The translations under genes and the position numbers were made by a program. A stretch of 64,000 nt of DNA from [Borrelia] lusitaniae (GTDB lineage Bacteria; Spirochaetota; Spirochaetia; Borreliales; Borreliaceae), in the NCBI RefSeq assembly GCF_030440365.1, contig NZ_CP124050.1, positions 839,615 to 903,614 of the forward strand, given 5' to 3'. Each line of letters begins with the position of its first letter. Positions within the stretch are counted from its first letter, which is position 1. Below are positions 1 to 64,000 of this stretch, in pieces. The notes under the pieces were generated by a model. The model ran no database searches. It was not told the origin of the DNA and saw nothing but the letters and a program-made list of their open reading frames with translations.

Positions 1-2439
1 ACAAAAAGAGAAAATGTTCCAATGTGTGGAGTGCCTTGTCATACTAGTAAAGAATATATAAGAAAATTGATTTTATTTGATAAAAAGGTTGCAATTTGTG
101 AACAATTGTCTAATTCTACTTCTGTGGGACCTTTAGAAAGAGAAGTTGTCGAGGTGATAATCCCGGGCGTTATTATTGATGAAGATTTTTTAAATGATGA
201 TGCTAATAACTATTTAGTTGCTATTAGTGATTATAAAAATTATTATTCATTTTCTTATATAGATTTATCTACTTCTAGTCTTGGAATAATGTTTTATGAG
301 AATAGTTTTTTTGAAAAACTTAAAAGGGATCTTGAGAAATACTCCCCTAAAGAGATAATAGTTTCTGAAGACTTTTATTATGAATACTCAGAGAAGCTTA
401 ATCTTAGTCGGTTTTTAATTAACAGAGTGCCTTCTTGGCATCTTGATAAGGATATTGCAATAAAAACAATAAAGGAGCATTTTAACATACTTGGATTGAG
501 TTCTCTTGGATTTGATGAGGAGAAGCCTTACTATATTTCAATTTCTCTTATTATAAATCATATAAAAAATAATTTAAAAAATTTATTAAGCAATATTGAT
601 AAAATAGATATTAATAATGATTCTTCTTACATGTTTATTGATGATGTAACTCAAGTGAATCTTGAGCTTGTAAAAAATAATAATGATTTTTCTTCTCAAT
701 ATTCATTATATTCTGTTTTAAATGATTGTAAAACCGCAATGGGAAAAAGACTTTTGCGGGAATTTATTTTAAATCCAATTTTAAATATTTCTGAGATTAA
801 TACCAGGCTAGATCATGTTGAATTTTTTTGCAAAAATATTAGCTTAGCTATGGCCTTAAGAGAAGCTTTTGCTAATATATGGGATATTGAGAGAATAATA
901 TCTAGGATTCAGATGAAAAGGTATATTAAAAAAGATTTTTTATTTATTGAAAAAGCTCTTTCTGTATTTTTTTTGGCAAAAAAGTTATTTGAAAAGCATA
1001 ATTTTGATTATTGGAATTTCGATAAGTTTGAAGAAGATAGTGTTTCTAAGGTTTGTTTTTTGATAAATAGTGCAATTTCAAGCTCAACTGATGAGCTTAT
1101 TAAAAGAGGTTATAATTTAAAGTTAGACAGTTTAAAGGATTTAAAGATTAATGCAAATAAATATATTGATGAATATCTTGAATCAGAGAGATTGCTTAGC
1201 AAGATCAATAATCTAAAGATTCGAAAAACCAATAATAGGGGATTATTTTTTGAGGTTACAAAAAGTAATTATGCTCAAGTGCCATCTCATTTTATGGAAA
1301 GTCAAACTTTAAATTCTTCAAAAAGATATAAAACAGAAAAACTTATTTCTCTTGAAGCAGATATTAATAGTGCTGAAGACAGTGTGGTTGCTTTTGAACA
1401 AGAAATTTTTGATGAAATAGCATCAAATGTTGTTAAACATAATAAAGTTCTCAAGAAGGTTTCAGAATTTTTTGCATATATTGATTTAGTTGTTAACTTT
1501 GGTTATTTGGCAAAAAAAAATGAATATAAAAGGCCTGTGTTGACATATGATAAAGAAATTTTTCTTGACAAATCCCGGCATCCTGTTGTTGAGCACTATG
1601 TGAAAAACAGTAAAATCTTTACTGAAAATTTTGTAAAAATTGATAAAGAAAGGTATTTTTGTTTAATTACTGGTCCTAATATGGCAGGTAAATCAACCTA
1701 TTTGCGTCAAGTGGCTTTAATTACTTTAATGGCACACATAGGTTCTTTTGTGCCAGCTTCTAAGGCCTTAATAGGCATTACAGATAAAATTTTTTGCAGA
1801 ATTGGAGCAAGTGATAATATTGCTAAAGGGCAATCCACTTTTTTGGTTGAAATGAACGAAACGGCTAATATTTTAAGAAATGCAACAGAAAAGAGCTTAA
1901 TAATTATGGATGAAGTTGGAAGAGGTACTAGTACAAATGATGGTCTTGCTATTGCGTATTCTATTATAGAATATATTTTAGAGTCTATTAAAGCTAGAAG
2001 TTTGTTTGCTACACATTTTCATGAACTTTCGGCTATTAATCATAAAGCTTTTATTAATCTTTCAATGAAAATTGCAAAGCAAGGCAGAGATCTTGTTTTC
2101 TTAAGAGAGGTTGAAGAAAAGCCATCTCTTAATTCTTATGGGATTTATGTTGCTCGCATGGCAGGACTTCCTTTAAGGGTAATAGATAGAGCTAATTTTA
2201 TTCTAGAAAGTTTGGTGAGTCGAGAGCATAGTTCTTTTTTAGAATTTCTTCCTAATATTTCTTATGATAACTATGATAAAGAGATCTTGAAAGATGAGCC
2301 TGATGTTCATGTAAAATTAAACGAGTATTTAGAGTTAAAAAATTTTATTTCTAGCATAGATATTAATAATATCACCCCTTTTCAATCAATTGAGTTGCTA
2401 AATCAAATTGTTTTAAAAGTTATTTCTCAGTCCAGTTAG
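1..2439 (+). CDS. mutS: DNA mismatch repair protein MutS (5' end outside window)
   Basis: Recognises base mismatches and small loops and starts mismatch repair. The frame is open from base 1; the first visible residues lead into the conserved CGVP(C)H segment of the MutS N-terminal domain, so roughly the first 50 residues, including the mismatch-contacting Phe-x-Glu, lie upstream. The C-terminal ABC-type ATPase is complete: Walker A GPNMAGKST (from base 1672), Walker B with DEVGRGTST (about 1909-1930), and the FATHFHEL motif. The connector, lever and clamp regions fill the middle. The visible part is 812 residues, against about 860 for the family. The stop is followed one base later by the start of the comF-like gene, so the two are probably co-transcribed. 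Confidence 0.96.
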   Translation, partial: TKRENVPMCGVPCHTSKEYIRKLILFDKKVAICEQLSNSTSVGPLEREVVEVIIPGVIIDEDFLNDDANNYLVAISDYKNYYSFSYIDLSTSSLGIMFYENSFFEKLKRDLEKYSPKEIIVSEDFYYEYSEKLNLSRFLINRVPSWHLDKDIAIKTIKEHFNILGLSSLGFDEEKPYYISISLIINHIKNNLKNLLSNIDKIDINNDSSYMFIDDVTQVNLELVKNNNDFSSQYSLYSVLNDCKTAMGKRLLREFILNPILNISEINTRLDHVEFFCKNISLAMALREAFANIWDIERIISRIQMKRYIKKDFLFIEKALSVFFLAKKLFEKHNFDYWNFDKFEEDSVSKVCFLINSAISSSTDELIKRGYNLKLDSLKDLKINANKYIDEYLESERLLSKINNLKIRKTNNRGLFFEVTKSNYAQVPSHFMESQTLNSSKRYKTEKLISLEADINSAEDSVVAFEQEIFDEIASNVVKHNKVLKKVSEFFAYIDLVVNFGYLAKKNEYKRPVLTYDKEIFLDKSRHPVVEHYVKNSKIFTENFVKIDKERYFCLITGPNMAGKSTYLRQVALITLMAHIGSFVPASKALIGITDKIFCRIGASDNIAKGQSTFLVEMNETANILRNATEKSLIIMDEVGRGTSTNDGLAIAYSIIEYILESIKARSLFATHFHELSAINHKAFINLSMKIAKQGRDLVFLREVEEKPSLNSYGIYVARMAGLPLRVIDRANFILESLVSREHSSFLEFLPNISYDNYDKEILKDEPDVHVKLNEYLELKNFISSIDINNITPFQSIELLNQIVLKVISQSS

Positions 2440-2440
2440 T

Positions 2441-3058
2441 ATGAGCTATTTAAATATTTTAAAGAGTATATTTTTGCCCTTTTGTGTTTATTGTCAAAAA
2501 AGATATGTATCTTCTAATGCTCTTTGTGACCAATGTAGGTTACTTTTTAATTTTAAAATCAAATCCGATGAGAATTTAATTTATTTTTTTGAATATAAAG
2601 AGCATTATAAATCTTTGATTTTGTCTTATAAAAGAGATGCTCAAAAGTCAATTGGTAGATTTTTAGCAAGTGGAATTGCTAAATGCTTAAGTAATATTGA
2701 TTTTGATCAAATAGTAACTGTTCCTTGTAGCTTTAAAAGAAAATTATTTTATGGTTTTGATCATATGGAGTATATTGGTATTTTATTGAGTCGTTTTGGT
2801 TTTAATTATGCAAATTGTTTTTCAAGAAAGTATGGGAAAAGTCAAAAGCTAATGAAAGGAAATCTCAGATTTAGAAATCTTGAAAATAAAATTAAATTAA
2901 GATCAAAGTATAAAAATTTTCAACTCAAAAAGATTGTTTTACTTGATGATATTGTTACTACAGGAACATCTATGTGTATTTGTGAAGATCTTATTATGCA
3001 ATTTGGAGCCTGTAAAGTTATAAGGCTTGCGTTGGCCAAATCTTATAATTTGGTTTAA
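2441..3058 (+). CDS. ComF-family phosphoribosyltransferase-like protein
   Basis: A 205-residue protein of the ComFC/amidophosphoribosyltransferase-like family. The N-terminus carries a four-cysteine ribbon (CVYC ... CDQC, about residues 16-33). The C-terminal half has the type I phosphoribosyltransferase PRPP loop, LLDDIVTTGTS (about bases 2938-2970). In naturally competent bacteria ComFC works in DNA uptake, but spirochetes of this group are not known to be competent, so the actual substrate is unknown. The ATG lies one base after the mutS stop, which implies translational coupling. A strong hairpin at 3115-3142 follows. Confidence 0.85.
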   Translation: MSYLNILKSIFLPFCVYCQKRYVSSNALCDQCRLLFNFKIKSDENLIYFFEYKEHYKSLILSYKRDAQKSIGRFLASGIAKCLSNIDFDQIVTVPCSFKRKLFYGFDHMEYIGILLSRFGFNYANCFSRKYGKSQKLMKGNLRFRNLENKIKLRSKYKNFQLKKIVLLDDIVTTGTSMCICEDLIMQFGACKVIRLALAKSYNLV

Positions 3059-3060
3059 TA

Positions 3061-3088
3061 TTGACATTATTTTTTCTAAGTGTTAACC
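3061..3088 (+). promoter_or_regulatory. possible promoter ahead of rimP-nusA-infB
   Basis: A perfect TTGACA (-35) lies at 3061-3066, directly after the comF stop. The -10 match at the right distance is poor (TTAACC, 3083-3088). If used, it would place the 3115-3142 hairpin inside the rimP leader. The -35 is seen directly; its use is inferred. Confidence 0.3.
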
Positions 3089-3114
3089 TTGAACTAAGGT
3101 TTAGTTATGTATTT

Positions 3115-3142
3115 AATAAGGTTCTTTTAAAAGAACCTTATT
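3115..3142 (+). terminator. perfect 28-nt palindromic hairpin with U-rich tail
   Basis: The arms AATAAGGTTCTTTT and AAAAGAACCTTATT are exactly complementary with no spacer, and ATTTTT follows. This has the form of a Rho-independent terminator for mutS-comF. It sits only 16 bases before the rimP start, so it could instead be an attenuator-type leader element of the rimP-nusA-infB operon if transcription starts upstream. Confidence 0.65.
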
Positions 3143-3158
3143 ATTTTTAGGAATGTAG

Positions 3159-3596
3159 TTGATTAAATATTTTGATAAAAATAATGAAGTTTATAATTTA
3201 ATAAAAAATTTAACAGAACGCTTAAATCTTGAAATATTAGAAGTTAATATCTTTAGAAATAAAAATAGTGGAAAAATTCAAATAGTTCTTTATAGTAAAA
3301 ATTTCTCTTTAGGTATTGATTTGCTTAGTGATTTGCATAAGATGATTTTATTAATTTTGGAAGCAAATCTTAAATATAGTTTTACTTTGGAACTTTCTAC
3401 TCCAGGAATAGATAGAAGAATAAAAAGTGACAGAGAGTTTCAAATTTTTGAAGGTAAAAAGATTAAGTTGATGCTAGATAATGAATTTGAAGAAGGTTTT
3501 ATATTAGAATCAAAATCAGAAAGTTTTATTTTTAAAACAGATAGCAAAGAATTAAATGTTTTTTATAGCGATGTTAAGAAGGCCAGATTAGTTTAA
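3159..3596 (+). CDS. rimP: ribosome maturation factor RimP
   Basis: Assists late 30S subunit maturation. The 145-residue length and the family core [14 protein letters not shown] (about residues 80-93, the RimP 'E.SSPG.DRPL' region) support the call, as does its place directly upstream of nusA and infB, the classic bacterial order. The start is TTG at 3159, because the ATG at 3153 is followed at once by a stop; TAGGAA just upstream can act as the ribosome-binding site. Divergent in sequence, so assignment rests on motif plus context. Confidence 0.9.
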
Positions 3597-3609
3597 GGAG
3601 GAAGTTTGG

Positions 3610-5058
3610 ATGATAAAGGGCACGGGACATATGATTGTAAATATTGCAAATGATCGCAGTATGAGTATAGATTCTATTAGGAAAACAATTAAAGAATCAG
3701 TATTGATAGCTTATAAAAAGTATTTTGGAAGCAATGAGAATGCTTTTATCAAGTTTGATGATGATACGGGAGATTTGGGAGTTTATGCAAAAAAGAAAAT
3801 TGTAGAAGAGGTAAAAGATTCTTTGCTTGAAATATTAGAAAAAGATATCTCAAGAGAAAATATTGTAGAGGGGAATTATGCTTACATTGAAATTAATCCT
3901 AAAGTTTTTGATAGGCTTTCTATTCAGGTTGCAAAACAAAGAACCAAAAATGATTTACAAGGAATTGAGGATAATGAGATTCTATCAGAATTTAAAAGCA
4001 AGTTGAATAAAGTTGTTATTGGGTATGTTCAACAAAATAGAAATGGCGATCTTTATGTTAATCTTGGCAATGCGGATGGTATAATTCCTAAAAAGTATCA
4101 GTCCCCAAGAGAAATTTATAACCTCAATGATAAGATTAGAGTTTTAGTTTATAATGTCAAAAAGGGTAAAAATGGCGTTGAAGTTATTCTTTCTAGAACT
4201 CATCCAAAGTTTATTGAAGAGCTTTTAGCACTTGAAATTCCTGAAATTGAAGAAGGCATTATTAAGATTCATAAAATAGTTCGTGATCCAGGTTACAGAA
4301 TCAAAGTTGCTGTTTATTCTGAAAAAGAAGAGATTGATCCTGTTGGTCCTTGTATAGGGCAAAAAGGAGTCAGAATTCAATCTATAATTAAGGAACTTGA
4401 AGGAGAAAAAATCGATATTATTCCTTATAGTAAAGACATTAAAGAATTCATAAAGGATTCTTTAACCCCTTCTAAAGTAGATCATGTTTATATTCTTGAT
4501 GAGGATTTGCATAAGGCTTTAGTAGTTGTTAGTGATGATCAACTTTCTCTTGCTATAGGTAAAATGGGTCAAAATGTTAGACTTGCTAATAGACTTCTTG
4601 ACTGGGCCATTGATGTTAAGACTACCAGCCAATTTGCAGAAATGAAAGCTAATTCAGAGTTTGAGCAAGAAACGCTTGAAATGTTTGATAAAGTTATGCA
4701 AGATGTTGTTGAAGAGGAACAATTTGAGGAGATTAGTAAAATAAGTGATCTTAAATTGCTCGATTCTTCTGTTATTTCTAATTTATCAAAAGAGGGGCTT
4801 GATGATATTAACAATTTTTTACAAGCAGATGAAGGGGTGCTTTTTAATCTTGGAGTAGGTTATGAAAAACAAGAAGAAATTAACAAAATATTAAAAGAAG
4901 GGATGATAATAATTGCTAATGATAATGATGAGTCTATAGAAAAGATAGAAGAAGATGAAGAGCTTCTTTGTCCTGAATGTGGTGTTGTTATTAATGAAAA
5001 TATGACTTTCTGTCCGGGTTGTAAAATAGGGCTTAGTTTTGAGTTTGAGGAGGAGTAA
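3610..5058 (+). CDS. nusA: transcription termination/antitermination factor NusA with C-terminal zinc ribbon
   Basis: Binds RNA polymerase and nascent RNA to modulate pausing, termination and antitermination. A 482-residue protein: N-terminal polymerase-binding domain (1-130), S1 domain (about 133-198), and two KH domains (about 224-345) with the typical VGPCIGQKGVRIQ and SLAIGKMGQNVRLA signatures. A long acidic tail (about 350-450) follows. Unusually, the protein ends in a four-cysteine zinc-ribbon motif, C454-x2-C457-x10-C468-x2-C471, in place of the acidic repeats seen in enteric NusA. A good AAGGAGG site precedes the ATG. The stop lies two bases before the infB start. Confidence 0.96.
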   Translation: MIKGTGHMIVNIANDRSMSIDSIRKTIKESVLIAYKKYFGSNENAFIKFDDDTGDLGVYAKKKIVEEVKDSLLEILEKDISRENIVEGNYAYIEINPKVFDRLSIQVAKQRTKNDLQGIEDNEILSEFKSKLNKVVIGYVQQNRNGDLYVNLGNADGIIPKKYQSPREIYNLNDKIRVLVYNVKKGKNGVEVILSRTHPKFIEELLALEIPEIEEGIIKIHKIVRDPGYRIKVAVYSEKEEIDPVGPCIGQKGVRIQSIIKELEGEKIDIIPYSKDIKEFIKDSLTPSKVDHVYILDEDLHKALVVVSDDQLSLAIGKMGQNVRLANRLLDWAIDVKTTSQFAEMKANSEFEQETLEMFDKVMQDVVEEEQFEEISKISDLKLLDSSVISNLSKEGLDDINNFLQADEGVLFNLGVGYEKQEEINKILKEGMIIIANDNDESIEKIEEDEELLCPECGVVINENMTFCPGCKIGLSFEFEEE

Positions 5059-5060
5059 AT

Positions 5061-7709
5061 TTGTCGAAAAATATTGATGATATTAAAAATGAAGATGGTA
5101 AAAAAATTAAAATTATTAAGCTGAGAAAAAAGGTAGTAAAAATTGTAACGCACAATGATTTAAGCGGTAAAAATAATTCAAATAGTTCTATTGATTCGCA
5201 TAAGCACAATAACAAAGCTGAATATACTCAAAACAGAGACAATAGAACTGGTGGGTATACTCAAAACAGAGACAATAGAACTGGTGGGTATACTCAAAAC
5301 AGAGACAATAGAACTGGTGGGTATACTCAAAACAGGGACAATAGAACTGGTGGGTATACTCAAAACAGAGACAATAGAACTGGTGGGTATACTCAAAACA
5401 GAGACAATAGAACTGGTGGGTATACTCAAAACAGGGACAATAGAACTGGTGGGTATACTCAAAACAGAGACAATAGAACTGGTGGGTATACTCAAAACAG
5501 GGACAATAGAACTGGTGGGTATACTCAAAACAGGGACAATAGAACTGGTGGGTATACTCAAAACAGAGACAATAGAACTGGTGGGTATACTCAAAACAGA
5601 GACAATAGAACTGGTGGGTATACTCAAAACAGAGACGGTGCGTCTTCTCAGTATCAAGGCTCCACAAGTAAAACATATGTTGCTAAAAATAACTCTCAAA
5701 ATAAATATACTACTTCCACGTCTTTTAGAAGAATTATAAAAGCCAAAGTCCCCGCTATTGTTAGTAGCCCATCTTCATCAGATTCTGAGAATAGTAAAGA
5801 GTTAAATCGTAAGCTTGGTGAGAAGAAAAAACAGCAACAAGAAAGTCAAAAAAGCTATAAGAGAAAAAAAGCAGAAACTGAGAGTAAAACAATTGAACAA
5901 AAGGTTTTTGAACAACTTCAAAAAAAGAAAAGAGAAAATTTAGCTAACCCTATTCCAAAATCAATTGATATTATGGGTAGCATTACTGTTTCTGATCTTG
6001 CAAGAAAAATGAATTTAAAATCTTCTGATTTGATTGCTAAATTAATGGCTTTAGGTGTAATGGTTACTATTAATGAAAAGATAGATTCTGATACGGCAAC
6101 TATTTTAGTTGAAGAATATGGTTCAAAAGTTAATGTTGTTTCTATTTATGATGAAACGGTTATAGAAGAAGAATTAGGAGATCAGAGCAAATTAATTGAA
6201 AAGCCCCCTGTTATTACAATAATGGGGCATGTTGATCATGGTAAAACTAAGCTACTTTCTGTGCTTCAAAATATAGATATAAATCAAACAGAGTCCGGTG
6301 GTATTACTCAGCATATTGGAGCTTATACTATTGTTTATAATGACCGGGAAATAACATTTTTAGACACTCCTGGTCATGAAGCTTTTACTATGATGAGAAG
6401 TCGTGGAGCTCAAGTTACAGATATTGTTGTTCTTGTTGTGTCAGCAATTGATGGTGTTATGCCTCAAACTATTGAAGCTATTAATCATGCAAAAGAAGCA
6501 AATGTTCCAATTATTGTTGCTATAAATAAGATTGATTTGCCAGATTCAAATCCTGATAAGATTAAGCATCAGCTTTCAGAATATGACTTGGTTCCTGAAG
6601 ATTGGGGAGGAGACACTATTTTTGTGTTGATTTCTGCTCTTAAAAATATAGGAATTTCTGAACTTCTTGATATGATTCTTTTACAGTCAGATATGATGGG
6701 GTTAAAGGCAAACCCATCTAAGAGAGCTGTTGGAAAAATAATTGATGCCAAGATTGATTTGGGGCGCGGAATAGTTTGTTCTGTTATTATTGAGGATGGA
6801 ACTCTTTATGTAGGAGATTCTTTTGTAGGTGGAGCATGCTACGGTAAAGTTAAGGCATTAATTAGTGATAAGGGTGTTTCTGTTAAGAGTGTTGGGCCTG
6901 CTAAAGCTATTAGTGTTTTGGGATTTTCTTCAATGCCTCAAGCCGGTGATCCTTTTCAAGTAACTAAAACTGAAAAGGAAGCAAAATTGATCAGTTCCAA
7001 AAGGCAAGATCTTAAAAAATATGAATCTTCTAAAAATGTAAAGAAAGTTACCATGCTAAATCTTTATGATTCAATCAAAGAAGGAGCACTCAAAGAGCTT
7101 AAAATAATTTTAAAAGCAGATGTTCAAGGCTCAGTTGAAGCTTTAAAGAACTCTCTTGAAAAATTAACAAACGATGAGGTTAGGGTAAGGGTTGTGCATT
7201 CATCAGCAGGTGTAATAACCGAAACAGATATTAGCTTTGCTTCAGCAAGCGATGCTATTGTTATTGGATTTCATGTAAGACCTACTGCAAAAGCCCAGAT
7301 GCTTGCAGATCAGGAAAAAGTTGAGATTAGAAAGTATAATATTATTTATGATGCTATAAGTGATGTTAAATCAGTTCTTGAGGGGATGCTTGAACCAGAT
7401 GTTGAGCAGCAGTTTATTGGTTTTGCTGAGGTGAGAGCTGTAATAAATGTTCCTAAAGTTGGGGTAATAGCTGGTTGCTATGTTTCTAAGGGGCTAATAA
7501 AACGAGATGCGATTACTAATGTAATGAGAGATGGTTTGCAGATTCATTCTGGTAAAATCTCATCTTTAAAGCGATTTAAAGATGATGTTAAAGAAGTTGC
7601 TGAGCAATATGAGTGTGGTATTATGATTGATAACTATGCTAATATTAAAGAAGGAGATATAATTGAAGCATTTGAGATAAAAAAGGTAAAAAGAACTTTT
7701 AAAACTTAG
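5061..7709 (+). CDS. infB: translation initiation factor IF-2 with 11-residue tandem repeats
   Basis: GTPase that brings initiator tRNA to the ribosome. The 882-residue protein starts with TTG behind GAGGAGGAG, which overlaps the nusA end. The N-terminal third is low complexity: residues 55-192 are a tandem array of YTQNRDNRTGG units, then a Ser/Lys/Gln-rich charged linker. A short IF2 N-terminal domain (SDLARKMNLKSSDLI, about 310-360) precedes the G domain, with G1 GHVDHGKT at 389-396, then DTPGHE and NKID. Domains II-IV complete the C-terminus. The core is fully conserved; the repeat region is the odd part and looks intrinsically disordered. Confidence 0.97.
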   Translation: MSKNIDDIKNEDGKKIKIIKLRKKVVKIVTHNDLSGKNNSNSSIDSHKHNNKAEYTQNRDNRTGGYTQNRDNRTGGYTQNRDNRTGGYTQNRDNRTGGYTQNRDNRTGGYTQNRDNRTGGYTQNRDNRTGGYTQNRDNRTGGYTQNRDNRTGGYTQNRDNRTGGYTQNRDNRTGGYTQNRDNRTGGYTQNRDGASSQYQGSTSKTYVAKNNSQNKYTTSTSFRRIIKAKVPAIVSSPSSSDSENSKELNRKLGEKKKQQQESQKSYKRKKAETESKTIEQKVFEQLQKKKRENLANPIPKSIDIMGSITVSDLARKMNLKSSDLIAKLMALGVMVTINEKIDSDTATILVEEYGSKVNVVSIYDETVIEEELGDQSKLIEKPPVITIMGHVDHGKTKLLSVLQNIDINQTESGGITQHIGAYTIVYNDREITFLDTPGHEAFTMMRSRGAQVTDIVVLVVSAIDGVMPQTIEAINHAKEANVPIIVAINKIDLPDSNPDKIKHQLSEYDLVPEDWGGDTIFVLISALKNIGISELLDMILLQSDMMGLKANPSKRAVGKIIDAKIDLGRGIVCSVIIEDGTLYVGDSFVGGACYGKVKALISDKGVSVKSVGPAKAISVLGFSSMPQAGDPFQVTKTEKEAKLISSKRQDLKKYESSKNVKKVTMLNLYDSIKEGALKELKIILKADVQGSVEALKNSLEKLTNDEVRVRVVHSSAGVITETDISFASASDAIVIGFHVRPTAKAQMLADQEKVEIRKYNIIYDAISDVKSVLEGMLEPDVEQQFIGFAEVRAVINVPKVGVIAGCYVSKGLIKRDAITNVMRDGLQIHSGKISSLKRFKDDVKEVAEQYECGIMIDNYANIKEGDIIEAFEIKKVKRTFKT
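5223..5636 (+). repeat. 33-bp tandem repeat inside infB (12 full copies plus 18 bases)
   Basis: Twelve complete 33-bp units run from 5223 to 5618, then the first 18 bases of a thirteenth unit. Each encodes YTQNRDNRTGG. The only difference I see between copies is one silent third-position change, AGA or AGG for the Arg codon; AGG occurs in copies 4, 7, 9 and 10. Since 33 is a multiple of 3, gain or loss of units keeps the frame. The unit lacks stops in several other frames, which produces long spurious open frames on both strands. Confidence 0.97.
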
Positions 7710-7730
7710 CATTGCTTTAATTTATATTAT

Positions 7731-8099
7731 GTGTTTATGTATAAGGATATAAAAAAGTTTAAACTTGAGAGTTTTATTGCTCAAGAAATTGGCAATTTAA
7801 TAGTAACTAGGGGGATTAAAGATCCCAGAATTCATTCATTTTTAACTGTGGTTAAGGTAGAATTTTCAAAAGATTTAATAAATGCTAAAGTGTTTATAGG
7901 CTCTATCAAAGAAGGTGCTTCTTTGGATAATGCAGTTAAAGCTTTAAATAATGCTAAGGGATTTATTCAAAGTCAAATTATTAAGCGAATTAAAGTTAGA
8001 AATACTCCTAAATTATTATTTGTTAAGGATGATTCTCTTTCTAAATCATTTTATGTTAATAAGATGATTGAAGGATTAAACACTACAAGAGAGAATTAA
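7731..8099 (+). CDS. rbfA: ribosome-binding factor A
   Basis: Binds the 30S subunit and is needed for processing of the 16S rRNA 5' end. The 122-residue protein has the family pattern: an N-terminal helix ([13 protein letters not shown]), then [29 protein letters not shown] and a C-terminal [15 protein letters not shown] segment. It lies between infB and truB, the common bacterial order. The start is uncertain: GTG at 7731 or ATG at 7737 (two residues shorter), neither with a clear ribosome-binding site. Confidence 0.92.
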
Positions 8100-8101
8100 A
8101 T

Positions 8102-8950
8102 TTGGAAAATGGATTCCTTTTAATTAATAAAGAACAAGGCAAAACTTCTTTTGAAACTCTTTTTCCTATAAAAAAATATTTTAATACAAATCATGTTGGG
8201 CATGCTGGTACGCTTGATAAATTTGCAAGTGGAGTTTTGATTGCTCTTGTGGGAAAATATACGAAGCTTGCAAGCTATTTTACTTCTTTAGATAAAGAGT
8301 ATGTAGCAGAATTTAGATTTGGATTAGAAACAGATACTCTTGATCCAAATGGAAGAATAGTTAATAAAATAGATTATATCCCTAATTTAGAGGATATATC
8401 TTTAAAGCTTAAGGATTTTTTAGGAGAGATTTATCAAAGTCCTCCGAGATTTTCTTCTGTTCATATTAATGGTAGCAGGGCTTATAAACTTGCTTTGAAT
8501 GGAAAATCTTTTGAAATTAAAAAAAGAAGAGTAAATGTTTATGATATTCAAATATTAAACTACGATTTTAGCTCTTCTTTGCTTAGTTTAAAAATTAGTT
8601 GTTCAAAAGGTACTTATATTAGGAGTATTGCAAGAGATTTGGCTTACTCTTTAAATTCTTGCGCGTATGTTAGTAATTTAAAAAGAACTAAAGTAGGTAT
8701 GTTTCAATTAAAAGATTCCATATTGTGTAAAGATTTGAGTAAAGCTTTCTTGATTAGTTTAGAATCTTTAAGAAGTTTTGAAAAGGTTTACATTGATTCT
8801 AGTAAGATAAATCTTGTTAAAAATGGGGCTTACGTTGAAATTCAAATCAATATTAATGAATTTAAGATTTTAAAATCCAGAGAAGAGAAAATATTGGCGG
8901 TCATTAAAGGAATAGATTTAAATAAATATAAATATGTTATTATTTATTAA
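8102..8950 (+). CDS. truB: tRNA pseudouridine-55 synthase TruB
   Basis: Forms pseudouridine 55 in the T loop of tRNAs. The 282-residue protein has the TruB motif GHAGTLDKFASGVL with catalytic Asp39, the KEYVAEFRFG strand, and the second motif CSKGTYIRSIARDLA. The start is TTG at 8102, two bases after the rbfA stop; no in-frame ATG lies nearby. It is the last gene of the rimP-to-truB group before an independent rpsO promoter. Confidence 0.95.
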   Translation: MENGFLLINKEQGKTSFETLFPIKKYFNTNHVGHAGTLDKFASGVLIALVGKYTKLASYFTSLDKEYVAEFRFGLETDTLDPNGRIVNKIDYIPNLEDISLKLKDFLGEIYQSPPRFSSVHINGSRAYKLALNGKSFEIKKRRVNVYDIQILNYDFSSSLLSLKISCSKGTYIRSIARDLAYSLNSCAYVSNLKRTKVGMFQLKDSILCKDLSKAFLISLESLRSFEKVYIDSSKINLVKNGAYVEIQININEFKILKSREEKILAVIKGIDLNKYKYVIIY

Positions 8951-8993
8951 TTTTCTTTTTTTTAAAAGATTTAAAAATTTATTATTAAAAATA

Positions 8994-9006
8994 ACCCGAA
9001 AAGGGT
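8994..9006 (+). terminator. weak GC hairpin after truB
   Basis: ACCC and GGGT arms enclose a GAAAA loop, followed by AAATTATTTTT. The stem is only four pairs, though its G/C pairs are notable in such AT-rich DNA. It lies between the truB stop and the rpsO promoter, so a weak terminator is the simplest reading. Confidence 0.4.
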
Positions 9007-9015
9007 AAATTATTT

Positions 9016-9044
9016 TTGTGATTTTTAAGAAAAAATATTATAAT
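9016..9044 (+). promoter_or_regulatory. sigma-70-type promoter for rpsO-pnp
   Basis: TTGTGA (-35, 9016-9021) and a perfect TATAAT (-10, 9039-9044) are separated by 17 bases. Transcription would start near 9051, giving a leader of about 65 bases before rpsO. This is the best-formed promoter I see in the window. Confidence 0.7.
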
Positions 9045-9118
9045 CTATCATAGTAGTTAGTTTAAATTATAGCAAGAGGTTTTTTAGAGCTTTGCTATAA
9101 TGGTAGAGGAGTTGCTTT

Positions 9119-9385
9119 ATGATAGATAAAAAGCAAAAGCAAAAAATAGTTTCTGAATTTGGAAAAAATGAAAATGATACTGGTTCTGTTGAGGTTCAGA
9201 TTGCACTTATTACAAGTAGAATAAAGTATTTAACTGAACATTTAAAGATAAATAAAAAAGATCATAGTTCAAAAAGGGGCTTGTTAAAGTTGGTAGGACA
9301 AAGGCGAAGCTTATTGCGATATTACCAGAAAAAAGATTTAGAAGCTTATAGGATGTTGATATCTAAACTTGGTCTTAGAAAATAA
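9119..9385 (+). CDS. rpsO: 30S ribosomal protein S15 (uS15)
   Basis: Binds 16S rRNA early in assembly of the 30S platform. The 88-residue length is standard and the whole family pattern is present: the N-terminal helix, [41 protein letters not shown], and [17 protein letters not shown] lies upstream of the ATG. pnp follows 13 bases after the stop, the same rpsO-pnp pairing as in many bacteria. Confidence 0.98.
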
Positions 9386-9398
9386 AAGAGGTTAAATT

Positions 9399-11573
9399 TT
9401 GAGGAAAATATTAAAGTTGAAAATAGGCAGAGACGAGTTAGTATTTGAAACGGGATTTATGGCTAAGCAAGCTAATGGGTCGGTTCTTGCAACTTATGGG
9501 GGATCTTCGGTTCTTGCAACTGTTTGTTGTTCAAGTAATGTGAGAGAAGATTTAGATTTTGTTCCGCTTTCTGTTGAATATAATGAGAAATATTATGCAG
9601 CTGGTAAAATTCCAGGAGGATTCATCAAAAGAGAAGGAAAACCAAAGGATAAAGAAATACTTGTTTCTAGGTTAATAGATAGGCCAATGAGGCCTCTTTT
9701 TGATAAAAGATTTGGTCGAGAAATTCAAGTAATTCCTACGACTTTAGCTACAGATCAGCTCAATCCTCCTGATATTGTTGGAATGAATGCTGCTTTTACA
9801 GCAGTTTTTTTGTCAGATATTCCGTTTAATGGTCCAATTGCAGCCGTTAGAATGGTTTATTTAAATGATAAGTTTATAGTAAATCCTTCGTTTGAAGAGA
9901 TTAATGAATCTGATCTTGATATTGTTGTTGCAGGAAGTTTAAATGGAATTACAATGGTAGAAGGTGGTGCTAATGAGGTTAGTGAGGATATCTTGCTTTC
10001 AGCAATAGACAGCGCACATGAATATATTAAACAAATTTGCAATGCTCAAAAAGAATTTTTAGATATTGTAGGTAAAAAGGAAAAACTTCCTTTAGCTTTT
10101 GAAGAAAAAACATTTGAATTTAAAGAAGAGCTTAGAGATTTTATTTATGCTGATCTCAAAGAGGCTTGTTTTGTTAAGGGAAAGCTTAATAGAGACAAAG
10201 CTATAACTTTGCTGAGAAATAAATCTCATGAGCATTTTTCTTCTCTTGAGAAATTGACTGATAGCAATGAGTCTCTTTTCCATAAAGCTTTTGATGATTT
10301 TGAGAAGGAGATTGTTAGAAACTCTATTCTTAACGATAAGATTAGAACAGATGGTCGATCCCCTAATGAGATAAGAAATATTATTGCAGAAATTGATATT
10401 TTAAGTAGAACGCATGGATCTGCACTCTTTACAAGAGGAGAGACGCAAGCTTTAGCAGTAACTACTCTTGGTACAAGTATTGATGAGCAAATAATGGATG
10501 ATATTGATGGTGATAAGCGTCTTAATTTTATGCTTCATTACAATTTTCCTCCATTTTCAGTTGGTGAGACTGGTAGGCTTATGACTGGTAGGCGTGAGAT
10601 TGGCCATGGTCATTTAGCTCAAAGAGCTTTGGAATCAATAGTTCCTGGGAAAAACGATTTTCCGTATACTATTAGAGTAGTTTCTGAGATTTTGGAGTCT
10701 AACGGATCTTCTTCAATGGCTACTGTTTGTGCTGGAAGCATGGCTTTAATGTCTGCGGGGGTTCCTGTTAAAAGGCAAGTTGCAGGAATAGCTATGGGTC
10801 TTATTAGCGAAGGGGATAAATATGTAGTTTTAAGCGATATTCTTGGAGAAGAGGATCACTTAGGGGATATGGATTTTAAAGTAGCTGGTACAAAAAATGG
10901 AATTACTGGATTTCAAATGGATATTAAGATTGAAAATGTTACTAAACATTTAATGAAAGATGCTCTTGAGCAGGCAAGAATAGGTAGGATACACATACTG
11001 TCAATTATGAATTCTGTAATTTCGGATTCAAGAGTTGGTATATCTAAGTATGCTCCCAAAATTGTTCAACTCCAAATTGATATTGATAAGATATCTCTTG
11101 TAATAGGGTCTACTGGAAAAACTGTTAAGGCCATAACAGATGAATTTGAAGTTAAGGTTCAAATTGAGCAAACTGGAAAAATTATTCTTTTCGGTGATGA
11201 TGATTTTAAAATGCAAAAGGCTAAAGAAAAAATAGAAAGTATTGTAAGGGAGCCAAAGGTAGGTGAGATTTATGAAGGAATCGTTAAAAAGATTAATAGC
11301 TTTGGGGCTTTTATTGAACTTACTCCTACAAAGGAAGGATTTTTAAGCACTCGTTTGAAACCAAGAGATAGCAAGTATGGTTCTGGAAGATTTGGGAATA
11401 GTGGTAATAGATATTCTAGATTTGGTGGTGGTAGTGGAGATAATACAAGGGGTAATGTAGGGTTAGTTCGACCTCCAAAATTAGAAGAAGGTCAGAGAAT
11501 TAAAGTTAAAATAATTGATATAGACAAATTTGGAAAAATTGATCTTGAAATTGTTAAAGATAAAGATTATTAA
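9399..11573 (+). CDS. pnp: polyribonucleotide nucleotidyltransferase (PNPase) with Gly-rich insertion in the S1 domain
   Basis: Phosphorolytic 3'-5' exoribonuclease of mRNA decay. The 724-residue protein has two RNase PH domains (about 1-215 and 305-540; [16 protein letters not shown] and the [16 protein letters not shown] active-site region), a KH domain (about 555-610) and a C-terminal S1 domain (from about 620). The S1 domain is interrupted after EGFLSTR by a segment of about 35 residues rich in Gly, Ser, Arg, Tyr and Phe, before the closing strands [22 protein letters not shown]. The start is TTG behind AGAGG. Confidence 0.97.
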
Positions 11574-11579
11574 AATAAT

Positions 11580-13115
11580 ATGAAATTTGTTTTGAATAAT
11601 TTATTTAAGGCTCGTCTTATATGTTTTGTTTTGTTTTTTTCCTGTCTTACTGCAAATAGGTCTATTAAAGAGTCCTCCCCCGCTGGTGATCTTGTAGAAA
11701 AGAAGAGAGAAGCAGTTATTATTGGTGATAATAATTTTGTTAATGAGAATAAATTTATTGCTAATGAGAATAAATTTAAAAGAGATTATTTGACAGGATT
11801 AAAAGATAATGAACACTTTTTTTTTAGTAATGCTTTTTTAAAAGAAAATAATTTTTATTTTAAAAAAGCTAGAGAAAGTTATTCTAAGAAAAATATTGGT
11901 TTGACTAACTATTATTTGAATAAAATAGTAGTTAATGATAATCAGTATGACAGGGAATTGTTGGCTAAGGCTAATTTATTTTTTGGATATGTAAATTATG
12001 AGAATGGTTTTTACGATCTTTCTGAATATAATTTTGACCTTTTTTTAAAAGATTATAAATATTCTCATGCTAGTTTAAGATCAGCTGAATTGAAATATCT
12101 GATTAAAGAAAAATCAGATGCAATTTCTGCATTCAAAGAGATTAATGAATTTTCTATTTCGGGTTATGACAAAGAGATTTATGATTTTTTAAGTAATAAA
12201 CTTGGGGTAAGTCATTTAAATTTAGAATCTTTGGGATTTCTTGACAATAGCGTTTTTGATTTATATGTCTTTAATGAGAATATATTTATAACTAATATAT
12301 TGGGTGGGCTTTTAAGGTATAATGTTAAAAAAAATGATTGTAGGGTCTACCTTAGAGATAAAAAAAGCATTTTTTTAAATGGTATTAGGGGGTTTGCGGA
12401 TTATAACGGAAAAATTTATATTGGCGGGAAAAATGTTATTTATTGCATAGATGATATTGATGGAGATTTGAAGCAAATAAATGTTCCCAATAATGCTGAT
12501 TTTAGTAATGTACAAGTTTTGCTTGGCGTTAAAAATGGAATATTTGTTGGTACTTTAAATTCTGGATTATGGTTTTATGATTTAAAAAATTGGAAAAATA
12601 TACCGCTTGGATCTAATAAAATTTCTTCAATGTGCTTTGATAGTTTAAAAAATTTATTATTAGTTGGAACAGTTGACAATGCTATCTATAGTATTAATGT
12701 TGATAGTTTAAAAAAGGTTAAACATTTGGATTTTTTTAGCAAAAATGATAATGAAAAAAATATTAATTTTATAAAAAGATATAAAGATAGTTATTTTGTT
12801 GGAACATATGGCGGAGGTCTTTTCGAATTAAATTTAAATAAAAATAGCTATAAAAAGCACGTTATTGCCAATAATATTGATGTTAATTATTTTATGGACA
12901 TGGAAATTAAAGATAACAAGTTGTTGTTTGCAACCTTTGATCATGGATTATTGATTTATGATTCTGAAAATGACAATTGGGATTATTTTGGACCTAATAA
13001 CGGGCTTCTTAATTTGAATTTAATAAAAGTTTCTAAATTTGAAAATTATGTTATACTGGGTACTCTTAATAACGGCTTGGTTTTTGTAGATGAAAATATT
13101 AAAAAACAGTTATGA
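11580..13115 (+). CDS. putative lipoprotein with TPR-like and beta-propeller-like regions
   Basis: I do not recognise a named family. The 511-residue protein begins with a signal peptide ending in FFSC (Cys22), a plausible spirochetal lipobox. Residues about 90-210 are helical and TPR-like (RESYSKKNIGLTNYYLNKIV ..., tandem YSHASLRSAELKYL). From about 220 on, short repeats such as NGIFVGTLNSGLWFYDLKNW, DSYFVGTYGGGLFELNL and NYVILGTLNNGLVFVDE resemble two-component-regulator-type propeller blades. The gene starts seven bases after pnp and its 3' end overlaps the LptF-like gene by 26 bases, suggesting coupling with that envelope permease. Confidence 0.75.
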   Translation: MKFVLNNLFKARLICFVLFFSCLTANRSIKESSPAGDLVEKKREAVIIGDNNFVNENKFIANENKFKRDYLTGLKDNEHFFFSNAFLKENNFYFKKARESYSKKNIGLTNYYLNKIVVNDNQYDRELLAKANLFFGYVNYENGFYDLSEYNFDLFLKDYKYSHASLRSAELKYLIKEKSDAISAFKEINEFSISGYDKEIYDFLSNKLGVSHLNLESLGFLDNSVFDLYVFNENIFITNILGGLLRYNVKKNDCRVYLRDKKSIFLNGIRGFADYNGKIYIGGKNVIYCIDDIDGDLKQINVPNNADFSNVQVLLGVKNGIFVGTLNSGLWFYDLKNWKNIPLGSNKISSMCFDSLKNLLLVGTVDNAIYSINVDSLKKVKHLDFFSKNDNEKNINFIKRYKDSYFVGTYGGGLFELNLNKNSYKKHVIANNIDVNYFMDMEIKDNKLLFATFDHGLLIYDSENDNWDYFGPNNGLLNLNLIKVSKFENYVILGTLNNGLVFVDENIKKQL

Positions 13116-14379
13116 GTCTTACATAATTGCTGAATTTCTTAAATATTTTTTAATTACGTTTTTATTTTTCTTTTTCGTATTTTTTATAAATCAAATTTTA
13201 TTCTTTATGAGAATACTTCTTCAAAATTATGTTCCTTTTTTTAAAGCTTTTATTTTTGTTATATATTCTCTTCCAATGGTGATTGCGCTTTCTCCCCCTT
13301 TTGCTTCTTTGATTTCAGTAATTCTTACTATTCATAAATTCAAGATTCACAATGAAATTTTAGCTTTTCGTTCAATTGGTATATCAATTTTTGATTTACT
13401 TGTCCCATTTTTTAAATTGGGAGTAGTTATTGTTTTTATATCTTTTATATCTAATGATATTTTGCTTCCACTTGGATCTATTGGTAGGTTAAAAATTTTT
13501 AATGAAATAAAAGAAGAGGTTCCCCATTTGGTATTAAAGCCTTATTCAAGTAAACAATATGGAGATTTAATTTTTGTTTCTGGAGAAAAATCGGAAAATG
13601 GTTATAAAAATGTAACTTTTTTTGATAACACTAGACTTAAGGGATTTGATAGAATATTTATGGCAAAAAATCTTGATATTAGAAAAGAAAATTTTCAAGT
13701 TTATTTTATTTTAAATGATGTTTTATCTATTGCCCTAACAGACAGTGAGAGTGGATTTTATGATTATTTTTATGCAGATAAGATGAAATATTCAATAGAT
13801 CAGGTTACATTTAGTGATAGTTTTTTATTAAATTATGTAACTCCTTCGCAAATGAGCATGAGAGATGTTATTAAATTAATTAAAAAGCAAAACAATTTAA
13901 TTGCAGATTCAAATATAAAAAATAATCTAGAAGGCAATTTCTTAAGTTTAAATTTTTCAAATCTTTATTTAAATTATTTATACAATCAAGACTATTATAT
14001 TGATGAATCTTATGTTTTTGAAAATTTAAACTATATGTATAATTTAAATTTAAATTTTAACCCTTATCAAGATAAAATCATGAACCAAAATTTAGCTTTG
14101 TTTAATCTTGAATTTTATCAAAAAATTAGTTTGCCACTTTCAGTTTTATTTTTCATTTTTTTGGCTTTTTCAATGGGGATGTATTCTAATAGGAAATATT
14201 CTATTATCCTTGAGCTTGTAATTTCAATTATTATTTGTGTTTTTTATTGGGTAATGTTTATTGGCGGAAAAGTTTATACTGTGCAGTATGCGCCAAATCC
14301 TATTATTGTTACTATTTTGCCTAATTTGATTTTAATTGTTGCAGGAGCAATTCTCTTTTTGAGATTATTAAAAAAATGA
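13090..14379 (+). CDS. LptF/LptG-family (YjgP/YjgQ) permease, first copy
   Basis: A 429-residue inner-membrane protein of the YjgP/YjgQ family, which in Gram-negatives forms the LptF-LptG transmembrane pair that extracts LPS with the LptB ATPase. Three N-terminal membrane segments (about 15-35, 50-80, 100-125) are followed by a periplasmic beta-jellyroll-like region (about 130-330) and three C-terminal segments (from about 345). Family features include YSLPMVIALSPPFASLISVILTIHKF and the conserved NEILAFRSIGIS. It overlaps the gene before it by 26 bases and the next by 4 (ATGA). LPS is not known from this lineage, so the substrate is open. Confidence 0.85.
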   Translation: MKILKNSYESYIIAEFLKYFLITFLFFFFVFFINQILFFMRILLQNYVPFFKAFIFVIYSLPMVIALSPPFASLISVILTIHKFKIHNEILAFRSIGISIFDLLVPFFKLGVVIVFISFISNDILLPLGSIGRLKIFNEIKEEVPHLVLKPYSSKQYGDLIFVSGEKSENGYKNVTFFDNTRLKGFDRIFMAKNLDIRKENFQVYFILNDVLSIALTDSESGFYDYFYADKMKYSIDQVTFSDSFLLNYVTPSQMSMRDVIKLIKKQNNLIADSNIKNNLEGNFLSLNFSNLYLNYLYNQDYYIDESYVFENLNYMYNLNLNFNPYQDKIMNQNLALFNLEFYQKISLPLSVLFFIFLAFSMGMYSNRKYSIILELVISIIICVFYWVMFIGGKVYTVQYAPNPIIVTILPNLILIVAGAILFLRLLKK

Positions 14380-15443
14380 AAATAGATAAGCTTTTTGTAA
14401 AAAGCATTATTCTTACTTTTTTGTCCATGAACTTTCTTTTTATGATTTTAATTGTGCTTGGTGATTTATTTGTAAATCTGCTCAATTATCTTGAAAAAAA
14501 TATTGGCTTTAGGGACATTCTTTATATTTATTATTTGTATTTGCCAAAAGCTTTCTCAGATGGAGTTGCTTTATCTTTTCTTTTTGCTATTTCCAATCTT
14601 ATTGGTAATCTTTCTATGAGAAATGAAATAATAGGTCTTTTTAGTTGTGGAGTTTCACTTACTAGGATATTAAGACCAATCATTTTGATTAGTGTATTTA
14701 TTTCAGTTGTTCTTTTCTTTTTTGATAATTATTTGGTAATAGATGCTGTAGCAAGAAGAGATATTCTTATTAAGAATAGTGTTGGTAACAGTGGATCTAG
14801 TGATAAAACTATAATAATTAGAGATTTTGCTAGAGAAATTTATAATATTAAGTCTTATGATATTGATGAGAATACTTTTTCTAACTTAATAATTATAATC
14901 AAAGACAATAAAGATGAGTTTCAAGCAAGGTATGATATAAGAAAAGCTTTATGGGAAGATAATAAATGGAAGCTTTATGGTATTAGAGAGTTTGTTAAGG
15001 TTGATAGAAAAATTAAGGAGAATGCATATGATGTTCTTGATGGGACAGGCATTATTAAGTTAGAGCCTGACTACATAAGAACTGTAATGCTCTCATCAAA
15101 GGCATTAAATTTTACTAAGCTTATTAATTGGATAAGTTTTCTCAAAAGTGAACATTTAAGTTATTCTGATGCATTGTTTGATTTGTTAAATAGGGTGTTT
15201 TTTTCATTTAGATTGATGCTTCTTAGCTTTACTGTTGGGTTTATTGCTATTGCTCTTAAAAAAAATATTTTTATACTCAGTTTATTAAATAGCATTGCTT
15301 TTGCTGTTGTTTATGTCATTTCTATTGTAATTTTTAATTTTTTAGCAGATCTTGGTTATTTAAATATATATATAGCAAGTTCTTTTACAACTATATTTTT
15401 TTTGATTATCAATTTTTTTGTTTATAGGATTGTTAGGAAATAA
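14376..15443 (+). CDS. LptF/LptG-family (YjgP/YjgQ) permease, second copy
   Basis: A 355-residue partner of the preceding permease. It has the same plan: N-terminal membrane segments (about 10-30, 50-78, 95-120), the cytoplasmic coupling motif [26 protein letters not shown], a periplasmic domain (about 125-265), and C-terminal membrane segments ([24 protein letters not shown] and onward). The ATG overlaps the stop of the first copy, so the two are translationally coupled, as expected for a heterodimer. No LptB-type ATPase gene is adjacent. Confidence 0.85.
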
Positions 15444-15472
15444 TATATATAATAATTATTTGGGATGTTTAT

Positions 15473-16600
15473 ATGTTTAGCGTAATTAAGAATGACAAGC
15501 ATTCTAATGCAAGGGTTGGATTTTTAAATCTTCCTCATGGCAGAGTAGATACTCCTTGTTTTATGCCAGTTGGTACTTTGGGGGCAATGAAAGGATTAAA
15601 ACACACTGTTCTTGAAAAGTTGGGGTGTAATTTAATGCTTGCAAATACTTATCATCTATATTTAAGACCGGGGATTAAAACTATTGAAAAATATGGTGGT
15701 CTTCATAATTTTACAACTTGGAATAAAAATTTTTTAACTGATTCGGGTGGATTTCAGGTATTTTCTCTTTCTGGTTTAAGAAAAATTGATTTTAAAGGTG
15801 TACATTTTAAATCCCATCTAGATGGATCTTATCATTATTTTACTCCTGAGGGAGTGTTTGCTATGCAAGAAATTTTTGGCAGTGATATTATTATGCCACT
15901 TGATATTTGCAGTTCTTATGGGATTGATTATAATGAAGCCAATTTGTATACAAATATTACAACTAATTGGGCTCGTAGTACATTCAAGTCTTATAAAAAT
16001 AAAAAAGAGGGATACAGTGGGCTTTTATTTTTAATAACTCAGGGAAATTTTTTTAAAGATTTGAGAAAAAGAAGCATCAATGATATATTAGAGTTAGACA
16101 GCCCAGGTATTGCCATTGGAGGTATTTCTGTTGGAGAACCAAGAGAAAAATATTTGGAAATTCTTGAATATAGTTCTTTGTTGATACCAAGAGAAAAACC
16201 AAGATATGTAATGGGCATTGGTACTCCTCATTATATACTTGATGCCATATACTACGGCATTGATATTTTTGATTGTGTTAATCCTGCAAGAATTGCTAGG
16301 CACGGGTCTCTTTTGACAGATAATGGAATAATGCGCATTAATAGAAAAGAGTACAAAGATGATACTTCTCCGGTAGAGAAAAATTGCAGTTGTACCTTAT
16401 GTACAAGGTATTCAAGAGGGTATTTAAGGCATTTAATAAAATCAAGAGAGCTTTTTGGAATAATTTTGGCAAGCGAGCATAATATTTACTATATGTTTCG
16501 ATTGATTTCAAAGATTAAAAATGCAATTCTAAATGACAATTTTGTAAACTTTAGAAATTCATATTTAAAAAATTATGAAGAAGGAAATTTTGATGAATAA
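15473..16600 (+). CDS. tgt: queuine/preQ1 tRNA-guanine transglycosylase
   Basis: Swaps guanine 34 for a queuosine precursor in GUN-anticodon tRNAs. The 375-residue protein has [11 protein letters not shown] with general base Asp90, [16 protein letters not shown] with nucleophile Asp267, and the zinc site CSCTLC ... H near residue 305. The base-binding [12 protein letters not shown] motif is present. The proline and glycine replacing the usual FDCV-x-PTR-x-R-N-G residues are minor changes. Its 3' end overlaps murJ by eight bases with the chosen murJ start. Confidence 0.97.
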
Positions 16601-18113
16601 ATATGTTGTTTCTACAGTTTTGGTCATGATTTCCACTTTTTTGTCACGAATAATGGGGTTTGTAAAGGTAAAGATTTTCTCTTATTATTTTGGAGCAAAT
16701 CTTGATGCTGATATTTTTAACTATGTTTTCAATATTCCTAATAATTTGCGCAAAATTCTTTCAGAGGGCGCAATGACTTCGGCTTTTTTACCTGAATTTA
16801 CATATGAAAAAAATAAATCGCACGAAAAAGCTGTTTCCTTTTTCAGAACTGTTATAACCTTTAATGTTATTTCTATTGGTTTTATTGTTTTAGTTATGAT
16901 TATTTTTGCAAAGCCTATTATGTATTTTCTATCTTATTATAGGGGAGAAAACTTAATTTTTGCAAGTTCTCTTTTTAGTTATTTGGTATTATATATTTTA
17001 CTAATAAGCTTGTCATCAATCTTTGTATCTGCTCTAAATTCATATAAAATTTTTTTTATTCCTTCATTTTCACCTATTATGCTTTCTTTTGGAATAATAT
17101 TGAGCATATTTTTATTGTATGATCGTTTTGGGATATATAGTGCTGTTATTGGCGTAATTTTTGGCGGGTTTTTACAATTTCTGATTCCGTTTGTAAATTG
17201 CCTTATGATTGGTTTTGTCTGGAAACCGACATTTTGTTTTAGAGAAAAAGTATTTTTAAATTTTTTAAGTAGATGGGTTCGTATGATTTTTGGATTTTCT
17301 ATTTCAATTGTTACTCAGCAGATTTCATTTGCATTGGCATCTACTCTTGAGATAGGAAGTGTTTCTATTTTTAGTAATGCTGTAGTTTATTATCAGCTTC
17401 CTGTAGGAATTTTTTTTATTTCAATTGCAACAGTAATTTTTCCCAAAATGGCAGAGTATGCTGTTTTGGGAAATAATTTAAAATTAAATACTCTTTTGGT
17501 AGATGGAATTAAAATTTTATTGCTAATTTTTATTCCAGTGTCTTTTTTGATGTTTATTTGGTCTGATTATATTTTAAATGTATTTCTTATGGGGGGAAAG
17601 TTCTCTATTTATGATACTCAAAAAACAGCGGGTGTTTTGAAATGTTTTCTTTTAGGTTTGCTTTTTTATTCGATGTTTAGTTTTTTTCAAAAATATTATT
17701 TTTCTATTCGTGATGCAAAAACACCATTTTATTTGAGTATTTTATTTTCTATTCTTGATATTTTACTTTCTGTTTTTGGTATTAATTATTATGGTTTAAA
17801 TGCTTTGGCATTAGCCCAATCTATTTCTTTTATGATTTGTGTAATTGTTTTCTATTTTATAATATTAAAAAGTGGAGTTAAAATTGATTTAATTGAGATT
17901 TTATTTGTTTTTCTAAAGTCAATTATTACACTTTTTCCTTTATATGTAATTTATTTATTTTTTGAAAAGTTTCAGTGGGATGTGGGTTTTAGTTTTAAAA
18001 ATCTTTATCTTTTGATTGCGGCAGGAATTATTAGTATTTTTATTTTGTTTATTTGTTATTTTGTTTTAGGAATAAATAAGCTTTTTAAGCTTATTAGGAG
18101 GAATGCTTTATGA
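16593..18113 (+). CDS. murJ: lipid II flippase MurJ (MviN)
   Basis: Moves the peptidoglycan precursor lipid II across the inner membrane. The 506-residue protein is built of about 14 hydrophobic segments and has the MviN signatures: [56 protein letters not shown] at the N-terminus (quoted by family features: Arg in the RxxGF motif and the EGA motif) and the [12 protein letters not shown] segment. I chose ATG 16593 over 16575 because AAGGAA at 16581-16586 sits six bases ahead of it. Its last bases overlap the next gene (ATGA). Confidence 0.95.
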
Positions 18114-19516
18114 AATACTTTAATTTTTTATTCTTTTTGCTTATTTTAAATGTGTATGCTCAAAATGTTAGCTCTCCAGCTCTTCCCAATCCTCCTTTGT
18201 TGCCTGAAATTACAGAAAATAAGCTTGAGAGAGAAAATTCTTCTGGGGGTGAGAATTTTTCTAATGCTGGTTTAGATGGCAAGTATGTTAACGATACAAT
18301 TCTTTATGGGCTTGATAGTCAAGTTACAAACATTATAAAAGCTCTTAAAAAATCAAGTGATGGTCAATATAATTTGTCTCTTAAAAAAAGACTTGATAAA
18401 ACTTTTAATGCTGATATTAAAAAGGAAATACTTGAATTGTTTATTTCTCTTAAGTATTCAGGAGGCATTGATGCAGCAAATTATATTCTTGAAAATTATG
18501 AGACCAAAAGATATTCAAATGCTTTATTTGGCTTGGCAATTTTGTATCTTAAGGAGTTTGATGATAAAGAGAAATTAAAAAAAATTCTTATTGAAATTCT
18601 TGAAAATAAAGAGGGCAATGTGGCCTCTATTGCAGCTTATTATCTAGGAGAGCTTAATTCTCTTAATTATTCTAAAAATATGATGGAAGTTTTTGAAAAA
18701 TATTCTGGAAATGACGGTGTTAGAAGAGAAATACTTATTGCTCTTGGAAAAATGAATGCTATTGATTATCAGGATAGAATTTATGAAGTTTCGCTAGATA
18801 GCTACGAGAGTCCATCAATTAAGGCTGCTGCAATCGAAGCGTTGTCATATCTTGCTCCAGATAAAGTAACCACAAATGCTGATTTGTACCTTCAGAGTAA
18901 TAACAATAATTTAAATGTTAAATTGGCTATTATTGCTTCTTTATCTAAGGACTCTTCTTTAAAGTCCAAAGAGATTTTACAAGGATTTTTAAGAGACTCT
19001 GATGATAATATTAGATTTAAAGTTATTAATGCAATCAAAGGACACAAGGATTCTTCAGCAAAAGATATTTTGATTTATAAGGTTAAAAGCGATCCATCCC
19101 TTAAAGTTAGGGAAGCTTCTGCTAAAGCTTTAATTGATATGGATCTTGGGGATATTGAGATGAAAAACATTATGTTTGATTCTAAGATTGATAATAGTTT
19201 TAAAATTTCAATGTTTAGCTACCTTTTAGATAAGGATTCTCTAAAAGCATTGTCAATTGCTTTAGAAATTATTAATAAGGAAAATGTTAATAGACCTTCA
19301 AATGTTTTAAAAGGCATTGCTTCAATGTTGGCTGGTAAAAAGGGTAATTTTGATAATTTTTATTCTAAAATCATTGACAGCAAAAATATTGATTTAAGGC
19401 ATTTTGCATTAAAAGGAGCTATTTATAATAAATCTTCATCACTTTCTGATAAGCTTAAAAAAATTAAAAGTGAAACGAATTCTGAATATATTAAAATGCT
19501 TTTAAAAGATTATTGA
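18110..19516 (+). CDS. secreted HEAT-repeat-like protein
   Basis: A 468-residue protein of unknown function. Residues 1-17 form a signal peptide (cleavage expected at VYA-Q). After a Pro/Asn-rich stretch, residues about 60-460 are helical repeats of about 30 residues, e.g. GNVASIAAYYLGELN, DGVRREILIALGKMN, PSIKAAAIEALSYLA, DNIRFKVINAIKGH and SLKVREASAKALIDM: HEAT/PBS-lyase type repeats that usually mediate protein binding. AGGAGG precedes the ATG, which overlaps the murJ stop by four bases. A periplasmic scaffold is a fair inference; the partner is unknown. Confidence 0.8.
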   Translation: MKYFNFLFFLLILNVYAQNVSSPALPNPPLLPEITENKLERENSSGGENFSNAGLDGKYVNDTILYGLDSQVTNIIKALKKSSDGQYNLSLKKRLDKTFNADIKKEILELFISLKYSGGIDAANYILENYETKRYSNALFGLAILYLKEFDDKEKLKKILIEILENKEGNVASIAAYYLGELNSLNYSKNMMEVFEKYSGNDGVRREILIALGKMNAIDYQDRIYEVSLDSYESPSIKAAAIEALSYLAPDKVTTNADLYLQSNNNNLNVKLAIIASLSKDSSLKSKEILQGFLRDSDDNIRFKVINAIKGHKDSSAKDILIYKVKSDPSLKVREASAKALIDMDLGDIEMKNIMFDSKIDNSFKISMFSYLLDKDSLKALSIALEIINKENVNRPSNVLKGIASMLAGKKGNFDNFYSKIIDSKNIDLRHFALKGAIYNKSSSLSDKLKKIKSETNSEYIKMLLKDY

Positions 19517-19541
19517 TTATTAATAAACCATTAAGGGAGTA

Positions 19542-20714
19542 TTAGTACAAAATTTTTAAAATTTCTTTAGCTACTTGTGATTTTTTCATTTCTGGTAGTT
19601 CTTTTGTGGTTTGTTTATTTATTATATAAACTTTGTTTAAGCTTGAACCAAAATATTTAAGTTCATTTGCAATAATAAAGTCCAAATTTTTCTTTTTTAA
19701 TTTTTCTTTGGCTTTCTGAATTAAATTTTTAGAATCTTCAGCGCAAAATCCAACGACAATTTGGTTTTTAAGTTTATTGTGTCCTATGTGTTGGATTATG
19801 TCAGGATTTTTTACTAATTTTATATATAATCCGTTGGTTTTATTTTTTTTAATTTTACTTTTGAAAATGTGTTTAGGTCTAAAATCAGCAACAGCCGCAG
19901 TTCCAATTATTATTTCAAATTTATTATATATTTTTAAAGCTTCCTTGTACATTTGCATTGCAGTTTTTATTTTTATAACATTGACCCCTTCAGGTTCATT
20001 TTCATTGGTTGGTCCTGTAATAATTGTAACTCGAGCTCCTAGTTTGACAGCCTCTTGTGCTAAACAAAATCCCATTTTTCCCGTTGATGTATTTGAAAAA
20101 TAGCGAATTGGGTCTACTAATTCTTCAGTTCTTGATGCTGTTATAAGTATTTTTTTGTTTTTCAGACAATCTTTTTTATTAAATTCATTCAATATTATTT
20201 TTAGAATTTTATCTTCATTTTTAAGGCGTCCTAAAGCATTGGATGAGCAAGCCAAAAATCCTTTATCAGGCTCAATGAATTTATAATGATAAGTTTTAAG
20301 CTTTTTTATATTTTCTTTTAAAATAGGGTTTGAATACATTACATTATTCATTGCTATTGCAAAATAAGTAGGGGCTGTACTTGCAGATATTATTGTAGTT
20401 AATGCGTCATTAGCAATTCCTGATGCAATTTTAGATATTGTATTATAAGTAGCAGGAATAATAAGAATTAGGTGGGCCCATTTTGCAATTTTTATATGTT
20501 CAACCTCGTTATGGTCTAAATCCCATAAATTAGTAATTATTTTGTTTTTAGAAATGGTTTCTAAAGTTAATGGCGTAATAAATTTGGTTGCATTTTTTGT
20601 CATTACAACTTTGACGTTATATCCTAATTTAACTAAACTAGAAACTATGTAAACTGACTTGTAAGAGGCTATGCCCCCACATATACCAATTAATATATGT
20701 TTATTTTTATTCAT
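19542..20714 (-). CDS. coaBC: bifunctional phosphopantothenoylcysteine decarboxylase/synthetase
   Basis: Joins cysteine to 4'-phosphopantothenate (CoaB) and decarboxylates the product to phosphopantetheine (CoaC). The 390-residue protein has an N-terminal flavin-dependent CoaC domain: active-site His in EVEHIKIAKWA, the substrate clamp AMNNVMYSNP, and the ACSSNALGRL cysteine loop. The CoaB domain begins near residue 185 with ILITASRTEELVDPIRYFSNTSTGKMG. It is divergent from the YhdT-like/panF pair, consistent with CoA made from imported pantothenate. It converges with the HEAT-like gene, 25 bases apart. Confidence 0.95.
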   Translation of the reverse strand: MNKNKHILIGICGGIASYKSVYIVSSLVKLGYNVKVVMTKNATKFITPLTLETISKNKIITNLWDLDHNEVEHIKIAKWAHLILIIPATYNTISKIASGIANDALTTIISASTAPTYFAIAMNNVMYSNPILKENIKKLKTYHYKFIEPDKGFLACSSNALGRLKNEDKILKIILNEFNKKDCLKNKKILITASRTEELVDPIRYFSNTSTGKMGFCLAQEAVKLGARVTIITGPTNENEPEGVNVIKIKTAMQMYKEALKIYNKFEIIIGTAAVADFRPKHIFKSKIKKNKTNGLYIKLVKNPDIIQHIGHNKLKNQIVVGFCAEDSKNLIQKAKEKLKKKNLDFIIANELKYFGSSLNKVYIINKQTTKELPEMKKSQVAKEILKILY

Positions 20715-20732
20715 ATAATATATATATTATAT
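20713..20732. promoter_or_regulatory. AT-only perfect palindrome in coaBC/panF divergent region
   Basis: The 20 bases are an exact palindrome made of A and T only, with half-site ATATAATATA. It touches the coaBC start codon and supplies -10-like TATAAT/ATTATA on both strands. The 75-bp divergent gap also holds TTGAAC (20747-20752) and TATAAG (20774-20779) for rightward reading, but their spacing of 21 is too long for a standard promoter. Confidence 0.4.
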
Positions 20733-20789
20733 AATATACATTATATTTGAACTTATAAATTTTAATCTCTTTTTATAAGGTTATTTTAA

Positions 20790-20984
20790 GTGAGAAATAG
20801 AATTTTGTACGCTATATTATTGTATGTTTTTATGTTTTTCTTGTGGTGTTTTTTTGCCTATTTTATTGACACATCAGCTACTATATTTAATATTCCTTTG
20901 TGGTTTTTTTACTCAGGAATTTTGTTTCCCAGCATAAATTTTTTTTTGGTTTGTTTTTTTATTTTAGTAATTAGTAAAAGTTGA
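20790..20984 (+). CDS. YhdT-like (DUF997) small membrane protein
   Basis: A 64-residue protein of two hydrophobic segments (about 5-25 and 35-60) with an aspartate between them. Its size, topology and place directly before panF match YhdT, a small protein encoded upstream of panF in enterics and possibly part of the pantothenate carrier. The start is GTG, with AAGG nine bases ahead. Assignment depends mainly on context, as so short a sequence carries little signature. Confidence 0.7.
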   Translation: MRNRILYAILLYVFMFFLWCFFAYFIDTSATIFNIPLWFFYSGILFPSINFFLVCFFILVISKS

Positions 20985-21044
20985 TACATTATTAATAATT
21001 TTTATTTTTAGCTTTTTTTAAAAAAAAGAAATAGAGGTAATTTT

Positions 21045-22382
21045 TTGTTATTAAATAAATACTTTCTTGCAAATCGAAATATTAATTTTATTATTATGGC
21101 GTTGTTATTTTCTTCTAGCTATATTAGTGCTAGTAGCTTTATTTCTGGTCCTTCTGCTGTTTATAAGTATGGGTTATCTTTTATATTATTGGCTACTATA
21201 CAAATTCCTACAACTTTAATTGCTTTTATTGTTGTTGGTGAGAGATTAAATCGAGAGTCAAAAAAAATTAATGCAATAAATATTATTGATTATATTAGAT
21301 ATAGATATGAAAGTGATTTTTTGGCGTTAATTAGTGGATTTATATTAATTTTTTTTTTAATGTTTTTGATTTCTGCTCAATTGATAGGTGGTGCTAAGCT
21401 TATAGAAGTTTTTTGGGGCATTGATTATGTAGTTGGTCTTTTATTTTTTGCCCTATTGGTTTTTATTTATGTATTTTTTGGAGGATTTAAAGCAGTAGCT
21501 TATACGGATTTGATTCAGGGATTTTTAATGTTAGTTTCATCTGTTATTTTGTTTTCCAAGATGTTAGATTTGGGAGGTGGTATTAATAATTTGTTCAAGA
21601 TGGCAACGTCTATTTTGGATAAAAATCTTTTAATTCCTTCAAATGTTGATCTAAAGCCACAATATATAATTTCTTTTTGGATATTAATAGGAATAGGAAT
21701 ATTAGGACAGCCTCAGATTATTAATAATTTTATAGCATTTAAAGATGAAAATACTATAAAATTATCTCTTCCAATTTCTACTTTTATTATCAGCTTTTTA
21801 ATTGTTTTGATGCATTTAATAGGGTTTTTTGCTATTATTCTTTTTCCAGATTTGAATCCAAATGATAAAGTTGTTTTAAATGTAGCTTTAAAAGTTTTAA
21901 ATCCTTTTTCTTGTTTTATGTTTTTTATGGGACTTTTATCTGCAATAATGTCCACAGTAGATTCAAATTTTCTTTTAATAACTTCAGTTTTAATAAAATC
22001 AATATTTATTTATAAAAAAGATTTAAAAGAAGAAGATGTAAAAGTTATTAGAGTAATAATGATTTCTAATATTTTTTTTATTTTAATAATACTTGTATTT
22101 TCTTTATTTCCCCCTAATTTTTTATTCTTTATTAATATTTTTGCTTTTGGAGCCTTAGAAGTTTCATTTTTCCCTATTATTGTTTTTGGACTTTATTTAA
22201 ATTTTGCAAGCAAAATAGCAGCCTTTGCTTCTATGTTTTTAGGTTTGATATTTTATTTGTTCATTTTATGCTTTGGTTTGAATATTTGGTTTTTTCATCC
22301 TGTTTTTCCAGCATTTTTTGTTTCTATATTTACATTTTTAATAGTTAATTTTTTTTGTAAAAAAAATAGCAAAGTTTATTAG
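21045..22382 (+). CDS. panF: sodium/pantothenate symporter (SSS family)
   Basis: A 445-residue sodium:solute symporter with about 12-13 membrane segments. The SSS-family pattern is clear: SSSYISASSFISGPSAVYKYGL near the N-terminus, FGGFKAVAYTDLIQGFLML (about 145-165), and the MGLLSAIMSTVDSNFLL segment (about 295-312). Pantothenate as substrate is inferred from the neighbours coaBC and the YhdT-like gene. The start is TTG behind AGAGG. Together with coaBC it suggests import rather than synthesis of the vitamin. Confidence 0.88.
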   Translation: MLLNKYFLANRNINFIIMALLFSSSYISASSFISGPSAVYKYGLSFILLATIQIPTTLIAFIVVGERLNRESKKINAINIIDYIRYRYESDFLALISGFILIFFLMFLISAQLIGGAKLIEVFWGIDYVVGLLFFALLVFIYVFFGGFKAVAYTDLIQGFLMLVSSVILFSKMLDLGGGINNLFKMATSILDKNLLIPSNVDLKPQYIISFWILIGIGILGQPQIINNFIAFKDENTIKLSLPISTFIISFLIVLMHLIGFFAIILFPDLNPNDKVVLNVALKVLNPFSCFMFFMGLLSAIMSTVDSNFLLITSVLIKSIFIYKKDLKEEDVKVIRVIMISNIFFILIILVFSLFPPNFLFFINIFAFGALEVSFFPIIVFGLYLNFASKIAAFASMFLGLIFYLFILCFGLNIWFFHPVFPAFFVSIFTFLIVNFFCKKNSKVY

Positions 22383-22394
22383 GATGATTATTTT

Positions 22395-23342
22395 TTGCGT
22401 TTAGATAAGTATATTTTTTTAGAAATTCTTGCTAATGATAATGGCAAGCGACTAGATTCAATTTTAATTAAAATTTTGAATTTGTCTAAAGTTAGGATAA
22501 TAAAGCACATTAGAAAGGGTGATATTAGGCTGAATGGTCTAAAGCCACATTTTTCGCATAGAGTTTGCAAAGGTGATAAAATTTATTTGTATAAATCTTT
22601 AGCCCAAAGCTTGAATTTAACTACGAATGAATATTATAAAAGTAGTATTGATTTTCAATGTATTCAAAAAAGAATAATTTATGAGGATAGTGATTTACTT
22701 GTTTTGGATAAGCAAAAAGGCATTTTAGTTCATGGAGGCAGAAACTCTCTTGATTTTTTAGTGAATGCTTATCTTTTAAGTGAAGATTTAAGATCTCTAA
22801 GCTTTAAGCCTTCGGCAGTTCATAGGCTTGATAGGAATACTTCTGGTATTATTATTTTTGCAAAAAATATAAATGCTGCCAGAAATCTAAGTGTGGCATT
22901 TAGTAGTGGGGCTGTGACTAAAAAATATTTTGCAATACTTTTAGGCGAGGTTAAATCAACTGTTGTTTATAAAAATCATTTATTTAGAAATAAAAGACTG
23001 AGAAAAACTTTTGTTTTAGAAGATAAAGAGTTTATTAATGCAATTACAAAGGTTAATCCAATATTATCTTGCAAGAGAGCTACTCTTGCTGAGATTGTTA
23101 TTGAAACAGGCTTTACTCATCAAATAAGGGCTCAATGTTCGTTTAACAATCATCCTTTAATAAATGACAAGAAATATCATGATAAATTCAATAAAAGCGA
23201 TTACTTTTTACATGCTTTTTTGGTAAAATTTAATGAAGTTTTCTTTAAAAAGAATGAATTTTACGCTAAGCCTAGTTTAGAATTTTTAAAGCAAGTAAAA
23301 GATATTTTTGATGTCTATGAATTTTCAGAATTTTTCAAGTAA
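22395..23342 (+). CDS. RluA-family 23S rRNA pseudouridine synthase
   Basis: A 315-residue enzyme of the RluC/RluD type. An S4 RNA-binding domain occupies about residues 15-70 (KRLDSILIKILNLSKVRIIKHIRKGDIRLNG). The catalytic motif AVHRLDRNTSGIIIFAKN carries Asp146, and the second conserved stretch is IVIETGFTHQIRAQ. The start is TTG; the ATG at 22384 runs into a stop. Exact target uridines cannot be told from sequence; RluC/D-like specificity in the large subunit is the likely role. Confidence 0.92.
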   Translation: MRLDKYIFLEILANDNGKRLDSILIKILNLSKVRIIKHIRKGDIRLNGLKPHFSHRVCKGDKIYLYKSLAQSLNLTTNEYYKSSIDFQCIQKRIIYEDSDLLVLDKQKGILVHGGRNSLDFLVNAYLLSEDLRSLSFKPSAVHRLDRNTSGIIIFAKNINAARNLSVAFSSGAVTKKYFAILLGEVKSTVVYKNHLFRNKRLRKTFVLEDKEFINAITKVNPILSCKRATLAEIVIETGFTHQIRAQCSFNNHPLINDKKYHDKFNKSDYFLHAFLVKFNEVFFKKNEFYAKPSLEFLKQVKDIFDVYEFSEFFK

Positions 23343-24258
23343 TTTTTTTTTAAAAAAAATGTTAAAAAAGGTTAAAAACTTTGCAACTAGTATTAAGCAT
23401 AAATTTGTTAGAGTTAAGGTTTATGCACTGGTAGGATCTGCTGGAACCGGTAAGAGCTTTAGATCGCATTTGGTAGCAGATAAATATTCAATACCTTTAA
23501 TAATTGATGATGGTGTGTTAATTAAAAATATGAAAATTATTGCTGGTAGTTCTGCTAAATTTGAAGATAATGTTTTTAGGGCAGTAAAGCGATCTGTATT
23601 TGAAGATGATGCTCATTGTAGAGAAATGCTTGAAGTTCTTGGAAGAGAAGAATTTAATAAAATATTAATATTAGGAACAAGCCTTAAAATGATAGATAAA
23701 ATAATCTCAAGACTTTTATTGCCTAATGTTTTTAAGATTATTTACATAACAGATGTTTCAACTAGACAAGAAATAGAAAAAGCAAGAATTTCAAGGCAAA
23801 TGGGGGAGCATGTTGTGCCAGCAGCTGCTTTTGAAATAAAGTCTGTTAGACCTAATTTACTATTAAATCCAATTAAAGTTTTTTTTAAAAGTGGATGGTT
23901 TTTTAGCAAGAAGAAGAATTATATTCGATCTGTTGTAAGGCCTCATTTTTACGAAGAAGGTGTTTTATCTATTTCTAAGAGAGCTGTAAGGCAAATTATT
24001 GAACATTGTGTCTCAGAGTATGATAGAAGTTATATTGTTTATGATCTTAAAATCAAAAAAGATGGAGGCAATTATCTTTTTAAGCTGTTTTTAAATATTC
24101 CTCTTGGCAATAACTTACTCAATAATACAGAAATGCTTAGAACTTATATTATTACGAACGTACTTAAGTATACAATAATTAATATACTATCTATTGATAT
24201 AGTTATACATAAATTTTATGACAAAAAAGATTATTTAGAAGAGAGTTATGAGGGTTGA
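23311..24258 (+). CDS. P-loop protein of unknown function
   Basis: Not a family I can name. The protein has about 315 residues. A Walker A motif GSAGTGKS sits near residues 42-49 after a short basic N-terminus (LKKVKNFATSIKHKFVRVK). Then come IIDDGVLIKNMKIIAGSSAKFEDN and a possible Walker B-like strand (FNKILILGTSL). The C-terminal 100 residues (GVLSISKRAVRQIIEHC ... YLFKLFLNIPLGNN) faintly resemble the Asp23/YloU small domain. The start is unsettled: ATGs at 23311, 23317 and 23359 are possible, and none has a good ribosome-binding site. It overlaps the pseudouridine synthase gene upstream and murC downstream (11 bases), so it is part of a coupled run. Confidence 0.65.
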   Translation: MSMNFQNFSSNFFLKKMLKKVKNFATSIKHKFVRVKVYALVGSAGTGKSFRSHLVADKYSIPLIIDDGVLIKNMKIIAGSSAKFEDNVFRAVKRSVFEDDAHCREMLEVLGREEFNKILILGTSLKMIDKIISRLLLPNVFKIIYITDVSTRQEIEKARISRQMGEHVVPAAAFEIKSVRPNLLLNPIKVFFKSGWFFSKKKNYIRSVVRPHFYEEGVLSISKRAVRQIIEHCVSEYDRSYIVYDLKIKKDGGNYLFKLFLNIPLGNNLLNNTEMLRTYIITNVLKYTIINILSIDIVIHKFYDKKDYLEESYEG

Positions 24259-25654
24259 TTTTGACAGTTTAAATAATATTTTTTTTGTAGGAATAAAGGG
24301 GAATGGGGTTTGTTCTCTGGCTTGTTTTTTAAATGCAAAAGGGTATTTTGTAGAAGGGGTAGATGTTTCTGATAAATTTTATACTGATGAGATTTTAAGC
24401 AATAATAAAATATCTTATTATGAAAATATTTATGAATTTTCATTAAAAAAGCTTGATAGGTCTTTTGATTTAATAGTATATTCTTCAGCTTATGATAAGG
24501 ATGGTTTGCAAGTTTTGCTTGAGGCAAAAGAATTAAAAATACCTGTTTTATCTTATCCTGAGGTTCTTGGCGAGCTTTCTAGAAATTACTATAGTATTGG
24601 AATTGCAGGTTCTCATGGCAAAACCACCACCACAGCGTTTTTGGGTGTTCTTTTTAACAAATTGGGATTAAATCCTAATGTTATTGTGGGATCAAGTATT
24701 AAAGATTTTGGGGATAATTCTTCAATAGCTGGTATTAGCAATGTTTTTATTGTTGAGACTTGTGAGTATAAAAAACATTTTTTGCATTTTAGTCCTAATA
24801 TGCTTATTTTAACCAATGTTGACTATGAACATGTTGATTTTTTTAAAAATTATGAGGCGCTTGAAGATGCTTTTTTACAATATATTAATAATTTAAAGAA
24901 AAATGGAATATTAATAATTAATTCTGATGATAATAATTTGCTTAAAATTAAAAGGCAGATCAAAAGAAAAGATATAAATATTTTTAGCTTTGGATCTAAA
25001 GGTTTGTCAAATTTTCAAATAAGTAACATTGTAGTTAAGAATGAATATTTTTCTTTTTCTTTTTTAGGCTTGTGTAATGTGGAACTTAAGACTGTTTTAT
25101 TTCATAATGTATTAAATTTTTCTGCAGCGCTTTTGGCTTTAAATCTTTTTTTAGAAAATAATGAAAAATCAATTTTTGATTTTGAAGAAGCAATAAAAAG
25201 AATTGCAAAAAATTATAGTGGTATAAAAAGACGGGTTGAAGTTGTTAAAGAGGAAAAGGGAGTAATTTACATGGACGATTATGCTCACCACCCTAGAGAA
25301 ATTAGAGATACGCTTTTGGGTATTAAAAATTTTTACAAAAACAAACGTATAATTTTAGATTTTATGCCTCATACTTTCACAAGAACAAAAGAATTTTTTG
25401 ATGATTTTGTTGAAGTTCTAAGTTTTGCTGACATATTAATTTTGCACAATATATATCTTTCTAATAGAGAGAATTTTAATCCAGATGAACTTTCTGTTAA
25501 ATTGTTTTTAAATATTGAAAAAATAAATAAAAACACTTATTTTTTCAAAGATGTCAAAGACTCTATTAAATTTATAAAAAATTTATTAATGCCAGGAGAT
25601 TTATTTATTACAATGGGCGCTGGAAATAACTTTATTTTACACGATTTTTTGTAA
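24248..25654 (+). CDS. murC: UDP-N-acetylmuramate--L-alanine ligase
   Basis: Adds the first residue, L-alanine, to UDP-MurNAc in peptidoglycan synthesis. The 468-residue protein shows all Mur ligase domains: a UDP-binding N-terminus (FFVGIKGNGVCSLACFLNAKG), the ATP loop GIAGSHGKTTTTAF (about 118-131), VETCEYKKHFL and LTNVDYEHVDFF, and the MurC-type YMDDYAHHPREI with MPHTFTRTKEF. The latter favour MurC over Mpl. The ATG overlaps the end of the P-loop gene. Confidence 0.92.
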   Translation: MRVDFDSLNNIFFVGIKGNGVCSLACFLNAKGYFVEGVDVSDKFYTDEILSNNKISYYENIYEFSLKKLDRSFDLIVYSSAYDKDGLQVLLEAKELKIPVLSYPEVLGELSRNYYSIGIAGSHGKTTTTAFLGVLFNKLGLNPNVIVGSSIKDFGDNSSIAGISNVFIVETCEYKKHFLHFSPNMLILTNVDYEHVDFFKNYEALEDAFLQYINNLKKNGILIINSDDNNLLKIKRQIKRKDINIFSFGSKGLSNFQISNIVVKNEYFSFSFLGLCNVELKTVLFHNVLNFSAALLALNLFLENNEKSIFDFEEAIKRIAKNYSGIKRRVEVVKEEKGVIYMDDYAHHPREIRDTLLGIKNFYKNKRIILDFMPHTFTRTKEFFDDFVEVLSFADILILHNIYLSNRENFNPDELSVKLFLNIEKINKNTYFFKDVKDSIKFIKNLLMPGDLFITMGAGNNFILHDFL

Positions 25655-25664
25655 GGGTATTATA

Positions 25665-26531
25665 GTGAAAAGTATGACGGGATTTTTTTATTTGGAAAAG
25701 ATAATTGGTAACTACATGTTTAGTGTTAATTTGAAATCTTATAATGGAAAATTTTTAGAATTTAAACTTAAGTTACCAGAAATTTTTTCTGGCTATGATC
25801 TTGATATAAGAAATTTGATTTCAAAATATATTAGTAGAGGTAATGTTTTTTTAAATGTAGGGTATAAAGAATTGGTTCCTCGTATGAATTTTACAGTTAA
25901 TCCCAATTATGTTGAGGCTATTTCTAGGCTTAGAGATTCTTTGGCACATACTGATCTTAATATCAAGAACGAACTAAGTTTAGGCGATTTTTTATCATTA
26001 AAAGGGGCTTTAATAATAGATGAGGATAGTGAGCAACAAGAAGAGATTTATGGACTGTTTAAAGGTGTTTTAGAGGAAACCTTATTTCATTACAATAATG
26101 TAAGAAGTTTTGAAGGAGAAAATACTAAAGCAGACATAGTGTCAACTCTTGTACTAATAGAGCGAGATCTTAAAATTGTTAAGGATGCTTGTAATGATAT
26201 AAATGCCAGATTATTTGTAAGCATTAAAGAAAATATCTCTAAATTAATGGATGAATTTAGAGATATAAATATTGCAGAAGAGGCAGCTAAAATGGCAATT
26301 CGTCTAGACATTAATGAAGAGATAGTGCGTTTAGATTCTCATATAGAAACTTTTTATAAAAATCTTGAATATGAGATATGTGGAAAAGTTCTTGAATTTA
26401 TTTCTCAAGAGATGCATAGAGAAATAACAACTATGAGCAATAAGGCGGTTGATCTTGATATTAAGAATTTGATTTTAAATATGAAGTTAAGTTTAGAAAA
26501 AATAAAAGAGCAAATAAGGAATGTTGAATGA
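25665..26531 (+). CDS. YicC/YloC-family endoribonuclease-like protein
   Basis: A 288-residue member of the YicC family, reported as endoribonucleases. Family marks are the start VKSMTGF, SVNLKSYNGKFLEFKLKLPE near residue 20-40, and the C-terminal EEAAKMAIRLDINEEIVRLDSHIETF followed by LEFISQEMHREITTMSNKA. The GTG start has AAGGG eight bases upstream. The last four bases overlap the cmk start. Confidence 0.92.
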   Translation: MKSMTGFFYLEKIIGNYMFSVNLKSYNGKFLEFKLKLPEIFSGYDLDIRNLISKYISRGNVFLNVGYKELVPRMNFTVNPNYVEAISRLRDSLAHTDLNIKNELSLGDFLSLKGALIIDEDSEQQEEIYGLFKGVLEETLFHYNNVRSFEGENTKADIVSTLVLIERDLKIVKDACNDINARLFVSIKENISKLMDEFRDINIAEEAAKMAIRLDINEEIVRLDSHIETFYKNLEYEICGKVLEFISQEMHREITTMSNKAVDLDIKNLILNMKLSLEKIKEQIRNVE

Positions 26532-27064
26532 AAATAGCACTTTCTGGTAAGAGTGGTTGTGGTAATACAACTGTAAGTAGCATGATTGCAAAACATTACG
26601 GTCTTGAGTTTATTAATTACACTTTTCATGATATTGCAAGAGAGCAGAATATTGCTTTTTCGGAGTTTTATGAGAAAGAGATAATAGGAAGAGATGATTA
26701 TTATTGGGATAGGTATCTTGATAGGAGATTGTCTGCGCTTTCTAAAAAAAATAATACAGTGCTTGCTTCTCGTCTTGCTATTTGGATTTCTAAGAGCGCT
26801 GATTTAAAAATATATCTTTATGCTAAAATGGAAGTCAGAGCAGAGAGAATAATGACTAGAGAGGGAGGTATGTATTCTGATGTTTTAAGTAGTACTTTTA
26901 GTAGGGATGAAAATGATAAAAAAAGATATTTAGCTATTTATAATATAGATATTGATGATTATTCCTCAAATACCGATTTAGTGATTGATGTTACAAATAT
27001 TAATCCAAATGAGGTTTTTGAATTAATTCGAGATGAAATTGATAAAAGAAACTTAAAAAATTAG
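26528..27064 (+). CDS. cmk: cytidylate kinase-like protein, short archaeal-type form
   Basis: A 178-residue nucleoside-monophosphate kinase-like protein, expected to phosphorylate CMP/dCMP. Its length and pattern fit the short (COG1102-like) cytidylate kinases rather than the 225-residue bacterial form. The phosphate loop is GKSGCGNTT (residues 7-15), with Asn where the standard P-loop Lys would be; archaeal-type enzymes also lack that Lys. Later motifs are LASRLAIWI and the Arg-rich lid RAERIMTREGG. AAGGAA lies six bases before the ATG, inside the yicC end. Confidence 0.8.
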   Translation: MKIALSGKSGCGNTTVSSMIAKHYGLEFINYTFHDIAREQNIAFSEFYEKEIIGRDDYYWDRYLDRRLSALSKKNNTVLASRLAIWISKSADLKIYLYAKMEVRAERIMTREGGMYSDVLSSTFSRDENDKKRYLAIYNIDIDDYSSNTDLVIDVTNINPNEVFELIRDEIDKRNLKN

Positions 27065-27103
27065 CCAAACTTATTTAATATGTTTAGTTTGTAAGGAGAT
27101 TAA

Positions 27104-27304
27104 ATGACTAAAGTGCCTTTAAAAAAAATACAAGATTTTGATGGAAATTTTTATGAACTTGTTGTTGCGACTATAATACGAACAGAACAAATAATAGACA
27201 ATATTTCTTTAGCAGAGCATGCTTTTTGTGATGATAAAATATTAGGACAAGCTTTTAATGATGTCTTGACTGGTAAATTTAGCTATTCAATTGAAGCAAG
27301 ATAG
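27104..27304 (+). CDS. rpoZ: RNA polymerase omega subunit
   Basis: A 66-residue protein with the omega pattern in compact form: [12 protein letters not shown] (the 'LV..AA.RARQI' helix) and the following acidic segment. Omega helps fold and hold the beta' subunit. It is shorter than the enteric 91 residues, lacking the C-terminal tail. A good AAGGAG site precedes the ATG. The miaA reading frame begins inside its last codons. Position next to cmk/yicC is common for rpoZ, which supports the call. Confidence 0.8.
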
Positions 27305-28211
27305 AATAGTTTTTATTTTTGGTCCTACGGCTGTGGGCAAAAGCAATATTTTGTTTCATTTTCCAAGAAATAAAGCAGAAATTATTAATGTTGACTCTAT
27401 TCAAGTATATAAAGAGTTCAATGTGGCTTCTTCAAAGCCAAGTAAAAAGTTAATGAAACATATAAATCATCATTTAGTAGATTTTTTAGATCCTGAAAAA
27501 GAGTATACTCTTGGAATTTTTTACGAACAAGCTTTAAGAATAGTAAAAGAAATAAAACAGAAAAAAAAAATTCCTATATTTGTAGGAGGTACTGCTTTTT
27601 ATTTTAAGCATTTAAAGGATGGATTTCCTTCAACACCTTTGGTTTCTTCTAATATAAGAGTTTATGTAAACGATCTTTTAAAACTTAAAGGCAAATCCCA
27701 TCTTTTAAAAGAATTGAAAAATGTAGACCCTATTAGATTTAATATGTTAAATAAGAATGATATTTATCGTATTAAAAGATCGCTTGAGGTTTACTACCAA
27801 ACAGGAATTCCTATTAGCCAATTTAAAAAAAAACAAAATAGCGAATTTAAAAATATTTTGATTATAGGGCTTAAAAGATCTTTTGAAGATTTAAAAACTA
27901 GAATATCATTAAGAATTAATGAAATGCTCAATAGCGGATTACTTTTAGAGATTAAGGGTTTGTTTAGTAAGGGTTACAATGAAAATACTCCAGCTTTTAA
28001 AGGGATAGGTTATAATGAGTTTTTGTTATGGAAAAGTAGACCTTGGTATAGTTTAAATGATATAATAAGTTTTATAAACAAAAATTCGTTTTTATATGCA
28101 AAAAGGCAAATGACCTTTTTTGCTAAGATTTCTGATGTTTTATGGTTTCATCCAGAGGATGATTTAGATGACATTTTGAATTTAATTTTTAAAGTTGATA
28201 AGGAGATTTAA
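27291..28211 (+). CDS. miaA: tRNA dimethylallyltransferase MiaA
   Basis: Adds the isopentenyl group to A37 of tRNAs that read UNN codons. The 306-residue protein has the ATP loop GPTAVGKS (about 12-19), then [41 protein letters not shown] and [16 protein letters not shown], all typical of MiaA. The C-terminal KRQMTFF completes the family. The start is TTG, overlapping rpoZ by 14 bases. Its 3' end contains the ribosome-binding site of the next small gene. Confidence 0.95.
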
Positions 28212-28214
28212 GGA

Positions 28215-28310
28215 GTGCCTTGCGGAAGAAAAAGAAAATTAAAAAAAATTTCTACTCATAAAAGGAAGAAAAAAAGAAGAAAAAATAGACATAAGAAAAA
28301 AAATAAATAG
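28215..28310 (+). CDS. small ribosomal protein bS22-type (COX24/AURKAIP1-like), 31 residues
   Basis: A 31-codon GTG-initiated gene in the same frame as miaA, one codon after its stop. AAGGAGA at 28200-28206, inside miaA, stands eight bases ahead of the GTG. The product is MPCGRKRKLKK followed by ISTHKRKKKRRKNRHKKK and ends in NK: over half Lys/Arg. It closely follows the pattern of small COX24/AURKAIP1-domain proteins of Bacteroidetes (MPSGKKRKRHK..THKRKK...RKNRHKK). I recall that a cryo-EM study of the B. burgdorferi ribosome reported unannotated bS22; this is the likely gene. The family match is from memory; the ribosome-binding site and pattern are seen directly. Confidence 0.85.
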   Translation: MPCGRKRKLKKISTHKRKKKRRKNRHKKKNK

Positions 28311-28356
28311 TTTGCTATATTGATCGGATTTTCCCGGTTATGTAGTAAAACTATTT
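28305..28356. repeat. 9-bp inverted repeat between bS22-type gene and convergent lipoprotein gene
   Basis: AAATAGTTT (28305-28313) and AAACTATTT (28348-28356) are exactly complementary with a 34-base loop that itself contains CGG/CCG. It joins the stops of two convergent genes, so it may help end transcription from both sides, though it lacks a clear T-run. Confidence 0.35.
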
Positions 28357-28722
28357 AGAATGTTCAATTATTAGATTGTTTACTATGTTTATGTCTTTGC
28401 TAAAGATGTAGCTTTTAGTTCCCTTGTAATTGACCAGGATCCAATTTCCTTTAACTCCATAGCGTTCTGTTTTTTCTAGTGTTTTTTCAATTTTTACGAC
28501 TTCATCTTTTCTAAGTAGAGTTGCGTAATCATAATCCAATTCGCTATTTTTCTTAGTGCTTTTACTAAGGAAAGCATAGTCTTTTATTATTATACCCACT
28601 TTATTGCTAAAGCCAAGAATGCTACTTTTGGGCAAATCCAATTTTTGAATGAGAGGAATTTTGTTATTTTTATTACAAGCTAAAAGAATTAAGGATATTA
28701 AATATAATGTTTTTGTATTCAT
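28351..28722 (-). CDS. small lipoprotein with SH3-like region
   Basis: A 123-residue protein with a short signal peptide and the lipobox ILLAC (Cys16). The middle and C-terminal parts (EVVKIEKTLEKTERYGVKGNWILVNYKGTKSYIFSKDINIV) look like a bacterial SH3-type domain, which often binds cell wall or peptides. AAGGAA stands just ahead of the ATG. It is divergent from the barrel-like gene at 28803 and convergent with miaA/bS22. The exact role is unknown; surface or periplasmic location cannot be told. Confidence 0.75.
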   Translation of the reverse strand: MNTKTLYLISLILLACNKNNKIPLIQKLDLPKSSILGFSNKVGIIIKDYAFLSKSTKKNSELDYDYATLLRKDEVVKIEKTLEKTERYGVKGNWILVNYKGTKSYIFSKDINIVNNLIIEHSK

Positions 28723-28758
28723 AATTTCCTTGATTTTTTATATACTACTTTAGTGTGT

Positions 28759-28776
28759 TACTATAATAATATAGTA
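28759..28776. promoter_or_regulatory. AT-rich hairpin in divergent promoter gap
   Basis: TACTATA and TATAGTA arms enclose ATAA, and six T follow on the + strand. The motif includes TATAAT (28762-28767). It lies in the 80-bp gap between the divergent SH3-like lipoprotein gene and the barrel-like gene, so it may be a two-way -10 region or an operator. No good -35 stands at the right distance. Confidence 0.35.
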
Positions 28777-28802
28777 TTTTTTAGAATTTTTAAGGATTGT
28801 TA

Positions 28803-29348
28803 ATGAAGAAATACCTTTTTTTTATTTTATTTCTCATCTCTTCTAATAATTTAATTGTTTCTTATCCACTTTCTTTTGGCGGAGGTTTTTCTTATCAATT
28901 TACTAATTATACTGATCAAACAAGCTCTACCAAATTTGCTTCAAATTTTACTAGGTCAGATCATGGGATTAATTTTAATTTATTCTTTGATGCAAATTAT
29001 GCACTTTTTGAAATCTCTTACAAAGAGGCTTTTGTTCCTACTCACAATGGTAGATATTTTTCGTTAGGGCTTTATGGGACATATCCAATGATTTTCAAAG
29101 AACAGATTAGAATGCTTTTCCCATTGATTGGGTTTAAATATGCCTTTGATTTGAGTTCTACTAAGCACAATCTCTTTTTTTTAAGCATGGGTCTTGCTGC
29201 TGATCTTTTTATTCCTGATATTGAGGGTTTGTACATTAGGCCTTTGTTTATGCTTTCTCTCTCTCCATTTTCTAATTATAAAAATTTTTCTGGGTTAACA
29301 ACCGAAATTATGCTTGGATTTAATATTGGTTGGAGATTTTTTAATTAG
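28803..29348 (+). CDS. putative small outer-membrane beta-barrel protein
   Basis: A 181-residue protein with a signal peptide (KKYLFFILFLISSNNLIVSYP) and alternating hydrophobic/polar strands rich in Tyr, Phe and Gly (GGGFSYQFTNY, INFNLFFDANYALFEISYKEAF, FSLGLYGTYPM, NLFFLSMGLAADLF, TTEIMLGFNIGWRFFN). This pattern is typical of small beta-barrels, as is the aromatic-rich end. I chose ATG 28803, with AAGGA six bases ahead, over TTG 28797. The gene end overlaps the convergent glycosidase gene by eight bases. Function unknown. Confidence 0.65.
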   Translation: MKKYLFFILFLISSNNLIVSYPLSFGGGFSYQFTNYTDQTSSTKFASNFTRSDHGINFNLFFDANYALFEISYKEAFVPTHNGRYFSLGLYGTYPMIFKEQIRMLFPLIGFKYAFDLSSTKHNLFFLSMGLAADLFIPDIEGLYIRPLFMLSLSPFSNYKNFSGLTTEIMLGFNIGWRFFN

Positions 29349-30123
29349 GAAGTTTTATTCCTAAATGAAATGGGACAGGTCTTTCCTGTCCAAAGATGTT
29401 TGCAGTGAAGTTTAATTTGTGGGAAGTGTTATTTGATTTTACAACAAGAGTGCTTGAGCCCCCTCCATCTAGATTAATGGCGTTATTCATGCCATAGCTT
29501 AGTGCAAAATCAATAGCTTCATTAAGAGAGGCTCCCTTGCTATTGTTGACGCCTCTTCCTTCTATTGTAGCAAGAAATAAATACTTGTTATTTTTATCAG
29601 TTCCTATTATTGTTCTTGGGTGTCTTGCTTCTTTGAAGTTTTTTTTATAATTTCCGTTTTTGATTAAAACAAAAAATCCGCTAAATCCGTAATCGGAGTT
29701 TTTTATTTCGTCTTTTTTGGGATTTAATATAATTTTATTGTTTTTTATTGTAATCTCTCCATAGTTAGCTATTTGTTTTGAAATCATTTTTTTATTATAT
29801 ATGTATAGTCCTTTTGGAAAAAACATATTTTCTTTAATTTCGTATGGACTTGTGTTAATTGCAATGTCAACGTTGTTGGAAATTAAGAAATGACTTGTTG
29901 TTTGGCCTTTAAAGTAGTAATTATTTAGCTTTTTGTCGTAAATAGGTTTTGATATAGTGAATCTTAGATCTTTATTTTCAATTTTCACTAGAACATAATT
30001 GCTATTTATGAAATAACCCCTAATAATTTTGTATTTGGCTTTTTTAGTGATTGATTTGGACAACATTAGTCCTGATGAAATACTTAAAATTAATATTAGC
30101 AATGTTAATGTTTTTTTATTCAT
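29341..30123 (-). CDS. exported phosphodiester glycosidase (NAGPA-like domain)
   Basis: A 260-residue protein with an N-terminal signal segment (KTLTLLILILSISSGLML). The C-terminal half fits the phosphodiester glycosidase/NAGPA family: EARHPRTIIGTDKNNKYLFLATIEGRGVNNSKGASLNEAIDFALSYGMNNAINLDGGGSSTLVV, with the key Arg-Thr, EGR and LDGGGSST motifs. Related proteins cleave sugar phosphodiester bonds in envelopes or spore coats. It overlaps the preceding TPR-like gene by eight bases, so the two form a unit. Its substrate here is unknown. Confidence 0.8.
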   Translation of the reverse strand: MNKKTLTLLILILSISSGLMLSKSITKKAKYKIIRGYFINSNYVLVKIENKDLRFTISKPIYDKKLNNYYFKGQTTSHFLISNNVDIAINTSPYEIKENMFFPKGLYIYNKKMISKQIANYGEITIKNNKIILNPKKDEIKNSDYGFSGFFVLIKNGNYKKNFKEARHPRTIIGTDKNNKYLFLATIEGRGVNNSKGASLNEAIDFALSYGMNNAINLDGGGSSTLVVKSNNTSHKLNFTANIFGQERPVPFHLGIKLPN

Positions 30124-30631
30124 TTCTTTTTATTTTATAAGAATAAATGCTTTTAGGATAGTTTGTTAGTATGAGACTTTTAATCTGTATTGCTAATTTT
30201 TTATTTTTAAATTTTATAAGATTGAATATTTGATAAATTATTTTGACATCTATATTTTTTTCATTATTTAAAATTTCTTTAATTTCTTCTTCATCAATAT
30301 TGTCTTTATTTATTCTTAATTTTAGTGAAATAATTTCGTTTTTTATTTTTTGATTTTTAATTTTTTTTTTATTTATTTTGTTTAAAAAATTATTAGCTTC
30401 TTTATATTTTTTTATTTTTAGATAGTATTTTGTAATTAGCAGGTAATATTGTTCTAAATCAAAATTTTTAATTTTGTTTATTGTTTCTAATTCTTTTGGC
30501 AAATTATTAGTTAAATCATAAAGCATATATAGCTTTATTAAATTTTCTGTATTTTCTTTGTTATTACTTTGTAATGCAAAAGGAGCAATTACTAAAAATA
30601 ATAAAAAATAAAAAAAGGATAGGCAGCCCAT
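30116..30631 (-). CDS. small exported TPR-like protein
   Basis: A 171-residue protein with a signal segment (FFYFLLFLVIAPFALQSN) and a helical, Lys/Asn-rich body (LYMLYDLTNNLPKELETINKI, LEQYYLLITKYYLKIKKYKEANNFLNKI), with the spacing of TPR helices. Extreme AT-content gives it almost only Lys, Asn, Ile and Leu. Its 3' end overlaps the glycosidase gene. I see no ribosome-binding site at the ATG. Family unknown. Confidence 0.6.
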   Translation of the reverse strand: MGCLSFFYFLLFLVIAPFALQSNNKENTENLIKLYMLYDLTNNLPKELETINKIKNFDLEQYYLLITKYYLKIKKYKEANNFLNKINKKKIKNQKIKNEIISLKLRINKDNIDEEEIKEILNNEKNIDVKIIYQIFNLIKFKNKKLAIQIKSLILTNYPKSIYSYKIKRNE

Positions 30632-30651
30632 GATTTATTATAAACTTTGTT

Positions 30652-30687
30652 TTAAGAATAATGAAAATAATTTAAAACTATTCTTAA
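30652..30687. repeat. 9-bp inverted repeat downstream of hrpA
   Basis: TTAAGAATA (30652-30660) and TATTCTTAA (30679-30687) are exactly complementary with an 18-base loop. The 127-base gap between the hrpA stop and the next leftward gene is otherwise featureless. It could mark the end of the topA-hrpA transcript but has no strong U-tract. Confidence 0.3.
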
Positions 30688-30758
30688 TTACTGATAGCTT
30701 TTAATAATATTTGATTATTATCGTTTCTATTGTAATAAGACTTGAAAGGATTTAGTTT

Positions 30759-33230
30759 TTAAAAAAAGTAATTTAATTTTTTGTAAACTTTATTTATTAA
30801 TTTTTTTAAAAAATGTAGTTTTTGTATGTATTCTTCGTTTTCTATTAGGCTTTTTATGCTTTCCATGGATTCTTCTACTGCCATTATGAAATTTTGTTTG
30901 GGTTTTAGTCTAAAATTTCCAAAGCAATCTGTTTCTAATGATAAAAAAAGAGCATTTTTTTTTGAAGGGGGACTTATAAACTTCATTGTACACTCTAAAA
31001 GATTTTTCATTTTTTCAGGTTCGTCAATGTTTACATTGTTTGTTTCATATTTTTTTATATAATGCCAATCTTTTCCCATGCCTTTGACTATTTTTATAGT
31101 TTCTGAAAATTTTTTATTGTTGAAAATTGTTATATTTTTATGCATCAATTGTATTTTAATTTTTTTCAAATTTTCATTATTTTGATTATTTAATTCGTTT
31201 TTTGAAATCATTTCTTTTAGTTCTTCAAGGCTAATTTTTATTACATAAATGTTATTTTTGTATTCCGCTTTGAAAATTTTTCTTCCTATTTTGATTTCAT
31301 TTATAATTTCTGTCTGTTTGGTATTTTTTATTTGTTTCTCTTTGTCAGGGATGTTTTTATGTTTAAGCTCTTCATTAAGGCTAATATCATCAATCCATTC
31401 TTTTTTTAAAACACCAATAGATCTTGCATACATTTTTGTAGTTTCTATAATTTCTCCTGCAACGAAATATTTAACAGAATCGGTATTAATAAGTGATCCG
31501 GGATGAATTATTACGTTTTGAGCTTTAATAGTTTTATATTTCTTTTTTGAAGTTTTAAAACAAATATAATCTTTCATTCCTCTCATTATTGATTTTAAAT
31601 ATCCTTCGTTATCAAAAACGTCTTTTTGTATTATTGGAATATTTAATTTGCTAACAATGTTTTCAAGCTGCATTTGTACATTTACTATCTCTTCGAGGCC
31701 TTGTAGATCTAAATAATTTTCTTTTGTGAAAGCTTCTTTATTTGCAGCTTTTTTAAAATCTTCAAAGATATTAATAAACCCAATTAAATCTCCCATTGGA
31801 TTTTTATATTTTAAGTGAGCTTGTCTAGCTTCCATTTCTTCATTTTGGGGTAGTGTAAATATTCCACTTGTGGATAAAAATGATAGACCTATTGTAGTTT
31901 GATATATTGCTTGTGGGTAATTTATCATTGCTTCAACTAGTGCCCTTGAATGTGATGGTACTAATGGGAATAATATCATATATTTTCCAATTTCTGTAAG
32001 TTCGTTTTTATTGTTTATGGCATCTAGAGATTTTAATATTTTGCTTGCAGTTTGAATTGAATGTGTTGATGGTTTTGAGATAAAGTCAAAGTGGGTAAAA
32101 TCTCTAATTCCAATATCTGCCATTCTTAGTATTACCTCAGATAGGTCTGTTCTATATATTTCTTCTTTTTGATAATCTTCTCTTAGTTGATAATCTTCTC
32201 TTTTATAAAGCCTGTAGCAAGTTCCTTTTGAAAGTCTTCCCGCTCGCCCGGCTCTTTGAGTTGCTGATGATTTTGAAATTGGAACTTCTTGGAGTGAGTA
32301 GGTATGAGTTTTTGTTTGAAATTTATTTGTTTTAACTTTTCCGCTATCGATTACTATTTTAATATTTTCAATTGTGATTGAAGTTTCTGCGATGTTTGTT
32401 GACACTATTATTTTTCTTTTATTTTTAGGAGTAGCTACAAATATTTGCTCTTGAGCTTCTTTAGGCATTCTACCGTATAAGGGAAATATTATTAAATTTT
32501 TTTTTGAGTTTAATCCTTGTAATTCTTTTATAGTTTCTTTTATTTCTTTCTCTCCAGATAAAAATATAAGAATATCTCCTGCTTTTTTTTCTTTTATTAC
32601 GTTTAAGACAATTTCTTTTATTTTTAATATCATTCCTTTTGATGTGTTTAAAAGAGGGGGATTGTATATTATTTGTACCGGATATGCGATAGTTTCAATG
32701 CTAACAACTGGTGCATTGTCGAAATATTTTGAAAATATTTTTGTGTTTATTGTAGCAGATGAAATTACGATTTTAAAATCGTCCCTTTTTCTTGAAATGT
32801 CTTTAATAAGACCCAGTATAAAATCGATGTTTAAACTTCGTTCATGTGCTTCGTCTATTATTATTACGTCATATTCATAAAGCAGTGTATCTTTTTTCAA
32901 CTCTTGAAGAAGCACCCCATCAGTCATTAATTTGATTTTGGTTTTTGGGCTTGTAATTTCTTCAAATCTTATTTTGTAGCCAACTTCTTCTCCAACTTTT
33001 ACACCAATATGCTTGGCAATATACTCAGCTATTGATATTGTAGCTATTCTTCTTGGTTGGGTTACTCCAATTTTTCCTAATTTTGCAAAACCTGCTTCAT
33101 ATATTATTCTTGGCAATTGAGTGGTTTTCCCGCTGCCTGTTGGACTTTCAACAATTAAAACATTATTTTTTTTTAATACATTAATTAATTCATCTTTGTA
33201 TTTATAAATTGGAAGTTTGAAATCATTCAT
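30759..33230 (-). CDS. hrpA: DEAH-box RNA helicase HrpA
   Basis: An 823-residue helicase, shorter than the 1300-residue enteric HrpA. Motif I is VESPTGSGKTTQLPR (about 27-41), with TQPRRIATISIAE, motif II DEAHERSLN (about 126-134), the SAT motif III, and motif VI QRAGRAGRLSKGTCYRLY. The helicase-associated and OB-fold regions follow. B. burgdorferi HrpA is known from published work to control many transcripts and infectivity. Its ATG is two bases from the topA stop, so hrpA follows topA in one operon. Confidence 0.95.
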   Translation of the reverse strand: MNDFKLPIYKYKDELINVLKKNNVLIVESPTGSGKTTQLPRIIYEAGFAKLGKIGVTQPRRIATISIAEYIAKHIGVKVGEEVGYKIRFEEITSPKTKIKLMTDGVLLQELKKDTLLYEYDVIIIDEAHERSLNIDFILGLIKDISRKRDDFKIVISSATINTKIFSKYFDNAPVVSIETIAYPVQIIYNPPLLNTSKGMILKIKEIVLNVIKEKKAGDILIFLSGEKEIKETIKELQGLNSKKNLIIFPLYGRMPKEAQEQIFVATPKNKRKIIVSTNIAETSITIENIKIVIDSGKVKTNKFQTKTHTYSLQEVPISKSSATQRAGRAGRLSKGTCYRLYKREDYQLREDYQKEEIYRTDLSEVILRMADIGIRDFTHFDFISKPSTHSIQTASKILKSLDAINNKNELTEIGKYMILFPLVPSHSRALVEAMINYPQAIYQTTIGLSFLSTSGIFTLPQNEEMEARQAHLKYKNPMGDLIGFINIFEDFKKAANKEAFTKENYLDLQGLEEIVNVQMQLENIVSKLNIPIIQKDVFDNEGYLKSIMRGMKDYICFKTSKKKYKTIKAQNVIIHPGSLINTDSVKYFVAGEIIETTKMYARSIGVLKKEWIDDISLNEELKHKNIPDKEKQIKNTKQTEIINEIKIGRKIFKAEYKNNIYVIKISLEELKEMISKNELNNQNNENLKKIKIQLMHKNITIFNNKKFSETIKIVKGMGKDWHYIKKYETNNVNIDEPEKMKNLLECTMKFISPPSKKNALFLSLETDCFGNFRLKPKQNFIMAVEESMESIKSLIENEEYIQKLHFLKKLINKVYKKLNYFF

Positions 33231-33232
33231 AT

Positions 33233-35827
<2,595 letters not shown>

Positions 35828-35855
35828 TTAAGAATTAAAAAAGTGAGAGTATTTT

Positions 35856-37100
35856 GTGAGTAATTATAAAATTCTGCATACTTCAGATTGGCATATTGGG
35901 AAAAAAATTGAAAATTTTTCAATACTAAAGGAGCAGAAAAATTTTTTATCTTTTCTTTTAGAATTTCTTAAAAAAGAAAAGATAGATCTTTTACTTGTTG
36001 CTGGGGATGTTTATGATTCCAAAAGGCCTGGATTTGAAGAGCAAAGATTGGTGAATAATTTTTTTTATGAGCTTTCTTTTACTTCTTGTAAATGGTGTGT
36101 GGTTATTTCTGGAAATCATGACAAAAAAGATTATTTGAGTATCAATAAAAAACTTCTTTCACGGTTTAATTTTTATTTAATAACAGAATATGATTCTGAT
36201 GAGCAAATAGTTTTCTTAAAAGATAATGGAAATCTTAAGTTTATTGTTGTTTGTCTGCCACATATAAATGAAAGGCTTATTTTAGGGCAAAATTTTGACA
36301 ATATTTTTGGATTAGAGGATCAGTCTTCCAGTAAGCTGTTTCTTGAAAATTTAGAAAATGCTTACAGAGAAAAGATATCAAGTTTATCTAATTTTTTAGA
36401 AAACAAGTATAAAGGAATTCCTAAAGTATTAATGGCACATTCTTTTTTTGGCAGCAGTAAAAAGATTGATATCTTGGGAGGTAGTTATATTGTCCCTTTT
36501 AATGTTTTTGGAAATGGTTTTTCTTATGTTGCTCTTGGGCATATTCATAAATTTAAGAAACTAAGGGATAATATTGTTTATTCAGGATCTCCTATGCAAT
36601 ATTCATTTAATGAGACCCATGATAAATATATAAATGTTTTACATTTTAATGACAATAAATTAATTTTGCAAAAAGCATTTCCGGTTCCAGTTTTCAATAA
36701 ATTAATCTTTGTTAAAGGTTCTTTAGGTGAAGTTCTTGACTTTTTAACTAATCTAAAAAAAGAAGATTCTTTTGCTATTTATTTGAAAATTGAACTCCAA
36801 GAGGCTGTTGATACTAGTGCTGAGGAGGCCATTTATAATTTAGCAAAGCTTAATTATATGAATTTAGTTTCTATTTCTTATTCTTTGCCCTCAAATCAGG
36901 ATTTGCAAGACGATTCCAGCTTTATTGGAGAACTTGATGAAGTGCTTGAAATGGATGAAAAACATTTTTTTGAGAAAAAGTTGAGACGAGATTTTGAAAA
37001 TGGTGTTATTAAGGATGTTAAATTTAAGCAAGAAGAGCTTATTTCTCTTTTTAATGAGGTTTTAACTAAAGGATATTTAGGAGAATATGAGGATAAATAA
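35856..37100 (+). CDS. sbcD: exonuclease subunit SbcD (Mre11-like)
   Basis: Nuclease subunit of the SbcCD complex that cuts hairpins and double-strand ends. The 414-residue protein has the metallophosphoesterase motifs: [10 protein letters not shown] (about 6-15), [19 protein letters not shown], and LGHIHKFK with [10 protein letters not shown]. The C-terminal capping part is typical. The start is GTG. It overlaps sbcC by 14 bases. Confidence 0.96.
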
Positions 37101-39927
37101 GCTCATATTTAAAAATATTGCTTCTTATAAGGGTGAGCATGAGTTAAATTTCGATACTCTTCTTTTAAAGCAATCAGGTATTTTTTTAATTTCTGGCAAT
37201 ACTGGATCAGGCAAAAGTACTATTTTAGATTGCATAACTTTAGCGCTATATGCTCGTGTTTATAGACTTGGGAAAAAAATTGTAGACATTATCTCAAAAG
37301 GCGAGACTAGTGCTTATGTTAAATTAACATTTACTATTTCTGGTAAGATTTATGAATCTTTTATTGAGCTTAATGTAAAAAATATAGAGACCCCTAAGAG
37401 TATGCTTCTTAGTTGTTTTTTTGATGATAGGATTATTGAGGGGCGAGCTGATGTTTTAGAACATATTAAAAGTCTTTGTAGATTAGATTTTAATCAATTT
37501 TGTCAAACTGTAATTTTGCCACAAGGTAATTTCCAAGAGTTTTTAATATCAACTCCTAAAGAGAAAACCGCAATAATTGATAATATTTTTAATTTAAAAA
37601 AATATGATAATTTGGAATTTTATTTAAAAAGTGATCTTGAGCGTACAAAGTTTAGTATAGATAAATTATTAAATTCTCAATCTTATGAAAAATCAATCCT
37701 TGATTATGATGAGCGGGAGTATAAGTCTCTTAAGAATTATTTGGATTTAGTTGATATTGATCAATTAAAAATTGATCTTGAAAGGATTAGAAGTGCTATT
37801 TCTTTGTGCAATCAGGCAATAGCGTCTAATGAGAGATATTTAGGTTTGGAAATTGAAATGTCTTCTTTAGAGGATCAATTATCTTCTCGGATTGAATATC
37901 AAGATTCTTTAAAGAAAGACTATTTTCTTCAAAAGAAATTAGAGGAAAGCTTGTCTTTGGATCGAAAAATTTATTTGTGTTCAGATTTTTGGAATTTAAA
38001 AAATCTTGTTGCCATGCAAGGCGAATTATTTAATGATAGAAAGCTGCTTGATTTAGAACTTTCAAAAGTGATAAATAATTTAAAAGAAATTAAAGATTTG
38101 GATACTAATAATTTTAATTATGTTAAGGAGCTTTATAACAAAAATTGCAATATTTCTGATTTAAGATTTGTTGAGAATGATTATCAAAGCTTGCTTTTAA
38201 GGAAAAATAGTCTTGAAGACGAAAAAAAAGAATTATTAAAATCTCAAAGTAAAAAGAATGATGAGATTAAAAGCATTTCTTCTGAGAAATCTAATTTCGA
38301 TTTTGACAAATATGTTTACTATGAAGCATTGAAATTATTCCAAGCTTTTAACGATGAGTTGATTTTAAAATATAAAGATAGGTTGGATTTTTTATTAAAA
38401 TCTACTGACAAAAAAGATTTTAATAAAAATAAGGAAAAAAATATCATTAAGATTGATTTGTATAAAGAGTTGTTAAAATACCTTGATGATAAAAATTTTT
38501 CTATTGAGAGTGATAAAGAGAAGCTAAAATATATTGAGGTTGAATATAAAAATTATCAACATAAAGATAAATTATCTGTTTGTTCTTTAAAAGAGCTTTA
38601 CATTTTAAATTCAAAACTTCATTTAATACAAAATCAAATTGATGAGCTTAAATATCAGCTATCTTGCAGGCAAGAAGAAATTTCTAAGCAAGAGATTAAT
38701 GCTTTGGAGTTTGAAAAGAATAATGCTGAAATTTTAAGATTAATTGGAAAAAATTTATTTGATAAATACATAAATTATTTTGACAGAGAAAAAATTTTAG
38801 CATTTGAAAATAAATTGAGAAAGCTTGAACAATTTAAGGTTAGGCAAAAAGATTTAAAAATTGAGATTTCTTTAAAAAATCAAAATTTTGATCAAAATCT
38901 TTTAAAGATTAAAAGTTTATTATTAAAACTTAATTTAAGTTTAAGTTTTAACGATTATTCTTCTTTGGAAAGAGAGTTTAATGTTATTTTGGCTAGGCAA
39001 AAAGGTATAGAAAATGAATGGAATACGCTTGTTTTAAATCTTAAAAGTTTAGAAGATTTAAAAATTAAAACCGAAACCCAAATTAAATTTATAAAGAAAT
39101 CTATATTGACTTTAAAAGAGAGATTAAACGAAGAGAAAAATAGTTTTATTAATATAGTTTCAAATTTAAAAAGTGTTTTTTTTAGTTCATTTTCTTTTGA
39201 TTCAGAAATTGTCTTAGAACAAATAAATAAGAATAGTTTGTGTTTCTTGCAAAAATTGAGTTTATCAATTAGCTCTAAGCTTGAATTTTTATCTGGAGAC
39301 ATCGAAAAGTATAAAATAAAGCTTTTAAATTTCCAAGCTCTTCAAAAAAAGATTAATCAACAAAAAATTAATTTAGATGCGCTGAGAGGAGAATTAAATC
39401 TTGCTAAAGAAAGGAAAGATAAGCTAGATGTTTTAAGAAAAGTGGTTATTAGATCTTCTGGATTGAAATATTATGTTCAAACTTTTTTAATTAATGATAT
39501 TTTAAGGCTGGCAAATGAGAAGTATTTAAGGTGGATTTTTCCCAATTTTGAGCTTAAAACTAACAAAGAGAGCAAAGAGTTTGATTTTTTAATTGAAGAC
39601 AAAAAAGATGTTAATAAAATAAGAACGGTAAAAACGTTGTCTGGGGGTGAGAAATTTCTTGTATCTTTAGCTTTGTCTTTAGCTTTATCTGATAAAATAA
39701 GGGATAGTGAATTAAAAATAGAAGCTTTTTTTCTAGATGAAGGGTTTGGAAATCTTGATGAAGATACTTTGGCTCAAGTTATGCCTAAGCTTTCTAAGTT
39801 TCAAATAATGACTGGACGACAAATTGGTATAATTTCTCATGTTTCTTATTTGAAGGAGGTTATTAAAGCACAAATAGTTATAAATAAAATTTCTAAAATT
39901 TCTTATATTGCTATAGAAAATTTATGA
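37087..39927 (+). CDS. sbcC: exonuclease subunit SbcC (Rad50-like) lacking a zinc hook
   Basis: ATPase and coiled-coil partner of SbcD. The 946-residue protein has the N-terminal ATPase lobe ([20 protein letters not shown], about 34-53) with [17 protein letters not shown], then about 600 residues of coiled coil, and the C-terminal lobe with signature [17 protein letters not shown] and Walker [13 protein letters not shown]. The coiled-coil apex normally carries CxxC, the zinc hook; I find no CxxC anywhere in this protein. GGAG precedes the ATG, inside sbcD. Confidence 0.95.
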
Positions 39928-39960
39928 TAGTTTATGTAAAATTAGGCTTTGAGGATAAAT

Positions 39961-40896
39961 ATGAAACGTTATTTGGCAATTGATGTTGGCGGGACTAGTA
40001 CTAAATATTCACTTGCAGATTCAAGTGGTGTTTTTTTTGATAAAAATGAAATAAGTACGGGTGCTACTTCTGATGAACAAGTAAATATTTTGGTTAATCT
40101 TATTAATTCTTATAAAGAATCAAATGATATAGCGGGGGTTGCAATTTGTATTCCTGGGTTTGTTGATCTTAAGGGAAATGTCATTAGAGCCAATGCTATT
40201 TCCGGATTTGTTAATTATCCTTTAAAAGAGAGATTAGAATCTTTAACTGGAGTAAGTATAGAGGTTGAAAATGATGCTAATTGTGTAGCTTTAGCAGAAA
40301 AATTTAAGGGTAATGCTACTGATTCTAACGATTTTATTGCCATAACCCTTGGTACAGGAATTGGTGCTGGAATTTTTACAAATGGCAAACTTTTAAGAGG
40401 AAGTTCTTTTATGTCAGGAGAGGTTGGATTTATGATTACTAGAGGCATTAGTAATAATATTCCTTTTAATTGTAGATGGGAATCTATTTCTTCTGTTTTA
40501 GCCTTAAGGAAAAGAGTTGCTATGCGCTTAGAAAAGCCTTTAAAAGAGATTTCAGGAGAATGTGTTTTTGATCTTGCTGAGAATGGAAATATTCATGCTA
40601 AAAATGAAGTTGACAGATTTTTTGAGAATTTATCATTTGGTATTTTTAATTTAACTTTTATTTTAAATCCCGAAAAGATTTTGATTGGCGGAGGAATAAG
40701 TACAAGACCTGATTTAATAGATAGAATATATGAAAAATTAGAAAATTTATGGTCTTTAGAAATGGCTTTTATTAATAATAATAATATAAAAAATCTTGTA
40801 GCACTCGGAACGACTAAATTTAATAATGAATCTGGTAAAATTGGAGCTTTGTATCATTATTTTACTTGCAAAAAGCAAAATAATGCATCTTTTTAG
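39961..40896 (+). CDS. ROK-family sugar kinase-like protein
   Basis: A 311-residue ROK protein. The ATPase phosphate motif DVGGTSTKYSLAD is at residues 7-19, the sugar-binding segment with GFVDLKGNVIRA and VENDANCVALAE follows, then TLGTGIGAGIFTNGKLLRG and GEVGFM. It lacks an N-terminal helix-turn-helix, so it should be a kinase, not an XylR-type repressor as such genes are often named. The usual CxCGxxGCxE zinc motif is absent (GISNNIPFNCRWESISS stands there). GAGGA lies five bases before ATG 39961, so I preferred it to the upstream TTG. Its stop overlaps that of the convergent lipoprotein gene by four bases. Confidence 0.88.
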   Translation: MKRYLAIDVGGTSTKYSLADSSGVFFDKNEISTGATSDEQVNILVNLINSYKESNDIAGVAICIPGFVDLKGNVIRANAISGFVNYPLKERLESLTGVSIEVENDANCVALAEKFKGNATDSNDFIAITLGTGIGAGIFTNGKLLRGSSFMSGEVGFMITRGISNNIPFNCRWESISSVLALRKRVAMRLEKPLKEISGECVFDLAENGNIHAKNEVDRFFENLSFGIFNLTFILNPEKILIGGGISTRPDLIDRIYEKLENLWSLEMAFINNNNIKNLVALGTTKFNNESGKIGALYHYFTCKKQNNASF

Positions 40897-41714
40897 GTTT
40901 GAATATTTAAAGCTAGTTTTGCTATAAGGTTTTCAAAACTAGCTTTTTGAATATTAAATTCTATTTCTACTGTATTTTGGTCTTTTATTGTGGCCTTTAT
41001 TTGGCTTGATATTGTGAGGTCGGTTGTGCTTGTCAAGAGAGTTGGAATTAACTTTTTTGACAATATTTTTAGTATTGATGGGTTATTTGTTTTGATTAAA
41101 GATTTAAAAATATATTCTTTTTTATTTAGACTATTTATAGATAGGGTGCCACTGCTAAAAGGGATTAAATTTTTACTACTTGCTATTTCTGGTAGCAATA
41201 ATGCTAAATCTTGAATCCAAAAAAACATTTCATTTTTTTCTATTTCTTCGATGTACTTTGTTGTTAGTATGTTGTCGTATTTTAAGGTTTTATCTTTTTG
41301 GTTTATTGTAATACTGGTTCTAGCTTTGTTTGGGGTAATGTATATGTTTGAATTTTTAAGTTTCCATTTTGGACTTGTAAGTATATTGCCTATTGATTCT
41401 GTATTTCTATTTTTATGAATTCCCCAGAAAATATCTTTTGGGAAATTGCCCACTATTAGTAGAGCAAAGTCGTTATTTTCTTTTTTATAGCTAAAATATA
41501 AATTATTTATAAGTCCTAAAATGGGTTTATATTTAGTGCTTAAAGAGTTGTAAATAGATCTATTTTTAATTAAATTTACATGGGCATATAAATTTGCATC
41601 AGGCAAAAGTTCCATTAAGTAATTTAGATTCTGTTTTGAAAGATTGTAAGGCAGACTGCTACATCCCACCATGAGGCACGAAATGGCAATTATTTTTGTT
41701 AATATTTTTAACAT
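40893..41714 (-). CDS. putative lipoprotein
   Basis: A 273-residue protein with the lipobox LMVGC (Cys18) after a short hydrophobic signal. The body mixes helices and strands ([53 protein letters not shown]) without a family I can name. Its start overlaps the end of ileS by seven bases, so it is read with ileS. The N-terminal '[10 protein letters not shown]' and 'LLIVGNFP' segments recall spirochetal proteins of unknown role. Location in the periplasm or on the surface cannot be judged. Confidence 0.7.
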
Positions 41715-44700
41715 TTTTCAATTCCTATTATTGTAAATATATCATCGTCAAGGTTTATTTTTTTTTCTAACTTACTTTTGTTTAATACGATATTTAATGC
41801 TAATGTTTCAGCTTTAATATATTTTTCAAATTTATTTAGTATTTCTTCCAATGTTTTATTATTTTCTATGTATAAGTTTATTCTATCGCTAACATCAAAA
41901 TTTTTTTCTTTTCTTAAATTTTGGATTTGTCTTACGAATTCTCTTGCAAGACCTTCTAGATATAAGTCTTGTGTTATTAGCGAGTCTATTCCTATTGTAA
42001 TAGACTCTTCATTTATTACTTTTAAGTTATCTTTTTCTTTTCTTTCTAAGATTATATCATTTAATGATAAATAATACTTTGCATTAGCTACTTTTATTTC
42101 GTGAGATATTCCATTTATTATTTTTATTATGTCTTCATTTTTTAGCTTGCTGATTTCAATAGATACCGTTTTCATATCTTTTCCAAGCTTTTTTCCAAGT
42201 TCTTTAAAGTTTGCTTTTGCTTTGTAGGTTATAAGCTCTTCTTCATTGGATTTGATTTTCATTTCTTTTGCATTTATTTCATCTAATATTATTTCTTGCA
42301 TTTCTATTAGCATATTTTGTTCATTTTTATTTTTTGTAACAATATAGATTGTACTAATAGGCATGCGTATTTTTATATTGTGTAATGATCTAAGTGATCT
42401 TGCCATTGAAGTTATTTTTCTTGCAAGATTTATTTTATCTTCAATTGTTTTGTCGATTAAATTTTCATTTGCTTTTGGGTAATCGTTAAGGTGTATTGAT
42501 TGTTTGTCTTCATCGGTTTTTAAATTTTGATAAATCTCTTCTGTTATGAATGGAATAAAGGGCGCTAGTAAGATCATTAAAGTTTTGATTGAATAATACA
42601 ATGTTTCATAGGCATCATTTTTGTCTTTGTCATTTTCTGATTTCCAAAATCTTCTTCTAGATCTTCTTATATACCAATTATTTAATTTATCTATAAATTC
42701 AAGTAAAGATTCTATTGATTTTGTTAAATTATATTTGTCTATTTCTTTATTTAGTATTTTTTTTAGACTTTCAAGTTCGCTTATGATCCATTTGTCAAGG
42801 TTATTGTTTTTAGCTAAGTTGAGATTTTTTGAAGGTTTGAATTTATCAATTATTGCATAAGTTGTGAAAAAGGAATAAGCATTCCAAATGGGTATTATTA
42901 TATTTTTAAGAACGTCTCTTACTCCATTGTCGCTGTATTTTAGATCATCAGCTTTGACTACAGGACTCATTATTAAATAAAGTCTTAATGCATCAGCTCC
43001 GAAGGTGTTTATTACTTCCATTGGGTCTGTATAATTTTTCAAGGATTTTGACATTTTTCTTCCATCGCTTGAGAGCACAAGTCCATTTACAATGACGTTT
43101 TTGAATGCTGTGTTTTCAAAAAGAGAAGTTCCTAGGATTGTAAGAGTATAAAACCATCCTCTTGTTTGATCTAGCCCTTCTGCAATAAAGTCAGCAGGAA
43201 ATATATTTTTAAAATTACTTTCATTTGTGAATGGATAATGATTGCTTGCGTAAGGCATTGCTCCAGATTCAAACCAACAATCTAGAACTTCGCTTGTTCT
43301 GATAAATGTGCCGCCGTCTTTGCTTGGCCAGGTTATTTTATCTACTTTGTCTTTGTGTAAGTCTTCGATTTTTTGACCAGATAGCTTTTCAAGCTCTTTT
43401 TTTGATCCAATGCAAATTTTTTTTCCTGTTTTTGAGCATATCCAAATTGGAATTGGATTTCCCCAAAATCTGTTTCTGCTTATTGCCCAATCTTTTGCAT
43501 TTTCTAGCCATTTTCCAAATCTTCCTTTTTTCAAATGGGATGGCATCCAATTAATTTTTTCATTTACTTCTAAGAGTTTGTTTTTTATTTTTTCTACATT
43601 TACAAACCATGAGCTTATTGGTCTGTAAATAATTGGGCAGTTTGTTCTGTAGCAAAATGGATATCTGTGCAGATAATTTTCTCTTTTGAATAAAAAATTA
43701 CGTAATTTTAGATTTTCTATTATTTTTTTATCAGCATCTTTTATAAAAAGTCCTTCAAAATCTTTTACCTGGTTTGTAAATTTACATTCAGCGTCTAAGG
43801 GATCTATTATATCGACATTTGTATGGTTTTTAAGTATTTTGTAATCTTCTTCTCCAAAAGGAGCAATATGAACAATTCCTGTTCCATCATCAGTTGTAAC
43901 ATAATCGGCTGTGTGGACTTTGAAAGCCCCTTTATCTTTTTGTTCTAAAAAGTAGTTAAAAATAGGTTCATATTCTATGCCTTCAAGCTTGCTTCCTTGG
44001 AATTTTTCTATAATAGTATATGAATTTTCATCATCATAATAGTTTTTAAGCTTTTTTGATCCAAGTATTAAAATTTCATCTTTTTTTTTATCAAAAATTT
44101 TAGAATATTCTATTTCTTGTCCTACTGCAATTCCAAGATTTGAGGGCAATGTCCAAGGGGTGGTTGTCCATGCTAGTAGGTATTCGTTTTTGTCTTTGAT
44201 TTTAAATTTTATTGTTAATGATGGGTCATTGATTTCTTTATATTCCCCAAGATTCACTTCGAAGTTTGAAAGAGGTGTTGCAAGCTTTGGAGAATAGGGG
44301 AGTACGTAATAACTTTCGTAGATTAAGCCTTTGTTATAAAGATTTTTAAATACCCACCACACAGATTCCATGAAGCTTATATCCATAGTTTTGTAGCCTT
44401 TTTCAAAATCTACCCATCTTCCAAGCCTCAAGATTATATTTTTCCATTCTTTTGTATATCTAAGTACTATTTTTTTGCATTCTTTGTTAAAATTTTCAAT
44501 GCCATAATTTTCTATTTCGTATTTACCAGAAATTCCCAATTTTTTCTCTACTTCGTATTCAACGGGTAGTCCGTGAGTATCCCACCCAAAATTTCTTTTA
44601 ACATATTTGCCTTGCATTGTTTGATATCTTGGAATTATGTCTTTTATTGTGTTTGGAACAAAATGTCCAAAATGAGGAAGTCCTGTTGCAAAAGGAGGTC

Positions 44701-44836
44701 CGTCATAAAATGTAAATTCTTCACATCCTTCTCTTTGTTTCATTGATTTTTCAAAGATCTTGTTGTCAGTCCAGAATTTTAAGATTTTTTCTTCTATTTT
44801 AGGAAAATTTGCCTTGTTTTCTACTTTTTTAAACAT
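41708..44836 (-). CDS. ileS: isoleucyl-tRNA synthetase, eukaryote-like (type 2) form
   Basis: Charges tRNA-Ile. The 1042-residue protein has GLPHFGH in the HIGH position (about 52-58), the editing domain with [14 protein letters not shown], and [14 protein letters not shown] (about 590). The long anticodon-binding C-terminus ends without the zinc-binding Cys cluster usual in bacterial type 1. Features such as [18 protein letters not shown] and [30 protein letters not shown] match the eukaryote/archaea-like type 2 lineage, known from other bacteria to be little inhibited by mupirocin. It is followed by the overlapping lipoprotein gene. Confidence 0.96.
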
Positions 44837-44854
44837 ATTAATTATAATTCCCCT

Positions 44855-47074
44855 TTATTCTATTATTATTTCTTCTTTTTTTAAATAAATTGTTATTTTA
44901 TTTGTGTTTTGATTTTCAGCTATTTTGGTGATAATATTTTCTTCTATTTTTTCCTTTATTGCAGCAATTACGCTTCTTGCTCCCGAATTTTTTTTATAGT
45001 ATTTTGTAGTTATGAATTTATTAATATCTATATCTATTTCTATTTCAATTCCTTTAGAATTAAATTTTGTTTTAAGGTCATTTAAGTAATTTTTGCAAAT
45101 TTCTTCTACATCGTCTTTTTCAAGGACATTTAGGATAATTTTTTTTTGAATTCTGTCTAAAAGGGAGAGCTTAAATCTTTTTTCAAGATCTTGTTTTATT
45201 TCTTCTTTAAATTTTTTTGTTTCTGCGTTTTTTTGTTGATTTTTGTTGAATCCAATATTGCTTTCTCCAAGAAGCATTCTAGATCCAACGTTTGTAGTCA
45301 TTATGATAATTGTGTTTTTAAATAGTATTTTATCTTCTTTGCTATCAATAAGTTCTCCATTTTCAAGCATTCGACTTATTAAGTTTAATATAGAGTTGTG
45401 GGCATTTTCAATGTTTTCAAACAATATTAAAGTTTCAAATGAATGTTTTAATTTGTTAGTCAGAATGCCTCCATCAGAATAACCTACGTATCCTGGATTT
45501 GTGCCAATTAATTTTGAAATAGAGTTTTCTTCTCTGTAATCTGACATATCTAGCTTTAATACTGAATTTTGATCCTTGATAATTTTTTTAGATAGTTCAT
45601 CAGTTAGAGTAGTTTTCCCACATCCATTTGATCCTATTAACAATATTGAAGTTAAAGGCTTAGAATCGTCATTTAGTCCAAGTTTGACTTTAATAATTTC
45701 TTTAATAAATTCGCTTACTGCATGTTTTTGCCCAATCACTTTTTGATTGATTTTGCTCTCTATTTCTTTTAATTCTTTAATTTCTTCTTTTATATCATTT
45801 GTTGTTTTAATAGATAGTATTTCATTTATTGCTTTTTGTATATCATTTGATGTTATGATATTGTCTTTTGTAAGTTCTTCCTTTTTAATTGCTCCAGCAA
45901 TGTCTATTATATCTATTGCTTTATCCGGAAATCTTTTATTTATTAGATATTTTGATGAAAGTTTTACTATATTTGTAAGTGCACTTTTTTCATAGATCAC
46001 TCCATGATAGTCTTCGAAATTTTTTGCAATATTTTTGATTATTTTTAGCGTATCTTTTTCATTGGGCTCTCTTACAGTAATTGTTTGAAATCTTCTTGCG
46101 AATGCTTTGTCTTTTGAAATATATTTTCTGTATTCATTGTAAGTAGTTGCTCCAATAATTTGTATTTCAGCTCTAGAAAGTGATGGTTTTAATATATTTG
46201 ATGCATCAAGAGCTCCTTCGGAGTTTCCAGCGCCTATTAAAGTGTGTATTTCGTCAATAAATATTATTGTGTTTTTATTTTTTTCAATATATTTAATTAT
46301 ATTATTTAAACGGTCTTCAAACTCACCTCTATATTTTGTTCCAGATACCAAGTTTGAAACTTTAAGCATTAAAATTGTTTTGTTTTGTAGTTTGTTACTT
46401 ATTTTTTTTTGTACTATTCTTGATGCAAGTCCTTCAACTATTGCTGTTTTTCCTACACCAGGCTCACCTATTAGCATTGCGCTATTCTTGTTTCTTCTCA
46501 AGAGTATATTTGTAAGAGTTTTAATCTCTTCTTCTCTTCCAATCAAGGGATCTAATTTTTTATCTTTTGCAAGTGCTGTTAAATTTTTGACATACTTTTC
46601 AATTTCAAAGTGTTCATTTTCAAGTCGTATTTCTTCATCAAATTCTTTATAGGTTTCAATTAATCTTATTTTATTTTTTTCCATGTATTCTAATATATTT
46701 TGATCTTTGAAGTCGAAGCTAGATTTACTTAGTTTGTATTTTTTTAGAAGTTTTTTATTTTTCAATATTTGATAAAAAATTTCTTTTGCTCCTATTAAGG
46801 GTTTAGATTTGAATTCTTTTTTAGCTTCTTTTATGAGATTAAAGATTTCTTGATTGATTTTTGGAATAATTATCTCATTTTTTTCTATTAAAATTTTTTC
46901 TAATTTATCTATTTCGCATATAACTTCTTGTTTAATGTTTTTTAGAGTTTTGGTATCTATAAACTTTATTTCAGATTTTTTAGGAGTGGTAATTATAGAC
47001 ATTAATAGATGCCAAATTGAAACTTCTTTATTTTTATTTTTTCTTGCAATTTCTTTTGAATCTATTTCTACCAA
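44855..47074 (-). CDS. ClpA-like AAA+ unfoldase (ClpA/ClpC class)
   Basis: Two AAA+ modules: Walker A1 GEPGVGKTAIVEG (about 204-216) with IFIDEIHTLIGAG, and Walker A2 GSNGCGKTTL (about 475-484). There is no long M-domain between them, so it is ClpA-like and not ClpB or ClpC. SNIGF in the second module sits where the ClpP-docking IGF/IGL loop belongs. The given start is TTG 47074 without a ribosome-binding site. The frame is open upstream to ATT 47101, which has GGAGA ahead of it and would restore more of the Clp N-domain helix; the true start may lie there. At 739 residues it is slightly shorter than ClpA. Confidence 0.9.
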   Translation of the reverse strand: MVEIDSKEIARKNKNKEVSIWHLLMSIITTPKKSEIKFIDTKTLKNIKQEVICEIDKLEKILIEKNEIIIPKINQEIFNLIKEAKKEFKSKPLIGAKEIFYQILKNKKLLKKYKLSKSSFDFKDQNILEYMEKNKIRLIETYKEFDEEIRLENEHFEIEKYVKNLTALAKDKKLDPLIGREEEIKTLTNILLRRNKNSAMLIGEPGVGKTAIVEGLASRIVQKKISNKLQNKTILMLKVSNLVSGTKYRGEFEDRLNNIIKYIEKNKNTIIFIDEIHTLIGAGNSEGALDASNILKPSLSRAEIQIIGATTYNEYRKYISKDKAFARRFQTITVREPNEKDTLKIIKNIAKNFEDYHGVIYEKSALTNIVKLSSKYLINKRFPDKAIDIIDIAGAIKKEELTKDNIITSNDIQKAINEILSIKTTNDIKEEIKELKEIESKINQKVIGQKHAVSEFIKEIIKVKLGLNDDSKPLTSILLIGSNGCGKTTLTDELSKKIIKDQNSVLKLDMSDYREENSISKLIGTNPGYVGYSDGGILTNKLKHSFETLILFENIENAHNSILNLISRMLENGELIDSKEDKILFKNTIIIMTTNVGSRMLLGESNIGFNKNQQKNAETKKFKEEIKQDLEKRFKLSLLDRIQKKIILNVLEKDDVEEICKNYLNDLKTKFNSKGIEIEIDIDINKFITTKYYKKNSGARSVIAAIKEKIEENIITKIAENQNTNKITIYLKKEEIIIE

Positions 47075-47096
47075 ATTTATTAAATTTTCTGTTATG

Positions 47097-48806
47097 TTAA
47101 TATTTTTTTATCTCCATCTTTATTGCATTTATTATATCAAATATTTTATGTTTTTCCTTATACTCAAGTTTTACAGATATGTAAAATTTAATTTTTGGTT
47201 CTGTTCCAGAGGGTCTTACGGTTATTACAATTTCGTTTTCAAGTATAAATTTTATTGCGTCTATAGGGTATTTATATTCTTCGATTTTTGAAATTTCTTT
47301 TTTAAAGTTAATTTTTTCAAGAGTTTTATAATCTAATTTTTCAATAATTTTCAATCCTGCAAATTGCATTTTTTGTTCTTTTCTTAGTTTTAACATTAGT
47401 GCTTCTCTTTGAATTTCTCCATTAGCTCCTTCAAAGCTTTTTTCTATATTGAATTCTTCATAATATCCAAATTCTTTGTATATCTTTTCAAGATAATTCT
47501 TAATCGTTTGTTTTTTGGCTTTTAAATCAAGCGCCAAAGAACAAATCCCTTTTATGGCTGAAAATGCATCTTTATCTCTAACTTCTCTTCCTATTAGATA
47601 TCCATGACTTTCTTCGCATGCAAAAGTAAATTTTTTATTTGGTTCATTTTTTTCCATTTCATCAATCAGGCTTCCTATCCATTTAAATCCTGTGTAGGTT
47701 CTAAAAATTTGAGAATCATATTTTTTTGCAATTTTTTCTAGTATTGGTGTTGTTACAAAAGATGATATTACAAATGTATTTTGAGGATTTATTTCTTTTG
47801 AGAGCATATAGTTCATTAAAATGCATGATATTTGATTTCCGTTTAAGAATATCCATTCGCTTTGATCTTTGAATGCAACCCCTATTCTGTCAGCATCTGG
47901 GTCTGTTGCAAGGGCAATGTCACAATCTTCTTTTTTGGCAAGTTCTATTACTTTAAGCATTGATGTTTTTTTTTCTGGATTAGGATAGTTTATTGTTGGA
48001 AATTCGGGGTTTGGCATTATTTGACTTTTTTCCAAAAAAAGCTGTATTTTGCTATTTGCAAATAGTTTTTTTATTATGGTTCCTCCGGTGCCGTGTAGTG
48101 GGGTATAGGCTATTTTTAAATTTGTTTTTTTGCTATTTTTTTCAAAGTCGGGGAATTCTTTATTTATTGTGTTTATGTATTCTTCGTCTATTTCATTGTT
48201 GAGCTCTTTGATAATCTTTTTTTCAATACCTTCTTTTGTGGTAATTGTATTTATTATGTTTTTTACTTTTTTGATTTCATTAGTTATTAGTGCGTCATGG
48301 GGTGGCATCATTTGGATTCCACCTTTCCAGTATGCTTTATATCCATTATATTCTTTTGGATTATGGCTTGCTGTTATCATAACGCCAACGTCACAATCAA
48401 ATTTTCTTATTGTATAAGATAGTTGGGGGGTAGGTCTTAAGCTTTTGTATATATATGTTTTAAAATTATTTGAGGCAAAAATTTGAGCAGCATTGTAAGC
48501 AAATTCTTTTGAAAAATGTCTTGAATCATAACTTATTGCAACTTTGGGATTTTTATTTATTTTAAGTACATAGTTGCATATTCCCTGGCTTATTTTTTTT
48601 ACATTATACGTGTTTATGTAGCATGTTCCAGCCCCAATAATTCCCCTCATTCCAGCAGTGCCAAATTCTAGATCTTTGTAAAATCTGTTTAGAATTTCTG
48701 TCTTATTATTTGTTTTTTGAATTTTTATTGCTTCTTTTTGAAAATAAATATCTTCTTCAAGAAGAATGTAATTTTCTAATTTTTTTTCAGCTTCTATTTT
48801 TTGCAT
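47097..48806 (-). CDS. phosphoglucomutase/phosphomannomutase
   Basis: Interconverts hexose 1- and 6-phosphates. A 569-residue alpha-D-phosphohexomutase: the phosphoserine loop TASHNPKEYNGYKAYW (about 144-159), metal site DPDADRIG, sugar loop EESHGYLIG, and phosphate-binding RPSGTEPKIKFY near the C-terminus. The length fits the phosphoglucomutase (PgcA/PGM2-like) group. I chose ATG 48806, with AGGA seven bases upstream, over TTG 48809. Its stop overlaps the likely start of the ClpA-like gene. Divergent from uvrB. Confidence 0.94.
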   Translation of the reverse strand: MQKIEAEKKLENYILLEEDIYFQKEAIKIQKTNNKTEILNRFYKDLEFGTAGMRGIIGAGTCYINTYNVKKISQGICNYVLKINKNPKVAISYDSRHFSKEFAYNAAQIFASNNFKTYIYKSLRPTPQLSYTIRKFDCDVGVMITASHNPKEYNGYKAYWKGGIQMMPPHDALITNEIKKVKNIINTITTKEGIEKKIIKELNNEIDEEYINTINKEFPDFEKNSKKTNLKIAYTPLHGTGGTIIKKLFANSKIQLFLEKSQIMPNPEFPTINYPNPEKKTSMLKVIELAKKEDCDIALATDPDADRIGVAFKDQSEWIFLNGNQISCILMNYMLSKEINPQNTFVISSFVTTPILEKIAKKYDSQIFRTYTGFKWIGSLIDEMEKNEPNKKFTFACEESHGYLIGREVRDKDAFSAIKGICSLALDLKAKKQTIKNYLEKIYKEFGYYEEFNIEKSFEGANGEIQREALMLKLRKEQKMQFAGLKIIEKLDYKTLEKINFKKEISKIEEYKYPIDAIKFILENEIVITVRPSGTEPKIKFYISVKLEYKEKHKIFDIINAIKMEIKKY

Positions 48807-48879
48807 CAATTATTCCTTTTCTTTTATTTTTTTAAACAAAGATTAATTAAATTATATTGATTTATAATGAATTATATAC

Positions 48880-48906
48880 TTGATATGGAATTTATTATTA
48901 TATAAT
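48880..48906 (+). promoter_or_regulatory. candidate uvrBA promoter
   Basis: TTGATA (48880-48885) and TATAAT (48901-48906) are 15 bases apart; a shifted -10 TAATTT would give 17. The leader to the uvrB start is about 30 bases. I see no clear LexA-type operator in this divergent gap. Confidence 0.45.
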
Positions 48907-48943
48907 TTATAAGAATGTGTATTAAATTTTGGTCGTTAAATTA

Positions 48944-50944
48944 ATGGTAGATTTTTTTTTAAAGTCAGAATATCTTCCTGCTGGTGATCAACCTAAAGCG
49001 ATAAAAGAGATTGAAAATTCTATTTTGTTGGGCAATAAGTATCAAACATTAAAAGGTGTTACAGGCAGTGGAAAGACTTTCACAATTGCAAATATAATTA
49101 AAGATTTAAACAGGCCTGCCTTAGTTGTGAGTCATAATAAAACATTAGCAGCACAACTTTATAGGGAGTTTAAAGATTTTTTTCCAAACAACGCTGTTGA
49201 ATATTTTGTTTCTTATTATGATTATTATCAGCCAGAATCCTATGTGCCTTCAAAAGATTTGTTTATTGAAAAAGAAGCCACTATTAATACTGAGATAGAA
49301 ATTAAGCGAATAAGGACGGTAACGTCTCTTGTTAAAAGGCGAGATGTCATTGTTGTTGCAACGGTATCTTCAATTTATGCTCTTGGATCTCCAGATTTTT
49401 TCAAAAAATCAGCACGAGAATTTTTTGTGGGCCAAAAAATTTCTATTAAAGAAATATCAGATATTTTTGTAGAGCTTTATTATGAGAGAACTTTAATAAA
49501 CTTAGAGAGAGATAAATTTTCAATTAAGGGAGATGTTATTGAAATTTGGCCTAGCAGTGAGCATGGAGAGTTTGCTTATCGAATTTGTTTAGATTTTGAT
49601 GAAATTGTTTCAATATATAGAATTAGTTCATTTTCTAAAAAAAGTTTAGGAACTACAAATAGTTTTACTCTTTTTGCTAAATCTTATTTTGTAATTCCTT
49701 ATGAAAACGTATTAGAAGCAATACCTAAAATATCTTATGACTTAGATCTTCAATGTCAATATTTTAAAGATAATGGTAAGCTTGTAGAAGCTGAGAGGCT
49801 TAAACAAAGGGTAGAGTATGATTTGGAAATGCTTAGAGAAACAGGATTTTGTTCAGGCATTGAAAATTATTCTAAATATTTGAGTGGAAGTACAATGGGA
49901 AGACCTTATTGTCTTTTTGATTTTTTTCCAAAAGATTACTTATTGTTTGTAGATGAATCTCATGTTACATTGCCACAGTTTAGGGGAATGTATAATGGAG
50001 ATTATTCTAGAAAATTAAATCTTGTTAATTTTGGATTCAGACTTCCTTCAGCTCTTGAAAACAGACCCCTTAAATATGATGAATTTGATACATTAATTAA
50101 TCAGGTTGTGTTTGTATCTGCAACTCCAGGTTTTGAAGAAAATAATAAGAGTAGTGTGGTTGTTGATCAAATAATTCGTCCCACAGGTCTTGTTGATCCT
50201 GAAATTATTACTAGGCATTCTAATGGTCAAATGGAAGATCTTTATAGCGAGATTCAAAAAAGAGTAGCTCTAAAAGAGCGAGTTTTAATTACTACTTTGA
50301 CAAAAAAAATGTCTGAGGATTTGACTGAATATTTAGTAAATCTTGGTGTAAGGGCAAAATATTTACATTCAGAACTTGACACCCTTGAAAGAGTAGAAGT
50401 TATTTCATTGCTTAGAAAATCTGAAATTGATGTTATTGTTGGTATTAACTTACTCAGGGAAGGTTTAGATATCCCAGAAGTATCTCTTGTTGCAATATTA
50501 GATGCTGATAAATTAGGTTTTTTGAGATCTACTACTTCATTAATACAAACAATCGGTAGGGCTGCTAGAAATTCTAATGGACTTGTAATAATGTATTACG
50601 ACAAAATAAGTGTAGCTATGAGGGAAGCAATCGAAGAGACTAATAGAAGGCGTCAAATTCAGATTGATTATAACAAAAAAAATAATATTACTCCTAAGAC
50701 AATTGTTAAGAAGATTCAAAATATTTTAGAAAAAGAACTGAATAATAAAAACATTAGCTATGATTTTGACAAAATTATTTCAGGGGAGAGATTGTCTAAA
50801 AAAAAGCTTATTGATAAGCTTAAATTTGAGTTAGAAGATGCTGTTAATGATGAAAGATTTGAAGATGCAATTGTTTTAAGAGATAAAATAAAAGAGCTTG
50901 GTAGCAAAATTAGTGCGGCTCGTAATAAAAAAAGAGAGGTGTAA
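48944..50944 (+). CDS. uvrB: excinuclease ABC subunit B
   Basis: Damage-verification helicase of nucleotide excision repair. The 666-residue protein begins [12 protein letters not shown], has Walker [14 protein letters not shown] (about 36-48), the beta-hairpin region [42 protein letters not shown], and a C-terminal UvrC-binding UVR helix pair ([25 protein letters not shown]). TTG 48929 would add five residues; I prefer ATG 48944, as the known family start lies near [11 protein letters not shown]. uvrA follows two bases after the stop. Confidence 0.97.
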
Positions 50945-50946
50945 TT

Positions 50947-53799
50947 TTGGAAAAAAGTTTTAAAAAAGAAATTATCGTCAGGGGAGCAAAAGAACATAAT
51001 TTAAAAAATATTGATGTGGATATTCCAAAAGATTGTTTAGTTGTAATATCTGGTAAAAGTGGCTCTGGTAAGTCTTCTCTGGCTTTTGATACTATTTTTG
51101 CAGAGGGGCAAAGAAGGTATATGGAATCTGTTTCAGCTTATGCAAGGCAGTTTTTAGGTGTAATGAAAAAACCCAATGTTGATTATATAGACGGACTTTC
51201 TCCTTCTATAGCTATTGAGCAGAGAACAATAAGCAATAATCCTCGTTCTACTGTTGGAACGATTACTGAGATTTATGATTATTATAGATTAATATTTGCA
51301 AAAATAGGTAAAGCATACTGTCCAAATGATGGTAGATTGATAGAAGAACAATCTTTAGATAAAATAGTTAATACTATTTTAAGTTATTCTGAGGGATCCA
51401 AGGTTGTGCTTTTTGCACCAATTGTAAGGGGCTCTAAAGGTTCGCATAAAAAAGTTTTAGAAAAAATATTAAATCAAGGTTTCAATAGAGTTAGAATAAA
51501 TTCCAAAGATTATTTAATAGAAGATGCACTTAATTTGAATTTACATAAAAATAAAAAGCACACCATTGAAATTATAGTTGATAGAATTAAGCTTGGCAAT
51601 AATGTTCGAGTTAGGCTTGCAGAATCTGTTGAGACTTCCCTTTCTGTTTCTAATGGATATTTACGAGTTGAAATTGAGAATGATTTGGAAAAAATAGATA
51701 AGCTTTTCACAGAGCACAATAGTTGTCCTTTATGTGGATTTTCACTTCCTTTGATAGAGCCTAGGCTTTTTTCATTTAATAGTCCATTTGGTGCTTGTAG
51801 TGAGTGTTCTGGTCTTGGCGTTACGCTTGAGTTTGATTTTGAGAGTATTTGTCCTGATACAAGTCTTTCTTTTAATGATGATGCTTTTATTACGTTTAAG
51901 ACAAGCTCATCTTGGGCAGTTGCAATCTTTAAAGGACTTGCCAAGCATTATAATTTTGAATTAAGTACACCTGTAAAAGACATTCCAGATAAAGTTCTTA
52001 AACAGATTTTGTATGGCTCAGACGAAAAAATAGATTTTATTTATCAGTCCAAAGAAATGGAAGCAAAGGAGCTAGATGGAGGATTTCATTATTCCAAAAA
52101 GTTTGAAGGACTTTTGCCTCTTTTAAAAAGACGATATCTTACAACAGAATCAGAGAGTACTAAAATTTTTTACGAAAATTTGATGTCTAAAAAAATCTGT
52201 AATTCGTGCAAGGGGAAGCGTTTAAGCGTTGGAGCTTTAACTGTGAAAATCAATGACAAAGACATTCAAGATCTTAGTAATTTATCTGTATTTGATTCTT
52301 ATGTGTTTTTTGAAAACTTAAAGCTTGATGAGGTGGATGAAAAAATATCTAAAGAAATTTTAAAAGAAATTAAAGGCAGGCTTAAATTTTTAATTGATGT
52401 TGGGCTTTCTTATTTGTATTTAAATAGAATATCGGGTAGTCTGTCTGGGGGTGAGGCTCAGCGTATTAGGCTTGCTACTCAAATAGGCTCAGCACTTTCT
52501 GGTGTTATTTATGTTCTTGATGAGCCAAGTATTGGTCTTCATCAAAGAGATAACGAAAAATTAATTTCTACTCTTGTTAATCTTAAAAATCTTGGCAATA
52601 CGGTAATTGTTGTTGAGCATGATGAGCAAACTTTGCGTACTGCAGACTATATTATTGATATGGGTCCTGGTGCTGGAATTCTTGGAGGAGAAATAATTGC
52701 AAAGGGAACCTTAATTGATATTTTAAATAGTGAAAATAGTCTAACTGGTCAATATTTGAGCGGTAAGTTTAAAATAGATGTTCCAAGCTCTAGAAGAAAA
52801 GCAGATAAGGGAGAAATTTTGCTTTTGGGTTCTAATAAAAACAATCTTAAAAATATAGACGTAAGGATTCCTTTGGGAGTTTTTACTGTAATAACTGGTG
52901 TTTCTGGTAGTGGAAAAAGTACTTTACTTAACGAAGTGTTATACCCAGCTCTTGACAGCAGATTAAAGCTTAATGAAAAGTATTGCAATGGTTTTAAAGA
53001 TATTGTTGGATACGAAAAAATCGATAAAATTATTCAAATAAATCAAAAACCAATAGGCAGAACCTCAAGGTCAAACCCAGCAACTTATGTTGGATTTTTT
53101 ACAGAAATTAGAGAGCTTTTTGCCAAGCTTCCGGATGCAAAGTCAAGGGGTTTTAAAGCCGGTAGATTTTCTTTTAATGTTAAAGGCGGAAGGTGTGAGA
53201 AATGTCAAGGAGATGGGTATCTTAATATTCAAATGCATTTTTTACCAGATGTTTTTGTTCCTTGTGATTTGTGCAAGGGTAAAAAATTTAATGAAGAAAC
53301 TTTGGAAGTTAGGTATAAAGGAAAAAATATACATGACATTTTAGAGATGAGTGTTTTTGAAGCTAAAAAATTTTTTGAGAGTGTTCCAAAAATTAATCAT
53401 TATTTAAAATTTTTAATTGAAGTTGGGCTTGAATACATTAAATTGGGGCAATCTGCAACAACTTTATCAGGAGGTGAAGCTCAACGCATTAAGTTGGCTT
53501 TTGAGTTAAGTAAAAAGAGTACAGGTAAAACTTTTTATATCGTTGATGAACCAACAACTGGATTGCATTTTGATGACATAAAGAAGTTGCTAGAGGTTTT
53601 GCAGCGTTTAGTTTCTAATGGTAATACAGTTGTACTAATAGAGCATAATTTGGATGTAATCAAACAGGCGGATTATATAATAGATTTGGGTCCTGATGGC
53701 GGCTTGGGAGGAGGGAATATTGTCGTTTCTGGTATTCCCGAAGAGGTTGCAAAATGCGAGAATTCCTATACAGGAATGTTTTTAAAAAATCTTTTGTAA
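50947..53799 (+). CDS. uvrA: excinuclease ABC subunit A
   Basis: Damage-sensing ATPase of nucleotide excision repair. A 950-residue protein with two ABC modules: Walker [15 protein letters not shown] (about 35-48) and GVSGSGKSTLLNE (about 650-662), with signatures LSGGEAQRIRLATQIGS and LSGGEAQRIKLAFELS. Both zinc modules are intact (CPLCGFSLPL ... CSEC; CEKCQGDGYL ... CDLC). The TTG start follows the uvrB stop by two bases. The last 46 bases overlap the LptD-like gene. Confidence 0.98.
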   Translation: MEKSFKKEIIVRGAKEHNLKNIDVDIPKDCLVVISGKSGSGKSSLAFDTIFAEGQRRYMESVSAYARQFLGVMKKPNVDYIDGLSPSIAIEQRTISNNPRSTVGTITEIYDYYRLIFAKIGKAYCPNDGRLIEEQSLDKIVNTILSYSEGSKVVLFAPIVRGSKGSHKKVLEKILNQGFNRVRINSKDYLIEDALNLNLHKNKKHTIEIIVDRIKLGNNVRVRLAESVETSLSVSNGYLRVEIENDLEKIDKLFTEHNSCPLCGFSLPLIEPRLFSFNSPFGACSECSGLGVTLEFDFESICPDTSLSFNDDAFITFKTSSSWAVAIFKGLAKHYNFELSTPVKDIPDKVLKQILYGSDEKIDFIYQSKEMEAKELDGGFHYSKKFEGLLPLLKRRYLTTESESTKIFYENLMSKKICNSCKGKRLSVGALTVKINDKDIQDLSNLSVFDSYVFFENLKLDEVDEKISKEILKEIKGRLKFLIDVGLSYLYLNRISGSLSGGEAQRIRLATQIGSALSGVIYVLDEPSIGLHQRDNEKLISTLVNLKNLGNTVIVVEHDEQTLRTADYIIDMGPGAGILGGEIIAKGTLIDILNSENSLTGQYLSGKFKIDVPSSRRKADKGEILLLGSNKNNLKNIDVRIPLGVFTVITGVSGSGKSTLLNEVLYPALDSRLKLNEKYCNGFKDIVGYEKIDKIIQINQKPIGRTSRSNPATYVGFFTEIRELFAKLPDAKSRGFKAGRFSFNVKGGRCEKCQGDGYLNIQMHFLPDVFVPCDLCKGKKFNEETLEVRYKGKNIHDILEMSVFEAKKFFESVPKINHYLKFLIEVGLEYIKLGQSATTLSGGEAQRIKLAFELSKKSTGKTFYIVDEPTTGLHFDDIKKLLEVLQRLVSNGNTVVLIEHNLDVIKQADYIIDLGPDGGLGGGNIVVSGIPEEVAKCENSYTGMFLKNLL

Positions 53800-56700
53800 T
53801 ATTGTTAATTTTTTTACCATTTTCTAATTTAATTTTTGCTCAGGGTGCTCAGGGTATAAATGATGAAAATTCTAAAAAAATAGATAAACTAACTTTAAGT
53901 CAAAAATCTTATTTAAGAGAGCTTGAGCTTTCAACTGATGAAGATTTGAAAAAATGGGCCTTAAAAGAAGGCCTAAAAGAAACCGATGTTTTAAAAATAC
54001 GAGAATTGCTTTTAAAAAAGTTTGGAATAGATCCTGAGCTTTTTGTCAAAGGAAAAGGACTTGTTGGATCTGGTAGATATAAAATAATAATTGAAACTAC
54101 AGACAATCTTGAAAATTTCACTTATGGACTCACTGAGGATGAAAGTATTGTTTTTGAAGGAAGAGTTAGTATCTTGGTTGAAGATACTAAAGAGAATAAG
54201 AAGCATAATATTAAAGGTGACAGGATAGTTCTTAATAAGAGCTCTAAAAAGCTTTATTCTATTGGGAATGTTGAATATATTCTTGATATGGATACCAATG
54301 AAAAGCTTTATTTTTATGGTAATGAATTTTTTGTAGATTTTGATTCTCAAAATTTTTTATTAAAAGATGGCATTCTTCAAAAAAAAATGCAAAAAAATCA
54401 AATAGATCATATTCTCTCGTTTGGGGGAAAGGTTTTAAAAAAGATAGACAATGATGTTACTATTTTGGAACAAGCTTTTGCAACAACTAGTAAGATTCCA
54501 GAGCCTTACTATTCGATCAAGGCTTCTAAAATATGGGTATTGCCGTCAGGAGATTTTGGGTTTTTAAATGCTGTATTTTACATGGGAAGAGTTCCAGTAT
54601 TTTATATTCCTTTTTTTTTCAGACCGGGAGATAGCTTATTTTTTAATCCATCTTTAGTCTTAAATCCAAGAAAAGGGTTTTCTGTTTTTAATACCATTTA
54701 TTTTTTTGGCAATAAGTCTTCAGGCGAAGATTCTTCTTTTTTGGATTTTGATTTCAATTCTGTTTATAATTCAGGTAAAAAACCTTATATAAGAAATGGA
54801 TATTTAACTTATTTTTTTGCAGAAAATTCAGCGTCTAATTTTAATAAAGATTATGTTAAGTTGATTTTTGATATTTATGCTAATCTGGGATTTTATGCAG
54901 GAATTGATTTTGATTTAAGTAATACTTTGGGGCGTTTTAAAACTTTAGAAGGAAATTTTGGATTGGGCTTTACCAGGAATGTTTATAGTTACGATGGAGG
55001 ATATTATCCTTTTGATAATAGAGCTTTAAAACAATCTCTTTTTAGTTTTTCTAATCTTAATAAAGGAGATATATTTGGATTTGAAGTTCCTTTTAGATAT
55101 TTACTTAAATTTAAAACAGAATTTCTTTTAAGCGATGCACTTTTTTCAGTTCTTTTAGAACACTATTCTGATCCATATGTTAATATTGATTTTAAAGATA
55201 GAATAGAGAGCGCTACATTTTTTTCTCTTTTAAATTTAGATCAAGATTCAGTTAAAGAGCCAACCAGAATTACTGCTTTTGATTGGAATTTGTCTTCTTT
55301 TTATAGTCGAACATTTTATGATGGTTCAATTTTAGATTACAAATTAAATAATTTGGGCTTAAGTTTCAAATTGTCAGATTATGATAATCTTTATGTTAAA
55401 TCTCCTTTGGAGAAACCAAAAGAGATTAATGATCCTACAAGAAAATGGTTTTATTTGGAGAGAATTTATGTTCCATATATTGATTTAAATTTTCAAAAAG
55501 ACCTTTACAATAATCAATGGACAATTTCAGCTGATCCTAAAGAAATGATAATGAGCCCAGAAGTTAAAAATCTAGAAAATAAAGATAATGATAAAAAGAG
55601 TGCGACTGGCAAGGAGAAAGAGACTGAAAAAATAAAAGATTTAAATAAAAATTTATATATTTCTCCAGAACCAATTACTTTAAAAAGTGTTGATCAATTC
55701 GATTCTTTTTTTATTAGGTTTGGCATTAATCCTTATTTAAGAAATAATGTTTTTTTCAATAATTCTGGCATTACAAGTCCAAAGGACTTTAATTATGAAA
55801 TAAAAAATTATTTATTTGATATAAAAAATAAAACGGATATAAAAATTCATGCTGATTTTTATAATCGTTTAATTACTTTTGAAAATTTATTATATCTTAA
55901 TACTGTTGAGTATAATCCTTTAAATAAAGATTTTAAACTTGAAGACAAAGATAAAAAAAGTGAACATTCTCTTATTAATCAAATAAATTTAAATTTGCTT
56001 CCTTTTATTAGATATCCCTTATTTTCTAGGAGTATTTTAAAGTTTGAGAATAAGTCAACTTTGTATTCATTTAATAAAAAATATGATACTGATTTAAAAT
56101 CTTTGGTTAATAAGAATAGTAGTATTTTTTTCTCTGATCCTGAAACTTTTTATCAAAGCTTAACAGCTTCTTTAATCTATGATTATAATTATTTTAATGC
56201 TGAGCTTTCAGGCGAATTAAAAAATAGTTTTGAAGATATTAAGGCTTCTTCTGAGCTTAAACTTTCTTTAGATTTTCCTTATTTACTTCAAGAAGCTGGG
56301 ATTGGAATTAAATATTATAAAAAGTTTAAAGAAGATGCTATGAAAAACCCTGGAATTTCTGTTGCTCAATCTTTATTGAATCCTTTGGAGCCTCAAAAAC
56401 CATCATCACCTTATAAAAATTTAGAAATGTCTCCTGCTTTGTATTATAAAATTGAGCCAAAATATTTGAATTATTTTAAATTTAGTTTTTTAGCTGCTTA
56501 TGATCCTTTGATAAATAGAGTTTCTGAACTTTCATTTAAGCTTAATGTTTTTGATTTTCAGGTTTTGTTTGCAATGAAAGATGATTTTGAATATAATTAT
56601 GACACTTTAAAAGGAGATTTTTCTAAGGTTGGCACTACAACTAAACTTGTTCCATATTTTTTAGATTCTAGTTACAAGAAAGAGTTGAATGTTTTAAATT

Positions 56701-57218
56701 TGTTTGACAATAAGCTTTCTTTTACTTTGGGTATAGATGCTGGCTGGAGAATAAATCTTCAAAAATTTACGGATAATGAACTTCGTTCTGCACTGACTTT
56801 TAAATTTAAATATACAGAATTTTTTGAAATTTACTTTTCTACTGTTTCTGTCAATACTAAGACTTTTAGATATTTCAAGGGATATATGGATCAAATAGGC
56901 CTTGAAACTGTAAATATCTTTACTGATTTGTTAAAATCTTTCAATTTTTTTAATCTCCAAGATAGAAAAAATTCACTTTTTAAAATCAAAAAATTTTCAT
57001 CAGGCTTTAAATTCAATTTTTATGATTGGAAATTTGTTGGCGAATATAATTTAGAGCCAGATTTGCTAATAGGCTCTGACGGAGCTTATTCTCCTATTTG
57101 GAGAAATAATTTTACAATTTATATTTCTTGGAATTTTTTTGCTCCTATAAAAGCATCATTTGAAAACAATAAAGATACAAACTATGACCTTATTATTAAT
57201 AGAAAAACAAAAAAATAA
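53754..57218 (+). CDS. LptD/OstA-like outer-membrane protein
   Basis: A 1154-residue protein. The signal peptide ends near FA-Q (after residue 29). A short charged helix region is followed by an OstA-type beta domain (about 100-230; SIVFEGRVSILVEDTKE, IKGDRIVLNKSSKKLYSIGNVEYIL) and a large aromatic-rich barrel-like part (from about 260; FGFLNAVFYMGRVPVFYIPFFFRPGDSLFFNPSL is close to the LptD pattern). LptD inserts LPS in Gram-negatives, but this lineage is known to lack LPS; another glycolipid or lipoprotein may be the cargo. Its start lies 46 bases inside uvrA, with AGAGG ahead of the ATG. Confidence 0.85.
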   Translation: MREFLYRNVFKKSFVILLIFLPFSNLIFAQGAQGINDENSKKIDKLTLSQKSYLRELELSTDEDLKKWALKEGLKETDVLKIRELLLKKFGIDPELFVKGKGLVGSGRYKIIIETTDNLENFTYGLTEDESIVFEGRVSILVEDTKENKKHNIKGDRIVLNKSSKKLYSIGNVEYILDMDTNEKLYFYGNEFFVDFDSQNFLLKDGILQKKMQKNQIDHILSFGGKVLKKIDNDVTILEQAFATTSKIPEPYYSIKASKIWVLPSGDFGFLNAVFYMGRVPVFYIPFFFRPGDSLFFNPSLVLNPRKGFSVFNTIYFFGNKSSGEDSSFLDFDFNSVYNSGKKPYIRNGYLTYFFAENSASNFNKDYVKLIFDIYANLGFYAGIDFDLSNTLGRFKTLEGNFGLGFTRNVYSYDGGYYPFDNRALKQSLFSFSNLNKGDIFGFEVPFRYLLKFKTEFLLSDALFSVLLEHYSDPYVNIDFKDRIESATFFSLLNLDQDSVKEPTRITAFDWNLSSFYSRTFYDGSILDYKLNNLGLSFKLSDYDNLYVKSPLEKPKEINDPTRKWFYLERIYVPYIDLNFQKDLYNNQWTISADPKEMIMSPEVKNLENKDNDKKSATGKEKETEKIKDLNKNLYISPEPITLKSVDQFDSFFIRFGINPYLRNNVFFNNSGITSPKDFNYEIKNYLFDIKNKTDIKIHADFYNRLITFENLLYLNTVEYNPLNKDFKLEDKDKKSEHSLINQINLNLLPFIRYPLFSRSILKFENKSTLYSFNKKYDTDLKSLVNKNSSIFFSDPETFYQSLTASLIYDYNYFNAELSGELKNSFEDIKASSELKLSLDFPYLLQEAGIGIKYYKKFKEDAMKNPGISVAQSLLNPLEPQKPSSPYKNLEMSPALYYKIEPKYLNYFKFSFLAAYDPLINRVSELSFKLNVFDFQVLFAMKDDFEYNYDTLKGDFSKVGTTTKLVPYFLDSSYKKELNVLNLFDNKLSFTLGIDAGWRINLQKFTDNELRSALTFKFKYTEFFEIYFSTVSVNTKTFRYFKGYMDQIGLETVNIFTDLLKSFNFFNLQDRKNSLFKIKKFSSGFKFNFYDWKFVGEYNLEPDLLIGSDGAYSPIWRNNFTIYISWNFFAPIKASFENNKDTNYDLIINRKTKK

Positions 57219-57234
57219 TAACGGTTTTCATTTA

Positions 57235-57789
57235 TTAGGTAGTATTGATTTTTATGGTTCTTGTTATTAAAACATTTATTGTTTTTTTTGTTTCAATTCC
57301 TATTTTTGTTATGTTGATTTTGAAAATAGCCGGGTATTTAATACTTGAGCTTAAGGCATTGCTATTTTTGTTTTCATTAAAAATTTTTAGGGGATATGCT
57401 TTCAATTTAAATGAAGTTTTAGGCCCAATAAAAAACTCTCTATATTTATTTTTATACTTTGTCTCATTGTTTATTATTGTAAGATCTTCTTTTTTAAAGA
57501 CAATTTTAGTGTTGTTAAGACTAGTGTTTTGCCAATTTATTTTTACTACATCTAAACTATTGTTTGTAATTTGAATATAAATATATTCATTTGTTGCTTT
57601 AATTAAGTCTATGTGAATGTATTTAGAGGGAGACTCTAAAACTTCAAAATTAGTTTCATAATCAGGGCTTATTTTTGTTGTTGTACAACAACAAAAATAA
57701 GCCATTGAAATTAGAAATATTGTTTTTATGTATTTTTTTGCAATATTTTTACTTAGTTTTATGAAAACCAAGATCTGCAATATTTTCAT
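57235..57789 (-). CDS. small exported protein, possible lipoprotein
   Basis: About 184 residues from ATG 57789; the true start is unclear (TTG 57780 has AGGA at a good distance; TTG 57771 also possible). A basic stretch (KLSKNIAKKYIK) and hydrophobic segment (TIFLISMAYF) lead to CCCTTTK, so lipidation at one of these cysteines is plausible though the box is atypical. The body (YIYIQITNNSLDVVKINWQNTSLNNTKIVF) looks beta-rich, like an immunoglobulin-type fold. It overlaps the RNase H1 gene by 41 bases. Family unknown. Confidence 0.6.
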   Translation of the reverse strand: MKILQILVFIKLSKNIAKKYIKTIFLISMAYFCCCTTTKISPDYETNFEVLESPSKYIHIDLIKATNEYIYIQITNNSLDVVKINWQNTSLNNTKIVFKKEDLTIINNETKYKNKYREFFIGPKTSFKLKAYPLKIFNENKNSNALSSSIKYPAIFKINITKIGIETKKTINVLITRTIKINTT

Positions 57790-58348
57790 TTCCTGGAATA
57801 AAAGAAATTTTTCCACCTTGTTCTTCAAATTTTTTCCTTAGTTCAACCGTTTTTTTTATTAAATTAATAGTAATTTGTTTTAATTTTTTGCTATTATAGA
57901 TTCCTTTTGACCAATAATCAATTATTAATTTACTGTCGCCAAATATGTTTGTTATATTTTCTTTTAATGCTATTTTGAGTGATGTGTATAAGGCAAGTAG
58001 TTCTCCAAAATTATTACTAATTCCTTGAAAGTTTTTGACATAATAATTCCCATATTCATTAATCAAGGATTTATCTAGAATTTTATCTAATATTGAAATC
58101 TTTTTTTCGTTTACAACTCTAATTTCTACACCTTTTCCTCTTCCTGTTCCAGAATCAAAATATATTCCAATTGGATGATGATAAATTTTATCCCCATTGT
58201 AGAATAGCCAATCTTGAGCTTGTTCTATTGTTTTAAAACTTTTTATTTTATTATTTTTTCCTTTAATAGTAGTTTTGCATTCTTCCCAAGATTTGAAAAT
58301 AATTTTTTCATTACTATTGATCAAAATGCATGCATAATATTTGTCCAT
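57749..58348 (-). CDS. rnhA: ribonuclease H1 with N-terminal hybrid-binding domain
   Basis: Cuts RNA in RNA-DNA hybrids. A 199-residue protein from ATG 58348. Residues 1-50 form a viroplasmin/hybrid-binding domain (YYACILINSNEKIIFKSWEECKTTIKG and KSFKTIEQAQDWL). The catalytic domain has Asp65 (IYFDSGTGRG), Glu116 (NNFGELLALYTSL), Asp138 (NIFGDSKLII) and Asp192 (ENIADLG), matching the DEDD set. The loop that carries the mobile His in E. coli is short here (IPGNEN), so that His is missing. Its neighbours share overlapping ends. Confidence 0.88.
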   Translation of the reverse strand: MDKYYACILINSNEKIIFKSWEECKTTIKGKNNKIKSFKTIEQAQDWLFYNGDKIYHHPIGIYFDSGTGRGKGVEIRVVNEKKISILDKILDKSLINEYGNYYVKNFQGISNNFGELLALYTSLKIALKENITNIFGDSKLIIDYWSKGIYNSKKLKQITINLIKKTVELRKKFEEQGGKISFIPGNENIADLGFHKTK

Positions 58349-58356
58349 AGTTAGTA

Positions 58357-59976
58357 TTAACTTCCCGAACACCAGAGGTTTATTATATTGCAAGCTCTTC
58401 CAAAAATTTCTTCTTTTGATTTTTTTAATTCTATTGTATCTACTATTTCTTTGTTGTAACCAATGAATTTTTCTTTTAAGCTTGGTTTAATGAGTCTTTT
58501 TGGAAGTACACTTGGGAGTATTCCTGTAATCGTATAAGACATATAAAAATTGTAAGCTGCTGCATTTATTTCTCCAGGAGTAATTATCCCCGAAATTTCG
58601 TAATTTCTTGATACATTAAGCCCTGCTATTTTATATATTCTGTCAACTACTAAAGAACAATAGGTTTTGTTATGAATTTCTTCAAGGTTAAATGAATCTG
58701 TCCATAAATTAGAGGATATTAATGGAATCATATATCCAAAGTTATTGTCAATGTATCTGCTTCTTCCAAAATTAATGGCTTTTTGAATTGTTCTTGTGTC
58801 TGTTATTGGTGAGAATATTTTTAATATTCTTGATTGTACATATGTTGAAAGTTTTTCATATCCTGAGCCTTGGGTAGATGCTGTATCGAATTTGATTTGA
58901 TTGCTTGTAATTACTGATTTTATGTCAAAACTATCATTTCCATTGAATGCAATTTTTTTAGTAGCTTCGTATTTTTCTTCATCAAATATTCCTACATGTT
59001 GCCAAAAATAAAAAAACTCCGTCCAATCTATTTTTGGTTTTATTAGTATTATGTCGCCATTTGATAAAAGAGATCTTAATTTTTCGGGGGTTATTTCAAT
59101 GCCTGTGTTTGGGTCTATTATTTTTGGTATTAGATCATATTGATTGCTATTGTCAGATTCAATAGTTGACCTTTTTCTTCTTCTAGGGGTAGAGGGTTGT
59201 TTTGAATAATACAATTCATTGTGAAGATCTGAAATTTTTTGTTTTTCAATTATTGTTTGTATTGTACTGTTTTCAATTTTTAAAAAATACATAAATTGTT
59301 CAAAATATTTTTTATCTTTTATTTTTAATAATTGATTTGCTATTATATGAGGTGCAACATATTCTTTTCCATCTATTATTTCTTTTGTTATTGAGTTTAT
59401 ATTTTCTTGAGGAAAGAATGAATTAATGTGGCTTAATTGTATGTATCCTAAATTTTTATCATGAAATGTTTGCTCGATTAAGTTTAGAATTTCTTTTTCC
59501 AGGTGCATTTGTAATTCTATTAGTTTTGTCAATTTTTCATTATCTGAGTTTATATGATTAAAATTTCTTTTTTTTTCAAAAGCAGTATCAATTTTAATTG
59601 TTAGATTGCCATTGACGCTGCTTTGATCTATAAACTTTTTCCATTCTGCTTCATTATTTAAATAATTTTTATAAGCATTTAAATAATTTTTTATTTCTTC
59701 TAATTTTTGCGGGCTTATTTTAATTTTGGCTGCTGTTTGTTTTATTAAAAAAGAATTATTGTTATTGTTTAAAATTTCTTGGATACTAGATATTGGTATT
59801 CGATATGCTGTACTAGAAGTATTTTTTATTAAAGAGCTTTCTAGTGGTGTTTTTTGTGTTAATATGATTTCTGATGTGCTTAGATTGTTTGACTTGTTAT
59901 CTGCAATTAAGGAACAAGAGAATAGTAATAAGATATGCAAAGTTAATATTAATATTAATTCATTAATTTTCTTCAT
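58357..59976 (-). CDS. lipoprotein with YiiX/permuted NlpC-P60-like hydrolase domain
   Basis: A 539-residue protein with lipobox LLFSC (Cys21). The N-terminal half is helical and charged. The C-terminal half (from about 300) fits permuted NlpC/P60 hydrolases of the YiiX/C92 type: NGDIILIKPKIDWTEFFYFWQHVGIF with candidate His327, FDTASTQGSGYEKLSTYV, FGRSRYIDNNFGYM, and TYCSLVVDRIYKIAG with candidate Cys440, then TPGEI. Such enzymes are thought to act on lipids or amide bonds. A TTGACA promoter lies just upstream. The family match is from pattern memory and needs a profile search. Confidence 0.7.
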   Translation of the reverse strand: MKKINELILILTLHILLLFSCSLIADNKSNNLSTSEIILTQKTPLESSLIKNTSSTAYRIPISSIQEILNNNNNSFLIKQTAAKIKISPQKLEEIKNYLNAYKNYLNNEAEWKKFIDQSSVNGNLTIKIDTAFEKKRNFNHINSDNEKLTKLIELQMHLEKEILNLIEQTFHDKNLGYIQLSHINSFFPQENINSITKEIIDGKEYVAPHIIANQLLKIKDKKYFEQFMYFLKIENSTIQTIIEKQKISDLHNELYYSKQPSTPRRRKRSTIESDNSNQYDLIPKIIDPNTGIEITPEKLRSLLSNGDIILIKPKIDWTEFFYFWQHVGIFDEEKYEATKKIAFNGNDSFDIKSVITSNQIKFDTASTQGSGYEKLSTYVQSRILKIFSPITDTRTIQKAINFGRSRYIDNNFGYMIPLISSNLWTDSFNLEEIHNKTYCSLVVDRIYKIAGLNVSRNYEISGIITPGEINAAAYNFYMSYTITGILPSVLPKRLIKPSLKEKFIGYNKEIVDTIELKKSKEEIFGRACNIINLWCSGS

Positions 59977-59982
59977 GGTAGT

Positions 59983-60009
59983 ATTTTATTTTAGCATGAT
60001 TTTTGTCAA
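59983..60009 (-). promoter_or_regulatory. candidate promoter of the YiiX-like lipoprotein gene
   Basis: On the minus strand, TTGACA (60009-60004) and TAAAAT (59988-59983) are 15 bases apart. The -10 ends only six bases before the ATG at 59976, and there is no ribosome-binding site, so the mRNA may be leaderless or the real promoter is elsewhere. Confidence 0.4.
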
Positions 60010-60100
60010 TGTTTTTGATTTAAAACCCATTTTAAAACTTATTTTTTCTTTTTAGTAAGTTTGCTATACATATAATTTTTTTAAATTTTTTAATAAATGG

Positions 60101-60129
60101 TTGATATTTTTTAATATAAACTATAATAT
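60101..60129 (+). promoter_or_regulatory. candidate arcABD promoter
   Basis: TTGATA (60101-60106) with TATAAT (60122-60127, spacer 15) or TAATAT (60124-60129, spacer 17). The leader to arcA is about 30 bases and contains AAGGGGA ahead of the ATG. I see no clear arginine-repressor box. Confidence 0.5.
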
Positions 60130-60164
60130 TTCAATATATGGCAATTTTTATAAAGGGGAAATAG

Positions 60165-61394
60165 ATGGAAGGATATTTAAAACCAATAAATATATTTTCA
60201 GAAATAGGTCGTTTGAAAAAAGTTTTACTTCATAGGCCAGGAGAAGAATTAGAAAATTTGACACCTTTTATTATGAAAAATTTTTTATTTGATGATATTC
60301 CTTACCTTGAAGTTGCAAGACAAGAGCATGAAGTTTTTGCAAGTGCTTTAAAAAATAATTCAGTTGAAATTGAGTATATTGAGGATCTTGTTAGTGAGGT
60401 TCTTTCTTCTTCTGTAGTGCTCAAAAATAAATTTATATCTCAATTTATTTTTGAGGCAGAAATAAAAACAGATAGTACAATTAATATTTTAAAAGATTAT
60501 TTTTCTAGTTTGACCATTGATGATATGATTTCTAAAATGATTTCGGGCGTTGTAAGAGAGAAGTTGAAAAATTATACATCTTCTCTTGATGATTTGGTTA
60601 ATAGTGCAAGTTTATTTATTATTGATCCTATGCCCAATGTTTTATTTACTAGGGATCCTTTTGCTAGTATTGGCAATGGAATTACAATAAATAAAATGGC
60701 TACTAAGGTTAGGCATAGAGAGACAATATTTGCAGAGTATATTTTTAAATATCATCCCACTTACAAAGAAAATGTTCCAATTTGGTTTAATAGATGTGAA
60801 GATACTTCTTTGGAAGGTGGAGATGAGCTTGTTTTAAACAAAGATCTTTTGGTTATTGGAATTTCTGAAAGAACAGAAGCTAAGTCTGTAGAAAAATTAG
60901 CCGTTAGCCTTTTTAAAAATAAGACTTCATTTAACACAATTTTGGCTTTTAAAATTCCAAAAAATAGAGCTTATATGCATTTAGATACAGTTTTTACTCA
61001 AATTGATCATAGTGTTTTTACAAGTTTTACTAGTGATGATATGTATTTCTCAATTTATGTTTTAACATATAATTCAAGCTCTAACAAAATTCATATTAAA
61101 AAAGAAAAAGCTATGCTTAGAGATGTTTTGAGTTTTTATCTTGGTAGAAAGATTGATATAATAAAATGTGCGGGTGGAGACTTAATACATGGTGCAAGAG
61201 AACAATGGAATGATGGTGCTAATATTTTAGCTATAGCCCCAGGAGAAGTAATTGCTTATTCTAGAAATCATGTGACTAATAATTTGCTTGAAGAAAATGG
61301 TATTAAAGTTCATAGAATTCCTTCTAGCGAGCTTTCAAGGGGTCGTGGTGGTCCAAGATGTATGTCTATGCCTTTAGTAAGAGAGGATATCTAA
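60165..61394 (+). CDS. arcA: arginine deiminase
   Basis: Converts arginine to citrulline and ammonia. The 409-residue protein has the full guanidino-modifying set: [29 protein letters not shown], the GGDEL loop, [10 protein letters not shown], and GPRCMSMP with catalytic Cys399. The ATG follows AAGGGGA. It heads a three-gene operon with arcB and arcD. The ammonia may also help acid resistance. Published work in B. burgdorferi links this pathway to arginine use from the host. Confidence 0.98.
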
Positions 61395-61446
61395 TATTTT
61401 AGTTAAATTAGTTTTTGAAAACTGATTGTAAGGGTTGAGGGTTGTT

Positions 61447-62430
61447 ATGTATAATTTACGAAATAGAAGCTTTTTAAATCTTTTAGATTTTACAAGCAAA
61501 GATATTAGATATCTACTTGATTTATCGATCGATTTAAAAAAAGCAAAATATGCAGGAATTGAAGTGCAGAAACTTAAAGGTAAAAATATAGTTATAATCT
61601 TTGAGAAAGATTCAACAAGAACAAGGTGTGCTTTTGAGATTGCAGCGTATGATCAAGGGGCAAATATTACGTATTTGGGACCTAAGGGCAGTCAAATAGG
61701 AGCAAAAGAGTCTATGATAGATACCGCTAGAGTTTTAGGGCGGATGTATGATGCCATTGGATTTAGAGGTTTTTCTCAACAGGCTGTTGAATGTTTGGCG
61801 AATTATTCTAATGTTCCTGTTTACAATGGATTGACAGATATTTCTCATCCAACCCAAATACTAGCTGATTTAATGACAATAGAAGAGCATAAGGGAAATT
61901 TGAGGGGAATTAAAATAGTATTTTGTGGCGATGGTCGGGGAAATATTGCCAATTCTTTGTTGAAAGGCTGTGCTATTATGGGGCTTGATTTCAGAATTTT
62001 TGCTCCCAAAGAGCTTTTTCCAGAACCCGATTTGGTGCTTAAGGCTAGATCTTTGGCTTTAGAGAGTGGGGGAAAAATTACAATTACAGATTCTAAAGAA
62101 GAGGCTGTTAGCTGTGTTGATGTTGTGTATACGGATGTGTGGGTATCTATGGGTGAGAATAATTGGGAAGATAGAATAAATCTTTTAAAATATTATCAGG
62201 TTAATAAAGAAATGATGTGCATGGCAAAAGATGATGCAATATTTATGCATTGTTTACCCGCTTTTCATGATTTAAATACTGTGGTTGGTAAGGATATTTT
62301 TGATAAATATGGGCTTGATGGAATTGAAGTTACAGAAGAAATTTTTGAAAGTAAAAATTCAGTTGTTTTTGATGTCGCTGAAAATAGAGTGCATACCATT
62401 AAAGCTATTATTGTATCCACTTTGGGATAA
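61447..62430 (+). CDS. arcB: ornithine carbamoyltransferase (catabolic)
   Basis: Splits citrulline with phosphate into ornithine and carbamoyl phosphate. The 327-residue protein has the carbamoyl-phosphate motif [34 protein letters not shown], and [11 protein letters not shown] chose ATG 61447 (GAGGG five bases ahead) over TTG 61435; the start [14 protein letters not shown] fits the family. It lies between arcA and arcD with a 52-base gap after arcA. Confidence 0.97.
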
Positions 62431-62468
62431 CAGTATTTTATTATATTAAATTATTTAGGAGGAACGTT

Positions 62469-63893
62469 ATGATCAAAATGCCAAGTAGTTTTACAATAAT
62501 ATTTTCTTTAATTGTATTTGTTACTATCTTAACATATGTTATTCCTGCTGGTAAGTTTGATAAAGAATTTAGAGAAATGGGTGATGGATCTAAAAGGGAG
62601 ATAATAGTTGCTGGAACTTATCAATTTGTAGATCGAGAGCCTAGAGGATTTTTACATCCTATTGTGACTATTTTAACTGCAATGTCAAAGGGTATGGAGC
62701 ATGCAGCCGAAGTTATTATTTTTGTTTTAATTGTTGGGGGTGCTTACGGGATTATTATGAAAACAGGAGCAATAGATGCAGGAATTTATTCTTTAATCAA
62801 GAAGTTGGGGCATAAAGATAAATTTCTTATTCCTTTGTTAATGTTTATTTTTTCAATTGGCGGAACTGTAACTGGAATGAGTGAAGAGACCCTTCCTTTT
62901 TATTTTGTTATGATTCCTTTGATAATAGCTTTGGGTTATGATAATCTTGTTGGGGTGTCTATTATTGCTTTGGGAGCTGGAGTGGGTACTATGGCTTCTA
63001 CTGTAAATCCATTTGCTACAGGAATTGCATCTGCAATAGCTTCTATTAGTTTGCAGGATGGATTTTATTTTAGAGTTGTTCTTTATTTTATATCAGTATT
63101 AGTTGCTATAATTTATGTTTTTGTTTATGCGTCTAAAATAAAAAAGGATCCCTCAAAATCACTTGTGTATTCTCAAAGAAATGAACATTATCAATATTTT
63201 GTCAAAAAAAATGAGCTTTCTGCTGGAGATAATTCTCAAAATGCTCTTGAGTTTACTTTTGCTCATAAATTAGTTTTACTTTTATTTGGATCTATGATAT
63301 TGGTTTTGATATTTAGTATTGTTAAGCTTGGTTGGTGGATGCAAGAAATGACAATGCTATATCTTGGAGTTGCTATTGTAGCCGCCTTTATTTGTAGATT
63401 GGGTGAATCTGAAATGTGGGATGCATTTGTAAAAGGCTCTGAAAGTCTTATAACAGCAGCTCTTGTTATTGGACTAGCTAGAGGTGTTATGATAGTATGT
63501 GATGATGGTTTGATTACAGCTACTATATTAAATGCTGCTACTAATTTTTTATATAATCTTCCAAGACCTTTTTTTATCATTTTGAATGAGATTATTCAAA
63601 TATTTATAGGATTTGTTGTTCCATCTTCATCAGGTCATGCTAGTCTAACTATGCCAATAATGGCCCCACTTGCTGATTTTTTGTCAATGCCAAGGTCTTC
63701 GGTTGTTATTGCTATGCAAACCGCATCTGGACTTATTAATTTAATAACACCTACAAGCGGAGTTATAATGGCTGTATTAGGGATATCTAAATTGAGTTAT
63801 GGTACATGGTTTAAATTTGTTTTACCATTATTTATTATTGAGTTCTTTATTTCTATTTTGGTTATTATAGCTAATGTCTATTTGAGTTTTTAG
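62469..63893 (+). CDS. arcD: arginine/ornithine antiporter (YfcC/DcuC-like family)
   Basis: A 474-residue membrane protein with about 12 hydrophobic segments. It has the YfcC/C4-dicarboxylate-type pattern: TYVIPAGKFDKE near the N-terminus, GGAYGIIMKTGAIDAG, GMSEETLPFYFVMIPLIIALGYD, and VPSSSGHASLTMPIMAPLAD near residue 380. Arginine-ornithine exchange is inferred from its place behind arcA-arcB. AGGAGG lies just ahead of the ATG. No carbamate kinase gene follows in the window. Confidence 0.9.
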   Translation: MIKMPSSFTIIFSLIVFVTILTYVIPAGKFDKEFREMGDGSKREIIVAGTYQFVDREPRGFLHPIVTILTAMSKGMEHAAEVIIFVLIVGGAYGIIMKTGAIDAGIYSLIKKLGHKDKFLIPLLMFIFSIGGTVTGMSEETLPFYFVMIPLIIALGYDNLVGVSIIALGAGVGTMASTVNPFATGIASAIASISLQDGFYFRVVLYFISVLVAIIYVFVYASKIKKDPSKSLVYSQRNEHYQYFVKKNELSAGDNSQNALEFTFAHKLVLLLFGSMILVLIFSIVKLGWWMQEMTMLYLGVAIVAAFICRLGESEMWDAFVKGSESLITAALVIGLARGVMIVCDDGLITATILNAATNFLYNLPRPFFIILNEIIQIFIGFVVPSSSGHASLTMPIMAPLADFLSMPRSSVVIAMQTASGLINLITPTSGVIMAVLGISKLSYGTWFKFVLPLFIIEFFISILVIIANVYLSF

Positions 63894-63950
63894 GAAGGGA
63901 TTTTATTTGGTAGATTGGTAGATATATAAGTAGCATAAATTACTTTAAAA

Positions 63951-63975
63951 AACACTTTATATAAATTAAAGTGTT
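63951..63975 (+). terminator. hairpin after the arc operon
   Basis: AACACTTTA (63951-63959) and TAAAGTGTT (63967-63975) pair exactly around TATAAAT. Then GCTTTATAC follows, so the U-tract is short. It sits 57 bases after arcD and probably ends the operon. Confidence 0.55.
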
Positions 63976-64000
63976 GCTTTATACTAAAAAATTATAATAT

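Follow-up and report, generated by a model that had tools for sequence, protein, structure and literature searches.

The reading frame studied here lies downstream of a closely packed run of genes on the forward strand of the window, i.e., the whole 64,000-nucleotide stretch of [Borrelia] lusitaniae DNA that was analysed. The run comprises a gene that we take to be of the YicC type, a cytidylate kinase-like gene, an RNA polymerase omega-like gene and miaA, all in one direction and followed by the short frame itself (Table 1). A long hairpin extends across the stop codon of the frame into the end of a convergent gene. A search against Rfam across positions 27000-29000 gave no match at E <= 1.

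Table 1. Features in and around the bS22 frame (window coordinates)
Feature	Position	Strand	Remarks
YicC-type gene (presumed)	25665..26531	+	Open reading frame; upstream in the same gene run
Cytidylate kinase-like gene	26528..27064	+	TIGR02173, E 6.3e-38; same gene run
RNA polymerase omega-like subunit (rpoZ)	27104..27304	+	NF001588, E 4.3e-06, and Pfam Rpb6, E 0.041, both below cut-off; overlaps the miaA start
miaA, tRNA dimethylallyltransferase	27291..28211	+	TIGR00174, E 1.6e-111; first possible start TTG; stop ends 3 nt before the bS22 GTG
Shine-Dalgarno site of bS22, AAGGAGA	28200..28206	+	Inside the last miaA codons; from the sequence and from AGGAG upstream in 59/60 loci
bS22 gene (bb0822 orthologue)	28215..28310	+	31 aa; GTG start; TAG stop at 28308-28310
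Long hairpin, probable terminator	28304..28357		Spans the bS22 stop codon and the end of the convergent gene
Convergent open reading frame	28351..28722	-	123 aa; downstream of bS22

With its GTG taken as methionine, the frame translates as MPCGRKRKLKKISTHKRKKKRRKNRHKKKNK. A sequence search of the PDB returned chain V of 8fmw, named "30S ribosomal protein bS22", as the best match (E 4.5e-11). The first 28 residues of the frame are identical to all 28 deposited residues of this chain, so that the comparison with the structural bS22 chain proposed in the first-pass annotation yielded the same sequence. The second match was 7jil_5 (E 2.6e-05) and the third was 9i5v_10, named AURKAIP1/COX24 domain-containing protein (E 3.4e-04); nothing further was found for the frame in the PDB at E <= 10, and a profile built from eight bS22 sequences retrieved the same three chains. 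We take 7jil_5 to be the bS22 of Flavobacterium johnsoniae, and its 29 displayed residues recur in Flavobacterium loci. The frame is strongly basic, about 30 residues long, and has the columns that are invariant in eight homologues (M1, P2, G4, K6, R7, K8, K11, H15-K19, N24-K27 and K29). It had been assigned to the COX24/AURKAIP1 pattern, and this assignment holds by the similarity to 9i5v_10. The Pfam model COX24_C (PF08213) gave no match to the frame and was touched by only two of the eight homologues (best E 0.23). Pfam and NCBIfam together returned no family for the 31-residue protein, and because these models miss it, the gene may go unannotated in other spirochaetes. Relatives of bS22 in other phyla do bear the name AURKAIP1/COX24 domain-containing protein.

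To follow the gene through relatives, we use the names Borreliaceae, class and phylum for kinship groups of the sampled genomes, with one genome per family for the other members of the class; L and G numbers denote loci and genomes. bS22 was matched in 60 of 61 genomes, namely 36/36 Borreliaceae and 24 of the 25 other families of the class. The only miss, G050, is an assembly of 81% completeness which also has no bL34 match. Frame conservation, named in the first-pass annotation as a refutation test, was intact throughout the Borreliaceae, where each of the 36 genomes has a single match with an uninterrupted reading frame. Across the phylum, a match at E <= 0.01 was obtained for 163 of 198 genomes, a count made by E-value alone that includes weak matches such as G069 (E 0.0019). 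The other 35 genomes, 20 of which are among the 152 of good quality, had no match at this threshold, which may be due to loss or to divergence.

The protein is strongly constrained. Between 17 Borreliella and 18 Borrelia loci (306 pairs, codons 2-31, with the one-codon-shorter L036 excluded), pS was 0.751 and pN was 0.009, a ratio of 0.012. Codons 2-13 showed less synonymous difference (0.40) than codons 14-31 (1.07, the method overshooting on so few sites). The single residue change published within Borrelia bS22 is K10Q (PMC10618245), which we found in 6 of the 36 Borreliaceae loci. Beyond it, K11R, K23Q and K29R each occur in one locus and K31R occurs in two. L002 carries K23Q, L032 carries K31R, L034 carries K29R together with K31R, L035 carries K11R, and L036 has a changed end that is one codon shorter.

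A chance Lys/Arg-rich open frame in the AT-rich DNA after miaA, never translated, might also be short, of low complexity and without any Pfam or NCBIfam match, as this one is. Such an origin is refuted by the 28/28 residues shared with a chain of a solved ribosome. The pN/pS ratio also argues against it, as does the presence of the frame in 24 of the 25 other class families although the neighbouring genes differ. In its own genome, moreover, the frame has a single match at E <= 10 (contig positions 867829-867921). We therefore give a chance origin next to no credence and conclude that the frame at 28215-28310 is a real gene which encodes bS22.

This gene is already known. The B. burgdorferi 70S structure revealed two ribosomal proteins missing from the genome annotation, bS22 and bL38; bS22 was fitted to the density and assigned to bb0822, which lies at 867605-867697 of AE000783.1 and starts with GUG (PMC10618245). 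Our match in the relative G002 covers exactly these coordinates, which means that the locus of the paper and that of the window are the same gene, as the first-pass annotation had supposed to be probable. Because the passages on bS22 in this 2023 ribosome paper already give the gene, its coordinates and its GUG start, our reading of the frame is correct but not new. The description of the gene as hidden thus no longer holds. The main text of a study of Borrelia RNA ends (PMC10319736) contains neither bb0821 nor bb0822. Mass spectrometry, as reported alongside the structure, identified every ribosomal protein except bS22 (PMC10618245), which may be explained by a reference proteome lacking bS22 and by very short tryptic peptides. 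bb0822 was also reported to have no transposon insertions (PMC10618245); with only 93 coding bases in the gene, this is weak evidence of essentiality.

The first-pass annotation had further described the gene as coupled to a tRNA-modifying enzyme. As a statement on gene order in Borreliaceae this is accurate, since tblastn placed miaA directly upstream of bS22 in 36/36 genomes. It does not extend to the rest of the class: miaA lies within about 300 bp upstream of bS22 in only 5 of the 24 other families (L039, L040, L041, L043 and L050; tblastn), and miaA as a general partner of bS22 was accordingly rejected. Relatives of cmk and yicC lie ahead of miaA in three of these five, the yicC relative being found in L040, L043 and L050. 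As miaA is present somewhere in 23 of the 24 genomes and adjoins bS22 in five, the linkage is either ancestral or recurrent, and is mostly absent. tRNA genes were also considered as a recurrent neighbour and rejected, with one occurrence in 24 loci.

Given the close spacing of miaA and bS22, ribosomes reading through the miaA stop codon could in principle produce the frame chiefly as a C-terminal tail of MiaA. In the window the two genes do share one frame and are separated by 3 nt; the same arrangement holds for 16 of 18 Borreliella loci, and the frame is shared in 17 of the 18. However, 17 of the 36 Borreliaceae loci (16 of 18 Borrelia loci and L017) have the end of miaA in a different frame, and in these 16 Borrelia loci the miaA stop ends 13-17 nt upstream of bS22. 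Nineteen of the 24 other class members have no adjoining miaA at all, and bS22 keeps a Shine-Dalgarno site of its own. Because the frame relation is not kept, a read-through fusion is disfavoured, and we consider it extremely unlikely compared with bS22 as a separate protein.

Other neighbours recur outside Borreliaceae. A dxs-like gene starts less than 1 kb after the bS22 stop in 9 of the 24 loci (L039, L046, L047, L048, L052, L053, L054, L056 and L059), the name being confirmed by NCBIfam for L046 and L054 and assigned by the first residues for the other seven. In organisms that use the isoprenoid pathway fed by Dxs, this pathway supplies the substrate of MiaA. That dxs follows and miaA precedes bS22, both being tied to isoprenoid supply for tRNA modification, may be a coincidence. 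The bS6 gene follows bS22 after 159 nt in L051 (confirmed by NCBIfam) and after about 1.8 kb in L055 (by first residues). In 7 of the 24 loci (L044, L045, L046, L047, L048, L052 and L053), two divergently oriented genes lie upstream of bS22, one MurD-like and the other encoding about 315-335 aa; in L046 the former is murD according to NCBIfam, and the latter had no NCBIfam match.

The hairpin at the bS22 stop folds with -23.4 kcal/mol, compared with a shuffle mean of -8.7 (z -5.96). On the reverse strand a run of eight T comes after it, complementary to bases in the final bS22 codons, so that coding sequence and probable terminator sequence overlap. A simple terminator scan listed nothing at 28304-28357. 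We consider that the hairpin is probably the terminator of the convergent gene and perhaps terminates both genes. Strong hairpins follow bS22 in many, though not all, Borreliaceae loci, and by eye their sequences differ between the two genera. The convergent open reading frame has a lipoprotein-like N-terminus, as judged by eye, and a weak SH3_3 match below cut-off (E 0.0059); relatives of it were found at 36/36 Borreliaceae loci and at none of the 24 others.

Translation of bS22 appears to be directed by a ribosome-binding site within miaA. The GTG-started, Lys/Arg-rich frame preceded by an AAGGAGA inside miaA was found as the first-pass annotation described it, with 9 nt between AAGGAG and the GTG. 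Another AAGGAG is found at 28210-28215, where it overlaps the start of bS22 itself. Since AAGGAG occurs at chance level in the window (34 observed against 30.0 expected, sd 5.3), what gives the site weight is only its position and its conservation. The latter was among the checks suggested for the locus, and AGGAG was indeed found in the 20 nt upstream of bS22 in 36/36 Borreliaceae and in 23 of 24 other class loci.

The start codon is likewise widely kept. bS22 starts with GTG in 35 of 36 Borreliaceae and in 19 of the 24 other class members, counts that take related genomes as independent and ignore shared descent; the five families with ATG are represented by L037, L039, L042, L050 and L056. 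As controls, we read two other ribosomal protein genes in these 24 genomes. All 24 bL36 genes start with ATG and none with GTG, whereas bL34, found in 22, has 18 ATG, 2 GTG and 2 unread starts, the last two having no start codon at the expected place and, by eye, an ATG a few codons upstream. Fisher tests, which ignore shared descent, gave p 7e-9 for GTG in bS22 versus bL36 and 1.5e-6 versus bL34 (4e-6 without the two unread starts). Base composition does not explain the GTG, because Borreliaceae loci of 26-34% G+C keep it and L050, with 71%, uses ATG.

Start codons in further genomes varied by group. Within the class, GTG was present in all six loci read from families f27, f28 and f29, and family f24, which is Treponema-like judging from the titles of L108 and L109, was mixed between GTG and ATG. 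Elsewhere in the phylum, the 18 starts read were 16 ATG, one GTG and one TTG. Among the matches listed, records with non-spirochaete titles had ATG in all 59 read of 60, with AGGAG before 4 of the 59, in a sample that is uneven and mostly Flavobacteria and includes three records without a known phylum in the title (L095, L096 and L153). The start codon was unread in L082, among the phylum loci L061-L090, and in L135, among the named-genome loci. Among open-licence PMC main texts we found no paper on a wider conservation of the bS22 GTG start, and among open-licence PMC papers none that paired bS22 with Spirochaet or Treponema.

Taken together, the frame encodes bS22, a strongly basic and helical protein of the 30S subunit, 31 residues long, which is probably translated from the miaA mRNA by means of its own strong Shine-Dalgarno site and GUG start. 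It would occupy the pocket seen by cryo-EM for the B. burgdorferi orthologue, formed by h2, h27, h44 and h45 of the 16S rRNA, and would touch H68 of the 23S rRNA as that protein does in the 70S ribosome (PMC10618245). By analogy with what the authors of related structures have suggested, it may stiffen the neck and decoding region and add an inter-subunit contact. The widely kept GTG could conceivably help to keep bS22 output in step with ribosomes. We assign this overall reading of the frame a probability of about 0.97.

What the GTG means for the gene is less certain. A weak start that is so widely kept suggests that translation of bS22 may be tuned or self-limiting. bS22 lies beside the decoding region and h45, near the anti-Shine-Dalgarno, and 30S subunits lacking it might therefore begin translation differently at weak start codons. 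On these grounds the GUG may have been kept because it is useful, GUG and strong Shine-Dalgarno together acting as a sensor for ribosomes without bS22 that restores the supply, but we regard this as an improbable idea. A somewhat better than even chance goes to the opposite account, in which the gene is equally bS22, the GTG has been kept by descent only and has no regulatory role, and the protein is made constitutively. GTG and ATG do interchange: 5 of the 24 other families and 1 of the 36 Borreliaceae have ATG, as does part of f24, and Bacteroidota and others work with ATG among the matches listed. The retention of GTG at such low G+C and the 0/24 and 2/22 GTG starts of bL36 and bL34 speak against descent only, although the tests on these counts ignore shared descent.

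Over the published work, our analysis adds the wide distribution of bS22 in the class, a few residue changes beyond the published one, the age of the loose linkage with miaA, and the broad retention of GTG as start codon. Whereas the ribosome paper, in its passages on this protein, considered bS22 likely to appear in other bacteria (PMC10618245), our matches extend it to 24 of the 25 other class families. Given the widely kept GTG, it becomes a testable question whether bS22 regulates its own synthesis through its start codon.

Compared with known systems, the window gene shows no difference of substance from B. burgdorferi bS22 (bb0822; 8fmw chain V): the 28 deposited residues, the GUG start and the chromosomal place are all the same, and the window comes from a sister species. 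Over 8 kb, one further contig of the same genome is 99.0% identical, at 97% coverage, to a plasmid of Borreliella lusitaniae, to which this one plasmid places the window nearest. Bacteroidota bS22, represented by 7jil_5, resembles it in size and pattern. It differs in its ATG start and in that AGGAG lies within 20 nt upstream in only 4 of the 59 listed loci with non-spirochaete titles, most of these loci being Bacteroidota. Actinobacterial bS22, described in Mycobacterium smegmatis and Cutibacterium acnes, occupies the same 30S site with contacts to h44 and h45 (PMC10085706), but is more distant in sequence and was absent from our PDB search results at E <= 10. Mitochondrial mS38 (AURKAIP1/Cox24) and cytosolic eL41 occupy the same ribosomal site as bS22 (PMC10618245, PMC6582356); mS38 is longer than bS22, and eL41 lacks the bend (PMC10618245). 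The nearest precedent found for the start codon is rpsT, which encodes bS20 and begins with UUG or GUG. This start has been supposed to mediate autoregulation, a view that the review in PMC10931766 describes as neither confirmed nor refuted. As would be expected of an autoregulated ribosomal protein gene of this kind, the bS22 gene keeps a weak start over a broad clade, shared descent being ignored in this comparison.
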